Shown here piece by piece: positions 1 to 64,000 of a stretch of DNA of 64,000 bases. Made by a program: the position numbers and the translations under genes. Numbering within the stretch: position 1 is the stretch's first letter; every line of letters begins with the position of its first letter. Location of the stretch: NCBI RefSeq assembly GCF_018326265.1, contig NZ_AP023360.1, forward strand, positions 4,559,501-4,623,500, given 5' to 3'. This DNA is from Catellatospora sp. IY07-71 (GTDB lineage: Bacteria > Actinomycetota > Actinomycetes > Mycobacteriales > Micromonosporaceae). Below the pieces are notes generated by a model, which was not told the DNA's origin, searched no databases, and saw nothing but the letters and a program-made list of their open reading frames with translations.

Positions 1-114
1 CGCGAGCTGCTGCGACACGGCGGAGGGGGAGTAGCTGTGGGCCTGCGCGACGGCGGCGATGGTGCCCAGCCGGGCCAGGTCGCGCAGCAGGCGCAGGCGG
101 CGTACGTCAAGCAT
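1..114 (-). CDS. LysR-family transcriptional regulator, N-terminal part
   Basis: Only the first 38 codons are in the window; the gene runs off the left edge. Reading leftwards from the ATG at 114, the product begins MLDVRRLRLLRDLARLGTI and continues through AQAHSYSPSAVSQQLA. This is the N-terminal winged helix-turn-helix of LysR regulators (first helix, then the S-x-S-A-V-S-Q-Q recognition helix). The gene is divergent from the DapA-like gene starting at 186, and the 71-bp gap is the likely shared control region. LysR proteins commonly regulate the gene they diverge from, so it probably controls that aldolase-like gene; this is inference. The effector-binding domain is not visible. Confidence 0.85.
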   Translation of the reverse strand, partial: MLDVRRLRLLRDLARLGTIAAVAQAHSYSPSAVSQQLA

Positions 115-185
115 CAGCTCAGCTTACGGATCACATCAGAAACCGGAGCTGGTCCTTCCGGATCAGACCCGGCAGCATCGGTGGC

Positions 186-1058
186 ATGACGACACTGCAC
201 GGGCTCTGGATCCCGCTGGTCACCCCGTTCGACACCGACGGCCGCGTGGCGCACGGCGCGCTGGAGCGGCTGGCCCACGACAGCCTCGACGCGGGCGCGA
301 CCGGGCTGGTCGCCCTCGGCAGCACCGGCGAGCCGGGCGCGCTGACCGAACCGGAGAAGCAGGCCGTCGTGGCGACCGTCGCGCGGGTGTGCCGGGAGCG
401 GTCGGCGCCGCTGATCGTCGGCGCGACCACGGCCGAGGCGCTGGCCGCGCTCGCGGAGGTGCCGGAGGTGACCGCGTCGCTGACCGTGGTGCCGCCGTTC
501 GTCCGGCCCGGGGAGGCAGCCGTGGTGGCCCACTTCGCGCGGCTGGCCGCGGCGAGCCCGGTGCCGCTGGTCGTGTACGACATCCCGTACCGCACCGGGC
601 AGTACCTGTCCGTGTCGGCGCTGCGGCAGCTGGCCGCCCTGCCGAACGTGGCCGGGGTGAAGTACGCCGCGGGCGGCCTCAACGAGGACACGATCGCGCT
701 GCTGGCCGAACCGCTGCCTGGGTTCGCGGTGCTCGGCGGCGACGACGTGTTCATCTCCCCGCTGCTGGCGCTGGGCGCGCACGGCGGCATCCTCGCCTCC
801 GCGCACCTGGCGACAGCGCAGTTCGCACAGCTCGTCACCGCCTGGCGGGACGGGTACGTGGCGCGCGCCCGCGGGCTCGGGCACCGGCTCGCGCCGCTGT
901 CGCAGGCCCTGTTCGCCGAGCCCAACCCCACCGTGATCAAGGCCGCGCTGCACGCGCAGGGCCGCATCCCGACCCCCGCGGTGCGCCCGCCGCTGCTGGA
1001 GGCGCACCCCGACAGCACCGAGGTCGCGCTCAAGCGCCTCGCCGACATCGGCGGCTGA
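186..1058 (+). CDS. DapA-family (dihydrodipicolinate synthase / N-acetylneuraminate lyase) aldolase
   Basis: A 290-residue protein, the normal length for this class I aldolase family of (beta/alpha)8 barrels. Visible family marks are the N-terminal G-x-W-x-P-L-V-T-P-F, the substrate-binding GSTGE loop near residues 45-50, the catalytic Tyr131 in VVYDIPYRTG and the Schiff-base Lys159 in VAGVKYA. The family condenses or cleaves pyruvate with an aldehyde in the cytoplasm. A solitary copy next to a LysR regulator, away from other lysine genes, argues for a catabolic or secondary role rather than the housekeeping dapA, so no symbol is given. The ATG at 186 opens the barrel directly, and no better upstream start is visible. 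Confidence 0.85.
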   Translation: MTTLHGLWIPLVTPFDTDGRVAHGALERLAHDSLDAGATGLVALGSTGEPGALTEPEKQAVVATVARVCRERSAPLIVGATTAEALAALAEVPEVTASLTVVPPFVRPGEAAVVAHFARLAAASPVPLVVYDIPYRTGQYLSVSALRQLAALPNVAGVKYAAGGLNEDTIALLAEPLPGFAVLGGDDVFISPLLALGAHGGILASAHLATAQFAQLVTAWRDGYVARARGLGHRLAPLSQALFAEPNPTVIKAALHAQGRIPTPAVRPPLLEAHPDSTEVALKRLADIGG

Positions 1059-1128
1059 CCCCGGCCCCGCTCCGCGTTCACCTCACCCGGCCGCTGATGC
1101 GACCGGGTCGTGGCGCGCCCGCTCCCGG

Positions 1129-1566
1129 TCAGCGGGTGCCGAACTGCCACTCCAGGCCGGGGATCTGCGCGGCGGCCGCGGCCATGATCGCCTCGATCTC
1201 GGCGGACTCGACCGTGCTCGGCACCGTCGCGACGGCGAACTGCCGCTGCGGCGGCGCCTCGACGTAGCCGCCGACCGACTCGAACGCCTTGGCCAGCCAG
1301 GCCAGCGCGTGCTCGTCCAGCGCCGGGTCGGCGTACACCTGCACGCAGTCGTTCGGGCCGCGGCGCACCACCTGGAAGCCGCTCGCCTGCATCACCAGGA
1401 CGTCCCCGGCGGCGGCGCCGGTGACCACGCCGGGGCTGCCGAGCAGCTCGACGAGCCCGCCGGGCAGCTGCCGCGCGGGCAGCACCTCGGTGATCAGCTC
1501 GCCGTCGGGCTCGACGGCGGTGAGGCGGATGTGGCCGTACGAGTCGTCGGCGTCGTGCTCGGTCAT
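1129..1566 (-). CDS. DUF4265-like small protein
   Basis: A 145-residue soluble protein beginning MTEHDADDSYGHIRLTAVEP. The segment GAAAGDVLVMQASGFQVVRRG followed by a C-terminal half rich in acidic helices resembles DUF4265 proteins, whose function is unknown; the match is by eye only. There is no signal peptide or membrane segment. An in-frame ATG at 1578 would add four residues. The gene diverges from the metallopeptidase at 1717 and converges on the DapA-like gene. Confidence 0.6.
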   Translation of the reverse strand: MTEHDADDSYGHIRLTAVEPDGELITEVLPARQLPGGLVELLGSPGVVTGAAAGDVLVMQASGFQVVRRGPNDCVQVYADPALDEHALAWLAKAFESVGGYVEAPPQRQFAVATVPSTVESAEIEAIMAAAAAQIPGLEWQFGTR

Positions 1567-1716
1567 GGCGGGGATCATGCCAGCCGCCCCCGGTCCGGCG
1601 GAAGCACCCCCGCCCGGCTCCCACGGCGGCCACCTGCGGCACAACCCTGTCACAACCCCGCGACAGCCGCGCCCGCGTACCCCTGTGGGCAGTCGAGGTT
1701 CGAAAGGAAGGTCGTG

Positions 1717-3627
1717 ATGAGACGGATCCCCCTGGCACTCGCCGCGGTGCTGCTGTGCGGCAGCGCGGTGGCGCTGTCCGTGCCCGCGCAGGCGGCGGGC
1801 ACCCCCGAGGACACGGCGATCGCCCGTGCGCTGGACGCCATCAAGCGAAACCCGGAGGCGGTACGCACCGCCGACGGCGACCGGTACGAGGTGTGGAAGG
1901 CGAACGTCACCGAGACCGGCGCCGCCCACGTCCGCTTCACCCGGCTCTTCAAGGGCCTGCCCGTCACCGGCGGCGACTTCGTCGTGCACCTCACCCCCGA
2001 CGGCTCCTTCGACGGGGTGTCGGTGTCGCTGGAGAAGCCGGTGGCCGTCGACACCACCCCGAAAGTGACCGCGGAGGAGGCCGCGGCCGCGGCGAAGGAG
2101 CAGCTCAAGGCCAGGGAGGTGGGCGAGCCGCAGCTGCTCGTCGACGCGGCGGGCGGCACCGGCCGGCTGGCCTGGCAGCTGCCGGTGACGCTGGCCGACG
2201 GCCTCGCGGCGGCGACCGTCGACGCGACCGAGCCGCGCGTGCTGCGCGCCCTGCCGGACGAGCACACCGCGACCGGCACCGGCCACAGCGTCTACAGCGG
2301 CACGGTCAGCCTCAGCACCTCGCAGTCGGCGCTGCTCACGTACCGCACGATCGACCCGCTGCGCGGCAACTCCCGCACCTGCGACCTCAACCACGCCTGG
2401 TCGGGCACCTGCTCCACCTTCACCGACTTCAACAACGTGTGGGGTGACGGCAACCCGCTGACCCCGCAGACCGCGGCCGTGGACGTGCACTACGGCGCGG
2501 CCAACGCCTGGGACTACTTCAAGTACCGGCACGGCCGCAACGGCATCTTCGACAACGGCACCGGCGTCGAGTCGCGGGTGCACCGCGGCACCGAGTGGGT
2601 CAACGCGAGCTGGAGCCTGAGCCAGAAGGTCATGCAGTACGGCGACGGTGTCGACGACGCGAACCCGCTGGTGGCGCTGGACGTCGTCGGCCACGAGATG
2701 AGCCACGGCGTGAACCAGGCCGAGATCCCGCCGGACGGCATGATCTACTCCGGTGAGTCGGGCGGTCTGAACGAGACCACCAGCGACATCTTCGGCACGA
2801 TGGCCGAGTTCTACGCGGCCAACGGCAACGACCCGGCCGACTACCTGATCGGCGAGGAGCTGGACCTGTTCGGCAACGGCACGCCGCTGCGGTACATGAA
2901 CCAGCCGTCGCTGGACGGCGCCTCGGCGGACTGCTACTACAACGGCGTCGGCAACCTCGGCGTGCACTACTCCTCGGGGGTGGGCAACCACTTCTTCTTC
3001 CTGCTGGCCGAGGGCAGCGGCAACACCCCGTACGGCAGCAGCACCACCTGCAACAACTCCAGCCTGGTGGGCATCGGCCGGACCAAGGCCGCGAAGATCT
3101 GGTACCACGCGCTGCGGCACTACTTCACCGCCGGCGAGACGTTCAAGAACGCCCGCTCCGACACGCTGGCGGCCACGGCCGAGCTGTACGGCAAGTGCGG
3201 CACCACGTACCGCAGCGTGGCGCGGGCGTGGGCGGCGGTCGGCATCGGCTCGGCGCTGCCGATCGAGTGCCTGATCATCCCGGTCTGGGACCTGGTCTGG
3301 GAGGAGTGGCCGCGCAACCCGATCCCGGACCCGGGCCCGTACAAGTGGCTGCACAAGATCCAGGAGAAGGGCACCCTGGAGACCGTCGAGGTGGGCGTCC
3401 AGATCACCCACCCCCGCCGCGGTGACCTGCGCATCTCGCTGGTCTCGCCGGCCGGCAAGGAGTACCTGCTCAAGGCGGAGAACCGGGAGGATCGGGAGGC
3501 CGACGTGACGGAGGTGTTCCCGGTCAGGCTGGGCGGCGTCGCCGAACCCGGCGAGTGGACGCTGATCGTCGAGGACGTGGTCAAGGGCGAGAGCGGCCAC
3601 GTGCGCGGCTGGAGCCTGCTCTACTGA
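1717..3627 (+). CDS. secreted M4 (thermolysin-like) metallopeptidase with C-terminal P domain
   Basis: A 636-residue preproprotein. Residues 1-27 form a signal peptide (RR, hydrophobic core, AQAA). Residues about 30-200 are the FTP/PepSY propeptide that chaperones folding and inhibits the enzyme. The catalytic domain (about 210-525) has the zinc motif HEMSH at 326-330 and the third ligand Glu353 in GGLNETTSD; HYSSGVGNHFFFLL carries the later catalytic His. The Glu sits three residues further from HExxH than in thermolysin. The last 95 residues look like a proprotein-convertase P domain (GEWTLIVEDVVKGESGH). It is an extracellular endoprotease. The ATG at 1717 follows GAAAGGAAGG at an ordinary distance. 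Confidence 0.93.
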   Translation: MRRIPLALAAVLLCGSAVALSVPAQAAGTPEDTAIARALDAIKRNPEAVRTADGDRYEVWKANVTETGAAHVRFTRLFKGLPVTGGDFVVHLTPDGSFDGVSVSLEKPVAVDTTPKVTAEEAAAAAKEQLKAREVGEPQLLVDAAGGTGRLAWQLPVTLADGLAAATVDATEPRVLRALPDEHTATGTGHSVYSGTVSLSTSQSALLTYRTIDPLRGNSRTCDLNHAWSGTCSTFTDFNNVWGDGNPLTPQTAAVDVHYGAANAWDYFKYRHGRNGIFDNGTGVESRVHRGTEWVNASWSLSQKVMQYGDGVDDANPLVALDVVGHEMSHGVNQAEIPPDGMIYSGESGGLNETTSDIFGTMAEFYAANGNDPADYLIGEELDLFGNGTPLRYMNQPSLDGASADCYYNGVGNLGVHYSSGVGNHFFFLLAEGSGNTPYGSSTTCNNSSLVGIGRTKAAKIWYHALRHYFTAGETFKNARSDTLAATAELYGKCGTTYRSVARAWAAVGIGSALPIECLIIPVWDLVWEEWPRNPIPDPGPYKWLHKIQEKGTLETVEVGVQITHPRRGDLRISLVSPAGKEYLLKAENREDREADVTEVFPVRLGGVAEPGEWTLIVEDVVKGESGHVRGWSLLY

Positions 3628-3634
3628 GCACCGG

Positions 3635-3672
3635 GTGCCTGGTCACCGGCCGCAGGGCCGGTGACCAGGCAC
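3635..3672 (+). terminator. terminator-like hairpin after the M4 peptidase
   Basis: Perfect 17-bp arms GTGCCTGGTCACCGGCC (3635-3651) and their complement (3656-3672) enclose the tetranucleotide GCAG, 7 bp after the peptidase stop. There is no clear U-tract, as is common for actinobacterial terminators. Confidence 0.75.
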
Positions 3673-3711
3673 ACAACCTTTCCACAACCCGCCCGGCCTA
3701 CGGTGCCGGGC

Positions 3712-4137
3712 ATGAACCGCTTCGTGCGCTGGCTCAGCGCCTCAGCTCTGGCACTGTTGGCGACGATCGTCCTGCTGCCGCAGCCCGCGGCCGCGGCCAC
3801 CATCCCGTGCGGGCACGACTGCCTGGGCATCTCCCGTGACGCGATCTGCTGGGAGAAGGAGTGGTGCGCCGTCACCATCGAGATCAAGGGCACGCTTCCC
3901 AAGGACGGGTATGCGCTGCCGTACCGCACCGCCGACGGCACCGCCTCGGCCCCGGCCGACTACACCGAGGTGCGCGAGGGCGTGCTGTGGCTCAAACCGG
4001 GCGGCGATTCGCGGCTGGAGGTCTTCGTCGAGGGCGACAGCGTGCGTGAGCGCGGCGAGACCTTCCTGATCGAGTACCTGGACCGCGAGGGCCGCGTCGT
4101 GGCCACCGCGACCGTCCTCATCAGCGACGGCGTGTAA
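3712..4137 (+). CDS. secreted single Calx-beta domain protein
   Basis: A 141-residue exported protein. Residues 1-29 are a signal peptide ending AAAA. The rest has YRTADGTASAPADYTEV, then GVLWLKPGGDS and VFVEGDSVRERGETFLIEY. This is the strand order and acidic E..E.F pattern of a Calx-beta domain, a Ca2+-binding Ig-like fold usually repeated in large surface proteins. Here it stands alone after a short four-cysteine N-terminal stretch (CGHDCLGISRDAICWEKEWC). It follows the secreted peptidase in the same direction with a hairpin between, so it probably has its own promoter. Its partner is unknown. Confidence 0.75.
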   Translation: MNRFVRWLSASALALLATIVLLPQPAAAATIPCGHDCLGISRDAICWEKEWCAVTIEIKGTLPKDGYALPYRTADGTASAPADYTEVREGVLWLKPGGDSRLEVFVEGDSVRERGETFLIEYLDREGRVVATATVLISDGV

Positions 4138-4161
4138 GAGAACCAGACCCTCCTCGGGATA

Positions 4162-4200
4162 CGAGGCCCCGCCCGAGCCGGCCGCTCGGGCGGGGCCTCG
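4162..4200. terminator. bidirectional terminator between convergent genes
   Basis: Perfect 16-bp arms CGAGGCCCCGCCCGAG (4162-4177) and complement (4185-4200) with a 7-nt loop. It lies in the 69-bp gap between the Calx-beta gene and the convergent SARP gene. Confidence 0.85.
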
Positions 4201-4206
4201 GTGTGT

Positions 4207-7200
4207 TCAAGCGAACGTCGCGGCGAGGCGGTCGGCCTCGTCGGTGGCGTCGGCCTTGCGGAACAGGTCCACGGCGAGCTGCCACTGCTCCCGGGCGGCG
4301 TCGTCGTCGCCGGTGCGGTGCGCCAGGTCGCCCAGGTCGCGGGCCAGTTCGGCGGCCTCGTACGGGTCCGGCGCGCGGTTGCGCACCGCCTGCGCCAGCC
4401 GCAGGTAGCCGCCCGCCGCGACGGTGTCGTCGTGGCGCAGGTGGGTGCGGCCGATGTTGGCCAGCGCGGTGGCCTCCAGGTGCCGGTCGGCCAGCTCCCG
4501 GCTCAGCGCCAGCGCCTGCCCGAACTGGGCGAGCGCGGCGGCCCGGTCCCCGCTGCGCAGGTGCGCCACGCCGATGGTGTTGCGGGTGGCGGCCTCGTGG
4601 CGGCGGTCGCCGCTGTGCCGGCGTACGGCCAGCGCCTGCCCGAGGTGCTCCAGCGCGGCGGCGAAGTCCGCCAGGGCCAGGTGCGCCTGCCCGAGGCCGC
4701 TCAGCGCGGCCGCCTCCAGCCGGGCGTTGGGCAGTTCCCGCGCCGCCGCCAGCGCGCGGGTCAGGTACTCGGCGCCCAGCTCGGGCAGTCCCATCCGGAC
4801 GTACACGTCGCCGATGTTGTTGAGCGACAGCGCCACCCCGAGGCCGTTGCCGATCGAGGTGTGCAGGGTCAGCGCCTGCTGGTAGGCCTGCACCGCGTCC
4901 TCGTAGCGGCGCAGCCCCGCGCCGGCCACCGCGATGTTGTTGTGCGCGTGGCCCTCGCCCCGTACGTCGCCGCAGCGGCGCATCAGCGCCAGGGAGGAGC
5001 GCAGCACGTCCAGCGCCTCGTCGAAGCGCCGCGTCATGATGAGGGCGACGCCGAGCCCGCTGCGCATCAGGCCCTCGGCGGCCGGGTCGCCGGTGCGGGC
5101 CGCCGCGGCGACACCCCACCGGCACAGGTCGACCCGCTCCTCCCAGTGCCCGCGCGAGTCGAAGAACCCGGTCAGCAGGTACGTCAGCTGCCAGGCGGCG
5201 GTGTCGTGGCCGTGCTCGGCGGCGTGGCGCACCACGGCGAGCATGCCGACCCGCTCCTGGTCGAGGTAGTCCAGCGCGGCGTGATGATCGGCGGGGAACG
5301 GCAGCTGTGCCGGGGGATGGGCCAGCACCGGGGTGACCCGGTCCCGGCCCGGGTCGACCAGCCGGTTGGCCGCGTCCGCGACGGCCGTGTGCCAGTCGAC
5401 GATCCGGGCCAGCGCCTCGTCGCGGGCCGGGACCGGCTCCTCGCCCAGGGCGCGCTCGCGGGCGTACAGGCGCAGCAGGTCGTGGCAGCGGAACCGGTCC
5501 GGCCCGGCCTCGGCGACCAGGTGCGCGGCGACCAGCTCGTCGAGCACCCGCCGCGCCGCCGCGGGGGCCGTGCCGGTGACGGCGGCCGCCAGGTGCGCGG
5601 TGAAGGTGGGCCCCGGATGCAGGCCGAGCAGCCGGAACAACCGCGCCGCCGGGCCGGGCAGCGACCGGTACGCCGACGCGAACACCGTACGCACGCTGCG
5701 GCTGTCGCCGGGCACCGACAGCCCGTCCAGCCGGTCGTCGTCGGCCAGCTCGTCGGCCAGCTCGGTCAGGGTGCGCCCGGGGCGGGCGGTGAGCTTGGCC
5801 GCGGCGATACGCAACGCCAGCGGCATACCGCCGCACAGCGCGGCGAGCCGGGCCGCACCCGCCGGTTCGCGCTCCACCCGGTCGCGCCCGAGGACCTCGG
5901 CGAGCAGCGCGACCGCCTCGTGCCGGTCGAGGGCGTCCAGGCCGACCGCGTGCACGGCGTGGTGCGTGCTCAGCCCGGTGGGCTGGTTGCGGCTGGTGAC
6001 CAGCAGCAGGCTCGAGGGGCTCGGCGGCACCAGCGGCAGCAGCTGGTCGGCCCCGCCCGCGTTGTCCAGCAGCACCAGCACCCGGCGCTCGCGCAGCAGC
6101 GTGCGGTAGAGCGCGGCGCGGGCGGGCAGCTCGGCGGGCACCCGCCCGGCGGGCACACCGAGGCTGCTCAGCACCTGGGCCAGCGCCTCGGCCGGGCCGA
6201 GTGCGGCGGCCGGGTCGTGCCCGGCCAGGTCGAGGAAGAGCTGCCCGTCCGGGAAGTGCGCGAGCGCGGTGTGCGCCCACTGCAGGGCCAGCGCGGTCTT
6301 GCCCATGCCCGCGGGCCCGGCCACGAACGCGATCCGCGGCTGCGGGCCGCGCCGCGCCAGCACCTCGTCCAGCGCGGACAGTGCCGCGTCGCGGCCGGTG
6401 AAGTGCCCGGCCGGGCTGGGCAGCTCCGCGGGCACGGGCTCGCCGGACCCGCCGGACGGCTCCGTCACGCCAGGTTCGGGGGCGGGTCCGGTGTGGTCCA
6501 GTGCCGGGTCCTCGCGCAGGATCGCGGTGTGCAGGCGCTGCAACTCCGGCCCGGGGTCGGTGCCCAGCTCCTCGGCCAGGAACGCGCGCAGCCGCCGGTA
6601 CGCCTCCAGCGCGTCGGCGGCCCGGCCGCACCGGTAGAGGGCCAGCATCGACAGGCTGACCAGGCGTTCCCGGTGCGGCTGGGTCACCAGCAGCCGTTCC
6701 AGCTCGCCTACGGCGGCGCGATGGCGGCCCAGCCGCAGCTCGGCGTCCCACAGCTCCTCGACCGCGCACAGGCGCACCTCGTTGAGCCGTGCCGCCTCGG
6801 CCGCGGCCCAGCCGGTGGGCTCGCCGTCGACGAGCGCGTCGCCGCGCCACAGGGCCAGGCCCTCGCGCAGCTCGCGGGCGGCCTGCTCAGGGGCGCTGGC
6901 GCCGAGATGGCGGCGAGCTGCGGCCACTTTGGACTCGAACAGGAACGCGTCCACCGACTGTGCCGGGATGTCCAGCACGTACCCGGCATGCCGGGTGTGC
7001 AGGGTGTCGGGCAGCCCGCACGCCTCCAGCGCCTGGCGGACCCGCGCGATGTGGCTGTGCAGCGTCTTCACCGCGGTGCGCGGCGGATCCCAGCCCCACA
7101 GCGCGTCGATGAGCCGCGGCTGGTGCACCACCGTGCCGGCGTTCATCGCCAGCACCGCGAGCAGCGCCCGCTGGCGGGCGCCGGACAGCGCCGCCGGGCC

Positions 7201-7269
7201 GTCGGCCCCGGCCACCTCGATGGGCCCGAGGATGCGTACCCCCGCGGGTCCGGCTCTGGTGGGACTCAT
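4207..7269 (-). CDS. AfsR/SARP-family regulator with NB-ARC and TPR domains
   Basis: A 1020-residue multidomain regulator. Residues about 10-100 are the OmpR-like winged helix typical of SARPs (LSGARQRALLAVLAMNAG... LIDALWG... LHSHIARVRQAL). Residues about 105-250 are the bacterial transcriptional activation domain ending EELGTDPGPELQRLH. Residues about 290-580 are an NB-ARC STAND ATPase with Walker A GPAGMGKTAL near 316 and the downstream VLLDNA and TSRNQP segments. The C-terminal 350 residues are TPR repeats. Such proteins sense a ligand through the TPR/NTPase part and activate secondary metabolism genes by binding direct repeats near -35. No biosynthetic genes adjoin it, so its target is not evident. 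It is transcribed alone. Confidence 0.9.
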   Translation of the reverse strand: MSPTRAGPAGVRILGPIEVAGADGPAALSGARQRALLAVLAMNAGTVVHQPRLIDALWGWDPPRTAVKTLHSHIARVRQALEACGLPDTLHTRHAGYVLDIPAQSVDAFLFESKVAAARRHLGASAPEQAARELREGLALWRGDALVDGEPTGWAAAEAARLNEVRLCAVEELWDAELRLGRHRAAVGELERLLVTQPHRERLVSLSMLALYRCGRAADALEAYRRLRAFLAEELGTDPGPELQRLHTAILREDPALDHTGPAPEPGVTEPSGGSGEPVPAELPSPAGHFTGRDAALSALDEVLARRGPQPRIAFVAGPAGMGKTALALQWAHTALAHFPDGQLFLDLAGHDPAAALGPAEALAQVLSSLGVPAGRVPAELPARAALYRTLLRERRVLVLLDNAGGADQLLPLVPPSPSSLLLVTSRNQPTGLSTHHAVHAVGLDALDRHEAVALLAEVLGRDRVEREPAGAARLAALCGGMPLALRIAAAKLTARPGRTLTELADELADDDRLDGLSVPGDSRSVRTVFASAYRSLPGPAARLFRLLGLHPGPTFTAHLAAAVTGTAPAAARRVLDELVAAHLVAEAGPDRFRCHDLLRLYARERALGEEPVPARDEALARIVDWHTAVADAANRLVDPGRDRVTPVLAHPPAQLPFPADHHAALDYLDQERVGMLAVVRHAAEHGHDTAAWQLTYLLTGFFDSRGHWEERVDLCRWGVAAAARTGDPAAEGLMRSGLGVALIMTRRFDEALDVLRSSLALMRRCGDVRGEGHAHNNIAVAGAGLRRYEDAVQAYQQALTLHTSIGNGLGVALSLNNIGDVYVRMGLPELGAEYLTRALAAARELPNARLEAAALSGLGQAHLALADFAAALEHLGQALAVRRHSGDRRHEAATRNTIGVAHLRSGDRAAALAQFGQALALSRELADRHLEATALANIGRTHLRHDDTVAAGGYLRLAQAVRNRAPDPYEAAELARDLGDLAHRTGDDDAAREQWQLAVDLFRKADATDEADRLAATFA

Positions 7270-7392
7270 CGCCGACTCCTTCCCCGACGCCCGCCCGAGG
7301 CCCCGGGCTAGGCCGCGGCGTCACGTCGCCCTCAGGTTGGCAAAGGCCGGCCCGCTCAGGCTCCCCTCTGTCGCCATGCCGTCCCTAGGAAA

Positions 7393-7438
7393 GGAAGGGC
7401 ACCTTCTTATCGTTTTCCGTATAAGAAGGTGCCCTTCC
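7393..7438. repeat. dispersed terminator-like hairpin, copy A
   Basis: Perfect 18-bp arms GGAAGGGCACCTTCTTAT (7393-7410) and complement (7421-7438) around a 10-nt loop. It lies 3' of the small membrane gene at 7451 and upstream of the SARP gene. Copies B, C and D of the same element are at 33554, 37626 and 42779. Confidence 0.9.
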
Positions 7439-7450
7439 CAACATCGGGGG

Positions 7451-7723
7451 TCAGGCGGTCCAGCCGAGCCAGGTCTCACCCGCGGTGATGGCGGCGAACC
7501 AGATCGCCACGGCGGCGACGGGGACCAGCGGCACCAGGAACGGGCGCGTCCTCCACAGCCGCAGTGCGACGACCAGCAGCGCCGCCCACACCGCCACCAG
7601 CACGATCACCGCCCACAACGGCGCGACCAGGCCGCTGGCCAGGTAGTACGGCAGCAGCACCACGTGCGCGACGATGCCGAGCACGCGGACGACCTTGGCG
7701 GCGAGGGACGGCGACTCCGACAC
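7451..7723 (-). CDS. small integral membrane protein
   Basis: A 90-residue protein starting from GTG at 7723, chosen because AGGAGGT lies 5 nt upstream; a 115-residue reading from further upstream has no such site. After a short polar N-terminus (VSESPSLAAK) there are three hydrophobic segments (VVRVLGIVAHVVLLPYYLAS, LWAVIVLVAVWAALLVVAL, FLVPLVPVAAVAIWFAAI). No family was recognised. It is followed by repeat hairpin copy A. Function unknown. Confidence 0.7.
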   Translation of the reverse strand: MSESPSLAAKVVRVLGIVAHVVLLPYYLASGLVAPLWAVIVLVAVWAALLVVALRLWRTRPFLVPLVPVAAVAIWFAAITAGETWLGWTA

Positions 7724-7882
7724 GGTGACCTCCTGATCCGGCCGCGGCTCCCGCCGCGGGCTGAGGGGAGCGTGGCAGAGAGCGACAACCGTGTACATCC
7801 GCCACCTGGCGGTGCCGCCGCCACGGCCCGACCCGGCAGGCAGGCGGATGTTCCAGCGCGCCGGAAGGGTCGGGCCGCGGGC

Positions 7883-10213
7883 TCACCAGTGGGCGAGGTC
7901 GCCGTGGTGCAGCACGGTCAGGCGCTGGGTGGGCCGGGTGAGCGCCACGTACAGGTCGCTGTGGCCGCGCGGCGACTCGGCGACGATGCCGCCCGGGTCG
8001 GCGATGACCACCGAGTCGAACTCCAGGCCCTTGGCCTCGCGTACGGACAGCACCGTCACCGCCTCCGTCAGCTCCGCCTGCCCGTCCCCGCCCTGCGGCA
8101 CCGCCGCCGCGACCACCGCGCCCAGCTCCGCGACCCGCCCGGTGGGCACCAGCACGCCCAGCGTGCCGTCGCCCAGCGCGGCGGCCTCCCGGCGCACCAC
8201 CTCGGCCAGGCGCTCGGCCAGCTCGGCCCGGTCCACCTCGGACAGCGCCGGGGCGTGCCCGGTGTGCCGCACCGAGCGGGGCGGCTGCAGCTCCGGGTCG
8301 ATGCTCTTGAGCACCTGCCCGGCCAGGTCCATGATCTCGGCCGGGGTGCGGTAGTTGACGGTCAGCTCGGTCAGCTTCCAGCGCCGGGCCACGTACGGAT
8401 CCAGCACCGCGTCCCAGGAGGACGTGCCCGCCGGGTCGCCGGTCTGCGCGACGTCGCCGACGACCGTCATCGACCGGCTCGGGCAGCGGCGCATCAGCAG
8501 CCGCCAGGCCATCGGCGACAGCTCCTGCGCCTCGTCGACGATCACGTGGCCGAACGCCCAGCGCCGGTCGGCGGCGGCCCGCTCGGCGGCGGTCAGCCGC
8601 GCCGTCTCCTCGTGCCGCTCGCCCAGCTCCAGCGCGCCCAGCACGTCCGATGCGGACAGGATCTCCGGGTCGATCTCGTCTTCCAGGTCGATGGAGCGGG
8701 AGCCGTGCAGGATCTCCAGCGCGCCCTCGGCGTACGCCAGCCGCTGCCGGCGCCGCCGTTCCGCCATCAGCTCCGCGTCCCGGTCGTCCTCGCCGAGCAG
8801 CTCGGCGGCCTCGTCGAGCAGCGGCGCGTCGGCGGGGGTCCAGGCCGCGCCGCGCTCCCGGCGCAGCAGGGCCCGCTCGGCCTCGGTCAGGCCGGATGCC
8901 GCCGAGGCCAGGCGCTCGTCGCTCGCGTACAGGTCGGACAGCAGCCGCTGCGGGGTGAGCACCGGCCACAGCCAGTCCAGCGCGGTCTGCACGTTCGGGT
9001 CGGTGGACAGCTCACGGCGCACCTCGGCCAGGTCGGCCTCGTCGAGCAGCTGCGGGTCGCCGGGGGCGTCGTCGCCGCCGAGCGGATCGTCGGCGTACGG
9101 GTCGGTGCCGATGCGCTCGGCCACCTGCACCGACAGGGCGTGGATGACCTCGACGTCGAACAGCTCGCGGGCCAGGTTATGCGGCTTGCCGCTGCGCCGG
9201 GCCTCGGCCCGCGCGTCCTCGCAGACGGCCCGCTCCAGCCGCAGCGGCTCACCGTCGAAGTCCACCTCCAGCGCGGTGTCCGGCACCCGCTGCCGGTCGC
9301 GCACCGCCGCCGCCAGCACGTCCACCATCGACGCGCGGCCCTTGACCACGGCGGTGGCGTCCGGCTCGGCGCCGGTCGCGGTGACGCCGGGGAACAGGCC
9401 GCCGACGGTGCGCAGCACCACGCCGGTCTCCGCCAGCGAGGGCAGCACCTGCGAGATGTACTTGAGGAACGTCTCGTTGGGCCCGACCACCAGCACCGCC
9501 CGGGTGGACAGCTCCTGGCGGTACGTGTACAGCAGGTACGCCGCGCGGTGCAGCGCCACCGCGGTCTTGCCGGTGCCGGGGCCGCCCTGCACCACCAGCA
9601 CCCCGCCCAGGTCGGCGCGGATGATCCGGTCCTGCTCGGCCTGGATGGTCTGCACGATGTCGCGCATCCTGCCCGTGCGCCCGGCGTCCATCGCCGCGAA
9701 CAGGGCCGCCTCGCTGGTCAGGCCCTCGTGGTGGGGCGGCGTGGCGGCCGCGGCGGCGAGGTCGAGCACCTCGTCGTCCAGGGCGGTCACGGTGCGGCCG
9801 GTGCTGCGGATGTGCCGGCGGCGGCGTACGCCCTGCGGTGACGCCGCCGTGGCCAGGTAGAACGCCCGGGAGGCAGGCGCGCGCCAGTCCACCAGCAGCG
9901 GCTCGGCGTCCTCGGTGTCGGCGAAGATGCCGATGCGGCCGATGTACCGGTTGCCGCCGTCATCCAGGTCGAGCCGGCCGAAGCACAGGCCGTTCTCCAC
10001 CGCGCCGAGCGAGGCGACCCGGTCGGTGTAGAGGCCGATGGTCGAGTCGCGCTGCGACCGCTCCTGCGGCGTGCCGCCGGTCTGCAGCAGCGCCTCGGAC
10101 AGCCGCTGCGCGGCGCGTTCGCGCAGGTCGTCGAGCCGGTCGTAGAGGACGGACACGTACTGCTGCTCGCGGTCGATCTCGTCGTGGCGGTCGTCGGTGG
10201 CGGCGCTTGACAA
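7883..10213 (-). CDS. helR: HelD/HelR-type RNA polymerase recycling ATPase (UvrD/Rep superfamily)
   Basis: A 776-residue SF1 helicase-fold protein of HelD size. The N-terminal coiled coil (IDREQQYVSVLYDRLDDLRERAAQRL) is the arm that enters the RNA polymerase channels in known HelD proteins. Walker A GGPGTGKTA is near residue 212, Walker B VIVDEAQELSPMAW near 557, then TVVGDVAQTGDP, LTVNYRTP and the C-terminal YVALTRPTQRL. The fold FADTEDAEPLLVDWRAP is HelD-specific. The family removes stalled polymerase from DNA; actinobacterial HelR also confers rifamycin tolerance. The start is TTG at 10213, supported by GGGAG six bases upstream. A consensus promoter reading the other way overlaps this start (see 10207-10277). 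The symbol is by homology. Confidence 0.88.
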   Translation of the reverse strand: MSSAATDDRHDEIDREQQYVSVLYDRLDDLRERAAQRLSEALLQTGGTPQERSQRDSTIGLYTDRVASLGAVENGLCFGRLDLDDGGNRYIGRIGIFADTEDAEPLLVDWRAPASRAFYLATAASPQGVRRRRHIRSTGRTVTALDDEVLDLAAAAATPPHHEGLTSEAALFAAMDAGRTGRMRDIVQTIQAEQDRIIRADLGGVLVVQGGPGTGKTAVALHRAAYLLYTYRQELSTRAVLVVGPNETFLKYISQVLPSLAETGVVLRTVGGLFPGVTATGAEPDATAVVKGRASMVDVLAAAVRDRQRVPDTALEVDFDGEPLRLERAVCEDARAEARRSGKPHNLARELFDVEVIHALSVQVAERIGTDPYADDPLGGDDAPGDPQLLDEADLAEVRRELSTDPNVQTALDWLWPVLTPQRLLSDLYASDERLASAASGLTEAERALLRRERGAAWTPADAPLLDEAAELLGEDDRDAELMAERRRRQRLAYAEGALEILHGSRSIDLEDEIDPEILSASDVLGALELGERHEETARLTAAERAAADRRWAFGHVIVDEAQELSPMAWRLLMRRCPSRSMTVVGDVAQTGDPAGTSSWDAVLDPYVARRWKLTELTVNYRTPAEIMDLAGQVLKSIDPELQPPRSVRHTGHAPALSEVDRAELAERLAEVVRREAAALGDGTLGVLVPTGRVAELGAVVAAAVPQGGDGQAELTEAVTVLSVREAKGLEFDSVVIADPGGIVAESPRGHSDLYVALTRPTQRLTVLHHGDLAHW

Positions 10214-10277
10214 ACCCGGCTCCCTAGTGTCTATAATCGAAGCCCGAACGGCCGCTTTCAGCGTGCCGTTCTTTTTG
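10207..10277 (+). promoter_or_regulatory. consensus promoter plus immediate intrinsic terminator, opposed to helR
   Basis: On the + strand TTGACA (10207-10212) and TATAAT (10232-10237), both perfect hexamers, are separated by 19 bp. The predicted start is near 10244. At once follows a hairpin: GAACGGC (10246-10252) with GCCGTTC (10265-10271), and an inner CGCT/AGCG pair with loop TTC. Five T residues follow at 10272-10276. The unit should make an RNA of only about 30-35 nt. The -35 hexamer overlaps the helR TTG start codon. On the - strand the same AT-rich patch reads TATAGA and could be the helR -10. Confidence 0.65.
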
Positions 10278-10340
10278 TGCTCGAACCGCTAAAGATACCG
10301 CATGCGGCCGGGTGCCACGCTCGCGTGTCCCAGACTTCGA

Positions 10341-11084
10341 TCAACGTCCGGGCAGGCCGCCGGTCTGCGGATCACGGGCCGTGAGGCAGTAGACACCGCC
10401 GGCCGGGTCCCGCATCACCACCCACCGCGCGCCGTCGGCGACGTACGTCGCGCCGAGCTTCTCATGCCAGGACCGCACCCCCTCGATCTCCGAGCAGGCC
10501 AGATCCAGGTGGGCCGAGGTGGGCCGCTCCTCGCGCAGCCGCTGCAGCAGGATCCGCACGGGCAGCTCCGCGGGCTGCTCGACGACGTGGAACTCCGGCC
10601 GCGAACCCGGATAGGCGCCCCAGCCGGTCAGCTCGCCCCAGAAGGCCACCTCGGCGTCGTACGCGGCCGGCCCGGCGTCGATGCACACCTGGTCCAGGCG
10701 GCTCAGCGCACCGTCCGGGGCGGCCTGCGCGATCGGGCGGCGGAACTCGTCGTGCCACGGCACCGCGCAGAAGACCATGCCGCCGGGCGAGCGCAGCACG
10801 GTGTACGTGCCGGTGGCGGCGGCGGTCTCCGCGCCCAGCTCGTGCGCCCGCCGGGTCAGCGCGACGGGGTCCTCGACGGCGAGGTCCAGGTGCACGCCGC
10901 CCCCGTCGCCCACGGCCTGCACCTTCAGGCACGGGTCCGCGCCGATCGGCAGCAGCGTCGCGAACTCCGCGTCCGCGCCGCGCCGGGCGGTGAGGTGGGT
11001 GCCGGTGGCCCTGGCCCAGAACGACGCGGCCTCGGTGAACAGGTCAGCGGGCCGGTCGATGAAGGCATACGTCCAGCGGATCAC
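10341..11084 (-). CDS. VOC (glyoxalase/bleomycin-resistance) family protein, two domains
   Basis: A 247-residue protein made of two vicinal-oxygen-chelate modules (about residues 1-118 and 125-240). Each ends with the family pattern ...LRSPGGMVFCAVPW and ...MRDPAGGVYCLTARD. Acidic and His ligands such as GGVHLDLAVED and AHLDLACSEIEGV are in the expected places. Starts at GTG 11084 with GAGGAG upstream. The substrate is not predictable; two-domain actinobacterial members are usually annotated only as VOC proteins. It precedes helR in the same direction, with about 125 bp and the promoter-terminator unit between them, so they are probably separate transcripts. Confidence 0.8.
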   Translation of the reverse strand: MIRWTYAFIDRPADLFTEAASFWARATGTHLTARRGADAEFATLLPIGADPCLKVQAVGDGGGVHLDLAVEDPVALTRRAHELGAETAAATGTYTVLRSPGGMVFCAVPWHDEFRRPIAQAAPDGALSRLDQVCIDAGPAAYDAEVAFWGELTGWGAYPGSRPEFHVVEQPAELPVRILLQRLREERPTSAHLDLACSEIEGVRSWHEKLGATYVADGARWVVMRDPAGGVYCLTARDPQTGGLPGR

Positions 11085-11173
11085 TTAGATCTCCTCGCCG
11101 AGTCGGTGCGCCGAGCGTAGCGGGCAGCGGTGCCTCCGGTGACCGTCTCGCCATGGCGTGTCACCGGCCGGTG

Positions 11174-12268
11174 TCACGCCCCGGCCGCGGGTTCGGCCGG
11201 TGTTGCGGGCCCGGCCGGCTCCGCCGGCCCGGCTGTTTCCGATCCCATCGCCTCCGCCGTCGTGGGCGCCGACGTGACCAGGTATGACGCCAGTGACATC
11301 CCGATGCCGATGACCACCGCGGCGAGGGGCGTCGCGAGGTCGGAGTCGGCGCCGTTGACGGGCGGGTTGCCGGCCAGGCCGGTCAGCGCGCCGCCGAGCA
11401 GCATGCCGGCGAGGTACAGCACCGCGAGCGAGGCGAAGGCGCCGAACACGCCGAGGAAGATCAAGCCCAGCAGCGGCGCCGTCCCGTTGATCCGGGGCGC
11501 CGCGGCGGCGACCACCACCGCCACGAACGCGACCGGCATGATCTGCGTGAAGTCCGGCCCCATCGCGGAGCCGGTGAGGCAGATCCAGGCGAGCGCGGCG
11601 GCCACCGCGACGGCGGTGACGCCCAGCGTCAGCCTGACGTTGCGCACGGGCCGGGGCAGCAGCCCGGCCGCCGCCACCGCGAACAGCGTGGCGAACCCCA
11701 GCTTGAGCGCCATCAGCTCGATCTCGATGCGGAGCTGGGCGTCGCTGAGGTGCTCGATCCACGGCGTGACCGGCAGCAGCGACGCCAGGGCCAGCATGGC
11801 GGCGGTCCCGGCGGCCACGTGCCGGACCAGCGGACCGCCGTCCTGACCGCCGGACAGCCGCTTCGCGGTCAGCGAGGTGGCGCCGAAGTAGACCGTCGCG
11901 GCGGCGGCCAGCAGGACCACGGTCACCGTGCCGGACAGGTCGAGCCGGTCCACCAGCAGGTCGGCGGCGAGCCACCCGCCCGCCGCGACCGAACCCGTGA
12001 CCAGCGCGCGCCGTCCCAGCCCGGCGATGAGCAGCACCCCGGCCAGGGCCAGCAGGACGGCCAGGTGGCGCACGTCGCGGGGCCAGTAGGTGTTGTTCGA
12101 TGCGAGCTGGGGGTAGGTCACCCCGTCGTCGCCGAGCCAGGACCCGGTCGGCTGCACGATCGGCATGTACCGCGCCGAGGCCACCGCCCACACCACCGCC
12201 GCGACCAGCCCCGAAAGCCAGCCGCACGCCGTACGCCACGTCATCCGCACCGCATCATCCTGCGCCAT
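11174..12268 (-). CDS. polytopic membrane protein of unknown function
   Basis: A 364-residue protein if it starts at ATG 12268; a second ATG at 12244 (MTWRTACGWLSG) would remove eight residues and neither has a strong ribosome site. It has about nine hydrophobic segments, for example GWLSGLVAAVVWAVASARYM, LAVLLALAGVLLIAGL and AVIGIGMSLASYLV, with an extracytoplasmic loop holding YPQLASNNTYWPRD. The C-terminus is an Ala/Pro/Glu-rich tail. No transporter signature was recognised. It is divergent from the phosphoesterase at 12434. Confidence 0.7.
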   Translation of the reverse strand: MAQDDAVRMTWRTACGWLSGLVAAVVWAVASARYMPIVQPTGSWLGDDGVTYPQLASNNTYWPRDVRHLAVLLALAGVLLIAGLGRRALVTGSVAAGGWLAADLLVDRLDLSGTVTVVLLAAAATVYFGATSLTAKRLSGGQDGGPLVRHVAAGTAAMLALASLLPVTPWIEHLSDAQLRIEIELMALKLGFATLFAVAAAGLLPRPVRNVRLTLGVTAVAVAAALAWICLTGSAMGPDFTQIMPVAFVAVVVAAAAPRINGTAPLLGLIFLGVFGAFASLAVLYLAGMLLGGALTGLAGNPPVNGADSDLATPLAAVVIGIGMSLASYLVTSAPTTAEAMGSETAGPAEPAGPATPAEPAAGA

Positions 12269-12433
12269 GCCCACCGCATGGGAATCAGCCGATCCGTCGA
12301 GAAAGTGATGCTGCGTGACGCCGCGCGACGCGTTAGGTTGGGCGCACACGACTGGCGCGGGTGGGACACCACCGGGGAGTGATCGGTCGGGGCGTCGGCC
12401 GCCTGGGTGCCCCCGAGCTGAGGAGGCGCGCCC

Positions 12434-13291
12434 ATGACCGTCCACCGCATCCTGCACCTGTCCGACACCCATCTGCGCCACCCCGTCGTCGACGCGGCCG
12501 CCGCGCTCGCCGGGATCCTGCACGACCTGCGTTCGCTGTCCGGGCTGGACCTGGTCGTGGTGAGCGGCGACCTCGCCGACGACGGCTCGGCCGAGGGCTG
12601 CGCGGGGGTACGCGAACAGGTCGGCCGCTTCTGCGCCGAGCGCGGCATCCCGCACTACTACTGCACCGGCAACCACGACACCCGCGACGCGTTCACCGAG
12701 GTCTTCGGCTCGGGACACGTCGCGGCCGACGGCACCGACCTCGGCACGCGGATGCCGGGCACGGAACGCGCCGCCGTCAGCGAGCTCGGCGGCCTGCGCG
12801 TGATCACCCTGGACAGCCTGGTGCCGGGCGCGGTGTACGGCGAGCTGGGCGGCGCGCAGCTGTCCTGGCTGCGGGAGGTGCTGGCCACGCCCGCCCCGGC
12901 CGGTTCGGTGGTGATCCTGCACCACCCGCCGCTGACGGTGCCGACCTCGCTGGTCATGGACCGGGTCAACCTGCGCGACGCCGCCGCGCTCGCCGCCGCG
13001 GTGCGCGGCACCGACGTCCGCATGATCCTGTGCGGCCACTTCCACCTGCAGCTGTCCGGCCTGCTCGCGGGTGTTCCGGTGTGGGTGACGCCCGGCGTGG
13101 TGTCGCGCATCGACCTCACCGCGTCGCCGGGCCTGCTGCGGGTCGTGCGCGGCGGCGGAGCCTCCGTGGTGGAGCTGGGCGGTCCGGCGTCGCCGGTGGG
13201 CCACGTGCTGCACGCCCGCGACCCCCGGGCCGGTGAGCTGCTGCAACTGGTGGACGCGTCGTCCGGTCAGGACGCCGTCGAGGCGCCCTGA
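12434..13291 (+). CDS. calcineurin-like metallophosphoesterase (CpdA-like)
   Basis: A 285-residue cytoplasmic protein with every metal motif of class III cyclic-nucleotide phosphodiesterases in order: LSDTHLR (D-x-H), VVSGDLAD (GD), CTGNHDTR (GNHD), ILHHPP and CGHFHLQ (GHxH). Those enzymes use a dinuclear Fe/Mn centre to hydrolyse cAMP or other phosphodiesters; substrate here is unproven. The ATG at 12434 follows GAGGAGG at good spacing. The gene converges on the next one with only 3 bp between stop codons. Confidence 0.88.
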   Translation: MTVHRILHLSDTHLRHPVVDAAAALAGILHDLRSLSGLDLVVVSGDLADDGSAEGCAGVREQVGRFCAERGIPHYYCTGNHDTRDAFTEVFGSGHVAADGTDLGTRMPGTERAAVSELGGLRVITLDSLVPGAVYGELGGAQLSWLREVLATPAPAGSVVILHHPPLTVPTSLVMDRVNLRDAAALAAAVRGTDVRMILCGHFHLQLSGLLAGVPVWVTPGVVSRIDLTASPGLLRVVRGGGASVVELGGPASPVGHVLHARDPRAGELLQLVDASSGQDAVEAP

Positions 13292-13294
13292 CCG

Positions 13295-14503
13295 TCAGCC
13301 CAGCCGGTACACCGCGAGCAGGCCCTGGTCGTGCGGGGTCCGGCGACCCGACGGCCAGAGCCGGAAGGTGAGCGCGTCGGGCTGCTGCGCGTTCTCCAGG
13401 CGCAGCCAGCCCCGGCTGCGTGCCCCGTCCGGCGGGCGCACCATGCCGTTGCCCGGCGACACCGCTCCTCCGGCGAGCAGCCGCGGCTCGGGCAGCGCGA
13501 CCAGCTCCTGGATGGTGGCCCGCTGGTACGCGAGCGCGAGCCGGGGCCGCGCTGCGGCGGCGGCGCCCAGCCGGGTGATCCCGACCTGGACGGGCTCGCC
13601 GCCGCCCGCCGGGCCGCCGATGGTCACGTCGGCGTCGACGCGCCACCGTGCAGGGGACAGTGAGCTGAGATCCGCGACCCGAGCCTCGTGCACGGTCAGC
13701 GCATACCCGAACACGACATGCGCCACGGCGGGGGCCAGCGGCACCACGATCTCGGGGAACTCGGTGAAGTCGCCGGCGGACGGGAGCGGCGTGAGCAGGG
13801 CCGGGGCCGCGCACTCGGCGGCGGGCCGCCCGATCGCGGCGTACGTGGCCTGCACCGTCGCGGTCAGCTCCAGCGCGTCGGTGAGCTTCTCGCCCAGCTG
13901 CTTGCGCAGCCGCCGGTGCGCGTCGCGGCGGCGCTCGGTCAGGCCCACCCCGATCAGCCGCTGCCACGCCTGCTCGGTGCCGGTGAGGGTCTGCCGCTCC
14001 GCCTCGGCGAAGCGCTCCTCGCCCGGATGCGTCCAGTCGTCGCGCGCGGTCAGCGCGGCCCGCAGCGCGGCGCCCCGGGCCCGGTCCAAGGCGGACAGCG
14101 CCCCGGGCACGGACCGGTTCAGCATCCACACCAGCGCGATGTGCCAGTGCGCCAGCACCTCCGAGCGGGGGTCGACGGCGCGCGAGGAGGCGTCCCGGAA
14201 CCGGTTGAGCGCCTCGTGCAGCAGCCGGTCCCGGTGCTCGGGCGGGCACCAGTCGGCACGCGCCTCCGCGAGGAAGTCCAGGCCCGCGCGCAGCAGCTCC
14301 CCGGAGACGGCTGCCCGGTTGTCCGCGATCGACTGCTCGATGCGCTCCAGCGTGCGCTCGGTGGTGGGCCGCTCCGACATCAGCGCCTGCAGCACCGTCG
14401 CGACCACTCCGGACCAGTCCTTGGCGTCGGGCACGGCACCGGTGAACAGCGCCTGTATCGCAGGCCCGGCGATGGCGCTGAGCACGAGGGTGAACGGTTC
14501 CAC
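13295..14503 (-). CDS. hypothetical protein with helical N-terminal region
   Basis: A 402-residue protein from GTG at 14503, preceded by GGGAGG. The N-terminal 220 residues are strongly alpha-helical (LERIEQSIADNRAAVSGELLRAGLDFLAEA, repeated Leu/Ala heptads). The C-terminal 180 residues look beta-rich (EIVVPLAPAVAHVVFGYALTVHEARV, VDADVTIGGP, LTFRLWPSGR). The short hydrophobic N-terminus FTLVLSAIAGPAIQALFTGA could be an amphipathic or membrane-touching helix. I do not recognise the family. It is a single gene, convergent with the phosphoesterase. Confidence 0.65.
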   Translation of the reverse strand: MEPFTLVLSAIAGPAIQALFTGAVPDAKDWSGVVATVLQALMSERPTTERTLERIEQSIADNRAAVSGELLRAGLDFLAEARADWCPPEHRDRLLHEALNRFRDASSRAVDPRSEVLAHWHIALVWMLNRSVPGALSALDRARGAALRAALTARDDWTHPGEERFAEAERQTLTGTEQAWQRLIGVGLTERRRDAHRRLRKQLGEKLTDALELTATVQATYAAIGRPAAECAAPALLTPLPSAGDFTEFPEIVVPLAPAVAHVVFGYALTVHEARVADLSSLSPARWRVDADVTIGGPAGGGEPVQVGITRLGAAAAARPRLALAYQRATIQELVALPEPRLLAGGAVSPGNGMVRPPDGARSRGWLRLENAQQPDALTFRLWPSGRRTPHDQGLLAVYRLG

Positions 14504-14660
14504 GGCGGCGGCCTCCCGGTTCGGTGACCTTCTTCCTACGTCCCGGCGCCGCGCCCCGGGCATAGGCCGACCGGGCAGGTATCCGGACGTTCCCGGCACA
14601 CCTGCCCGGCCTCCTGGCGCACCCACCCGCCCTCGCGTCGCCGCATCTCGCGGCGGGTGG

Positions 14661-14720
14661 GCGGTTTCGGGGAAACTGCAGGTCTCCGGGGCTGGATTCG
14701 TGCAGTTTCCCCGAAACTGA
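14661..14720. repeat. paired short palindromes, inverted arrangement (family 1)
   Basis: Two 19-bp units of the type GCAGTTTCGGGGAAACTGC, each itself a 7-bp hairpin, at 14661-14679 and (opposite orientation) 14702-14720, separated by 22 bp. Each unit has one mismatch to the form at 26658. It lies 41 bp after the stop of the sugar-dehydrogenase-like gene and may terminate it. Confidence 0.75.
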
Positions 14721-14760
14721 CGCGCGGCCGGGGCCGGGCCTCGGCCGCGCGGCTTCCGGG

Positions 14761-17700
14761 TCAGCGGGTGCCGAGGACCTGGAAGTCGGAGAGCTGGCCG
14801 GCGGGCCAGCCCGTGTTGGCGGTGATGTTGAGGCGGACGTACCGGGCCGACGTGTTCGACGGCAGGGTGATCGTCACGGTGTTGGCCGGGGGGTTGAACT
14901 GGTAGGCGGTCGAGGCGACGACCGTGCTGAAGTTCGATCCGTCGGTGCTGCTCAGCACGGACAGCGTCTGGGTGCGGGCGCCCCACGCCGAGGGCAGTTT
15001 CAGCACGATCGAGGTGAGGGCCGCGGTGCTGCCCAGGTCCACCGTGATCGCCTGCGGGAACGCGTTGTTGGCGCTCTCCCAGTACGAGTCGGCGTCACCG
15101 TCCACCGCGTTGCCGGGCACGTAGTTCTGCACCTGGCTCGCCGTGACGGGCCGGCTCAGCGCCAGGTTGGTCGGCGTGGCCGTGGTGCCGGTGCCGGTCA
15201 GCCCGACCGCCAGCGACGGGTTGGTGGCGTTGCTGTTCACCGTGAGGTTGCCGGACTTCGCGCCCGCCGAGGTGGGCGTGAAGGTGACCGTGATCGTGCA
15301 GCTCGCCCCCGCCGCCAGGGACGCGCCGCAGTTGTTCGTCTGCCCGAACTGGCTCGCTGCGGTGATCGAGGAGATGCTCGCCGCGGCGGTGCCCGTGTTG
15401 GTTACGGTGACCGTCCGGCCGCCGCCGGCCGTACCCACATTCTGGTTGCCGAAGGCGAGCGACGTGGGGTTCGCGGCCAGCGTGGCCGAGCCCGGTGGGT
15501 TGCCGCCGCCGAAGATCTGCAGCTCGGACACCTGCCCGGCGGGCCAGCCCGTGTTGGCGGTGATGGTGACCCGCAGGTGGCGCACCGACGCGGCGGTGAA
15601 CGTCGCGGTGGCGGTGTTGCCGGTCGCCGGGTCGAACAGGTAGCCCGCCGACGCCTTCAGCGTGCTGAAGTTGCTGCCGTCGGTGCTGCCGGTGATGCTC
15701 AGCGTCTGGGTGCGCGCACCCCACGCCGCCGACGGCGGCAGCTTCAGCGTCACCGAGCTGACCTGCTTGGCGCTGCCCAGGTCGGCCTGCAGCCACTGCG
15801 GGAACGCGTTGTTGTCGGACTCCCAGTAGCTGCCGGTGTTGCCGTCGTTGGCGGCCGACGCCGGGAAGCCGCCGTTGCTGCTGCTCGCCGACATCGCCGC
15901 GCCGATGGCGAGGTTGGTGCTGCCGTCCGTGCCGGTGCCGGTCAGCGACACGGTGAGCGGCTGCGCGGTGGTCGAGTTGGCCACCGACAGGGTGCCGTTC
16001 TGCGCCCCGGCCGAGGTCGGCGCGAACCGCACGCCGACCGTGCAGGACGCCCCGGCGGCCAGCGAGGTGCCGCAGTTGTTCGTCTGCGTGTACTGGCCGC
16101 TGACGCCGATCGAGCTGATGCTCGCCGCCGCCGTGCCCGGGTTGCTCACGGTGACCGTCTGCGCGGCCGTGGTGGTGCCCGTGTTCGCCGAGCCGAAGGC
16201 CAGGCTGCCCGGGGTGACCGTCAGCTGCGAGCCGTCGGACACGCCCTGGCCGAGGAAGTCGACCCAGTTCACGTTGAAGATCGAGCCCTGGCCGGTGTTG
16301 CCGGCAGGGTTCTTCGCGACGAGGTAGAGCGGGGCGGTGGTGGTGCTCGCGGACAGGTTGGCGGTGACGTCGGTATACGTCTGCCAGCCGCCTGTGCCGC
16401 CGAAGGTCGCGGTGCCGAGCAGGGCGCCGTCGGGCGCGCCGGTGCGGACCTCGATCCGGCCGCCGTCCCCGGGTGAGGCCACCCGGAACCGGGCCGCGGT
16501 GATGTTGCGCAGGTTCACCGAGGTGTACGCCCAGTAGTCGCCGTCCTCGATGAAGCCGATGTTCTGGAAGCCGCCCGCGGTGTCGGAGGTGGCCTCGCGC
16601 TGTACGCCCGGGTCGCCGCCGCCGATCGCGCCGGGCGCCCGGCCGGTGCTGTTGAAGAACTCGGCCTGCTTGTGCTTGGGCTGCAGCTTGATGGTGGCCC
16701 GCCCGGTCTGCGCGCCCGCGCCGCCGCTGCCGCCGAGGTCGGTGTAGCTCGCCTCCAGCACGCCGAAGATGTCCGCGTCGTCACCGTGGCCGGTGCCCAT
16801 CGAGGTCTGCACCACGCCGCTGCAGCCGCTGTACGACTGCAGCGGGTGCGCGTGCGCGTCGTGGCCCAGGTAGTACTGCAGCGTCACCCGCGAGCAGTTG
16901 ATCGCGCCGTCCTCCGGGTCGGTCACGGTCACGGTGAACCGGACCTGGTCGCCCCAGGCGAAGAAGCCGCCGTCGGCGGGCGCGCTCAGCGTCACCGTCG
17001 GCGCGGTGTTGCCCACGGTGATCGGCACGTTGGCCACGGCCGTGCGCCCGCCGGGATCGCGCACCGTGAGCTGGGCGTTGTAGCTGCCCGCCGCGTTGTA
17101 GGTGTGCGACGGGTTGGCCGCGGTCGAGGTGCCGCCGTCGCCGAACGTCCACGCGTACGTGATCGGCTGCCCGGCCGGGTCCCGCGAGCCCGCGCTGGAG
17201 AACTGCACCGTCAGCGGCACGCCGCCCGAGGTCGGGGTGCCCGAGGCGACCGCGATCGGGTTCTGGTCGCCGGCCACGTAGTCGATGCGGTAGACGCCGG
17301 AGTCGGCGTTGTTGCCGCCGAAGCCGGTGCCCCACTCGATGAGGTAGAGCGCGCCGTCCGGGCCGAACTCCATGTCCATCGGCCGCAGGAACGTCATCGA
17401 CGACAGCAGCTGGTTGACGTCCACCAGCGATTTGCCGTTCGCGGTCACCTGCATCGTGTAGAGCTTGTTCTGGTTCCACTCGCCGAAGATCGCCTTGCCG
17501 TCGTAGTACGCTGGCCACTTGCGATCGGACGTGGACGCGGCGCTGTAGCGGTATACCGGCCCGGCCATCGGTGCGCCACCCCCGCCGATCTCCGGGAACA
17601 GCGGGTTGCCGCCGTAGTCGTAGTCCACCGTGGCCGCCTGCGCCGGGGGCAGGCTGGTCAGGCCGGTGTTGTTCGGCGAGTTGTTCACCGGCGCCGCGCA

Positions 17701-18549
17701 GTTGTACTTCGCGCCGCTCGGCCCGGACGGGAACGTGTAGTCGTTGTAGGCGTAGTTCGCGCCGATGCAGTACGGCCAGCCGTAGTTGCCCGCCTGCCCG
17801 ACGATGTTCCACTCCACGGTGCCCTCGGGGCCGCGGTTCGGGTCGGTGGTGCCCGCGTCGGGGCCGTAGTCGGCGACGTACAGCGTGTTCGTCGCCGGGT
17901 CGGTGCCGATCCGGAACGGGTTGCGGAAGCCCATCGCGTAGATCTCGGGCCGGGTCAGCGCGGTGCCCGGCGCGAACAGGTTGCCCGCCGGGATGGTGTA
18001 CGTCCCGTCGGCCTGCGGCCTGATCCGCAGCACCTTGCCCCGCAGGTCGTTGGTGTTCGCGGAACTCTTCTGCGAGTCGAAGTCCGACCGGCCCGCCCGC
18101 TCGTCCAGCGGCGCGAACCCGCTGGACTCGAACGGGTTGGTGTTGTCGCCGGTGGCCAGGTAGAGGTTGCCGGCCGCGTCGAAGGTCATCGAGCCGCCCG
18201 CGTGGCAGCACGTGTTGCGCTGCGTGGCCACCTGGAGCAGCACCTTCTCGGTGGCCAGGCTGATCGTGTCACCGGTGACGGTGAACCGGGACAGTTGGTT
18301 GCGGGCCGCGCCCGTGGTGGGGGAGTAGTACAGGTAGATGAAGCCGTTGCTCGCGAACGCCGGGTCCAGGCGCATGCCGAGCAGGCCGTCCTCGTTGCCG
18401 GTGAACACCGGCAAGGTCGCCGCGGTCACCGTGGTGCCGGTGCTCGGCCTGACCACCTGGACGCGGCCGTCGCGCTCGATATAAAAGACGCGGCCGTCGG
18501 GGGCCACGTCCAGCTCCATCGGGTTGTTGGTGTTGCTGTCCAGCGTCAC
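14761..18549 (-). CDS. secreted GSDH-like protein with PKD, CBM6, HYDIN-like and F5/8C domains; 3' part of a frameshifted gene
   Basis: 1262 residues, beginning without a signal peptide. Order: PQQ-dependent sugar-dehydrogenase-like beta-propeller (about 1-410; PMELDVAPDGRVFYIERDG, GGSMTFDAAGNLYLATGDN), PKD (about 415-500), a D-P-E-D-G loop domain (to about 590), CBM6-like (about 630-760), an ASPM/HYDIN-like domain, an F5/8C domain, and a second HYDIN-like plus F5/8C pair. The two pairs are near duplicates (SYWESDNNAFPQ/SYWESANNAFPQ). It probably acts on extracellular polysaccharide, but the catalytic role of such propellers is uncertain. The reading frame is continuous with the ThuA-like half only after skipping one base near 18550, so translation from GTG 18549 alone would give a protein with no export signal. 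Confidence 0.8.
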   Translation of the reverse strand: MTLDSNTNNPMELDVAPDGRVFYIERDGRVQVVRPSTGTTVTAATLPVFTGNEDGLLGMRLDPAFASNGFIYLYYSPTTGAARNQLSRFTVTGDTISLATEKVLLQVATQRNTCCHAGGSMTFDAAGNLYLATGDNTNPFESSGFAPLDERAGRSDFDSQKSSANTNDLRGKVLRIRPQADGTYTIPAGNLFAPGTALTRPEIYAMGFRNPFRIGTDPATNTLYVADYGPDAGTTDPNRGPEGTVEWNIVGQAGNYGWPYCIGANYAYNDYTFPSGPSGAKYNCAAPVNNSPNNTGLTSLPPAQAATVDYDYGGNPLFPEIGGGGAPMAGPVYRYSAASTSDRKWPAYYDGKAIFGEWNQNKLYTMQVTANGKSLVDVNQLLSSMTFLRPMDMEFGPDGALYLIEWGTGFGGNNADSGVYRIDYVAGDQNPIAVASGTPTSGGVPLTVQFSSAGSRDPAGQPITYAWTFGDGGTSTAANPSHTYNAAGSYNAQLTVRDPGGRTAVANVPITVGNTAPTVTLSAPADGGFFAWGDQVRFTVTVTDPEDGAINCSRVTLQYYLGHDAHAHPLQSYSGCSGVVQTSMGTGHGDDADIFGVLEASYTDLGGSGGAGAQTGRATIKLQPKHKQAEFFNSTGRAPGAIGGGDPGVQREATSDTAGGFQNIGFIEDGDYWAYTSVNLRNITAARFRVASPGDGGRIEVRTGAPDGALLGTATFGGTGGWQTYTDVTANLSASTTTAPLYLVAKNPAGNTGQGSIFNVNWVDFLGQGVSDGSQLTVTPGSLAFGSANTGTTTAAQTVTVSNPGTAAASISSIGVSGQYTQTNNCGTSLAAGASCTVGVRFAPTSAGAQNGTLSVANSTTAQPLTVSLTGTGTDGSTNLAIGAAMSASSSNGGFPASAANDGNTGSYWESDNNAFPQWLQADLGSAKQVSSVTLKLPPSAAWGARTQTLSITGSTDGSNFSTLKASAGYLFDPATGNTATATFTAASVRHLRVTITANTGWPAGQVSELQIFGGGNPPGSATLAANPTSLAFGNQNVGTAGGGRTVTVTNTGTAAASISSITAASQFGQTNNCGASLAAGASCTITVTFTPTSAGAKSGNLTVNSNATNPSLAVGLTGTGTTATPTNLALSRPVTASQVQNYVPGNAVDGDADSYWESANNAFPQAITVDLGSTAALTSIVLKLPSAWGARTQTLSVLSSTDGSNFSTVVASTAYQFNPPANTVTITLPSNTSARYVRLNITANTGWPAGQLSDFQVLGTR

Positions 18550-19369
18550 CTTTCTGGAAGCTCTGCGGCCGGGTCGCCGTGCAGTCGCCCGCCGCCTGGC
18601 CCGCCGCCGTGCGGATGCCGCCGAGCAGGTGGTTCAGGAACGCGGTGTCGCTGTAGGACGCGACGGTGTGCCCGAGCGCGGTGTACCAGGAGCGGCCGCC
18701 GTCGTACGGCTTGCACCAGGCGACCGGGTGGTCGGCGCCCATCGCCGAGCCGCCCGGGGCGTAGCTGCGCTCGTCCACGCTCGCCAGCACGTGTGCATTC
18801 GTCCGAGGACTGCTCTGGAACGAGTACCACTCGTCGAACCGTGACCAGGTCGGGCTCAGGTGCGCCGTGGACGGGTGCGCCGGGTCCTCCACCTTCACCG
18901 TGGCCGTCTGCTCGGCCGGGTGGCTGGAGAAGTACGCCCCGACCAGGCTGCCGTACCAGGCCCAGCCGTACTCGGTGTCGGACGCGGCGTGCACGCCCGC
19001 GAAGCCGCCGCCGGCCCGGATGTAGCGCTCGAACGCGGCCTGCTGATTGGCGTCGAGCACGTCGCCGGTGGTGGACAGGAACACCACCGCGGCGTACTTG
19101 GCCAGGTTGGTGTCGCTGAAGGCGGTCGCGTCCTCGGTGGCGTCGACGGTGAACCCGTTGGCCGTGCCGAGGTTGCGGATCGCTGTGATGCCGGCCGGAA
19201 TCGAGTCGTGCCGGAACCCGGCGGTCTTGGAGAAGACCAGCACCGAGAACGGCGCGGCGTCGGCACGCTGCGGCACGGCGACGATACCGGCCGCGACCAG
19301 CACGGCGATCACCAGCAGGCGCAGCAGCCTGGTCAGGGGCGGGTGCAGGGACGGTGACGCGAGGGGCAT
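18269..19369 (-). CDS. secreted ThuA-like domain protein; 5' part of a frameshifted gene
   Basis: From ATG 19369 (GAGGAG upstream). Residues 1-38 are a signal peptide (LLRLLVIAVLVAAGIVAVP...ADA). Residues about 40-270 are a ThuA-like glutamine-amidotransferase fold (FSVLVFSKTAGFRHDSIPAG, GGGFAGVHAASDTEYGW, HPVAWCKPYDGGRSWYTALGHT). After SFQK the frame changes to an unrelated Arg-rich tail that ends at 18269. In the other frame, SFQK would continue as VTLDSNTNNP into the dehydrogenase-like gene. Intact homologues join ThuA and propeller in one polypeptide, so the extra base in the A3G2 run at 18549-18553 is either a mutation, a sequencing error or programmed. Confidence 0.8.
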   Translation of the reverse strand: MPLASPSLHPPLTRLLRLLVIAVLVAAGIVAVPQRADAAPFSVLVFSKTAGFRHDSIPAGITAIRNLGTANGFTVDATEDATAFSDTNLAKYAAVVFLSTTGDVLDANQQAAFERYIRAGGGFAGVHAASDTEYGWAWYGSLVGAYFSSHPAEQTATVKVEDPAHPSTAHLSPTWSRFDEWYSFQSSPRTNAHVLASVDERSYAPGGSAMGADHPVAWCKPYDGGRSWYTALGHTVASYSDTAFLNHLLGGIRTAAGQAAGDCTATRPQSFQKGDAGQQHQQPDGAGRGPRRPRLLYRARRPRPGGQAEHRHHGDRGDLAGVHRQRGRPARHAPGPGVREQRLHLPVLLPHHGRGPQPTVPVHRHR

Positions 19370-19543
19370 GGAGAGTCTCCTCGTCGGGGACGGACGGCGG
19401 AAACCCCCTGGCTCGGGTGAGCGGGCCCCGGGCGGGGAGGCGGAGCGGGCGGGACTTCGGAAAGCACCGATGTTTCGAAGCAGTCACAAATTTGCACCCA
19501 TGAAACGATTGTTGTCAACGCATCACGCAGAAATTGCACGTGC
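19370..19543. other. non-coding upstream region of the ThuA gene
   Basis: 174 bp without a credible gene. It is locally AT-rich around 19465-19545 with TTTCGAA at 19475 and several A/T runs, consistent with a promoter for the ThuA gene. No clear operator was identified. Confidence 0.4.
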
Positions 19544-19838
19544 CATGTCGAATTCCTGGAGTGGATTCGCGTATCCGCCCAGGCCGGTGCCGTCGGCACC
19601 GTCTTCGGTGACTGGACCGTGGAGCGGGTCCGGCCGTGGCTGCTGTCGACGGTGGACACGTTCGGGCCGCAGCGCTGCATGCTCGGCTCGGACCTGCCCA
19701 TCGAGCGCCTGCGCGGCGGCTTCGCCCCACCTCTACGACGCCTACGACCAGATCTTCGCCGGGTGTACGCCGGACGAGCGCGCCGCCCTGCGCCACGGCA
19801 CCGCCGCGCATTGGTACGGCGACACCCCTCGCCCATGA
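19544..19838 (+). pseudogene. amidohydrolase (Amidohydro_2) C-terminal remnant
   Basis: Two adjoining frames read as the end of a TIM-barrel amidohydrolase. The first gives ...VFGDWTVERVRPWLLSTVDTFGPQRCMLGSDLPIERLRGGF to about 19725; the second continues SPHLYDAYDQIFAGCTPDERAALRHGTAAHWYG. The GSDLP motif and the terminal helix ending in A-x-x-W-Y-G are typical. There is no start, no N-terminal metal motif and one frameshift, so it is a decayed fragment. Confidence 0.65.
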
Positions 19839-19919
19839 TGCGCGTCTTGCCCTGTGTCGGCGCGACTGGTCTGTTTGCGGCGGCAGGCGCCCGACTGTCC
19901 GTTGTGTATAGTGCCTGGC

Positions 19920-20783
19920 GTGCCGAGACGCCGAACTGCCGCAACCGACGGGAACCTCCGTACGAAGCTCCTTGCGGCCGCCGGCGCGGTCGCGCTGCTG
20001 ATCGTCGGCGCGGTGGTCTCGCCGCTGGGAGAGAAGATCGTCGACGCGATCTGGCAGGCCGAGGAGGCGGTCCTCACCGATGAGGTCCCCGCCGGGACGG
20101 GATGCGTGCCGGGTGGTCCCGCCGTCAGCGTGAACCTCGCGTACGCGTTCAAGCCCGTCGGCTGGTGGGCCACCGTGGAGAAGCTCCCGGACAAGGTGCT
20201 GGCCGAACTCAACGCCGACGAGGCGACGGAGCGCGTCCTCGCCCCCTACGACGCGGTGCGATCCCAGATCACTGTGGGCACGCCGCTGCAGCTCGCGGTC
20301 ACCGGTTGTGGATCGAAGCCGGTCGTCATCACCGGGATGCGCCCCGTGGTGTCCAGGCGCGACGCGGCTCGGGCGGGCAGCATCGTGCTCAAGGACACCG
20401 AGGGTGCGCTGGACGTCATCGAGATCGGCTTCGACCTGGACGCCCGGGAGCCCGCGGCGCTGACGGTCGACGGCCGAATGTTGACCTTCGGCGGCCCCTA
20501 CTTCGGTTCCAAGGTCATCCAGGTGGCGCCGGAGGAGACGGTCCCGCTCAGTGTCCTGGGGATCACGAAGAAGTCCTACGTAGAATGGACCATCGCCTTC
20601 GATACCTTGGTCGACGGCAAGGCCTGGAGCTTCACGGTCAGCCTGCCCGGCGGCAAGCCCGTGCGCAGCAACGCGCTCACGGCGGCATACGGCTCCGCGT
20701 ACGAGATGGACGTGAGCCAGAACCCGCCTGCGTTCAAGCAGGTCCCACCAGCACAGGTGATCCGCCAGCTCCGCGGCGCCTGA
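19920..20783 (+). CDS. membrane-anchored exported protein, unknown function
   Basis: A 287-residue protein from GTG 19920. TATAGT (19907-19912) lies 7 nt upstream, which fits a leaderless mRNA; GTG 19911 is the alternative. Residues about 15-38 (LLAAAGAVALLIVGAVVSPLG) form one membrane anchor. The remaining 245 residues are a soluble, probably extracytoplasmic domain, with two Cys at CVPGG and GCGSK that could pair, and many beta-strands (ALTVDGRMLTFGG, AWSFTVSLPGG). No family was recognised. Codon use matches the host. Confidence 0.65.
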   Translation: MPRRRTAATDGNLRTKLLAAAGAVALLIVGAVVSPLGEKIVDAIWQAEEAVLTDEVPAGTGCVPGGPAVSVNLAYAFKPVGWWATVEKLPDKVLAELNADEATERVLAPYDAVRSQITVGTPLQLAVTGCGSKPVVITGMRPVVSRRDAARAGSIVLKDTEGALDVIEIGFDLDAREPAALTVDGRMLTFGGPYFGSKVIQVAPEETVPLSVLGITKKSYVEWTIAFDTLVDGKAWSFTVSLPGGKPVRSNALTAAYGSAYEMDVSQNPPAFKQVPPAQVIRQLRGA

Positions 20784-20853
20784 ACGCGGCTTGCGCCTGA
20801 GCGCCGGCCGAAACGGGTCGGGCTCAGGCGGCGGCGCACCCTAACCTACAGGG

Positions 20854-21603
20854 ATGCTGAGCGAGGAGCCGCTGGTCGGCAACGTGACGACCGGCGTGGT
20901 TCGAGTCGGCGACACGGTGCGCCGTCCTGCCGGTCCGTGGACCGAGGGCGTGGACGCGTTCCTGACCCATCTGCACGAAGCCGGGTTCACCGGCGCGCCG
21001 CGCCCGCTGGGGCGCGACGAGCAGGGTCGCCAGGTGCTGGAGTACGTGCCCGGCGAACCGTGCGACCACACGGGCACGTTCACTCCCGCCGAGCTGGCGG
21101 AGATCGGGCGGCTGCTGCGCGATCTGCACGACGCGGCGGTGTCGTTCGTCCCGCCGCCCGGGGCCCGGTGGGAGAACCCGATCCCGGCTGAGGGCACGGA
21201 CCTGGTCTGCCACAACGACGTGGCGCCGTGGAACCTGCTGCGGACCGCGCGCGGCTGGGTGCTGATCGACTGGGACGGGGCGTCGCCCGCCTCCCGCACC
21301 TGGGACCTGGCGTACGCGGCGCAGAGCATGGCCGGCATGCGGCCCGAGCGTGACCCGGCCGACGCGGCCGCCCGCCTGCGCGCCTTCACCGGCGGCTACG
21401 GTCTCGACCCCGCGCACGGCCCGGCCCTGGCCGCCACCCTCGGCCGCCGCGCCCGCGCGATGTACGACCTGCTGGAGACCGGGGCCAGGGAGAGCCGTCA
21501 ACCCTGGGCCCGCATCTTCACCGAGGACGGCCCCTACTGGCGCGACACGGCCGCCTATCTCGACGAACACCGCGCGCTGTGGGAGTCCGCACTTCTGCCC
21601 TGA
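20854..21603 (+). CDS. aminoglycoside phosphotransferase (APH) family protein
   Basis: A 249-residue kinase-like protein. The catalytic loop VCHNDVAPWNLL (H-x-D-x4-N) and the metal-binding VLIDWDGASP (D-x-D) are intact, and YVPGE marks the hinge. Members phosphorylate small molecules such as aminoglycosides, choline or homoserine, so the substrate is open and resistance should not be assumed. The mRNA may be leaderless: TAACCT (20842-20847) lies six bases before the ATG and no Shine-Dalgarno is seen. Confidence 0.8.
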   Translation: MLSEEPLVGNVTTGVVRVGDTVRRPAGPWTEGVDAFLTHLHEAGFTGAPRPLGRDEQGRQVLEYVPGEPCDHTGTFTPAELAEIGRLLRDLHDAAVSFVPPPGARWENPIPAEGTDLVCHNDVAPWNLLRTARGWVLIDWDGASPASRTWDLAYAAQSMAGMRPERDPADAAARLRAFTGGYGLDPAHGPALAATLGRRARAMYDLLETGARESRQPWARIFTEDGPYWRDTAAYLDEHRALWESALLP

Positions 21604-21639
21604 GGTGAGCCGCGGTGGCATGCGGAGCGTTCGGATGCG

Positions 21640-21671
21640 TATACTCGGCAGCGAGTAGTCAAGTCTGACTA
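21640..21671 (+). promoter_or_regulatory. padR promoter and candidate autoregulatory operator
   Basis: TATACT (21640-21645) is a good -10. The palindrome TAGTCAAGTCTGACTA (21656-21671; arms TAGTCA/TGACTA) covers the predicted transcription start, 21 bp before the padR ATG. This placement is typical of self-repression. Confidence 0.65.
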
Positions 21672-21692
21672 AGCTGTCGGAGGGAGCGGGCG

Positions 21693-22340
21693 ATGGCGAA
21701 GCGGCGCGCCGTGAACAACCTGATGGCGCTGGCCGTGCTGTCCGCGCTCGCCCAGCAGCCGATGCACCCGTACCAGATGGCCTCGGTCCTGCGCGAATAC
21801 GGCAAGGACCGCAACATGAAGATCAAGTGGGGTTCGCTCTACACGGTCGTGCAGAACCTGGAGAAGCACGGCCTGATCGAGGCGACCGACACGGTGCGCC
21901 AGGGCGGCCGCCCGGAGCGGACCGTCTACGCGATCACCGGGCCGGGCCGGGCCGAGCTGGTGGACTGGGTACGCGAGCTGATCTCCACGCCGGAGCCGGA
22001 GCAGTCCCGGTTCGTCGCCGGGCTGTCGGTGCTGGCGGTGCTGTCGCCGGGCGAGGCCGCCGACCTGCTCGCCCAGCGGCTGTCCGTGTTGGAGCGGGAG
22101 CTGGCCGACCGGCGCGGCCGGCTGGCCGAGGCGTCCCGCGAGGTGCCCCGGCTGTTCCTGGTCGAGGACGAGTACGAGCTGGCCGTCGCCGAGGCGGAGG
22201 TGGGGTTCGTGCGCGGGCTGCTCGCCGAGCTGACCGGCGGCACCTTCCCCGGGCTGGCCGACTGGCAGGTCTTCCACGACACCGGATACATCCCGCCCGA
22301 GCTGGCGGAGCTGATGGAGAGGGGGCTCCCGCAGGAGTAG
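21693..22340 (+). CDS. PadR-family transcriptional regulator
   Basis: A 215-residue repressor of PadR subfamily 1. The N-terminal winged helix is clear (LMALAVLSALAQQPMHPYQMASVLREYG, GSLYTVVQNLEKHGLIEATDTV, GGRPERTVYAITGPGRAEL). The C-terminal half is the helical dimerisation region (LLAQRLSVLERELADRRGRLAE). PadR proteins respond to aromatic or drug-like ligands. It is followed 192 bp later by a flavin monooxygenase in the same direction, a pairing that suggests it controls that enzyme. A palindrome covers its own start region. A good GGAGGGAGCGGG ribosome site precedes the ATG. Confidence 0.9.
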   Translation: MAKRRAVNNLMALAVLSALAQQPMHPYQMASVLREYGKDRNMKIKWGSLYTVVQNLEKHGLIEATDTVRQGGRPERTVYAITGPGRAELVDWVRELISTPEPEQSRFVAGLSVLAVLSPGEAADLLAQRLSVLERELADRRGRLAEASREVPRLFLVEDEYELAVAEAEVGFVRGLLAELTGGTFPGLADWQVFHDTGYIPPELAELMERGLPQE

Positions 22341-22353
22341 CCCCGAGATCGGC

Positions 22354-22385
22354 CTCCGGCGCGGTGCGCCAACACCGCACCGGAG
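22354..22385 (+). terminator. hairpin after padR
   Basis: Arms CTCCGGCGCGGTG (22354-22366) and CACCGCACCGGAG (22373-22385) pair with one G-A-type mismatch around a 6-nt loop, 14 bp after the stop. It probably separates padR from the monooxygenase transcript. Confidence 0.6.
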
Positions 22386-22490
22386 ACCTTCGACCCTCGC
22401 ACCGAACCACCAGGGACCCGGCCACGAGAGGTGGCAACCGCAAGGATAGCCGGGTTTCCCCTGGGCGGTCCGGACGCGAGTCCGTACCCG

Positions 22491-22510
22491 CACCGGTCAC
22501 GTGACCGGTG
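22491..22510. promoter_or_regulatory. perfect 20-bp palindrome upstream of the monooxygenase
   Basis: CACCGGTCACGTGACCGGTG is fully self-complementary and ends 22 bp before the monooxygenase ATG. It differs from the padR-proximal operator, so it may bind another regulator. Confidence 0.55.
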
Positions 22511-22532
22511 CGCTCATCCCTGGGAGAAGACA

Positions 22533-23744
22533 ATGACGAAGGTCAAGACCGCCCTGGTCGTGGGCGGCGGCATCGCCGGCCCGGTCGCCGCGATGGCCCT
22601 GCGGCAGGCGGGCATCGAGGCGCGGGTGTACGAGGCGTACGACAGCACCGCCGACGGTGTCGGGGGTGGCCTCAGCATCGCGCCCAACGGGCTGCGGGCG
22701 CTGTCGGTGATCGGCGCCGACGACGCGGTGCGCGCCGTCGGGCTGCCGATGGACAGCATCGTGATCCACAGCTGGACCGGCAAGCGGCTGGCCTCGTTCG
22801 GCGGCCCGAGCGGCATGGAGCCGCAGCGTTTCGTGATGCGGCCGGACCTCTACCGGACGCTCTACGCCGAGGCGGCCGGGCGCGGCATCGCGGTAGCGCA
22901 CGGCAAGCGCCTGGTGTCGGCCGAGCATCTCGGTCCGCAGGGCGCGCCGACGGGTGTCCGCGCGCACTTCGCCGACGGCACGGCAGCCGAGGCCGACGTG
23001 CTGATCGGTGCGGACGGCATCCGGTCGACGGTGCGCGCGATCATCGACCCGGCCGCGCCGCAGCCGCGCTACACCGGCCTGCTCGGCTTCGGCGGCTGGT
23101 CGGACCACACCGGCCTGGCCTCGACCGGCGACGCGATGTACATGATGTTCGGCAAGCGGGCGTTCTTCGGCTACCAGGTCTTCCCCGACGGGCGCTGCGG
23201 CTGGTTCGCGAACCTGCCGCACCCGACACCGATGTCCTGGTCGGAGGCGAACCGCACCAGCCCGGACGAGTGGCTGCGGGTGCTGCGAGCGGCGTTCGCG
23301 GACGACCGCATGCCGGTGCTGGACATCCTGCGCCGATCGGACCCGGCCGAGTTCGTGTCGATCGGCGGCATGGAGGACATCCCGCGCGTGCCGACCTGGC
23401 ACCGGGGCCGGATGGTGCTGGTCGGCGACGCCGCGCACGCCACCTCCCCGTCGTCGGGGCAGGGCGCGTCGCTGGCCGCCGAGAGCGCCGTGCAGCTCGC
23501 CCGCTGCCTGCGCGACCTGCCCGCCGAGCAGGCGTTCCCAGCGTACGAGCGGCTGCGCCGGGAGCGGGTGGAGCGCATCATCGCGTCGGCGGCGCGTACC
23601 AACAGCGACAAGGCCGCCGGTCCGGTGGCGCGCGTGCTGCGCGACCTGATCCTCCCCACGGCGATGAAACTGCTGGCCAAGCCGGAGAAGATGGCCTGGC
23701 AGTTCGACTACCGCATCGACTGGGAGAGCCCCGTCGCGGCGTGA
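22533..23744 (+). CDS. FAD-dependent monooxygenase (PHBH/aromatic hydroxylase class)
   Basis: A 403-residue class A flavoprotein. The Rossmann motif ALVVGGGIAGPVAAMAL is at residues 6-22. The second FAD motif VLIGADGIRSTVR is near 160 and the ribityl motif MVLVGDAAHATSPSSGQGASLAAE near 295. Such enzymes hydroxylate aromatic or polyketide-like substrates, or inactivate antibiotics such as tetracycline or rifampicin, with NAD(P)H and O2; the substrate is unknown. ATG 22533 has GGGAGAAG upstream, and an upstream in-frame extension lacks a ribosome site. PadR control is inferred from adjacency. Confidence 0.87.
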   Translation: MTKVKTALVVGGGIAGPVAAMALRQAGIEARVYEAYDSTADGVGGGLSIAPNGLRALSVIGADDAVRAVGLPMDSIVIHSWTGKRLASFGGPSGMEPQRFVMRPDLYRTLYAEAAGRGIAVAHGKRLVSAEHLGPQGAPTGVRAHFADGTAAEADVLIGADGIRSTVRAIIDPAAPQPRYTGLLGFGGWSDHTGLASTGDAMYMMFGKRAFFGYQVFPDGRCGWFANLPHPTPMSWSEANRTSPDEWLRVLRAAFADDRMPVLDILRRSDPAEFVSIGGMEDIPRVPTWHRGRMVLVGDAAHATSPSSGQGASLAAESAVQLARCLRDLPAEQAFPAYERLRRERVERIIASAARTNSDKAAGPVARVLRDLILPTAMKLLAKPEKMAWQFDYRIDWESPVAA

Positions 23745-23762
23745 GCCCGCGGGGTCGGGGAT

Positions 23763-23784
23763 GATCGCGGTCTCGTGTCAAAAG
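23763..23784 (+). repeat. left piece of a 61-bp palindromic unit interrupted by the IS element
   Basis: These 22 bp join to 25317-25355 to rebuild a 61-bp imperfect palindrome (starts GATCGCGGTCTCGTGTC, ends CCACGAGCTGGCGATC). Its partner copy, also exactly 61 bp, is at 25400-25460. Confidence 0.75.
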
Positions 23785-25306
23785 CAACGCCGTTGACTTA
23801 AGGATTTGATCGCCGCGTCAAGGCCGTCTCGGCTGGCGATATGGAACGGGACTCCTCAATATCAGTTCGACCAAGAATTGACCCGAGGAGTCCCGTTGCA
23901 GCAGCAGTCTGCCATCACGCGCACGATCACGGTAGCGGCCGGGGCGTTCGCGCCGGGCCATCTGGGCGAGCTGACCCAGGTTCTCGACTTCGACCTGGTC
24001 GATGCCGTGGCAGCCGAGACCGGCACCACGCAGCGGCGGGTCAGGCTGTTGCCGACCCGGGTGCTGATCTTCTTCGTGCTGGCGCTGGCGCTGTTCGAGC
24101 CGTGCGCCTACCGGCAGGTGTGGGCGAAACTGGTCGCCGGTCTGCGCGGGCTCGCGGTGGCCTGCCCGAGCGCGTCGGCGCTGACCCGCGCCCGCCGCCG
24201 CGTCGGCCCCAAACCGCTGCGCGCGCTGTTCGAGGCGGTCTGCGGCCCGGTGGCCTGGCCCACGACGGGGCCGGCGTTCTGGCGCGGGTTTCGCACCGTC
24301 GCCGTGGACGCCACCACCCTGCACGTGCCCGACCGGCCCGGCACCAGGACGCGCTACCCCAAACGCCAGGGTCCGGCGATGACGTTCAGCTACCCGTACC
24401 TGCGGCTGGTCGTGCTGGTCGAGTGCGGCACCCGCGCCCTGCTCGGGGCGGCGTTCGGGCCCGAAAGCGCCGGTGAGCATGTCTACGCCCGCCGGCTGCT
24501 GGACAAACTCGACGCCGGGATGCTGCTGCTGGCCGACGCCTACTACGACAGCTGGAAGCTACTGGCCGACATCGCGGCCACCCGCGTGCAGTATCTGTGC
24601 CGCTCCGGTGCCGGCCGCGTCCCGCTGATCCTGACCCGGCTATCCGACGGCTCCTACCTGTCCGTTCTCGGCCACGGCCGGCTGAAGGTCCGCGTCATCG
24701 AGACCTGGGTCGAGATCACCCACGCCGACGGCGTCGTGCGCACGGAGCAGTGGCGGCTGATCACCAGCCTGCTCGACCACACCCGCTACCCCGCGGCCGA
24801 CCTCGTGCAGCTCTACCACCAGCGCTGGCAGGTCGAGACGACCTACCTGTCGATCAAGTCCACGATCCTGGACGAGCGGGTCCTGCGCTCCCACCACCCC
24901 GCCGACATCGACCAGGAACTCTGGGCCCTGCTGACCGTCTACCAGACGATCATCCGGATCACCGTCGACGCGGTCGACGCCCTGCCAGACGTCGACTACC
25001 ACCGGGCCAGCTTCACCGTCGCCCTCGAAACCGCACGCGACCAGGTCGTCACCGCCGAAGCCGTCATACCACCACCCGGCCACGCCGTACTGGTCGGCGC
25101 CATCGGACAGGCCGTGCAGGACAACCTGCTACCCGCCCGACGACGCCAACGCGCCAAAGCCCGCAGCCGCAAGAACCCGACCAGCAAATACGGCCCCAAC
25201 GCCGGCAAACACCCGCAGCAGACCCAGACCTACACCTTCCACGCCACCGTCACCATCTTCGAAGAAGGCTTGACAGCCCGCTCAAATCCTTAAGTCAACG
25301 GCGTTG
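23785..25306 (+). mobile_element. complete IS4-family insertion sequence
   Basis: A 1522-bp element with perfect 25-bp terminal inverted repeats (left 23785-23809, right 25282-25306; the left end reads CAACGCCGTTGACTTAAGGA). It is flanked by a perfect 10-bp target duplication GTGTCAAAAG (23775-23784 and 25307-25316). One transposase gene fills it. Perfect ends and duplication indicate recent insertion and probable competence. Confidence 0.93.
23896..25293 (+). CDS. IS4-family transposase
   Basis: A 465-residue DDE transposase. The first 110 residues (GHLGELTQVLDFDLVDAVAAETG...RLLPTRVLIFFVLALALF) are the IS4 N-terminal domain. Then come the catalytic blocks FRTVAVDATTLHVPD (first Asp), MLLLADAYYDSW (second Asp) and YHQRWQVETTYLSIK, the Y-2-R-3-E-6-K signature with the catalytic Glu. 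The C-terminus is basic. TTG 23896 is chosen because GAGGAG precedes it by five bases; a longer reading would start at a TTG inside the inverted repeat. The stop codon lies inside the right inverted repeat. Confidence 0.9.
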   Translation: MQQQSAITRTITVAAGAFAPGHLGELTQVLDFDLVDAVAAETGTTQRRVRLLPTRVLIFFVLALALFEPCAYRQVWAKLVAGLRGLAVACPSASALTRARRRVGPKPLRALFEAVCGPVAWPTTGPAFWRGFRTVAVDATTLHVPDRPGTRTRYPKRQGPAMTFSYPYLRLVVLVECGTRALLGAAFGPESAGEHVYARRLLDKLDAGMLLLADAYYDSWKLLADIAATRVQYLCRSGAGRVPLILTRLSDGSYLSVLGHGRLKVRVIETWVEITHADGVVRTEQWRLITSLLDHTRYPAADLVQLYHQRWQVETTYLSIKSTILDERVLRSHHPADIDQELWALLTVYQTIIRITVDAVDALPDVDYHRASFTVALETARDQVVTAEAVIPPPGHAVLVGAIGQAVQDNLLPARRRQRAKARSRKNPTSKYGPNAGKHPQQTQTYTFHATVTIFEEGLTARSNP

Positions 25307-25399
25307 GTGTCAAAAGGTGGGGCCAGACCTCACCTTCCGCCACGAGCTGGCGATCATCCCCGACCGAGCCGGTGCCGCATGGCGGGGGCCGGGGTGCTT

Positions 25400-25460
25400 G
25401 ATCGGCGTCTCGTGTCAAAAAGTGGCGTTAAACCTGACGTTCCGACACGAGACAGCGATC
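25400..25460 (+). repeat. second 61-bp palindromic unit
   Basis: An imperfect palindrome: GATCGGCGTCTCGTGTC at the left end and GACACGAGACAGCGATC at the right pair through GTCTCGTGTC/GACACGAGAC and GATCG/CGATC. It is a direct repeat of the IS-interrupted unit, with 44 bp between them. The surrounding 25317-25590 contains no convincing gene. Confidence 0.75.
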
Positions 25461-25594
25461 AACCTCCGCCCCAGCTACCTAGGACGGCCCGGAGGGTGTG
25501 CCCGGCGGCACCGGCGCAGGCAGCAGGAACCAGGCGCTCCGGCCGGTGGGTGTCCGGAAGTCAGGACGCAGAGAGCGCGTTCACGCCAGGCCGC

Positions 25595-25608
25595 TAGGGT
25601 GTGCGCTC
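25595..25608 (+). promoter_or_regulatory. leaderless-type -10 element
   Basis: TAGGGT at 25595-25600 is followed by 8 nt and then the GTG start at 25609, the spacing expected when transcription begins at the start codon. No Shine-Dalgarno is present. Confidence 0.5.
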
Positions 25609-26649
25609 GTGGAGGAGACCTCGCAGCGGCATCCGGGCAGGCACGTCAGGCGCGACCGGCGCAGGCTGTGGTGGCTGGCGATCCCGCTGGCCGTCGCGGT
25701 CCTGATCGGAGGCTCCTACGCCGCTGTCCGGCTGCTGGACGACGCGCCCAGCCCGGCCGCCGCCGGGGAGCCGGTCGCGGTCACCGAGAGTGGAGCCGTG
25801 CCGGGGACGCCGCAGGCCTCGGCGTCGGCCACGTCCACCGCGAGCCCGTCCGCGAGCGCCGCGCCCTCGGTGAAGCCGAGCGCCACCAAGGCGCCCGTCG
25901 GTGCCCCCGCGAAGTCGTCGTCGAAGAAGGGCGCGACCGTCTGGCCCGCGAGCGGCCTCGCGACCGCGCTCAAGGACGTCCGCGCGAGCTGGTACTACAA
26001 CTGGTCGGCGGGCCCGACCAGCGGCGCGGGCAGCAGCGCGGCGTTCGTGCCGATGATCTGGGGCGAGAAGTCGGTGACCGACGCCGAGCTGGCCCGCGCG
26101 AAGCGGAACGGCGACGTCCTGCTCGGCTTCAACGAGCCCGACTTCGGCAGCCAGGCGAACATGAGCGTGGAGCGGGCGCTGGAGCTGTGGCCCCGGCTCC
26201 AGGCCACCGGCATGCGGCTGGGCAGCCCGGCGGTGGCGGTCGGCGCGGACCGGGCGGGCGGCTGGCTGGACCGGTTCCTCAGCGGCGCGAAGTCCCGCGG
26301 CTACCGGGTCGACTTCATCACGCTGCACTGGTACGGCTCTGACTTCTCCAGTGCCGCCGTCGGGCACCTGAAGAACTACCTCCAGGCCGTCTACCAGCGT
26401 TACCGCATGCCGATCTGGGTCACCGAGTACGCCCTGATCAAGTGGGGCAGCGGCGGCGCGGTGTATCCGAGCGACGCGCAGCAGGCCGCCTTCGTCACCG
26501 GCTCCACGAAGATGATGGAGGGCCTGTCCTACGTGGAGCGCTACGCCTGGTTCGCCCTGCCCTGGCCCACCGAGGGCCACCAGGGCACCGCCCTCTACAA
26601 GGGCACCACCCCCACCGCCGCCGGCCGGGCATACCGCGCCGCGGGCTGA
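25609..26649 (+). CDS. membrane-anchored glycosyl hydrolase, GH128-like catalytic core
   Basis: A 346-residue protein from GTG 25609. Residues about 20-43 are an N-terminal signal anchor (RRRLWWLAIPLAVAVLIGGSYAAV). A Ser/Pro/Ala-rich linker runs to about residue 110. The catalytic core (about 115-346) has SWYYNWSAGP, FVPMIWGEKS, LLGFNEPDFGSQANMS (acid/base Glu in NEP) and MPIWVTEYALIKW (nucleophile Glu), the pattern of fungal/bacterial GH128 endo-beta-1,3-glucanases. It should cleave beta-1,3-glucan outside the membrane. It lies just after the IS and repeat region and shows no sign of disruption. Confidence 0.85.
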   Translation: MEETSQRHPGRHVRRDRRRLWWLAIPLAVAVLIGGSYAAVRLLDDAPSPAAAGEPVAVTESGAVPGTPQASASATSTASPSASAAPSVKPSATKAPVGAPAKSSSKKGATVWPASGLATALKDVRASWYYNWSAGPTSGAGSSAAFVPMIWGEKSVTDAELARAKRNGDVLLGFNEPDFGSQANMSVERALELWPRLQATGMRLGSPAVAVGADRAGGWLDRFLSGAKSRGYRVDFITLHWYGSDFSSAAVGHLKNYLQAVYQRYRMPIWVTEYALIKWGSGGAVYPSDAQQAAFVTGSTKMMEGLSYVERYAWFALPWPTEGHQGTALYKGTTPTAAGRAYRAAG

Positions 26650-26657
26650 CCGGCGCC

Positions 26658-26717
26658 GCAGTTTCGGGGAAACTGCACGCCGACCGGGCACCGGAACTGC
26701 AGTTTCGGGGAAACTGC
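26658..26717. repeat. paired short palindromes, direct arrangement (family 1)
   Basis: Two identical 19-bp units GCAGTTTCGGGGAAACTGC at 26658-26676 and 26699-26717, separated by 22 bp. Each folds as a 7-bp stem with loop CGGGG. The pair lies between the stops of two convergent genes and can serve both as terminator. Same unit and spacing as 14661-14720. Confidence 0.85.
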
Positions 26718-26725
26718 GCCGGCCG

Positions 26726-27952
26726 TCACGCGCCGGCGCGGGCCATCACGGCGAGGGGGTTGGCGAAAAGGTCGGCGAAGGCGAGTTCGGCCGCGCCGAG
26801 CAGGGTGGTGTCGTCGCCGAGCGCGGCGACCGCCAGCCGGACCCGCTCCCGGGACACGGGCAGCACGTGCGCGGCGATCCGGTCGCCGACCTGTGCCTGC
26901 GCGCCCAGGTACACGTCGCGCATCATGCCGCCGAAGACGAGCATGCCCGGGTTGAACAGGTTGATCAGGTTGGCCACGCCGATGCCGAGCCAGTCGCCGA
27001 CGACGGCCACCGCGTGCCGTGCGGCGGGCTCGCCGCGCCCGGCGGCCTGGACGACCTCGCGCACCGCGTCCCGCCCGATCAGGTCGGCGGGCCGCCCGGC
27101 CTCGTCGAGCAGGGCGCGCTCGCCCACCTCGGCCTCCAGGCAGCCGCGCGCCCCGCACGAGCAGGGGCGGCCGCCGTGCGGGTTGACCAGCATGTGCCCC
27201 AGCTCGCAGCCGTAGCCGGCCTCGCCGTCGAGCACCTCGCCGCCGACGATGATGCCGCCGCCCACGCCGACATCGCCGTGCAGGTAGATGAGGTTGTCGA
27301 CGGCCACGCCCGCGCCGCGCCGGTGCTCGGCCAGCGCGCCGAGGTGGGCCTCGTTGCCGACGGCGACGGGCAGCCCGAGGCCGAGCCGCTCGCCGAGTTC
27401 GGTGCCGAAGGCTTGGTCGACCCAGCCCAGGTAGGGCCCGTAGCGGACCATGCCGTCCCCGGGGCGGATCATGCCGCAGTACGACGCGCCGACGCCCACG
27501 CAGACCGCGCCGGGCGGGGCGGTGTCGTGCAGCTCGCGGCCGAACCGGGCGAGCACGTCGACGACGGCGGCCAGGTCCGGGCCGGAGCGGGAGCGGGCGG
27601 CGACGCGGCGCTCCTCGATCCGGCCGCCCAGGCTGACCCGGGCGGCGACCAGGCGGTCGACGGCGACGTCGAAGGCGAGCACGTAGACGCGTGCGGCGGC
27701 GGGGGTGACGACCAGGGACGGGCGGCCGGAGCGGCCAGCGCCGATCGGCTGCTGCTCGCGGACCAGCCCGGCGGCACCGAGTTTCGTGGTCAGCGCCATG
27801 ATCGTGCTGCGGTTGAGGTTCATCCGCTCGGCGAGCGCGGCGCGGGACAGCGGGCCGTGCAGGTGCACCTGCTGCAGGAGCGCACCGAGATTCTGCCGCG
27901 GGGCGTCCTCGGTGACGGGCTCGGCCCCCGGCAGCGTCGGGCTTCTCAGCAT
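26726..27952 (-). CDS. ROK-family transcriptional regulator
   Basis: A 408-residue XylR/NagC-type protein. An N-terminal helix-turn-helix (LSRAALAERMNLNRSTIMALTTKLGAAGLV, residues about 33-65) precedes the sugar-kinase-like ROK domain. Visible ROK marks are LIYLHGDVGVGGGIIVGGEVLDG, GHMLVNPHGGRPCSCGARGCLEAEVG with the structural zinc Cys residues, and the ATP-site-like FGGMM. It represses sugar uptake or catabolism genes and responds to a sugar or sugar phosphate. No operon partner adjoins it; the GH128-like gene converges on it. Confidence 0.9.
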   Translation of the reverse strand: MLRSPTLPGAEPVTEDAPRQNLGALLQQVHLHGPLSRAALAERMNLNRSTIMALTTKLGAAGLVREQQPIGAGRSGRPSLVVTPAAARVYVLAFDVAVDRLVAARVSLGGRIEERRVAARSRSGPDLAAVVDVLARFGRELHDTAPPGAVCVGVGASYCGMIRPGDGMVRYGPYLGWVDQAFGTELGERLGLGLPVAVGNEAHLGALAEHRRGAGVAVDNLIYLHGDVGVGGGIIVGGEVLDGEAGYGCELGHMLVNPHGGRPCSCGARGCLEAEVGERALLDEAGRPADLIGRDAVREVVQAAGRGEPAARHAVAVVGDWLGIGVANLINLFNPGMLVFGGMMRDVYLGAQAQVGDRIAAHVLPVSRERVRLAVAALGDDTTLLGAAELAFADLFANPLAVMARAGA

Positions 27953-28072
27953 CGAGACCTCGGCGGCAGGCGGGTGCAGGTGGTGGAAGGATCAACCATA
28001 CGTGACCGGTCGGAGCCGGTGGAAGTCGGCTCGGGGCGGTTTGGCCGCGGCCCAGTGGGGAACCTGCGGAGG

Positions 28073-28636
28073 ATGTCCGATCGTTTGCAGGCACTGCACG
28101 AGGAGTACGCACAGGGCGCGCGGCGCCCGCTCAAGGGCTACCTGGGCCTGCTCGCCGGGTACGGCGTGGCGGTGGGGGCGCTGGTCGCGGCGGCGCGGTT
28201 CAGCCGCCGCACGCTGCCCCGGCCGGGCGCGGGCGACGTGCTCCTGATCACTGCGGCCACGTACAAGACCAGCCGGTTGCTGACCAAGGACGCGGTCACC
28301 AGCCCGCTGCGCGCTCCGTTCACCCGCTATGACAAGCCGATCGGCGCGGGCGAGGTGCAGGAGGAGGTGCGCGACGAGGCGGGCCCGGCCCGGCACGCTC
28401 TCGGCGAGTTGGTGAGCTGTCCGTTCTGCCTGTCGGTGTGGGTGGCGACCGGGCTCACCGGTGGGCTGGTGCTGGCGCCCCGGTTCACCCGGCTGGCGGC
28501 GACCGCGCTGACGGCCGTGGCCGGGGCGGACTTCCTGCAGCTGGCGTACGCGATCGCGCACCGGCACGCCGAGGGCGGCCCGAAGCCGGCGCCCGCCCCG
28601 CTGCCGGCCGGATTCGAGCCTGCTGAGCTGCGCTGA
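28073..28636 (+). CDS. DUF1360 membrane protein
   Basis: A 187-residue protein. Hydrophobic segments at about 25-45 (GYLGLLAGYGVAVGALVAAA), 125-145 and 150-165 surround the DUF1360 core: DVLLITAATYKTSRLLTKDAVTSPLRAPFTRY, then LGELVSCPFCLSVWVATGL with the conserved C-P-F-C pair. Function of the family is unknown; in Bacillus a member is linked to sporulation. The ATG at 28073 directly abuts GGAGG, too close for normal use, so TTG 28085 is a possible real start. It diverges from the ROK gene. Confidence 0.8.
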   Translation: MSDRLQALHEEYAQGARRPLKGYLGLLAGYGVAVGALVAAARFSRRTLPRPGAGDVLLITAATYKTSRLLTKDAVTSPLRAPFTRYDKPIGAGEVQEEVRDEAGPARHALGELVSCPFCLSVWVATGLTGGLVLAPRFTRLAATALTAVAGADFLQLAYAIAHRHAEGGPKPAPAPLPAGFEPAELR

Positions 28637-28864
28637 TCCGTTTACCGCAAGGGTTCGCGGGGAACGTCCCCGGTCTGCACCCGAAGGAGGCCGGAGATGG
28701 CGCCGCTGAAGACATGCCTGGTCCTGGAGGCGGCACCCGCGGAAAGCGCGCCGAGCGCGATACGAAGACGGTGCACAAGCGACAGACCACGTCTGGTGCC
28801 CAGGCGCCTGCCGGAGATGACGCAGCGAGCGCAGCGATGCGCTCGCTGATTCATGCCCGGGGTG
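28637..28864. other. intergenic region, possible very short ORF
   Basis: 228 bp between convergent DUF genes. An ATG at 28696 has an excellent AAGGAGG site and opens 50 codons, but codon use is poor (AGA, CGA, ATA) and no family is visible. A 63-codon frame from 28714 (MPGPGGGTRGKRAERDTK...) has better codon use but no ribosome site. I cannot support either as a gene. Confidence 0.35.
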
Positions 28865-29155
28865 TCACGCGGACGGCGGGCCGAAGAAGCCGTCGCGGAT
28901 GGTGACCAGCGCCAGCACCGCGCCGAGGGCGGCGATCATGCCGCCGCAGGGTGATCCGGCCAGGAACGCCGTGATCGCCAGCGCGGCGGCGGCCAGGGCG
29001 AGCAGCAGGCGCAGCCGGTGCTTTCGGTGGCGGCGGTATTCGGCGGGCGGGCAGGGTTCGCCGGCGCGCAGCCCGAGCGCGAACCAGGGGTCCTCGGCGC
29101 TGGTGCGCGCCTCCAGCTCGGCCAGTGCGCGCTCGTCGTCGGGGCCCAGTTCCAC
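28865..29155 (-). CDS. DUF3040 membrane protein
   Basis: A 96-residue protein from GTG 29155, with GGGGGGTGAT upstream. It has the standard DUF3040 plan: acidic helix ELGPDDERALAELEARTSAEDPWFALGLR, a basic stretch (RRHRKHRLR) and two membrane helices (LLLALAAAALAITAFLAG; MIAALGAVLALVTI). This family is common in actinobacteria and of unknown function. It diverges from the alpha/beta hydrolase gene. Confidence 0.8.
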   Translation of the reverse strand: MELGPDDERALAELEARTSAEDPWFALGLRAGEPCPPAEYRRHRKHRLRLLLALAAAALAITAFLAGSPCGGMIAALGAVLALVTIRDGFFGPPSA

Positions 29156-29240
29156 CGCATCACCCCCCGTGATCGACCCTCATCGACCATCATCGCCGCG
29201 ACGGGCAAGCCTGGCTCTACCCGATCCGAGTGGGTTCCGC

Positions 29241-29270
29241 AACATTCCCTAAAACTCCCTAACACTCCTT
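29241..29270 (+). promoter_or_regulatory. three tandem 10-bp direct repeats in a divergent promoter region
   Basis: AACATTCCCT, AAAACTCCCT and AACACTCCTT follow each other without gaps (consensus AAmAyTCCyT). A TAAGGT -10 candidate for the hydrolase lies at 29284-29289. The one-helical-turn spacing suggests an activator that binds stacked copies. Confidence 0.5.
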
Positions 29271-29322
29271 ACACGTGGCGCGTTAAGGTACGTTGACGGA
29301 CTGTGCATGAGAAGGGGAAGTG

Positions 29323-30228
29323 ATGACGGCGATCTACCGGAGCGAGGCCGGCGGTCAGCGGGTGCGGGAGCAGTACGAGCGGACGCTGCGAGAGTGGCCG
29401 GTCCCGTGCGAGCACCGGCGCGTGCCGACCCGGCAGGGTGAGACGTTCGTCGTGGTGTCCGGCCCGGAGCACGCGCCGCCGCTGGTGCTGTGCCACGGCT
29501 CGGGCACCAACGCGGCGATCTGGATGGGCGACGTGGCCGCCTGGGCGGAGCACTTCCGCGTCTACGCCGTCGACATGATCGGAGAGCCGGGGCTGAGCGC
29601 CCCGTCCCGCCCGCCGCTGGACTCCGCGGCGTACGCCCAATGGCTCGACGACGTGCTGCGGGAGCTCGGGGTGGACCGGACCGCGCTGGCCGGGGCCTCG
29701 CTCGGCGGGTGGCTCGCGCTGGACTACGCGATCCGCCGGCCGGACCGGGTGACCAGCCTGGTGCTGCTGTGCCCCGGCGGGGTGGGCCGGCAGCGCTGGG
29801 GGTGGCTGTTCAAGGCGGTGCTGCTCAGGCCGTTCGGGCGGTGGGGGCGGCGCCGGACGCTGCGCGCGGTCGCGGGCCTGGACGTGCCCGGTGTGGAGCG
29901 CTTCCTGGACACCATGGTGCTCACCGATGAGCACTTCCTGTTCCGCAAGGAGCCGCTGCCGGTCTTCCCCGACGCCGCGCTGCGCGGGCTGACCATGCCC
30001 GTGCTGGTCATCGCGGGCGACCGCGACGCCATGCTCGACACCCGCGAGACCGCTCGGCGGATGGCGGCCGCCGTGCCGCACGCGGACATCCGGGTGCTGC
30101 CGGGCGTCCGGCACTCCGTGGTGGGCCAGACCGCGACGGTGCTCGACCACCTGCGCCGGACGGGCGTCACGCGGGAACGGTCAGGCGGCCTGCCTGGCGG
30201 CGGCGATGAATCGCCTGATCAGGACTGA
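29323..30228 (+). CDS. alpha/beta hydrolase
   Basis: A 301-residue protein with a complete catalytic set: oxyanion loop VLCHGSGTNAAIW, nucleophile elbow LAGASLGGWLA, acid VIAGDRDAML and His in GVRHSVVG. It resembles bacterial carboxylesterases/CarE-like hydrolases; the substrate is not predictable. ATG 29323 follows GAGAAGGGGAAG. Its last 48 bp overlap the end of the convergent trpF gene, so both C-termini are encoded by the same DNA. Confidence 0.85.
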   Translation: MTAIYRSEAGGQRVREQYERTLREWPVPCEHRRVPTRQGETFVVVSGPEHAPPLVLCHGSGTNAAIWMGDVAAWAEHFRVYAVDMIGEPGLSAPSRPPLDSAAYAQWLDDVLRELGVDRTALAGASLGGWLALDYAIRRPDRVTSLVLLCPGGVGRQRWGWLFKAVLLRPFGRWGRRRTLRAVAGLDVPGVERFLDTMVLTDEHFLFRKEPLPVFPDAALRGLTMPVLVIAGDRDAMLDTRETARRMAAAVPHADIRVLPGVRHSVVGQTATVLDHLRRTGVTRERSGGLPGGGDESPDQD

Positions 30229-30780
30229 GTCCTTGACTCCGCGGGTGGACTCGACGCCGCTGGAGACGTCGACGCCGGGCGCGCCGGACAGCCGGATCGC
30301 CTCGGCGACGGTGTCCACGGCCAGCCCGCCCGCGAGCAGCCAGTCCTTGCCCAGGTCGCGCCCGCGCAGGGTCGCGTAGTCCCAGGCGCCGCCGGAGCCC
30401 GGCTCGGTGGCGTCGACCAGCAGCAGGTCCTCGCCGTACGCGCCGACGCGCAGGTCGGGCGCCTCGTAGCTGACGGCTCTGATCAGGGTCAGCCCGAGGT
30501 CGGCCACGGCGGCGAAGTCGGCGCGGGTGTAGGAGCCGTGCAGCTGCAGTGCCCGCAGGCCGGCCGCCTGGACCAGCTCGCGGGCCTCGGCGACGCCGAT
30601 CCCGGCGACGACGCCGACGGTCAGCACGTGCGGCGGGACCGTGGCGGCCAGCCGGTGGGCCGTCTCCGGGGTCACCTGGCGGGGGCTGCGGGTGAGCAGG
30701 AAGCCGAGGGCGTCGGCGCCCGCGTCGACCGCGGTCGCGACGGTGTCCGGGGTGGACAGGCCGCAGATCTTGACGAACAT
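30181..30780 (-). CDS. trpF: phosphoribosylanthranilate isomerase
   Basis: A 199-residue (beta/alpha)8 barrel of TrpF length. FVKICGLSTPDTV carries the catalytic Cys, ALQLHGSY the phosphate-side motif, LLLVDATEPGSGGAWDY the catalytic Asp and GVDVSSGVESTRGVKD the C-terminal phosphate loop. It converts N-(5-phosphoribosyl)anthranilate to CdRP in tryptophan synthesis. Many actinobacteria use PriA for this step, so a separate TrpF is notable. No other trp gene adjoins it; it follows a hydrolase by 13 bp and may be co-transcribed with it. Confidence 0.9.
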   Translation of the reverse strand: MFVKICGLSTPDTVATAVDAGADALGFLLTRSPRQVTPETAHRLAATVPPHVLTVGVVAGIGVAEARELVQAAGLRALQLHGSYTRADFAAVADLGLTLIRAVSYEAPDLRVGAYGEDLLLVDATEPGSGGAWDYATLRGRDLGKDWLLAGGLAVDTVAEAIRLSGAPGVDVSSGVESTRGVKDSVLIRRFIAAARQAA

Positions 30781-30793
30781 CGCGGACCCCGGC

Positions 30794-31615
30794 TCAGGCC
30801 GTGGCCATGCGGGCGAGGACCTCGCGGGCCACCTCGTCCGGGGCCTCGTCGGGGATCCAGTGGCTCACGCCCGGCAGGGTCACGAAACGGTAGTCGCCGG
30901 TGACCTGCTGCGCGCAGCCCTGCGCGGCGGCCGCGCCGACCGCCGGGTCGTGGTCGCTCCACACGAACGTGGTCGGCACCGGGACCGGCCCGGCCGACAT
31001 CGGGCCGCGGCCCAGCGCCCGATACCAGTTCAGGCCGCCGGTCAGCCGGGCCCGGTCCAGCATCGGGGTGACAAAACGCTCGACCCGCTCGGCCGGGACG
31101 CCGGTGAACAGCTCCCGCAGCCGCTGGCCGTCCTGTTCGAGCAGCAGATCCTCGGCCTTGCCCGGCTGCTGGAAGAGTCCGATGTAGGCCGAGCGGCGCT
31201 GCTGGTCGGCGTCGGTGGCCAGGGCCTTCGCGTACGCCGAAGGGTGCGGCACCGAGATCGCGGTCAGCGTGCGCACCCGGCCCGGGTGCTCGGCGGCCAG
31301 GTGCCAGGCGACGACCGCGCCCCAGTCGTGGCCGACCAGGTGCGCCCGGTCCACGCCCAGCGCGTCGAGCACCGCGACCGCGTCGGCGACGCACTCGCCC
31401 ATGGTGTACGCGGCCACGTCGGCGGGCCGGGCGCCGGGGGAGTAGCCGCGCTGGTCGAAGGCGTACGTGCGGGCGCCCGCGTCGTGCAGCCGCGACGCCA
31501 CCAGCTCCCACTCCCCGGCGTGCTGGGGGAAGCCGTGCAGCAGCAGCACCGGCGGCCCGTCGACCGGGCCGCCCGCCTGCACGTCGAAGACCAGTTCCCG
31601 CGCGGTGATCTGCAT
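30794..31615 (-). CDS. alpha/beta hydrolase, epoxide hydrolase-like
   Basis: A 273-residue protein with the epoxide hydrolase/haloalkane dehalogenase layout: oxyanion HGFPQ (about 29-33), nucleophile Asp in LVGHDWGAVVAW, a lid region, acid FVWSDHDPAVG and His in LPGVSHWIPDEAP. An Asp nucleophile distinguishes it from Ser esterases. Cytoplasmic; no signal peptide. It is first in a two-gene unit with trpF. The ATG at 31615 lies seven bases after TACGCT, so the mRNA may be leaderless. Confidence 0.85.
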   Translation of the reverse strand: MQITARELVFDVQAGGPVDGPPVLLLHGFPQHAGEWELVASRLHDAGARTYAFDQRGYSPGARPADVAAYTMGECVADAVAVLDALGVDRAHLVGHDWGAVVAWHLAAEHPGRVRTLTAISVPHPSAYAKALATDADQQRRSAYIGLFQQPGKAEDLLLEQDGQRLRELFTGVPAERVERFVTPMLDRARLTGGLNWYRALGRGPMSAGPVPVPTTFVWSDHDPAVGAAAAQGCAQQVTGDYRFVTLPGVSHWIPDEAPDEVAREVLARMATA

Positions 31616-31770
31616 ACGGGCCAGCGTAGTACGGCATCCGTGCGCGATCATGTGACGGCGGCCGCGGCGGAACTCACACCTGCGGGTGACCCGCGGAACG
31701 GATCGGCGCCGGACGTGGTTCGGCACAGTGGGAACAGGGCAGTCTGGTGTTACAGGGAGGAGGTGGCCCG

Positions 31771-32178
31771 ATGTCCGAGACGACCCACCGGCCGCCTGCC
31801 GAGCCGGGCGACGAGCAGCTGACCAGCCTCGCCCGCGCCGAATACACGCTGGTTCAGGCCGGGCGGCCCGACCGGGCCCCGGCCGAGGCGGGCGGCGCCC
31901 TGCTCGGCGCGGCCGGGATCGCGCTGCTGTGGGCCGGGCCGGTGCTGGCCGCGGCCGCGGTGCTGGTCCTGTCCCGGGTGATGCCGGTGTGGCTGGCGGT
32001 GCTGTGCGCCGTCGCCGGATCGGTGCTGCTCGGGGTGGTGCTGGCACTGGCCGGGCGGGTCCGCCGCCGGCGCCGCGAGGCCCCGCGCCGTGCCGTCAAC
32101 GGCCAGCGCGCCGACGCGGCCGTGCTCAGCAAGCCCGCGGCGGAGTGGCCGGAGTCCGAGCGCAGCACCCGCCCCTGA
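31771..32178 (+). CDS. phage holin-family-like (Holin-X, PF07332 type) membrane protein
   Basis: A 135-residue protein, ATG 31771 with GGGAGGAGG upstream. An N-terminal helix (LTSLARAEYTLVQAG) precedes two or three membrane helices (GGALLGAAGIALLWAGPVLAAAAVLVL, VWLAVLCAVAGSVLLGVVLAL) and a basic tail. This matches actinobacterial Holin-X proteins, chromosomal membrane proteins that are not tied to phages despite the name. It converges on the permease gene with 6 bp between stops. Confidence 0.65.
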   Translation: MSETTHRPPAEPGDEQLTSLARAEYTLVQAGRPDRAPAEAGGALLGAAGIALLWAGPVLAAAAVLVLSRVMPVWLAVLCAVAGSVLLGVVLALAGRVRRRRREAPRRAVNGQRADAAVLSKPAAEWPESERSTRP

Positions 32179-32184
32179 GCGGCG

Positions 32185-33027
32185 TCACGGGCTGCTGATC
32201 CACCGGTCGCGCAGCCCGGCCAGGATCGTCACCGACACCACGAGCAGGATGAGGCTGAGCACGATCGCCGCCTCCAGGTCCGTCTCCAGGGCCAGGTAGA
32301 CGGCGAGCGGCATGGTCTGCGTACGGCCCGGGAAGTTCCCCGCGAAGGTGATCGTCGCGCCGAACTCGCCCAGCGCCCGCGCCCAGCACAGCACCGCGCC
32401 CGCGGCGACCCCGGGCGCGACCAGCGGCAGCGTCACCCGCCGGAACGTGGTCCACCGCCCGGCGCCCAGCGTCGCGGCGGCCTCCTCGTAGCGGGTGTCC
32501 GCGCCGCGCAACGCCCCCTCGACCGCGATGACCAGGAACGGCATCGCCACGAACGCCTCGGCGACGACCACCCCGGCGGTGGTGAACGGCAGTGTCACGC
32601 CGAACGTCTCGTCGAGCCAGGAGCCGAGCAGGCCCCGGCGGCCGAACAGCAGCAGCAGCGCCACGCCGCCGACCACGGGCGGCAGCACCAGCGGCACGGT
32701 GACCAGCGCGCGCACCAGGCGGCGCCCCCGGAACTCGACGCGGGCCAGCAGCCACGCCAGCGGCACGCCCAGCAGTACGCACACCGCGGTGGCCAGGGTC
32801 GCGGTGAGCAGCGACAGCCGCAGCGCGGCCAGGATCGCCGGCTGGGCCAGGTGCTCCAGCAGCGTGCTCCAGGGGGCGCGCAGCAGCAGCCCGAGCAGCG
32901 GCAGCACCAGGAACGCCAGCGCGAGCCCGGCTGGCACGAACAGGAACAGCGGCACCCGCCGCGGCCCGCGCCGCCGCGCCGGGACGGTCACGGCCGGTCC
33001 GCTGGACTGCTGCTCGGTGGCGGGCAT
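32185..33027 (-). CDS. modB: molybdate-type ABC transporter permease, orphan
   Basis: A 280-residue inner-membrane permease with six predicted helices. The cytoplasmic EAA loop reads EEAAATLGAGRWTTFRRVTLPLVAPG, and the C-terminal ALGEFGATITFAGNFPGRTQTMPLAVY is strongly typical of ModB/molybdate and tungstate permeases. It should work with a periplasmic ModA-like binding lipoprotein and a ModC-like ATPase, but neither gene is next to it: it is flanked by a convergent holin-like gene and a divergent DUF4259 gene. The partners must be elsewhere or the transporter is lost. Symbol by homology. Confidence 0.82.
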   Translation of the reverse strand: MPATEQQSSGPAVTVPARRRGPRRVPLFLFVPAGLALAFLVLPLLGLLLRAPWSTLLEHLAQPAILAALRLSLLTATLATAVCVLLGVPLAWLLARVEFRGRRLVRALVTVPLVLPPVVGGVALLLLFGRRGLLGSWLDETFGVTLPFTTAGVVVAEAFVAMPFLVIAVEGALRGADTRYEEAAATLGAGRWTTFRRVTLPLVAPGVAAGAVLCWARALGEFGATITFAGNFPGRTQTMPLAVYLALETDLEAAIVLSLILLVVSVTILAGLRDRWISSP

Positions 33028-33144
33028 ACCCGCAGCCTACGGCGGCGACGGCGGCGAGCGGGGCGCGGACCGGGGCCGGGTGCGCGCGCGGCGATGTCGC
33101 ATGCGGCCGCTATCGTCCGGCACGACCTGGCGCGGGAGGCAGCG

Positions 33145-33555
33145 ATGGGCACATGGGACACGGGTCCCTTCGATAACGACAGCGCCGCGGACTGGTGCGG
33201 CGCTCTCGACGACGCGGCACCGGGCGAGCGGCTCGCGATGATCCGGCAGGCGCTGACGGAGGCCGCGGACACGGCCGGTTTCCTGGACGACCGGGAGGGC
33301 GTGCGCGCCATCGCGGCGGCCGCGATCGTGCTGTCGCAGCGGCCGGGGGCAGAGCCGCTGACCTCGGCGTACGCGCCGGACTTTCTGCTGGACGGCGGCA
33401 GTGTGGTGATCCCCGACGACGTCGCGGCGCTCGCGGTGCGGGCGCTGGACCGGGTCATGGGTGACGACTCCGAGTGGCGCGAGTCGTGGGAGGAGGCCGG
33501 CGGCGAGGACGCGTTCGCCGTGGTCCGCGACCTGCGTAGCGCCCTGGCAGGTTAG
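33145..33555 (+). CDS. DUF4259 protein
   Basis: A 136-residue soluble acidic protein opening MGTWDTGPFDNDSAADWCGAL, the diagnostic start of DUF4259. A helical remainder (AAAAIVLSQRPG, ALAVRALDRVMGDDSEWRESWEE) follows. Function of the family is unknown. ATG 33145 follows GGGAGGCAGC. Its stop codon touches the left arm of hairpin copy B. Confidence 0.85.
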   Translation: MGTWDTGPFDNDSAADWCGALDDAAPGERLAMIRQALTEAADTAGFLDDREGVRAIAAAAIVLSQRPGAEPLTSAYAPDFLLDGGSVVIPDDVAALAVRALDRVMGDDSEWRESWEEAGGEDAFAVVRDLRSALAG

Positions 33556-33601
33556 GAAGGGCACCTTCTACTACGTATTCCGATAAGAAGGTGCCCTTCC
33601 T
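33554..33601. repeat. dispersed terminator-like hairpin, copy B
   Basis: 15-bp arms GGAAGGGCACCTTCT (33555-33569) and complement (33586-33600), plus one flanking A-T pair, around a 16-nt loop. It lies between the convergent DUF4259 and GDSL genes and begins inside the DUF4259 stop codon. Confidence 0.9.
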
Positions 33602-33606
33602 TGCTG

Positions 33607-34860
33607 TTACTGGAAGGTGAGGGTGCCGTTGGCGTTGCGGATGCAGGACAGGGTGCGGTTGGCGGTGGTGGCGGCGGCCGAGAGGCACTGGCCGAGGACG
33701 GCGTGGCCGGCCGCGTTGGGGTGCCAGGATTCCTGGCAGGTCTGGAAGTACGTCACGCAGGTGTTCGCGAAGCGCTGGATCGCGATCTTGTCGTAGCCGG
33801 ACAGGCTCTGGATGAAGGTGCCGCTCGGGCCGTCCATGACGCGCACGGGGGTGGCCAGCGCGCCGGTGGGGCTGCCCGCCTTCTCGCACAGCCGGGCGCC
33901 GTCGAAGGCCCGCTGCACGTTCAGGTAGACCAGGTCCTGGCCGGGGAACTCGGCGGACAGGTTCGCGTGGGAGTCGCGCACCACGGCGCCGAGGTTGGCC
34001 GAGAAGCGGTGGCCGGGGGGCAGGCTCGCGCGGTGGATCGGGCAGCCCGCGGCGTAGCGCTCGGCGCCCAGCTCGCGGAACTTGTCCCTGTCGTCCTGGC
34101 GGCCGTCCTCCTCGATGAGCGTGCTGTACACGTCGGTGGGCAGCGGGTTGGTGTAGTCCTGGAACACGATGCGGTGCTGGCCGTCGGCGTCCACCTCGTT
34201 CAGCGTGGTGATCAGCTGGCGCAGCGCGTTCGTGGTCTCGGTGGTGGCCGAGGCGACCTCGGCGGCGCTGGCCAGGTCGGCGTCCGTGCACGGCTCCTGC
34301 GGCACCGGGCCGTTGATGTACGCCCAGAACTCCCACCAGCCGGTCCACGCGTCGGCGATGAACCGGTTGGCGCACAGCGTCGCCACGTCGCCGAAGGTGA
34401 AGTAGCTGTTGTTGGAGCCGAGGCCGACCAGCACCAGGTCGATGTCGTGGGTCTGCGCCACGGCGCGCAGCTGGGTGAGCTGGGCGGCGACCTGCCGGCC
34501 GTTCGTGCGCGTGTTCGACGCGTTCGCGATGTCGTGCGGCTGGCCGCCCGAGCAGGCCAGGTTGAACCGCGAGTTGATCCCGGACAGGGCCGCGACCTGC
34601 AGCGAGGCGTTGGCGGAACGGTGGCAGAAGTAGGCGTTGGTGTTCGCCGCGGACCAGCCGGGGAAGGCCTGGGCGGTCCCGTTGAGGTCGACGACCGTGG
34701 TGTACGCGCCGGCGCCCTCGCCGCTGATGAAGCTGTCGCCGATCGCGACGGCCGCCGTGGGCAGGGCGGCGGTCGCGGGGGCGGAGGCGACGGCGAGCGC
34801 GCCGGAACCGAGGGTGAGGGCGGCCGCGGCGGCCAGCGCCGTGCGCCGGAGTCTGGACAC
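33607..34860 (-). CDS. secreted SGNH/GDSL-family hydrolase
   Basis: A 417-residue exported esterase-like protein from GTG 34860 (GGAGGAT upstream). Residues 1-33 are a signal peptide. Block I AVAIGDSFISGEGAGAY holds the nucleophile Ser. LVLVGLGSNNSYF is block III (Asn oxyanion) and SWHPNAAGHAVL is block V (Asp replaced by W-H-P context, catalytic His). Several Cys pairs (CHRS, ACSGG, LCANRF, PCTD) suggest disulfides, as in secreted phospholipase/esterases. A palindrome resembling a Zur box lies upstream. Confidence 0.85.
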   Translation of the reverse strand: MSRLRRTALAAAAALTLGSGALAVASAPATAALPTAAVAIGDSFISGEGAGAYTTVVDLNGTAQAFPGWSAANTNAYFCHRSANASLQVAALSGINSRFNLACSGGQPHDIANASNTRTNGRQVAAQLTQLRAVAQTHDIDLVLVGLGSNNSYFTFGDVATLCANRFIADAWTGWWEFWAYINGPVPQEPCTDADLASAAEVASATTETTNALRQLITTLNEVDADGQHRIVFQDYTNPLPTDVYSTLIEEDGRQDDRDKFRELGAERYAAGCPIHRASLPPGHRFSANLGAVVRDSHANLSAEFPGQDLVYLNVQRAFDGARLCEKAGSPTGALATPVRVMDGPSGTFIQSLSGYDKIAIQRFANTCVTYFQTCQESWHPNAAGHAVLGQCLSAAATTANRTLSCIRNANGTLTFQ

Positions 34861-34880
34861 TGTGGATCCTCCGAAAGCGA

Positions 34881-34901
34881 ATGTGAGAACGATTCGCAGA
34901 T
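34881..34901 (-). promoter_or_regulatory. imperfect palindrome resembling a Zur box
   Basis: TGAGAACGATTCGCA (34884-34898) sits in a longer symmetry AT-TG-GAA-N3-TTC-CA-AT. It matches the actinobacterial zinc-uptake regulator consensus TGAAAATGATTTTCA at 11 of 15 positions by eye. It is 21 bp before the GDSL start codon on the - strand and between divergent genes. Confidence 0.45.
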
Positions 34902-35005
34902 AAGACCATGATTGGAGATGCGCGTCAATACTCGGGCGTTACCTGCAGGAAACCTTCAGCGCGACACGCCTGCCCGGCTTCACGGCCTGTTCATACGGCC
35001 TGGCC

Positions 35006-35018
35006 TAGGGTTCCTCAG
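35006..35018 (+). promoter_or_regulatory. leaderless-type -10 element of hemC
   Basis: TAGGGT (35006-35011) is followed by seven bases and then the GTG at 35019. No ribosome site is present. Same arrangement as at 25595. Confidence 0.5.
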
Positions 35019-35942
35019 GTGACGACGACCCTCCGCCTCGGGACCCGGGGCAGCACCATGGCCCTGGCGCAGGCCCGCCACGTCGCCCGCGGGCTGGAGG
35101 CCGCCCACCCGGGCCTGACCGTGCTGCTGGTGCCGGTGTCCACGCACGGCGACCGGTGGACCGGCAGCCTCGCCACGGCCGGCGGCAAGGGCGCCTTCAC
35201 CAGCGAGATCGACGCGCTGCTGCAGGCCGGCGACATCGACCTCGCGGTGCACTGCCTCAAGGACATCCCCGGCGACGTGGCCCTGCCCGACGGCGTGCAC
35301 ATCGCCGCCTACCTGCCCCGCGACGACGTACGCGACGCGCTGCTCAGCCGCGACGGCCTGCGCCTGGCCGAACTGGCCCGCGACGCCGTCGTCGGCACCA
35401 GCGCCGTGCGCCGCCAGGCCCAGCTCCTGCGCGCCCGGCCCGACCTGCGCGTCAAGCCGATCCGCGGCAACGTGGACAGCCGCATCGCCCGCATGGACGC
35501 CGGTGACGTCGACGCCATCGTCGTGGCCGCCTGCGGCCTGCACCGCATCGGCCAGGCGGACCGCATCACCGAGGTGCTGCCCGCCGAGGTCATGGCCCCC
35601 GCCACCGGCGCCGGCACCGTCGTCGTCACCACCCGCGTCGACGGCGAGGCGTCCAGCCTGGTCCTCGCCCTCGACGACCCCGACAGCCGCGACCCGGGCC
35701 TGGCCGAACGCGCCCTGCTCCGCCGCTTCGGCGCCACCTGCAACAGCGCCGTCAGCGGCCACGCCACCCTGGACCAGAACACGCTGACCCTGCGCGCCGC
35801 GGTCTACGCCCCCGAAGGCGACCGCACCCTGCACACCGTCGTGGCCGGCGACCGCACCCACGCCCCCGCCCTAGGCCGCCAGGCCGCCGAAGAGCTCCTG
35901 TCCCTAGGCGCCCGCAAACTCCTGGACCCCTATCTCCGCTGA
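35019..35942 (+). CDS. hemC: hydroxymethylbilane synthase (porphobilinogen deaminase)
   Basis: A 307-residue protein of normal HemC length. LRLGTRGSTMALAQARHVA is the N-terminal signature. GGKGAFTSEID, IDLAVHCLKDIPGDV with the catalytic Asp, VGTSAVRRQAQLL and IRGNVDSRIARMDAG carry the substrate-binding Arg residues. Cys241 in FGATCNSAVSGHA would hold the dipyrromethane cofactor, though the usual E-G-G-C context is altered. It polymerises four porphobilinogens to hydroxymethylbilane. It stands alone, away from hemA/hemD/hemB, so it may be a paralogue. GTG 35019 gives the correct N-terminus; the open frame upstream is not family-like. Confidence 0.85.
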   Translation: MTTTLRLGTRGSTMALAQARHVARGLEAAHPGLTVLLVPVSTHGDRWTGSLATAGGKGAFTSEIDALLQAGDIDLAVHCLKDIPGDVALPDGVHIAAYLPRDDVRDALLSRDGLRLAELARDAVVGTSAVRRQAQLLRARPDLRVKPIRGNVDSRIARMDAGDVDAIVVAACGLHRIGQADRITEVLPAEVMAPATGAGTVVVTTRVDGEASSLVLALDDPDSRDPGLAERALLRRFGATCNSAVSGHATLDQNTLTLRAAVYAPEGDRTLHTVVAGDRTHAPALGRQAAEELLSLGARKLLDPYLR

Positions 35943-35956
35943 CCCCTATCTCCGCT
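35925..35956 (+). repeat. 16-bp tandem duplication across the hemC stop
   Basis: GACCCCTATCTCCGCT occurs twice without gap (35925-35940, 35941-35956). The first copy encodes the final residues DPYLR and the first base of the stop. Confidence 0.85.
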
Positions 35957-35978
35957 GACCCCGCCCGCCCGCCGCGCC

Positions 35979-36045
35979 GATCTTGCGCGGGCTGTGGGTG
36001 CGACACGCCCGAAACGGGCAATAGGGCAACACTTCGCGCAAGATC
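35979..36045. repeat. palindromic repeat element between hemC and the GNAT gene
   Basis: Outer arms GATCTTGCGCG (35979-35989) and CGCGCAAGATC (36035-36045) flank an inner hairpin GCCCG-AAA-CGGGC (36007-36019). A further GATCTTGA follows at 36051. It lies between convergent genes and could terminate both. Confidence 0.75.
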
Positions 36046-36064
36046 GACGTGATCTTGAGGCGGG

Positions 36065-36535
36065 TCAGGCGGGCAGATCGAGGCGGGCGACGAGTTCGGT
36101 GTCCTCGGTCTCGCCGGTCTCGGTGAAGCCGACGGCGGCGTAGCAGTGGCGGGCGGCGGTGTTGGCGGGTTCGTAGGACAGGGCGAAGCGCCGGTGGCCG
36201 TGCCGGGTGGACAGCAGGTCGATCGCCGCGCGGACCGCGGCCCTGCCGAGGCCGTGACCCTGGTGGGCGGCGTCGATGATGATGCCGCCGAGCCAGGCCG
36301 CGCTGTCGGCGGGGTCGACCGTCCACATCAGGAAGCCGAGCACCGTGCCGTCGGGGCCGGTCACCGCGAGCGGCTGCCAGCCCGCCGTGCCGTAGTGGCA
36401 CAGCGCCAGGTAGTACGCCGGATCGGCGACCCACTGCCGCTGCGGCTCGCTGACGGTGAGGGCCGCCACGGCGCGCCAGTTCGCGGCGTCGACGGGCAGG
36501 AGGGTCACGGCGGGCGGCGCGTCGGGGGTGATCAT
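36065..36535 (-). CDS. GNAT-family N-acetyltransferase
   Basis: A 156-residue acetyltransferase. WLGGIIIDAAHQGHGLGRAAVRAAI is the acetyl-CoA-binding motif A (Q-x-x-G-x-G), and FALSYEPANTAARHCYAAVGFTETGE the C-terminal motif B with the conserved N-x-x-A-x-x-x-Y. The N-terminal VSEPQRQWVADPAYYLA resembles diamine acetyltransferases of the BltD/PaiA type. Substrate not proven. ATG 36535 is the only good start; the longer open frame upstream is not family-like. Confidence 0.85.
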   Translation of the reverse strand: MITPDAPPAVTLLPVDAANWRAVAALTVSEPQRQWVADPAYYLALCHYGTAGWQPLAVTGPDGTVLGFLMWTVDPADSAAWLGGIIIDAAHQGHGLGRAAVRAAIDLLSTRHGHRRFALSYEPANTAARHCYAAVGFTETGETEDTELVARLDLPA

Positions 36536-36748
36536 GTGGCGAATCCTCCCAGGCCGGTTCCGGGTGCCCTGGGCGGGGTCGGAAAGACGCAGGTCAGAAC
36601 ATGATCGGCGTGGTTCCCGGGAATGGGAAAAACGGGGCAATAGCATCTGAACTCGGATTGCCCCGGCCGTGCGTGCCGCCGTTGGAGGGTGGTGTCCGAG
36701 CCTGCGCCAGGGGCCTCGTCCGATCCCACCTACCTGGAGGCACAGTCC

Positions 36749-37618
36749 ATGCGTATCGCACGCACCGCCCTGGCCGTGGCGCTCGCGGCCCTGAGCGTCG
36801 CCGCCGTGCAGGCCCCCGCGCACGCCGCGCCGATGTGCAACGAGAAACCCGTGACCCACCTGGGCACCGCCGAGGCCGACGTCATCGTCGGCACGCCGGG
36901 TGACGACGTCATCCTGGCGCTGGCCGGTGACGACACCATCAGCGGCCTGGGCGGCAACGACACCATCTGCGCCGGCGAGGGCAACGACACCGTGTACGGC
37001 GAGTCCGCAGCGCTCGACGTCGCGGCGGCCGGCGGCGGCGACACGGTGTTCGCCGGACCCGGCGACGACACGGTGGTCGGCGACTTCGGTGCGGTCGAGT
37101 TCCCGGCGGTGACCGGCGGCACCGGCTGGACCGACCAGATCTACGGCGGCGAGGGCAACGACACCGTCTACGGTGACGCGGTCGACGCGGTCGTCACGCT
37201 GGTCGCGCCCGGGGTGGTCTTCGCCAGCGACGGCGTGTTCGGCGGGCCCGGCATCGACACCCTCTACGGCGACGCACGCACGCTCACGTTCGAGCTGGAG
37301 GGTGCGCTGGCGGTGGACGCGGGCAGCAACACCGTCTCCGGCGGCACCGAGAACGACGTGGTGTACGGCAACTTCGAGACCGTCGGCGCGACGCTCGGCA
37401 CCATCAGCGGTTCGGGCTGGCGCGACAACCTCACCGGCGGCGACGGCGACGACGCCGTGTACGGCGACGCCAAGACCGGCGCGGACAAGCTGAGCCTGGT
37501 GGGCGATCTCGCGTACACCGACATCATCAACGCAGGCGCGGGAGCCGACACGGGCGACGCGGGCCCGGGCGTCGACATCTGCGCCAACGTGGAGACCGCC
37601 ACCAACTGCGAAGCCTGA
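36749..37618 (+). CDS. secreted RTX-like calcium-binding repeat protein
   Basis: A 289-residue exported protein. Signal peptide 1-27 (ALAVALAALSVAAVQAPAHA). From residue 40 it is a run of RTX/hemolysin-type nonapeptides (GTPGDDVILALAGDDTISGLGGNDTICAGEGNDTVYG, later GGEGNDTVYGD, GGDGDDAVYGD) that bind Ca2+ as a parallel beta-roll. The repeats are broken by longer Ala/Val-rich insertions. It ends ...VDICANVETATNC, a Cys-bearing cap. Secreted through Sec rather than type I, as in other Gram-positives. Role unknown. GGAGG lies 10 bases before ATG 36749. Confidence 0.85.
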   Translation: MRIARTALAVALAALSVAAVQAPAHAAPMCNEKPVTHLGTAEADVIVGTPGDDVILALAGDDTISGLGGNDTICAGEGNDTVYGESAALDVAAAGGGDTVFAGPGDDTVVGDFGAVEFPAVTGGTGWTDQIYGGEGNDTVYGDAVDAVVTLVAPGVVFASDGVFGGPGIDTLYGDARTLTFELEGALAVDAGSNTVSGGTENDVVYGNFETVGATLGTISGSGWRDNLTGGDGDDAVYGDAKTGADKLSLVGDLAYTDIINAGAGADTGDAGPGVDICANVETATNCEA

Positions 37619-37625
37619 CCCGAAA

Positions 37626-37671
37626 GGAAGGGCACCTTCTTATCGTTTTCCGATGTAGAAGGTGCCCTTCC
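37626..37671. repeat. dispersed terminator-like hairpin, copy C
   Basis: 15-bp arms GGAAGGGCACCTTCT (37626-37640) and complement (37657-37671) with a 16-nt loop. It lies between the convergent RTX and SRPBCC genes. Confidence 0.9.
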
Positions 37672-37679
37672 CAACATGG

Positions 37680-38081
37680 TCAGGCGAGGGCCTTCTCCAT
37701 GTTGCGGAGGATGCCGGGCCAGCCGCGGCCCATGCCCTCGAACGCCTGGCGGCCCATGGGCGAGTCGAGGTCGAGGCCGCTGTGCTCCAGGAACAGGCGG
37801 GTGCCGGTGCCCTCCGGCTCCAGCCGCCAGGTCAGGGTGCTGTCGAGGGAGCCCTCGGCGAAGCTGTAGCGCAGCAGCTGCTCGGGCACGACCTCCAGCA
37901 CCTCGCACGGCTGCTGGCCGAAGCCGCCCATGTCGAGGGTGAAGCGGTGTCCCACGACCGGGCGCACGTCGCCCGCCGCCCACCAGCGGGCGTGCAGCTC
38001 GGGGTCGGTCAGCGCCTGCCACACCCGCGCGGGCGGGTGGGACAGGAACTGGTCGCAGCGGATGGTGCCTGGTTCGGTCAC
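37680..38081 (-). CDS. SRPBCC (AHSA1-like) protein
   Basis: A 133-residue START-fold protein: FLSHPPARVWQALTDPELHARWWAAGDVRPVVGHRFTLDMG, then LTWRLEPEGTGTRLFLEHSGL and a C-terminal helix (GWPGILRNMEKALA). This is the AHSA1 pattern found next to ArsR regulators throughout actinobacteria; it probably binds a hydrophobic ligand. GTG 38081 overlaps the ArsR stop by four bases (GTGA), so the two are translationally coupled. Confidence 0.9.
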   Translation of the reverse strand: MTEPGTIRCDQFLSHPPARVWQALTDPELHARWWAAGDVRPVVGHRFTLDMGGFGQQPCEVLEVVPEQLLRYSFAEGSLDSTLTWRLEPEGTGTRLFLEHSGLDLDSPMGRQAFEGMGRGWPGILRNMEKALA

Positions 38082-38389
38082 GATGACTCCTCGTCGAGTA
38101 CGTCGCGCAGCGACCGCAGCCGCTCACGCCAGAAGTGTTCGTACGGGTGCAGCCACTGCCCGACCTCGGCCAGCGGCTGCGGCTGCAGGTGGTAGTAGCG
38201 GTGTCGGCCGCGCGGCTCCTCGCGGACCAGGCCGGCGCCCCGTAGCACCTGCAGGTGCTCCGAGATCGACGGCCGGCTGAGCGAGAACCGCCCGGCGAGG
38301 TCGCTGACCGCGCGCGGGCCCTCCCGCAGCGAGTCGAGCAGCTGCCGGCGGACCGGGTTGGCCAGTGCGCTGAACACGTCAGTGGTCAC
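38078..38389 (-). CDS. ArsR-family helix-turn-helix regulator
   Basis: A 103-residue winged helix protein: VFSALANPVRRQLLDSLREGPRAVSDLAGRFSLSRPSISEHLQVLRGAGLVREEPRGRHRYYHLQ. It lacks the metal-binding ELCVC motif of true ArsR and belongs to the group paired with SRPBCC proteins. Leaderless: the GTG at 38389 lies seven bases from TATTGT. It probably represses its own two-gene operon through the palindrome between its -35 and -10. Confidence 0.9.
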   Translation of the reverse strand: MTTDVFSALANPVRRQLLDSLREGPRAVSDLAGRFSLSRPSISEHLQVLRGAGLVREEPRGRHRYYHLQPQPLAEVGQWLHPYEHFWRERLRSLRDVLDEESS

Positions 38390-38396
38390 GGGCTCG

Positions 38397-38426
38397 ACAA
38401 TACGTCGGAGATCTCCGACGCGTCAA
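38397..38426 (-). promoter_or_regulatory. arsR promoter with operator filling the spacer
   Basis: On the - strand TTGACG (38421-38426) and TATTGT (38397-38402) are separated by exactly 18 bp. Those 18 bp are the perfect palindrome CGTCGGAGATCTCCGACG (38403-38420). Transcription would start at or next to the GTG at 38389. Confidence 0.8.
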
Positions 38427-38610
38427 CTTTTCCCGACGCATCGTGGCGCCGGGCCCGATCGGGGATCGAATTTCACAAGACTTTCATGCCGACGTACTGA
38501 TCAAGTCTGGATCTGCCGCGGTCCATCTGCGATCGTCCTGTCTGTCCACACCGTGACCCCAGCCGGAGACCCCCCACCCGGCGGCGGTGCGGACAGTCGG
38601 GAGACCCTCG

Positions 38611-39243
38611 ATGTCCCGTGTCCTCAGGGCAGCCGTCGCCGCGGCGGCCGCCGTGCTCCTCACCGCCGGGCTCGGCGCCGCCCCCGCGGGCGCCACCCCG
38701 CCGAACATCCCCTCCTACAGCACCGCGCTGAGCCGGCTCAACGCGCTCACCGTCGCGGCCGAGTCGCACGCGTCCACCTACAACCGCGACCTGTTCCCGC
38801 ACTGGATCACGATCACGGGCTCGTGCAACACGCGCGAGCAGGTGCTCAAGCGGGACGGCACGAACGTGGTGGTCGACAGCAGCTGCGCGCCGACCTCCGG
38901 CTCCTGGTACAGCCCGTACGACGGCGCGACCTGGTACGCCGCCGCCGACATCGACATCGACCACATGGTGCCGCTGGCCGAGGCCTGGGCCTCCGGCGCG
39001 TGGGCGTGGACGACCGCCAAGCGCCAGACCTACGCCAACGACCTCGGCGGGCCGGAGCTGTGGGCGGTCACCGACAACGTGAACCAGTCCAAGGGCGACA
39101 AGGACCCGGCCGAGTGGCAGCCGCCGCGCTCGGCGTTCCGCTGCACGTACGCCCGCGCCTGGATCCAGGTGAAGTACTACTACGCCCTCACCGTCGACAG
39201 CGCCGAGAAGTCCGCGCTGAACAGCATGCTCGCCACCTGCTGA
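38611..39243 (+). CDS. secreted HNH-type nuclease (DUF1524/GmrSD C-terminal-like)
   Basis: A 210-residue exported protein, ATG 38611. Signal peptide 1-29 (AAVAAAAAVLLTAGLGAAPAGA). The nuclease motif is DIDIDHMVPLAEAWASGAW (His and Asp near residue 118), followed by the Asn/His-finger region NVNQSKGDKDPAEWQPP. Cys pairs (GSCNTREQ, SSCAPTS, FRCTY, ATC) suggest disulfides. Members are extracellular DNases. A 36-bp repeat that can act as terminator follows 44 bp after the stop. Confidence 0.87.
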   Translation: MSRVLRAAVAAAAAVLLTAGLGAAPAGATPPNIPSYSTALSRLNALTVAAESHASTYNRDLFPHWITITGSCNTREQVLKRDGTNVVVDSSCAPTSGSWYSPYDGATWYAAADIDIDHMVPLAEAWASGAWAWTTAKRQTYANDLGGPELWAVTDNVNQSKGDKDPAEWQPPRSAFRCTYARAWIQVKYYYALTVDSAEKSALNSMLATC

Positions 39244-39287
39244 TCGTGCCGTCGGCCGCCGTGGCGGTGACATGACGTCGCGAGCCC

Positions 39288-39323
39288 ACAACTTCTGGGT
39301 TGTAGCTACAACCCAGAAGTTGT
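39288..39323. repeat. paired 16-bp palindromic units, inverted arrangement (family 2)
   Basis: A perfect 36-bp palindrome built as ACAACTTCTGGGTTGT, spacer AGCT, ACAACCCAGAAGTTGT. It lies between the convergent nuclease and SET-domain genes and is likely a terminator. The same unit occurs as a direct pair with the same 4-bp spacing at 59851-59886. Confidence 0.85.
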
Positions 39324-39342
39324 AGGCCCCGGCCGTCATCCC

Positions 39343-39870
39343 TCAGGGCGCCGCGATGCGGTCGCGCAGCAGCGGGATCCAGTGCTCGCCGTAGCGTTCG
39401 CGCAGGTCCGGCAGCAGCCAGTCGGAGCCGGTGACCGTGCCGCGGCACAGGTCGGCGCCGCACGCGCACGCCATGGTGAAGTCCGCGACCGCGGTGGTGG
39501 TCGCGTAGTCGTTGGTGATCTCCTCGCCGGGCGCGATGTCGCGCCGCGCGGCCAGGGTGTACGCGTCGATCCACCACAGGTTCGGGTCGCAGCTGTGGTT
39601 GCCGTAACCGTTCGGGCGGCGCGGCGGCAGCACCAGGTGCAGGTCGTCGCCGACCGTGATGGTGTCCACGTAACGGTGCTCGCGCGCCGCCTCGGCGAAC
39701 AGCTCCCGCAGCGTCGCTCCGTCGACGAGGTGTCCTCCCAGCCGGGACACGATGGTCCCGGCCGGGAGGAACCCCCTCGCGAACAGCCCGCGGCCCGCGA
39801 TCGGCGACTCCCGCACCTCGACCTCGGGGTGCAGCCAGCAGTCTCTCGCGGGTTCGGTCACGGGCGTCAT
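39343..39870 (-). CDS. SET-domain protein
   Basis: A 175-residue protein with a compact SET lysine-methyltransferase fold: EVEVRESPIAGRGLFARGFLPAGTIVSRLGG, then YGNHSCDPNLWW (the pseudoknot N-H-S-C), APGEEITNDYATTT, and a post-SET-like cluster CACGADLCRG. It would methylate a protein lysine using SAM; the bacterial target is unknown. It is the downstream gene after a small coiled-coil gene with a 15-bp gap, so the two may be co-expressed. Confidence 0.87.
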   Translation of the reverse strand: MTPVTEPARDCWLHPEVEVRESPIAGRGLFARGFLPAGTIVSRLGGHLVDGATLRELFAEAAREHRYVDTITVGDDLHLVLPPRRPNGYGNHSCDPNLWWIDAYTLAARRDIAPGEEITNDYATTTAVADFTMACACGADLCRGTVTGSDWLLPDLRERYGEHWIPLLRDRIAAP

Positions 39871-39885
39871 CGCGTACGCCGCAGG

Positions 39886-40191
39886 TCAGCTCGCCGGGGT
39901 GGCGACGCCCTGTCTCGCCACCTCCGGCCCCGCCTGCAACGTGACCATGGTGAGGACCTGCCGCAGCATCCCCTCGATCCCCTCGAACCGCTGGTCGATG
40001 CCGTCGAACCGCTGGTCGATCTGGTTGAACCGTTCGGTGCATTCCTGCCGGTGGGCGCGCAGGTCGGCCGAGAACTCGTTGATCGCGCCGCGGAGCAGCG
40101 CGGTCTGGTCCTCGGCTTCGATCTGCCGCCGGCGGGTGTCGTAATGCGCTGCTTCGAGCAGGTCGACGCGCTGCCGCAGGGTCAACTTCAC
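39886..40191 (-). CDS. small coiled-coil protein
   Basis: A 101-residue protein from GTG 40191 with GGAGGAGAAGA upstream. Residues about 40-80 form a coiled coil with seven-residue repeats (FNQIDQRFDGIDQRFEGIEGMLRQVLTMV). The N-terminus KLTLRQRVDLLEAAHYDTRRRQIEAEDQTALL is also helical. No catalytic family. It lies upstream of the SET-domain gene on the same strand. Confidence 0.7.
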   Translation of the reverse strand: MKLTLRQRVDLLEAAHYDTRRRQIEAEDQTALLRGAINEFSADLRAHRQECTERFNQIDQRFDGIDQRFEGIEGMLRQVLTMVTLQAGPEVARQGVATPAS

Positions 40192-40448
40192 TCTTCTCCT
40201 CCCCAGGAGGTGTCCGCTCGGCGGAATGCCGGGCGTCCGTCGCTCACCATTCTGCATCGACTAAGTCGGTTACGCCGCATCGAAGGCGTGCCATCCCGAA
40301 TCGTGACCTGCTGTTCGACTCGAACGGGTGATTACCGCGCCCGATGGCCCGATCTTGCGGAAGGAGCCGATCCGGGTAGGGTCGCGATGATTCCTGCCGG
40401 AACCGCGGCCGCTCCCGCTCCGGTGACCGACACGACGAAGGACAGTCA
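40192..40448. other. divergent intergenic region
   Basis: 257 bp between the coiled-coil gene and the dehydratase operon. TAGGGT (40377-40382) is a -10 candidate for the operon, giving a leader of about 60 nt. No clear operator or RNA element was found. Confidence 0.4.
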
Positions 40449-41726
40449 ATGTCAGAGGAGCGAGCTCCGGCCGTCATGCCGGAGACGCAGGCGCCGTGGC
40501 CTGCGCGGGACAGGCTGCGCATCACCGGCGTACGCGCGATCGTCACCGCGCCCGAGGGCCTGCCGCTGGTGGTGGTGCGCGTCGACACCAGCGAGCCGGG
40601 CCTGTACGGCTTCGGCTGCGCCACGTTCACGCAGCGCTTCCACGCCGTCGTGGCAGCCGTCGACCAGCACGTCGGCCCGATGCTGATCGGGCGGCATCCG
40701 GCCGACATCGAGGACATGACCCGCATGGTGCACCTGTCGTCGTACTGGCGCGGCGGCCCGGTGCTCAACAGCGCCCTGTCCGGGGTGGACCAGGCGCTGT
40801 GGGACATCGCGGGCAAGCGCGCCGGGATGCCGGTGTACGAGCTGCTCGGCGGCCGGGTCCGAGCCGCCGCAGACACCTATCTGCACGCCTCCGGGGCCAC
40901 CATCGAGCAGGCGCTCGCGGACGCGCAGCAGATCCTCGACGCGGGCTACCGCAACGTGCGCCTGCAGGCCGGCGGCCCGGGCCTGGGCACCTACGGCGCG
41001 CCCGGCGCCCCGGGCGGCTACCCCGACGCGCCGTACCCGGACGGCTGGGACGTCCAGCAGTATCTGCGCGACACCCCGAAGCTGTTCGCGGCGGCGCGCG
41101 AGGTGCTGGGGGAGACCCCGAACCTGATGCACGACGTGCACCACCGGCTCACCGTGAAGCAGGCGGTGGCCCTGGCCCGCGCGCTGGAGCCGTACCGGCT
41201 GTTCTTCCTGGAGGATCCGATCCCGCTGGAGCTGTACGACCGGCTGCCGGAGCTGCGCGCGGCCGCGCCGATGCCGATCGCGGTGGGGGAGCAGGTGTCC
41301 TCGGTCGCGGACGCGGCCCGGCTGGTCGCCGGGGGTGGGGTGGACCTGCTGCGGCTGCACATCTCCGCGATCGGCGGCCTGACCCCGGCCCGCAAGCTGG
41401 TCGCGCTGTGCGAGCTGACCGGCGTCGGCACGGCCTGGCACGCGCCCGCGGACGTGTCCCCGATCGGTGCCGCCTGCAACGTGGCGCTGGACGTGAGCAG
41501 CCCGGCCTTTTCGATCCAGGAGGGCCACCTGTGGCCGGACCCGGTGCGCGAAGTGTTCCCGGGCACGCTCGACCCGCGCAACGGCTACCTGTACCCGAAC
41601 GACACGCCCGGCTGGGGCATCGAGGTCGACGAGAAGGCGGCGGCGAAGTACCCGGCCGTCACACACCTGCACGAGCGGTGGTCGGCGCGGGTGCGCCGGC
41701 CCGACGGGGGGATCGAGGCGCCGTGA
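40449..41726 (+). CDS. enolase-superfamily dehydratase, mannonate dehydratase/RspA-like
   Basis: A 425-residue protein of the mandelate racemase group, ManD/RspA subgroup. The N-terminal capping domain runs to about 130. Barrel metal ligands lie in LMHDVHHRLT (Asp), FLEDPIPLEL (Glu) and AVGEQVSS (Glu). HISAIGGLTPARK and GTAWHAPADVSPIGAA hold the later catalytic His region. The subgroup dehydrates acid sugars such as D-mannonate or D-gluconate to 2-keto-3-deoxy acids, with many low-activity members. First gene of an operon with an oxidoreductase, overlapping it by four bases. GAAGGACAG precedes ATG 40449. Confidence 0.85.
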   Translation: MSEERAPAVMPETQAPWPARDRLRITGVRAIVTAPEGLPLVVVRVDTSEPGLYGFGCATFTQRFHAVVAAVDQHVGPMLIGRHPADIEDMTRMVHLSSYWRGGPVLNSALSGVDQALWDIAGKRAGMPVYELLGGRVRAAADTYLHASGATIEQALADAQQILDAGYRNVRLQAGGPGLGTYGAPGAPGGYPDAPYPDGWDVQQYLRDTPKLFAAAREVLGETPNLMHDVHHRLTVKQAVALARALEPYRLFFLEDPIPLELYDRLPELRAAAPMPIAVGEQVSSVADAARLVAGGGVDLLRLHISAIGGLTPARKLVALCELTGVGTAWHAPADVSPIGAACNVALDVSSPAFSIQEGHLWPDPVREVFPGTLDPRNGYLYPNDTPGWGIEVDEKAAAKYPAVTHLHERWSARVRRPDGGIEAP

Positions 41727-42775
41727 CCAAGCTGGCCATCGTGGGGACCGGCAACATCGCCGCCGGCTACCTCACCGACCTGCGCACCTACCCCGGCCTC
41801 GAGGTCGTGGGCGGCTACGACGCCGACCCGGCCGCCGCGGCCGCGTTCGGCGCCGCGCATGGCCTGCCGATCTACGGCAGCCTCGCCGAGCTGCTCGCCG
41901 ACGACGGCGTGGACGTGGTGGTGAACCTGACCCCGCTGTTCGCGCACGTGCCGGTCACCACGGCGGCGCTGCGCGCGGGCAAGCACGTGTTCAGCGAGAA
42001 GCCGCTCGCGCCCACGCCGGAGGAGGCGCGCGGGCTGGTCGAGCTGGCCGCGTCGCTGGGGCTGCGGCTGGGCTGCGCGCCGTTCACCTACCTGGGCGAG
42101 GCCATGCAGACGGCGTGGAAGCTGGTCCGCGACGACGCCGTCGGGCCGATCAAGCTGGTGTACGCCGAGGTCAATCACGACCGGATCGAGTCCTGGCACC
42201 CGGCGCCGCAGGGCCCGTACCGGGCCGGGCCGCTGTTCGACGTGGGCGTCTACTCGCTGACGGCGCTGACCGCGATGCTCGGCCCGGCGCGGCGGGTGTG
42301 GGCGTACGGCACGATCCTCAAGCCGGACCGGGTGACCCTGTCCGGCGAGATGTTCTCCCCGCAGGCCCCCGACTTCTCGCTGGTGGTCCTGGAACTCGCG
42401 TCGGGCGCGACGGTGCGCCTCACCGCGAACTTCTACGTCGGCGCGGGCACCCGCCAGTCCGGCATCGAGCTGCACGGCGAGCGCGGCTCCATCCACATCG
42501 CCGACTGGACCAACTTCGACTCCGAGATCCGCGCCGGCCTCCCGCCGGAGCCGGTCCCGCTGCTCGGCGAGCCGTACCGGGGCATCCCCTGGGGCCGCGG
42601 CATCCACGAGTTCGTCAGCGCGATCGCCGACGGCCGCCCGCACCGCTGCTCGGCCGAGCACGCCGCGCACATCGTCGACATCCTCGCCGCCGCCGCCCAC
42701 TCCCAGCAGTCCGGCACCCCCGTCGACGTGACGAGCTCCTTCCCCGCGCCCCTCCCGATGCCCTGGGCCTCCTGA
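41723..42775 (+). CDS. Gfo/Idh/MocA-family oxidoreductase
   Basis: A 350-residue NAD(P)-dependent dehydrogenase from GTG 41723 (GTGA overlap with the upstream stop). The N-terminal Rossmann motif is KLAIVGTGNIAAGYLTDL, and GKHVFSEKPLAPTPEEA carries the catalytic Lys of the E-K-P motif. The C-terminal alpha/beta domain includes GPLFDVGVYSLTAL and FVSAIADGRPHRCS. With the dehydratase it probably forms a short sugar-acid catabolic unit; the substrate is not known. Hairpin copy D follows three bases after the stop. Confidence 0.88.
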   Translation: MTKLAIVGTGNIAAGYLTDLRTYPGLEVVGGYDADPAAAAAFGAAHGLPIYGSLAELLADDGVDVVVNLTPLFAHVPVTTAALRAGKHVFSEKPLAPTPEEARGLVELAASLGLRLGCAPFTYLGEAMQTAWKLVRDDAVGPIKLVYAEVNHDRIESWHPAPQGPYRAGPLFDVGVYSLTALTAMLGPARRVWAYGTILKPDRVTLSGEMFSPQAPDFSLVVLELASGATVRLTANFYVGAGTRQSGIELHGERGSIHIADWTNFDSEIRAGLPPEPVPLLGEPYRGIPWGRGIHEFVSAIADGRPHRCSAEHAAHIVDILAAAAHSQQSGTPVDVTSSFPAPLPMPWAS

Positions 42776-42778
42776 GAA

Positions 42779-42824
42779 GGAAGGGCACCTTCTTACCGCT
42801 TTCCGATGTAGAAGGTGCCCTTCC
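42779..42824. repeat. dispersed terminator-like hairpin, copy D
   Basis: 15-bp arms GGAAGGGCACCTTCT (42779-42793) and complement (42810-42824) with a 16-nt loop, directly after the oxidoreductase gene. Confidence 0.9.
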
Positions 42825-42854
42825 AAACCTCAGGTACATTTAGGGCGTGAATTA

Positions 42855-42871
42855 TTAGTAAAGTTTCTGAA
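42855..42871 (+). promoter_or_regulatory. AT-rich imperfect palindrome upstream of the chitinase
   Basis: TTAGTAAAGTTTCTGAA has symmetric ends (TT...AAA-G-TTT...AA) and stands in an unusually AT-rich stretch (42835-42900), about 85 bp before the chitinase ATG. Candidate operator for a secreted hydrolase gene. Confidence 0.4.
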
Positions 42872-42955
42872 TAGATGTTACGCTCCCCATCAATCTCGAT
42901 GAATGGCCAGCCATCGACCCCGGCAAGCACCTTCCCCCGAAGGACGTGATCCCCC

Positions 42956-44035
42956 ATGTCGAGACTGCGCGCCATCATCGCGCTCGTGGCCATGACGGTC
43001 GCGGGTGGACTGATGGCGATCCTCCCCAGCACCGCGGCGTCGGCCGCGGCCTGCGCCACCGCCTGGCAGTCGTCGGCCGTGTACACCGGCGGCATGCAGG
43101 TCTCCCACAACGGCCGCAACTACCAGGCCAAGTGGTGGACCCAGAACGAGGCCCCGCCCGGCACCACCGGCGTGTGGCAGGACCTCGGCGCCTGCGGCAC
43201 CACCACCCCGCCGCCCGGCGGCACCTGCAACTACCCGAACTGGGCCGCCGGCACCTGGTACACCACCGGCACGATCGTGCGCTACACCAACGGCCTGTAC
43301 TACATCGCCGAGCACGACAACCCGGGCTACGACCCGATCATCAGCACCTGGTACTGGGACCCGTACAACTGCTCCGGCACGCCGCCGACCAGCAGCCCGC
43401 CGCCGACCAACCCGGGCGGCTTCGTGGTCACCGAGGCCCAGTTCAACCAGATGTTCCCGGGCCGGAACTCGTTCTACACGTACTCGGGCCTGGTCGCGGC
43501 GCTGAGCGCGTACCCGGCGTTCGCCAAGACCGGCAGCTCGACCGTGCAGCGCCAGGAGGCCGCGGCGTTCCTGGCCAACGTGCACCACGAGACCGGTGGT
43601 CTGGTGTACATCGTGGAGCAGAACACCGCGAACTACCCGCACTACTGCGACGCCGGCCAGTCCTACGGCTGCCCGGCCGGGCAGGCGGCGTACTACGGCC
43701 GCGGGCCGATCCAGCTGAGCTGGAACTTCAACTACAACGCGGCCGGCAACGCGCTGGGCCTGCCGCTGCTCACCAACCCCTGGCTGGTGCAGAACGACGC
43801 CGCGGTGGCCTGGAAGACGGGCATCTGGTACTGGATGACCCAGAACGGCCCCGGCACCATGACCCCGCACAACGCGATGGTCAACGGCGCGGGCTTCGGT
43901 GAGACGATCCGCAGCATCAACGGCTCGATCGAGTGCAACGGCGGCAACCCCGCCCAGGTGCAGAGCCGCGTCACCAAGTACCAGCAGTTCGTCGGCATCC
44001 TCGGCGTGCCCGCCGGGAACAACCTGTACTGCTGA
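42956..44035 (+). CDS. secreted GH19 chitinase with two chitin-binding modules
   Basis: A 359-residue exported enzyme. Signal peptide 1-31. First module CATAWQSSAVYTGGMQVSHNG...WTQNEAPPGTTGVWQDLG (about 33-80) is a CBM5/12. A second Cys-bounded module CNYPNWAAGTWYTTGTIVRY...WYWDPYNC (about 90-140) is also chitin-binding-like. After a Pro/Thr linker comes the GH19 domain, with catalytic Glu212 in NVHHETGGLVY and the substrate-cleft motif YYGRGPIQLSWNFNYNAAG. It lacks the longer loops of plant class I enzymes. It hydrolyses chitin by inversion. A terminator hairpin follows. Confidence 0.92.
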   Translation: MSRLRAIIALVAMTVAGGLMAILPSTAASAAACATAWQSSAVYTGGMQVSHNGRNYQAKWWTQNEAPPGTTGVWQDLGACGTTTPPPGGTCNYPNWAAGTWYTTGTIVRYTNGLYYIAEHDNPGYDPIISTWYWDPYNCSGTPPTSSPPPTNPGGFVVTEAQFNQMFPGRNSFYTYSGLVAALSAYPAFAKTGSSTVQRQEAAAFLANVHHETGGLVYIVEQNTANYPHYCDAGQSYGCPAGQAAYYGRGPIQLSWNFNYNAAGNALGLPLLTNPWLVQNDAAVAWKTGIWYWMTQNGPGTMTPHNAMVNGAGFGETIRSINGSIECNGGNPAQVQSRVTKYQQFVGILGVPAGNNLYC

Positions 44036-44047
44036 GCCATCGGTCCT

Positions 44048-44075
44048 GGGGCACGCCGAGCTGACGGCGTGCCCC
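44048..44075 (+). terminator. terminator hairpin after the chitinase
   Basis: Perfect 11-bp arms GGGGCACGCCG (44048-44058) and CGGCGTGCCCC (44065-44075) with loop AGCTGA, 13 bp after the stop. Confidence 0.85.
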
Positions 44076-44082
44076 GGGGCCG

Positions 44083-44630
44083 TCATATGTAGGCCTTCGC
44101 CGTCCAGGGCGACGGCGGGGTCCAGACGATTGCCTCGCTCAGGAACGCGGTGCGCCGCGCGGTCGCGGGCAGTGACCCGACCCGGTCCCCGCCCAGCAGC
44201 CCGATGCCGGAGGTCACCAGCGCCGTCAGCGTCTCCCGGAACGGCGTGCCCAGGTGGTGCGATCCTCGCGGCGGGTCACGGCATCGGAGTGGAACACGAC
44301 CACCGGCCTGTGATCGGGGTCGTTGGCGGCCGCGGTGTCCCAGGGCAGCAGATCGCACCGGCGCGTGTGGCCCCACCCGAGCGGGCCGCCGGGGTCGTTG
44401 GATTGGCGGCGGCTCGTACGGCGGTGCCTGCCGTGACGAGATCCGGGCCCAGCGGTGCTGCTTGCGCCGGCGACTGCCCTGTAGTCCGCGGGCAGGCGCA
44501 GCCCGCGCCACGACTCGACCCTGTCCCAGTCGACATGACGGCTGCTGTCCGTCAGTAGTCCGCCGGGATCACGAGGACGCGGCCGCCTGCGCGCGCTCGC
44601 CGTGATCTCCGCGTGAGCCGCCTGGTCCAC
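44083..44630 (-). pseudogene. decayed SMI1/KNR4 (SUKH)-like gene
   Basis: Pieces of a SUKH-family protein appear in two - strand frames. The N-terminal HVDWDRVESWRGLRLPADYRAVAGA (about 44520-44450) and the middle LLPWDTAAANDPDHRPVVVFHSDAV (to about 44270) share a frame. The C-terminal HHLGTPFRETLTALVTSGIGLLGGDRVG continues in another frame after a shift near 44258. The conserved W...L...LP.DY and F.E.L..L patterns are kept, but the middle is scrambled. SUKH proteins are often immunity proteins for nuclease toxins. The start is uncertain and the gene is probably dead. Confidence 0.6.
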
Positions 44631-44651
44631 GGCAGTCCTAGAGGATGCGTG

Positions 44652-45251
44652 ATGTTGGCCTTTGAAGTGTTCGCCTACTCCCTGGTGATGGTCCTGTTCA
44701 TCGCCCTGGTGATGGTGCTGGTGTTACGCGTCGGCGGACGGCCGGCGCCGCCGACAGGGGACGTACCCCGTGATCCTGCGCGCGGCGTCGGGAAGCAGCC
44801 GCGGTCCGGGCCGGACCAGCCTGCTCACGGGCACGAAGTGGCGGGGCGCTCCGGCGGCGGCCGGCACAACGCCGAGCAACACGGGCAGCCCGGCGCTTCG
44901 GGTGACACCCCCTCGCGGCAGCCGAAGTCCGACCCGCCGCCCGGCAGCCAGGTCACGACTGCGACTGCTGAGCAGGGCAGCAGGGTCGAGCCGGTCGAAG
45001 AGAGCGGGCCGCCGGCCGCCGGTTCGCCGCTGCCGCCGGGATTGTGGCCCGTGGCCGGGGAGACCGTGACGACGTGGACCCGCCTCACGGATGCGGGCGG
45101 CTACGTCGTCAGCCAGGGCCTCCTGCTCTGGGCGGTGCCTGAGCGGCGGCTCGCCACCGCTGTCGCACCGGCCCGGCCATGCGAGGTCGTCTGGTTCGAC
45201 CGCACCAGGGATGCCGTGATCGTCAGACCGATGAAGCAGGGGATGCAGTGA
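44652..45251 (+). CDS. TerY-P operon gene 1: single-pass membrane protein
   Basis: A 199-residue protein from ATG 44652 (AGAGG upstream). Residues about 3-27 (AFEVFAYSLVMVLFIALVMVLVLRV) are a membrane helix. A disordered Pro/Gly/Ser/Gln-rich linker follows to about 135. The C-terminal 60 residues (PGLWPVAGETVTTWTRLTDAGGYVVSQGLLLWAVPERRLATAVAPARPCEVVWFDRTRDAVIVRP) look like a small beta domain. No family was recognised. Its stop overlaps the vWA GTG by four bases, so it belongs to the operon and may anchor the complex at the membrane. Confidence 0.75.
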   Translation: MLAFEVFAYSLVMVLFIALVMVLVLRVGGRPAPPTGDVPRDPARGVGKQPRSGPDQPAHGHEVAGRSGGGRHNAEQHGQPGASGDTPSRQPKSDPPPGSQVTTATAEQGSRVEPVEESGPPAAGSPLPPGLWPVAGETVTTWTRLTDAGGYVVSQGLLLWAVPERRLATAVAPARPCEVVWFDRTRDAVIVRPMKQGMQ

Positions 45252-45979
45252 CCAACAACGCATTGGGTGGGCAGGCGAACAGCCGGCTGCTGATCACGCT
45301 GGTGCTCGACACGTCGGGGTCCATGAAGGGCAATCGGATCGCCCAGCTCAACAAGTTCCTGTCCGAGCTCAAGCAGGCGCTGGACAAGGACAAGTACATC
45401 AACAGGGTGGGCGAGGTCGCGATCGTCACGTTCGGCAACGACGGCGTCCGGGCGATCACCGGAACGAGCGCGACCAGCCACTTCGTGGCGGTGAACGCGT
45501 TCACCGCGCCGTCCCTGGAAAGTGGTGGCTTCACGCCGATGACCAAGGCGCTCCGCCTGGCGCTGAGCCTGGTCACCCGGCGTAAAGCCGAACTGCGGAC
45601 CAGCGGCATCCCGATGGCGCACCGCCCGTTGATCTTCCTGGTCACCGACGGCCTGCCGACGGACGATCAGGGCAACCTGTCGGCGGACTGGCGCGAGGTC
45701 GCCGCGGAGCTGCGCCGGCAGGAGTCCGGCAAGCACCTGCACATCTTCTCGTTCGGGGTTGCCGACGCCGACGCCGCGGTCCTGCAGGGGCTGGCGCCCA
45801 AGTCGACGTATCAGATCGACGACGTGGACTTCTCCGCGGTGCTCCAGCTGATGTCGATCAGCCTGGAGCTGGCCCGCAGCGCCTCCAACGACGGCGACGC
45901 CGACGAGCTTTACGAGTCGGTTCGCAAGCGCAACGAAGTGCGCAAGGCGATGCAGAAATTCCTCCAGGGGGACAAGTAG
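45248..45979 (+). CDS. TerY-like von Willebrand factor A domain protein
   Basis: A 243-residue protein from GTG 45248, almost entirely one vWA domain. The MIDAS motif LVLDTSGSMKG lies at residues 18-27, the conserved Thr in GGFTPMTKALRLAL and the third MIDAS element in LIFLVTDGLPTDD. This is the TerY form found in tellurite-resistance-type and other signalling modules. It binds a divalent cation and should mediate protein-protein contacts. One base separates it from the PP2C gene. The vWA-PP2C-kinase order is the TerY-P triad described for such systems. Confidence 0.9.
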   Translation: MTNNALGGQANSRLLITLVLDTSGSMKGNRIAQLNKFLSELKQALDKDKYINRVGEVAIVTFGNDGVRAITGTSATSHFVAVNAFTAPSLESGGFTPMTKALRLALSLVTRRKAELRTSGIPMAHRPLIFLVTDGLPTDDQGNLSADWREVAAELRRQESGKHLHIFSFGVADADAAVLQGLAPKSTYQIDDVDFSAVLQLMSISLELARSASNDGDADELYESVRKRNEVRKAMQKFLQGDK

Positions 45980-45980
45980 C

Positions 45981-46823
45981 ATGGGCCGCTCCTTCGCCGC
46001 AGACTGGCGGCTGGCCACCGTCTCGGTCCCCGGGCCGAGCCACACCAAGGCCGGCAAGGAAAACCAGGACGCCGTACGCAGCCTGCGCGTCGCACCGGAC
46101 CGGCACCTGTTCGCCGTCGCGGACGGTGCCGGCTCCCAGGAACGCTCGGCGCTGGGGGCGCGAATCGCGGTGGACGTCGCCTGCGAGGCCGCGGCTGTGG
46201 TGTTCGCCGCCGACCTCGGCGATTCCCGGGCCAGGTGGGAGTCGGCCACGATCCGGTTCACCAAGCTGTGTTTCGAGTGGTTCGACCAGCGCGTGCTGGC
46301 CATGGCGGACACCATCCGGGAGCAGGGCGACAGGCTGGGACACGGCTCGGGCACCACGGTGAGCGTCGACGACTTCGCCACCACGCTCCTGGCGGTGCTG
46401 GTGTGTCCGCCGTGGTTCTGCGTGCTCAACGTCGGCGACGGCTTCATGGTGCTGCGCCGCCGGCCCGGTGGTCTTCACCTGGTCGTGGCACCGCCGCTCA
46501 ACCGGTCCAACGCGGGCCTCACCACGTTCCTCACCTCGCCCAGCCGCAACCAGCAGCCCCCCTGCTTCGTGGTGGCCGACCCTCGGGTGACGGGACTGGC
46601 GATTTCGACCGACGGGCTGGTGGAGGCGCTGCTCGAGGCCGAGACCATCGACGACGAGCTGCACCATCTGGTGCCCGCGCGGTTTCATCACGTCTTCACC
46701 CACCTCGACGACCCCCAGGAGGACGTGTACGCCCTCAACCACCTGCTCAGCTCAGACAGGTGGGCGGCCACCTCCAACGACGACAAGACGATGGCGCTGG
46801 CCGTGCTGCGGGACCGCCGATGA
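45981..46823 (+). CDS. PP2C-family protein serine/threonine phosphatase
   Basis: A 280-residue PP2C fold. GKENQDAVRSLRV and LFAVADGAGSQERSALGARIAV carry the metal Asp and D-G motif. FATTLLAVLVCPPWFCVLNVGDGFMVL matches the central strands, ISTDGLVEAL is the penultimate metal motif and TSNDDKTMALAVLRD the final D-D. It is expected to remove phosphate from Ser/Thr of partner proteins with Mn2+/Mg2+, opposing the kinase encoded next. The kinase ATG overlaps its stop (ATGA). Confidence 0.9.
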   Translation: MGRSFAADWRLATVSVPGPSHTKAGKENQDAVRSLRVAPDRHLFAVADGAGSQERSALGARIAVDVACEAAAVVFAADLGDSRARWESATIRFTKLCFEWFDQRVLAMADTIREQGDRLGHGSGTTVSVDDFATTLLAVLVCPPWFCVLNVGDGFMVLRRRPGGLHLVVAPPLNRSNAGLTTFLTSPSRNQQPPCFVVADPRVTGLAISTDGLVEALLEAETIDDELHHLVPARFHHVFTHLDDPQEDVYALNHLLSSDRWAATSNDDKTMALAVLRDRR

Positions 46824-48097
46824 GCGCCGAACGGGTCTTCCTGCGCGGCGGCCGTCAGGTGCACCTGAGTGAGCCGATGATCGGTCAGGGCGCCGAAGGT
46901 TACGTCCTGTCGGTCAAGGACCAGCCGCGGATCTGCGCCAAGCTGTACATCGAGCCCACGGATCTGCACCGCACCCGCATCGAGGCGCTCGTCGAGCTGC
47001 CGCCCGCGGACTGGAGCGGGGACTGCGCGGAGCACGTGCACGTGGCGTGGCCGCAGGCGGGTCTGTACGACGAGGAGGGCAAGCTCGTCGGCTTCCTGAT
47101 GTCCCGCGTGGCGGGCATCGCGCTGGACAATCTGTTCGACCACGACACGCCGCAGAACCACGGCCTTGACGACCCCTCCTGGCGCAACCGCATGGTGATC
47201 GCATCCCGCGTCGCCCGGCTGTTCGCGATGCTGCACGAGCGGCAGATCGTGCTTGGCGACATCAAACCGGCGAACCTCGTGGTCGACCAGCATGGCCACG
47301 TCACCCTGCTGGACTGCGACAGCGTGCAGTTCGTGGACCGGCGTACCGGAGACGTCCACAAGCCGACGAAGTTCACTCCGATCTACGCGCCGCCGGAGCT
47401 GCTGTCGACGCAGCACGCCCTGCTCAGCGGCCACCATGACACGTTCGGGCTGGCCGTGCTGATCTGCCGGCTGCTGCTCGGCGGCGACCACCCGTTCGAG
47501 GGCGTGCCCACTCTGGGAGGCGGCGACACCCTCGAGGAGAACATCAGGCGCAACGCGAACCGGGTCACCCAGCCGCGCAGCCTGGTCGAGCTGACGCAGC
47601 TGCCACCGCCGACCCTGCTGCCCCCGCCCGTGTACGCGTTGCTGAAGAAGGCATTCGACGACGGGCGGGCCGACCCGGCCCACCGCCCGGCCGCCAAGAC
47701 CTGGCAGGAGGTGCTGCATCAGGCCGCGGGCGAGCTGACGGAGTGCAGGATCAACTCCTGGCACGCTTACCCGCCCGCCGCGGCGGCCTGTGGCTGGTGC
47801 GCGTTCGTCAAGCAGCACGGCGGTCCGTACTACGTCGGCGGACCGCCCCCGCCCCCGCCCCCGCCGGTGCGGGTGCCGGTGACGTCGCCGGTGCCGGACC
47901 GCGGCCTGCTCGCGAACTCGCCGCCCCGGTCCGGCCCGGTGCCGGTGCAGGTGTACTCACCGCAGCCGGTGCCGACCACCCCCGTGGCGCCGAGCAGCCC
48001 GAAGCGGAAGGTGCCGGTCGGGGCGGTGGTGGTGTTCGCCGTCCTGGCCGTCCTGGCGGCGGTCATCTGCGTGGGCGTCCTGTCGAGGGCGGCATGA
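46820..48097 (+). CDS. TerY-P-type protein kinase with zinc-ribbon-like region and C-terminal membrane helix
   Basis: A 425-residue kinase-like protein. The glycine-rich loop MIGQGAEGYVLSV is followed by ATP-binding Lys41 in CAKLYI. The catalytic loop is VLGDIKPANLVVD (Asp147; HRD has become L-G-D) and the metal loop is LLDCDSVQF (DFG has become D-C-D, Asp165). TPIYAPPELLS is the activation-segment end. Both substitutions are normal for TerY-P kinases. C-RINSW-H-AY...CGWC (about 310-330) matches their degenerate C/H/C/C zinc ribbon. A proline tract leads to a terminal helix (VPVGAVVVFAVLAVLAAVICVGVL), so the kinase faces the cytoplasm from the membrane. Overlaps both neighbours by four bases. 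Confidence 0.88.
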   Translation: MSAERVFLRGGRQVHLSEPMIGQGAEGYVLSVKDQPRICAKLYIEPTDLHRTRIEALVELPPADWSGDCAEHVHVAWPQAGLYDEEGKLVGFLMSRVAGIALDNLFDHDTPQNHGLDDPSWRNRMVIASRVARLFAMLHERQIVLGDIKPANLVVDQHGHVTLLDCDSVQFVDRRTGDVHKPTKFTPIYAPPELLSTQHALLSGHHDTFGLAVLICRLLLGGDHPFEGVPTLGGGDTLEENIRRNANRVTQPRSLVELTQLPPPTLLPPPVYALLKKAFDDGRADPAHRPAAKTWQEVLHQAAGELTECRINSWHAYPPAAAACGWCAFVKQHGGPYYVGGPPPPPPPPVRVPVTSPVPDRGLLANSPPRSGPVPVQVYSPQPVPTTPVAPSSPKRKVPVGAVVVFAVLAVLAAVICVGVLSRAA

Positions 48098-48729
48098 CCG
48101 GGGCGTCCCTGCTCCGGGTGGCGGCGACGCACCCGGCGGCCGACGTGCTCGGCCCCGGCCGCCGCTACGTGGTGTGGGTGCAGGGGTGCCCGCTGGACTG
48201 CGCCGGCTGCGTCAGCCCGCAGTGGATCCCGGACGAGGGCGGCACGGACCTCGGCGTGGAGGAGCTGGCCGCGACCATCGCCGAGAGTGCCGTGGACGGC
48301 CTCACGCTGTCCGGTGGCGAGCCGTTCGCGCAGGCCGAGGCCCTGGTCGAGCTGGTTGCGGCGGTCCGTCGCCGACGTGATCTGTCCGTCATGTCCTATA
48401 CCGGCTTCGTGTTGGAGCGGCTGCGCTCGCACGGCACCGCGGCACAGCGCGCGCTGCTCGGCATGCTCGACATCCTCGTCGACGGCCCCTACGTGCGGCG
48501 GCTGCACGCCGACCTGCGCTGGCGCGGATCGTCCAACCAGCGCGTGCACCTGCTGACGGGGCGGCATGCCGATCTTGCCGGCCTGGCCGACGAGAGCCAG
48601 GGCCTGCAGCTGGAGGTCGCCGACGACGGCGGCCTCCGCTGGATCGGCGTACCCGTGATCCCTGACTTCAGGCAGCGGCTGGAAGCACGTCTCGACCTCA
48701 CCATTCCTGACCGGAAGGAGTCGCCATGA
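48094..48729 (+). CDS. radical SAM activating-enzyme-like protein
   Basis: A 211-residue protein in the small radical SAM class of NrdG/PflA-type activases. The cluster motif is VVWVQGCPLDCAGCVSPQW with Cys32, Cys36 and Cys39 (C-x3-C-x2-C). The SAM-binding GGE is in GLTLSGGEPFAQAEAL. VMSYTGFVLERL and LVDGPYV match the usual later motifs. Such proteins cleave SAM to a 5'-deoxyadenosyl radical and often activate a glycyl-radical partner, but no glycyl-radical enzyme is in the window. Its presence inside a kinase/phosphatase/vWA operon is unusual. Overlaps the kinase stop and the next ATG by four bases each. Confidence 0.88.
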   Translation: MTGASLLRVAATHPAADVLGPGRRYVVWVQGCPLDCAGCVSPQWIPDEGGTDLGVEELAATIAESAVDGLTLSGGEPFAQAEALVELVAAVRRRRDLSVMSYTGFVLERLRSHGTAAQRALLGMLDILVDGPYVRRLHADLRWRGSSNQRVHLLTGRHADLAGLADESQGLQLEVADDGGLRWIGVPVIPDFRQRLEARLDLTIPDRKESP

Positions 48730-49532
48730 GCGGATCCCCGAAGTACAGCACCGCGCAGAGCAGCCGGGAGCGCGCCGAACGCGCCGAACGTGAGCGTGCG
48801 GAGCGCCAGCGGCGCCGCGAGCAGGAGCTGGCGCGGCTGCGGGCCGAGGCCGAAGCGCGGGCGAAGGCGGAGCGCGACGCCCGCCGCAGGCAGGCGGCGC
48901 TCGCGGTGGACGGCCTGCAGGCCCGGCTCACCGTACTGGAGAACGACGCCGCCGCGGCCCGGGTGCACCTGTCCGGCGGCTCGGACACCCAGCGCCTGCT
49001 CGTACGCCTGCGCGCCGACCTTGCGGCGGACCGGCTCGACCGGATCGGCGCGGAGGCCGCGGGCGCCCAGCGCGCGCTGGACACCGCCGAGACCACGCTC
49101 GACGAGCAGATCGACCGGATCGTCGCCCGGCGGGAGCTGGTGCGCGCCCTGGCGGCCTCGATGCCGTCCACCGGGTACGTCATCGACCTGTCGAGCCTGG
49201 ACGAGGACCAGGCGGGAACCATCTCGCTGCGTGCCCGCGCGCTCGACGGGGACGTGCTCGCCGTGGTCGTGCAGGACGAGGACGGCGGCGGCGGGCACCG
49301 TATGGTCTACTCGAACGCCGAGATGCTCCACCAGTCCGACGCCGGGGTGGTCGAGGGCGGCACGTGCACCGACCTCGTGGAGGTCATCACCGTGCTCAAC
49401 CGGTCGGTGGAGCAGGCGGGCTTCGAGGCCGGCGGCGTGCGCTGGGACGACGGAGGGCACGTCCGGCCCGACGAGCGGCGGGCGGAGCAGCGCCCGGCGC
49501 CGGCGCAGCACACCCAGGAGCGGCCCGCATGA
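48726..49532 (+). CDS. operon coiled-coil protein
   Basis: A 268-residue protein. Residues about 10-60 are a charged coiled coil with very high Arg/Glu/Ala content (SRERAERAERERAERQRRREQELARL...). A second helical stretch (RIGAEAAGAQRALDTAETTLDEQIDRIVARRELV) spans about 105-140. Residues 150-245 look like a small alpha/beta domain (GYVIDLSSLDEDQAGTISLRARALDGDVLAVVVQDEDGGGGHRMVY, CTDLVEVITVLNRSVEQAGF). Not assigned to a family. Likely an adaptor or scaffold linking the radical SAM and AAA+ components, by position only. Four-base overlaps at both ends. Confidence 0.75.
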   Translation: MSGSPKYSTAQSSRERAERAERERAERQRRREQELARLRAEAEARAKAERDARRRQAALAVDGLQARLTVLENDAAAARVHLSGGSDTQRLLVRLRADLAADRLDRIGAEAAGAQRALDTAETTLDEQIDRIVARRELVRALAASMPSTGYVIDLSSLDEDQAGTISLRARALDGDVLAVVVQDEDGGGGHRMVYSNAEMLHQSDAGVVEGGTCTDLVEVITVLNRSVEQAGFEAGGVRWDDGGHVRPDERRAEQRPAPAQHTQERPA

Positions 49533-51493
49533 CGGCGGCGGGGCCTCCTGCGGCGGCGTGGCTGTTGCGCGCGTACCAGGAGCTGCAACGCGGCCGCAGC
49601 CTCGTGGTGCACGGCAACGTCGACGACCTGGTGCGGTGGAGCGAGACCTACCAGCCTTTCCCCGCGGCGGTCATGGACTTCCTCTCGGTCAGCGGGTTCC
49701 CGGTGGTCGTGCGGTACGGCCTGGCGGATGGGCTGACCTACTACGACGACGCCTCCCGCCTGTTCACCGCCCCGTTCCTGCAGGTGACGGAGCAGGGGGC
49801 GGCGGGGCCGGCGGCGGCGCACCCGGTCGCGGTGCCGGCGGCGGGCGGGGGAGGGCCGGCCGGCCCGAGCGCGGCGCGCGCCGCCCGGTTGCAGGAGGCG
49901 TCGGACGCGTTGCGCGCGCAGATCGCCGCCGGTCAGACGGCCGAGCCGCGAAACCTGGCCGACGTGCTGTCGGTGCTCCACCGGCTGATGACCCAGCCGG
50001 ATCGGGCGTGCGCCGTCCTGATCGACTCGGCGGAGCTGCTGCTGGGCGACCGGGCCGCGGGCAGCAGCGACCATCTGCGGCACGTCGCCTTCCTGCGCAG
50101 GATGCTCGCCGAGGCGGCCGAGGCGCCGGGCGAGCACAAGCGGCTGCGCAACACCATGGTGTTCGTCTCCGCCGACCGGGCCGCCCTGCCGGCCTGGCTG
50201 CACACCGACAGCCCGTACGTGGCGTCGGTGCTGGCCGAGCGTCCGGATGTCGCGGAGCGCGCGGCGCTGGTAGAGGGCCGGCTCCGGCACTACTACGAAG
50301 GCGAGCAGCTCACGCCGAGCCAGCTCCGGGCCGCGACCTCGGCCATGGCCAGCCTGACCGACGGCATGACGGTGCGCGACATCTGCTCGGTGGAGGTCAC
50401 CTCGCACCTCGCCCGGATCCCGCCGACGTCGGCTCGGCGCCTGGTCGCCCGGCACCGGTTCGGGCTGCGTGACGATCCGTGGGAGCGCCTGGAGATCTTG
50501 AAGATCAAGAATGCCGAGGCCTTGCTGGGCCAGCGGGTCATCGGCCAGCCCGACGCGGTCGCGGCGGTCCACGACGTGCTGGTCAACTCGCGGGTCGGGG
50601 TCGACTTCGCGGCGTCGGACGAGCAGTTCGCGGCGAAACCCAAGGGTGTGCTGTTCTTCGTGGGGCCGACCGGTGTCGGTAAGACGGAGCTGGCCAAGGC
50701 GATCGCGGAGCTCGTCTTCGACGACGAGTCGGCGCTGATCCGCTTCGACATGAGCGAGTACGACCAGCCACACTCCAGCGAGCGCCTCACCGGTTCCCCG
50801 CCCGGCTACGTCGGGCATGAGCAGGGCGGCGCGCTGACCAACTGGGTGCAGGAGCGGCCGTTCAGCGTGCTGCTGTTCGACGAGGTCGAGAAGGCGCATC
50901 CCAAGGTGCTGGACAAGTTTCTGCAGATCATGGAGGACGGCAGGCTGACCGACGGACGCGGGCAGACGGTCTTCTTCTCGCACACCATCGTGATCTTCAC
51001 GTCCAACATCGGTGCCAGCGAGCTGCGCAACCACGGTGTCACCCAGAACACCCCGTACGCGACGATCCGCGACCTGTTCCGTAAGGCGGTGCAGGAGCAC
51101 TTCCTGGCCATCCGCAGGCCGGAGCTGCTGGGGCGGATCGGCGGGGGCGTGGTGGTCTTCGACATCCTCCGGGAGCCGGTGATCCGGGACATCGTCAGCA
51201 AGTTCCTGGGGCTGCTGGCCGCGTCGGCGCGGACACGCGGCCACGAGGTGGTCTTCGACCGTCCGGCGATCGACCGGGCGGTCATCGACGAGATCACCGC
51301 CAACGGCAGCGCCTACGGCGCGCGCGAGATCCGCACGCCCCTGCTGGAGCAGTGGGTGCGCGCCCCGCTCAACCGCTGGATTCTGGAGACCTCTCCCGCG
51401 CCGGGCACCCGCATCCTGGTGCACCGCCGGCCGGACGGCGCGGTTCCGTTCGCCGTGAGCGCCGTCCCGGAGATGAGGGGTCCCGATGACTGA
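49529..51493 (+). CDS. ClpB/ClpA-like AAA+ ATPase with degenerate N-terminal module
   Basis: A 654-residue ATPase. The C-terminal half is a Clp D2-type AAA+ domain: GVLFFVGPTGVGKTELAKAI (Walker A, 379-386), SALIRFDMSEYDQPHSSERLTGSPPGYVGHEQGG (pore-loop region), SVLLFDEVEKAHPKVLDKF (Walker B near 448), IFTSNIGA (sensor 1) and RRPELLGRIGGGVVVF with the finger Arg. The N-terminal 330 residues look like a second ATPase-related module without Walker A (GRSLVVHGNVDDLVRW; AVLIDSAELLLGD; RNTMVFVSADRAALP), comparable to the GNPD-type modules of TerY-P-linked ATPases. No ClpP-binding loop is evident. It probably remodels proteins for the operon. Confidence 0.88.
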   Translation: MTAAGPPAAAWLLRAYQELQRGRSLVVHGNVDDLVRWSETYQPFPAAVMDFLSVSGFPVVVRYGLADGLTYYDDASRLFTAPFLQVTEQGAAGPAAAHPVAVPAAGGGGPAGPSAARAARLQEASDALRAQIAAGQTAEPRNLADVLSVLHRLMTQPDRACAVLIDSAELLLGDRAAGSSDHLRHVAFLRRMLAEAAEAPGEHKRLRNTMVFVSADRAALPAWLHTDSPYVASVLAERPDVAERAALVEGRLRHYYEGEQLTPSQLRAATSAMASLTDGMTVRDICSVEVTSHLARIPPTSARRLVARHRFGLRDDPWERLEILKIKNAEALLGQRVIGQPDAVAAVHDVLVNSRVGVDFAASDEQFAAKPKGVLFFVGPTGVGKTELAKAIAELVFDDESALIRFDMSEYDQPHSSERLTGSPPGYVGHEQGGALTNWVQERPFSVLLFDEVEKAHPKVLDKFLQIMEDGRLTDGRGQTVFFSHTIVIFTSNIGASELRNHGVTQNTPYATIRDLFRKAVQEHFLAIRRPELLGRIGGGVVVFDILREPVIRDIVSKFLGLLAASARTRGHEVVFDRPAIDRAVIDEITANGSAYGAREIRTPLLEQWVRAPLNRWILETSPAPGTRILVHRRPDGAVPFAVSAVPEMRGPDD

Positions 51494-53018
51494 GCCGACG
51501 AATCCCGAGGCGCTGCTGAGCCAGGTCGAAGGCTTCGAGGCGGCCACCGAACTGACCGTGGCGCAGCTGCGCGACTACGTCGGCCGTGAGTCGGAGCTGG
51601 AGGGGATGCTGCAGGCTCGTGCGCTGGGCCACCTGGCCGAGCTGGACTTCGACAGCTGCGTCGAGCTGCTGGACCAGATCATCGGCCTCAACGTGACCCT
51701 GCGTGATGTGATCACCCGGGAGCTGGCGCGGCAGGCGGATACGCTGACCGCCGAGGAACGCCAGGACATCGAGCTGTACCGGGACGCGGCCAGCGGGTAC
51801 ATCATGCTGCTGGAGGGTCAGAAATACTCGGCGCGGGCCGACGAGCAGCGAGTGAACGGGTCGCTGGACCAGTCCGAGCGGTTCAACACCATGGCCATGG
51901 ACTACTACGAGCAGCTCGGCGAGAGCGAGCTGCCGCTCGCCGGGGTCGGCGGCCTGCGCTACCTGCTGGGCAGCGCCTCCCGGGAGATGCTGCACGGCAT
52001 GCGGGAGGTGCGGGCCGGCAACTACCCGAACGCCTACCACAACTTCGACCGCACCCGCGTGCACTACGAGGAGCTGCTGGCGCAGGTGGAGGACAGCCTG
52101 CCCGAGGTCGAGCAGACCGGTCAGGACGATCTCATCCGCAACATCGCCGAGCTGCGTACGGAGCTGATCAGTGGGCTGACCAACGTTCAGGCGCTGCAGT
52201 GTCTCGTGGAGAACCTGCGCGATCTGCAGACGGGCAACTTCCGGTCGGCGGTCGAGTCGGGACGCGAGTCCGTGCGGCTGTTCACCACGTTGGTGGACCA
52301 GGCGATGGCCGCCGGGCACACCCGTAACGCGCTCATGCTGCGGCGGATGGAGCTGTGCCACGCGGAGTCCTGGACCGCGCTGGCAGAAGCGGAGCGCGCC
52401 ATCGACGACCAGGAGTGGGAGCTGTGCCGGCGCTCGGTCAAGAAGGCACGAAGCTTCTGGAACGACGCCCTGCGTATCGCCAATCGCAACGAGATCGTCG
52501 GTGTCGTCGCGCAGCGCCCCGAGAGCGGCAACATGGAGATGCTCCTGCAGAGCGTGCTGCGCAGATGCGACCGGGAGGAGCGCTACCGCAACGACATCGA
52601 ACGGCTCACCCAGCGACTGCACCACATCTCCAGCATCCACGTCACCGCTCAGGGAGGGCACGCCATGACCACGTCGTCGCGGGACGAGTTCAACTTCAAC
52701 GGGCCGGTGGCCGCAGGATCGATCGGTGGTGAGCACAACACCGGCTCGATCCACCAGGTCCAGCAGGTGACGGCGGATCTGACCACGCTCACGCAGGAGC
52801 TCGCGACGTTGCGCTCGATGATCGTGAGTGTGGCCCGCACGCCCGCGGAGCAGACGGTCGCCGACGCCGTCCGCAACGCCGAGGACGCGGCGCGCCAGCG
52901 TGACGAGCCGGCGGTGCGCCGGTACCTCGCCGACGCGGGCAGCTGGGCCCTCGACTTCGCCAGACAGCTGGGCCTCACGGCGGCCACGGCCTGGATCACC
53001 GCCAGCATCGGAGCCTGA
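51486..53018 (+). CDS. long helical protein with Gly/Asn-rich C-terminal motif
   Basis: A 510-residue, almost all-helical soluble protein beginning inside the AAA+ gene (8-bp overlap). Residues 1-390 have repeated helices rich in Leu, Glu and Arg without clear TPR consensus (DYYEQLGESELPLAGVGGLRYLLGSASREML, NLRDLQTGNFRSAVESGRESVRLF). At about 395-425 there is an abrupt Gly/Asn-rich beta-prone motif, DEFNFNGPVAAGSIGGEHNTGSIHQ, followed by a coiled coil (VTADLTTLTQELATLRSMI) and a C-terminal helix. The layout resembles conflict-system proteins in which such a motif mediates assembly, but no family was recognised. It is the last gene; a strong terminator follows. Confidence 0.75.
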   Translation: MTEPTNPEALLSQVEGFEAATELTVAQLRDYVGRESELEGMLQARALGHLAELDFDSCVELLDQIIGLNVTLRDVITRELARQADTLTAEERQDIELYRDAASGYIMLLEGQKYSARADEQRVNGSLDQSERFNTMAMDYYEQLGESELPLAGVGGLRYLLGSASREMLHGMREVRAGNYPNAYHNFDRTRVHYEELLAQVEDSLPEVEQTGQDDLIRNIAELRTELISGLTNVQALQCLVENLRDLQTGNFRSAVESGRESVRLFTTLVDQAMAAGHTRNALMLRRMELCHAESWTALAEAERAIDDQEWELCRRSVKKARSFWNDALRIANRNEIVGVVAQRPESGNMEMLLQSVLRRCDREERYRNDIERLTQRLHHISSIHVTAQGGHAMTTSSRDEFNFNGPVAAGSIGGEHNTGSIHQVQQVTADLTTLTQELATLRSMIVSVARTPAEQTVADAVRNAEDAARQRDEPAVRRYLADAGSWALDFARQLGLTAATAWITASIGA

Positions 53019-53033
53019 CCGGCTGTCACACCT

Positions 53034-53079
53034 CGAAGAGGCCCCCGAAACGTCTACGGACGATTCGGGGGCCTCTTCG
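53034..53079 (+). terminator. operon terminator
   Basis: Perfect 16-bp arms CGAAGAGGCCCCCGAA (53034-53049) and complement (53064-53079); the loop itself can form CGTC/GACG. It is 15 bp after the last operon gene. Confidence 0.9.
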
Positions 53080-53116
53080 CATGACGCGGCGCTGACCTGT
53101 ACAAAAGCCGCGAATC

Positions 53117-53145
53117 TTGTAATTAGGTTAGCCTTACTTTACCAT
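53117..53145 (+). promoter_or_regulatory. iron-box promoter of the NRPS
   Basis: TTAGGTTAGCCTTACTTTA (53123-53141) matches the IdeR/DmdR iron box TTAGGTTAGGCTAACCTAA at 15 of 19 positions. It fills the spacer between TTGTAA (53117-53122) and TACCAT (53140-53145), a 17-bp separation. Iron-loaded repressor bound here would block transcription directly. Confidence 0.8.
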
Positions 53146-53210
53146 CCGGTGAGTCGGTCTCCGTCCAGCCCGTCTGCGCCACCCGCACCATCCCCCGAAA
53201 GGTGTCTCCC

Positions 53211-64000
<10,790 letters not shown>

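Follow-up and report, generated by a model that had tools for sequence, protein, structure and literature searches.

Comparative analysis of an eight-gene operon in the window (i.e., the whole 64,000-nucleotide stretch of DNA analyzed here) points to a phospho-controlled unfolding machine in which a small radical SAM enzyme (g5) would act on a coiled-coil protein (g6) encoded beside a ClpB-like AAA+ ATPase (g7). By sequence and conservation, these three genes form a co-inherited core, and a single cysteine of g6 (Cys214) is the candidate target of the enzyme. As an account of the whole operon, this is the best explanation that we have, and we consider its chances of being right and wrong to be evenly balanced. 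The link between the radical SAM gene and the coiled-coil cysteine is an addition to the first-pass annotation, which was made from the window's letters.

All eight ORFs (44652 to 53018; Table 1) are open and lie on the plus strand. The junctions g1/g2, g3/g4, g4/g5, g5/g6, and g6/g7 are 4-bp overlaps, g2 and g3 are separated by 1 bp, and g7 and g8 overlap by 8 bp. The first-pass annotation had described this operon, and our ORFs, junctions, and coordinates all agree with it. Third-position G+C content is 0.85 to 0.94 across the eight genes. A gene caller based on codon usage returned the identical eight genes; since it was trained on those same genes, the agreement is a consistency check only. 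The start of g1 is uncertain (i.e., 44613, 44649, or 44652). The terminator that had been proposed after the last gene is present as a stem-loop (minimum free energy, -41.4 kcal/mol, computed for a 60-nt stretch) without a T-run. Organization of the eight genes as one transcription unit is supported.

Table 1. Genes, motifs, and terminator-like element of the operon (positions are those of the window)
Feature	Position	Strand	Description	Basis
g1	44652..45251	+	199 aa; N-terminal membrane helix and small C-terminal domain	Hydropathy, sequence; no credible Pfam match
g2	45248..45979	+	Stand-alone vWA protein with MIDAS motif (DTSGS)	Pfam VWA, 4.8e-16; sequence
g3	45981..46823	+	PP2C-type phosphatase	Pfam PP2C_2, 2.1e-33
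g4	46820..48097	+	Ser/Thr kinase (catalytic loop, GDIKPAN) with a Pro-rich linker and a membrane helix at its C terminus	Pfam Pkinase, 4.8e-13
g5	48094..48729	+	NrdG-like radical SAM enzyme	Pfam Fer4_12, 4.5e-33; TIGR02491
CX3CX2C cluster motif of g5 (C32, C36, C39)	48187..48210	+		Conservation
g6	48726..49532	+	Coiled-coil protein with conserved C-terminal domain	Domain common to architectures; no credible Pfam match
Cys214 codon of g6	49365..49367	+	Sole Cys in g6, near-invariant	Alignments
g7	49529..51493	+	ClpB-D2-like AAA+ (residues ~320-634) with ~318-residue N-terminal region	Pfam AAA_2, 1.8e-50
PPGYVG pore-loop motif of g7 (residues 424-429)	50798..50815	+		Conservation
g8	51486..53018	+	Long helical protein; C-terminal FNFNGPV...GSIGG segment	Helicity read by eye from sequence; no credible Pfam match
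Terminator-like hairpin	53034..53079	+	46 nt, 16-bp stem	3' of g8 stop

The order vWA-PP2C-kinase-radical SAM-coiled-coil-AAA+ was found in 17 loci from 8 genera (window included), one of which lacks the radical SAM gene while the other 16 have it. Since this order is kept across 8 genera, the association of the triad with the core is not accidental, and the neighbors that had been proposed for the triad are indeed conserved elsewhere. The first-pass annotation had tied a vWA-PP2C-kinase triad to the radical SAM enzyme and the AAA+ protein; the tie stands, but the triad is not the center of the system. The triad is present in 17/91 core loci, in a search that ran from the AAA+ gene and not from the triad, and 86 of these 91 loci have the radical SAM gene (within 4 kb of the AAA+ gene in 74); thus, the triad is one among several control sets that can be exchanged. 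Because the loci were collected mainly through the AAA+ gene, the AAA+ half of this linkage exists by construction. The 22 AAA+-bearing genomes contain 31 g5-like genes in total, and in 21 of them a g5-like gene lies within about 10 kb of the AAA+ gene. Moreover, the AAA+ and radical SAM distance matrices are correlated (r = 0.79; 29 loci), with 0/5000 permutations reaching as high a value. Starting from the radical SAM gene, 80 loci were found and 4 were kept as having the core; the 76 dropped comprise 71 without an AAA-profile match (some on short contigs), two with another AAA class (L080 and L081), and three with weaker AAA matches (L099, L121, and L137). The wider radical SAM family therefore also lives elsewhere. 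L063, which is ClpB-like and without core partners, was also dropped.

The core recurs in distant bacteria and on plasmids, with varying accessory genes. Its hosts among named records are Proteobacteria, Planctomycetes, Cyanobacteria, and Firmicutes, and the high-G+C genomes that carry it are presumably Actinobacteria. A CHAT match occurs in the retrieved stretches of 32/64 FHA-type loci and was confirmed by Pfam in L013, L014, and L018. Some core loci on proteobacterial plasmids (8 of 20 plasmid records were taken in) carry helicase and PIN genes; in Polaromonas, a locus of five genes has the order helicase-PIN-coiled-coil-AAA-radical SAM. In Photobacterium, the plasmid form encodes an SF1 helicase with a match to MkoA (7.9e-93); this likeness to Mokosh is limited to the plasmid architecture, and the window has no such helicase. 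Four further plasmids (L178 to L181) carry a radical SAM relative with a different AAA protein and DUF2997, one of them also with DUF1257. Carriage by phages was considered and rejected: of 62 phage records with a match to the plasmid-type AAA protein, none matches over 80% of its length, and the 10 phage matches listed cover only its ClpB-like half. A blastn search of 5426 E. coli genomes found no site covering 80% of one plasmid-type AAA gene. The AAA+ gene was detected in 7/348 genomes of the order and 6/396 of the phylum, and four of the 11 listed genomes of the same genus have the AAA family, with the eight-gene form in the window's genome only. Within genus g466, 32 genomes carry the AAA+ gene (carriers counted only, from an even sample of 279 genomes of its family), a spread more like that of a fixed trait than of a roaming defense system.

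The AAA+ protein g7 shares with ClpB/Hsp104 the D2 AAA domain and its GYVG pore loop, whereas its match to the ClpB model is confined to the D2 portion (258.8 bits over profile positions 555 to 846 of 853; cutoff, 1232.1) and it has an N-terminal region of its own. By this comparison, g7 is not a full-length ClpB disaggregase (i.e., N, D1, M, and D2). The pore loop, Walker A and B motifs, and sensor 1 are each at least 90% conserved among 31 homologs. The N-terminal region has no PDB match under an E value of 0.6, and a second AAA domain was rejected there (hhalign probability, 0.3%).

For g5, the CX3CX2C, GGEP, and GSxNQ motifs are each at least 90% conserved among 29 radical SAM relatives; GGEP and GSxNQ have a role in SAM binding. 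The protein scores below the cutoff of the Pfam Radical_SAM model (1.3e-5; 25.9 bits versus 29.5) and of its best NCBIfam match, NrdG (TIGR02491; 101.6 bits versus 126.1). The best match among solved structures is the PFL activase 3c8f (E = 8e-6), and no auxiliary-cluster domain was recognized. The cluster motif together with the family match places g5, as judged from its sequence, in the radical SAM superfamily. NrdD was missing from 21/22 genomes searched, including the window's genome (control positive), and in the sole genome with NrdD a different radical SAM gene adjoins it. Since NrdD is absent from so many hosts, g5 is not an ordinary NrdG, and a working NrdG was rejected on the low score together with this absence. 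A glycyl-radical enzyme as the common partner was also ruled out: Gly_radical matches occur in 7/22 genomes, elsewhere in the genome, and none lies at these loci. Thus, g5 resembles the NrdG and glycyl-radical activases in being a small radical SAM protein with these three motifs, but it differs from them in its linkage to an AAA+ gene with no glycyl-radical partner alongside.

The coiled-coil protein g6 matches no specific family in the Pfam, PADLOC, and NCBIfam profiles (a TolA-like coiled-coil match reached 0.003). The Cys214 site is Cys in 71/71 resolved loci in which the radical SAM gene is co-oriented and in 9/16 loci in which that gene either is divergent or was not found (Fisher P = 2e-6, uncorrected for kinship), a count without L038, L077, L158, and L161, whose coiled-coil sites are unresolved. 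Residues were read by eye in L032, L043, L064, L082, L167 to L169, L172, L173, and L175, checked by eye in L044, and assigned by hmmalign in the remaining loci; L044 and L164, which were scored as "not found," lie on contigs that stop next to the locus. L017 and L054, which are sisters in the AAA tree, have Gln in place of Cys and no dedicated radical SAM gene, and their own sister L015 has both the Cys and the gene. Against the link, L043 (Ala) and L167, L168, and L169 (Arg) keep a radical SAM gene, located in a divergent gene block; in L080 and L081, a radical SAM gene adjoins a coiled-coil gene without this Cys, beside a different AAA class. L071 keeps the Cys with the enzyme gene missing locally, and the same genome has one at L068. 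The loci L043, L167 to L169, and L044 lie close together in the tree with weak support, and because of this clustering the losses of Cys may represent two or three events only. A conserved Gly of g6 equals Cys214 in conservation (61 versus 59 of 67). Two other targets were rejected, namely, the N-terminal MSG-type motif of g6, which is missing from 32/83 coiled-coil sequences scanned, and the hyp400 gene of the divergent block, with no column that is at least half Cys among 18 sequences.

Hydropathy identified one membrane helix in g1 (N-terminal) and one in the kinase g4 (C-terminal; 3.24 at residue 403), which bears out the membrane anchors assigned to both in the first-pass annotation. The kinase contains one CxxC (CGWC) and gave no zinc-ribbon match. 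Weak relatives of g1 stand in the same position in L011 (E = 0.001) and L012, and the L012 protein leads to further relatives in L062, L064, L065, L069, and L072. Homologs of g8 occur in L011, L012, L062, L065, L069, L072, and L174, and the gene is found in 8/17 triad-type loci; it ranks as an accessory gene specific to this subtype. It has no PDB match under an E value of 0.1, and a first contig scan with g8 alone as the query found no relative. PADLOC models matched the kinase and AAA domains and, weakly, g8; they did not match g2 or g3 at an E value of 0.01.

In the proposed mechanism, g6 would be the adaptor of the g7 unfoldase; in L064, the coiled-coil and AAA+ proteins are fused in one polypeptide. 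The likeliest site at which g5 would act on g6, or through it, is Cys214, and the outcome would be a licensed or tuned adaptor. Phosphorylation would be the switch of the complex, operated by the membrane-anchored kinase together with the PP2C and vWA proteins; tethering to the membrane would fall to g1 and g4, and g8 may be a subtype-specific scaffold or target. Upon a stress or infection signal, g7 would unfold or disassemble a client; it keeps all ATPase motifs and the ClpB D2 GYVG pore loop, and g5 keeps the radical SAM motifs. A role in conflict or stress responses seems likelier than one in metabolism, given the gene content of related loci, where conflict-like partners occur (i.e., CHAT, SF1 helicase, PIN, and GAP1-N2/DO-GTPase2); a defense role is something that we only infer. 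More broadly, the loci may represent an undescribed class of AAA+ machine found across phyla, in which a repurposed glycyl-radical-type activase modifies one Cys of a coiled-coil adaptor as a radical-installed license, with swappable control sets (vWA-PP2C-kinase or FHA-kinase) and effectors (CHAT protease, PIN-helicase, or GTPases); we advance this generalization tentatively, as a possibility that is more probably wrong than right. To our knowledge, radical chemistry in bacterial conflict and stress machines has been little explored. If an NrdG-like enzyme does modify an unfoldase adaptor, this would be a new kind of posttranslational control, and glycyl-radical-type activases would gain a new function in hosts that lack the ribonucleotide reductase that such proteins would activate. 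The proposal is directly testable, since one residue is singled out for mutation.

Part of the same evidence could be read differently. Instead of belonging to a modifying enzyme, the oxygen-sensitive 4Fe-4S cluster of g5 might serve as a redox or iron sensor, with Cys214 being redox-active or contacting the cluster, which would make the complex a stress-gated unfoldase. The apparently aerobic habit of most hosts, the lack of a classical glycyl-radical target alongside (NrdD and Gly_radical, as above), and the single Cys that tracks the co-oriented enzyme gene would all suit such a sensor. However, GGEP and GSxNQ, for which a simple sensor would have no use, are conserved together with the three Cys in the 29 homologs, and we regard the sensor as quite unlikely. 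That g5 is a true NrdG in an accidental neighborhood, as its top NCBIfam match might suggest, is almost certainly wrong, given its subcutoff score, the absence of NrdD from 21/22 genomes, and the linkage in 86/91 loci; for the window's genome it is refuted, since no NrdD was found there.

The operon might instead serve ordinary maintenance (i.e., envelope or protein quality control, or development) as a phospho-controlled AAA+ remodeler inherited vertically in some lineages. The 32 carriers in g466 and the membrane anchors agree with this, as does the view, in the available text of PMC7159879, that GAP1-N2 systems act near the membrane. The patchy occurrence elsewhere (7/348 in the order, 6/396 in the phylum, and 4 of 11 listed genomes from the genus), the plasmid-borne forms, and the CHAT, PIN, and SF1-helicase partners speak against it, and we rate maintenance as somewhat unlikely. 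A TerY-P tellurite- or metal-response locus with extra genes is very improbable: the triad and its order are as expected of one, but g2 has no TerY_C match in the Pfam scan (Pfam holds a TerY_C model), neither g2 nor g3 has a PADLOC match, and the triad is missing from most core loci. TerD (PF02342), the Ter family searched, was not found in the window's whole genome (control positive in 2/14). The first-pass annotation had noted no TerB, TerC, TerD, or TerZ genes and had not taken the locus for a standard tellurite one, of which we see no sign.

Among known systems, TerY-P has the vWA, PP2C, and kinase genes adjacent, as in the window, where, however, there is no TerY_C match, the genome has no TerD, and the kinase ends in a membrane helix; the TerY-P label given earlier is an analogy only. 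In the part of PMC11090510 available, the TerY-P triad is described as what may be a phospho-switch joined to other systems, and TerY-P-like modules with an OB-fold kinase are cited as antiphage. The FtsH ternary systems described in the available text of PMC7159879 combine a vWA protein, an AAA+ ATPase, and a radical SAM enzyme thought to modify a partner. Their AAA protein is of the FtsH type, carries two AAA domains, and occurs in a MoxR-vWA context, whereas g7 has a single ClpB-D2-type AAA domain and no MoxR protein is encoded in the operon (AAA_3 on g7, 16.1 bits; cutoff, 27). The third theme of the GAP1-N2 systems in Actinobacteria (Kaur et al. 2020, PMC7159879), in the text available, comprises a kinase with a zinc ribbon or TM helices, a PP2C protein, and a stand-alone vWA protein, and the window triad fits it. 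GAP1 and DO-GTPase genes lie near the triad in L013, L025, L030, L066, L067, L070, and L071 by profile searches (in L013 and L030 also by Pfam). The window shares the associated kinase-PP2C-vWA genes but not the GAP1-N2 and DO-GTPase genes, with no GAP1 match at the locus and DO-GTPase2 absent from the entire genome. The available account of the third theme does not mention radical SAM, coiled-coil, or ClpB-like genes, and "radical SAM" appears once in the main text of that paper, for another system. The operon described here extends the published GAP1-N2 kinase-PP2C-vWA theme with additional components.

All eight plus-strand genes of the operon that the first-pass annotation had claimed (membrane protein, vWA, PP2C, kinase, radical SAM, coiled-coil, AAA+, and long helical protein; g1 to g8) were borne out, as were their overlaps and the hairpin past the final stop. 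A codon-usage caller written for this analysis returned the same eight genes; because it was trained on them, this agreement is a consistency check only. Pfam identified the vWA, PP2C, and kinase proteins, a 4Fe-4S single-cluster radical SAM protein (g5), and a ClpB-D2-like AAA+ protein (g7). Motifs read as intact in the sequences include DTSGS (vWA), GDIKPAN and DCD (kinase), and CPLDCAGC (radical SAM). No credible family was found for g1, g6, or g8 in Pfam, NCBIfam, or PADLOC; g6 gave a TolA coiled-coil match (0.003), and g8 gave a PADLOC match (4.9e-5) to a CARF-HEPN model, spanning 71 residues. SET-domain proteins, one of which is encoded nearby, are uncommon in bacteria.

Operon and other features of the window
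Feature	Coordinates	Strand	Match value	Remarks
210-aa protein	38611-39243		1.1e-9	Hydrophobic N-terminus; GmrSD_C-type nuclease domain
SET-domain protein	39343-39870	minus	2.7e-11	
Family 19 chitinase	42956-44035			CBM5/12 module; upstream of operon
Operon (g1 to g8)	44652-53018	plus		
Large non-ribosomal peptide synthetase	53211-64000			AMP-binding, PP-binding, condensation domains; begins ~190 bp past operon, runs off window

Genomes were searched with g7 as the first query and then with a related AAA protein (locus L014), and 79 stretches were fetched: all over-limit places from the order, phylum, and class samples and from the L014-query family search, the top 15 places of another of these searches (the window among them), and 20 of the 71 places in family f103, picked for spread. 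To these were added 8 of 20 plasmid records and 80 loci from a genome scan with a radical SAM alignment. Removal of L063 and of 76 loci from that scan left 91 loci, the window included; profiles built in this analysis were run over the fetched loci. With the L014 query, the AAA gene was present in 44 of 354 genomes of the window's family; the samples gave 7 of 348 (order), 6 of 396 (phylum), and 9 of 394 (class) genomes. Family f103 held it in 68 of 279 genomes, 32 of which belong to genus g466.

A radical SAM gene occurs in 86 of the 91 loci; in 74 of these its distance to the AAA gene is at most 4 kb. Since the loci were found mainly via the AAA gene, the reverse direction was counted separately: the 22 AAA-holding genomes contain 31 g5-like genes; 22 of these genes lie no more than about 10 kb from an AAA gene of this kind, and a linked copy is present in 21 of the 22 genomes. 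AAA and radical SAM distances are correlated (0.79; 29 loci; 0 of 5,000 permutations). The operon is confirmed as a conserved gene system.

The association of the triad (vWA-PP2C-kinase) with the core (coiled-coil, AAA+, and radical SAM), proposed from the window alone, recurs in 17 loci of 8 genera (type I), which form a single clade of the AAA tree (support, 0.993). The order is vWA-PP2C-kinase-radical SAM-coiled-coil-AAA+ (by domain midpoints in 15 loci and by ORF midpoints in L072 and L174), and the radical SAM gene is absent only in L071. Compared with L025, L066, L067, and L070, L071 lacks this gene between the kinase and coiled-coil genes and keeps the remaining locus. Eight type I loci carry g8 (on the opposite strand in L174) and seven others carry GAP1 with DO-GTPase genes; g8 and GAP1 never occur together. 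Another trio is present in L012, L064, L069, and L072, one member of which aligns to 392-aa DO-GTPase2-like proteins (hhalign, 97.3%). Neither the GAP1/DO-GTPase set nor this trio was found in the stretches read for the window, L011, L062, L065, L068, and L174, and DO-GTPase2 was not found in the window's genome.

A further 64 loci, defined by a zinc-ribbon/FHA-type gene (type II), carry a second kinase (62 loci), a radical SAM gene (60 loci), and a CHAT match anywhere in the stretch (32 loci); in the small number of proteins submitted to it, Pfam confirmed FHA or CHAT. The core is present twice in the window's genome, the other copy being of type II and lying 4.2 Mb away (L020; G000:C1:364001-384000). 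L020 comprises kinase, coiled-coil (with Cys), AAA, and FHA genes, a divergent block that contains the radical SAM gene, and an adjoining CHAT-type gene. The other 10 loci have other architectures. Plasmids of Acinetobacter, Polaromonas, Photobacterium, Leisingera, and Moellerella are annotated, in this order, with an AAA-domain protein, PIN, a hypothetical (coiled-coil) protein, AAA, and a 4Fe-4S protein; the one tested, from Photobacterium, encodes an SF1 helicase and PIN_4 by Pfam. On a rumen Firmicute plasmid (L036), kinases, FHA, and PP2C are joined to the same core. Outside the 91 loci, L080 (from Actinomadura sp. J1-007) and L081 (from Saprospiraceae) have radical SAM and coiled-coil genes that precede a multi-AAA-domain protein of another class. 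Plasmids L178 to L181 encode yet another AAA ATPase, accompanied by DUF2997 and by a small radical SAM protein of NrdG-like type (the L179 AAA is not ClpB-like by Pfam; L180 additionally has DUF1257). In these plasmids, the enzyme family is paired with an AAA protein for a second time, separately from the core.

By sequence, the solved structure closest to g5 is PFL activase. NrdD was not found in 21 of 22 genomes (the control gave a signal in 6 of 14), which speaks against g5 as a working NrdG; the single genome with NrdD has another radical SAM gene adjoining it. Glycyl-radical domains occur in 7 of the 22 genomes, away from the AAA+/radical SAM loci, and the glycyl-radical gene of the window's genome has a radical SAM gene of 35% identity about 1.5 kb away.

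The coiled-coil protein, whose gene lies upstream of the AAA gene, has diverged strongly (41 cluster representatives; median identity, 17%) and has a common C-terminal domain (g6 residues ~140 to 250). In the first survey, the position of Cys214, the sole cysteine of g6, was Cys in 59 of 67 aligned sequences (non-member L063 included), and one Gly was equally conserved (61 of 67). The site was readable in 87 of the 91 loci. Where the radical SAM gene is co-oriented, every locus has Cys (71 of 71); the figure is 7 of 11 where it is divergent and 2 of 5 where no such gene was found. Cys was lost at three places in the tree, namely, L017/L054 (Gln), L043/L044 (Ala), and L167 to L169 (Arg); the latter two are weakly supported neighbours, which allows for either two or three loss events. 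In the L017 and L054 genomes, all radical SAM matches are weak (4e-5 to 3e-8). These patterns make a good, though not conclusive, case that the enzyme acts on or with Cys214. Against such a link, L043 and L167 to L169 have the enzyme, its gene lying in the divergent block, and no Cys (the L044 contig ends before that gene), and in the outlying loci L080 and L081 the coiled-coil protein lacks Cys at this position. Cys is retained in L071, which has no local radical SAM gene; the only radical SAM match in its genome is at L068.

Walker A/B, sensor-1, and the GYVG pore loop of g7 are kept at ≥90% in 31 homologues. In ClpB, motifs of this kind lead to client threading, which is therefore predicted for g7. 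The fusion of the coiled-coil and AAA proteins into a single 1136-aa polypeptide in L064 supports a physical complex. Beyond sequence conservation, we infer as the simplest model that g2 to g4 would form a phospho-switch, anchored in the membrane via g4 and perhaps g1, that controls the unfoldase g7 with its adaptor g6; the competence of g7/g6 would depend on g5, and g8 may be a subtype-specific scaffold or client. The CHAT, PIN, SF1 helicase, and GAP1-N2 GTPase partners found elsewhere point to conflict or programmed responses, and the many carriers in genus g466 point to a role that is useful also without infection.

No report of the coiled-coil/AAA+/radical SAM core was found in open-licence PMC papers (text without figures or supplements); the kinase-PP2C-vWA theme is already in print (PMC7159879). 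The operon is a new variant around this already described triad, and no report was found of its core or of its testable cysteine.
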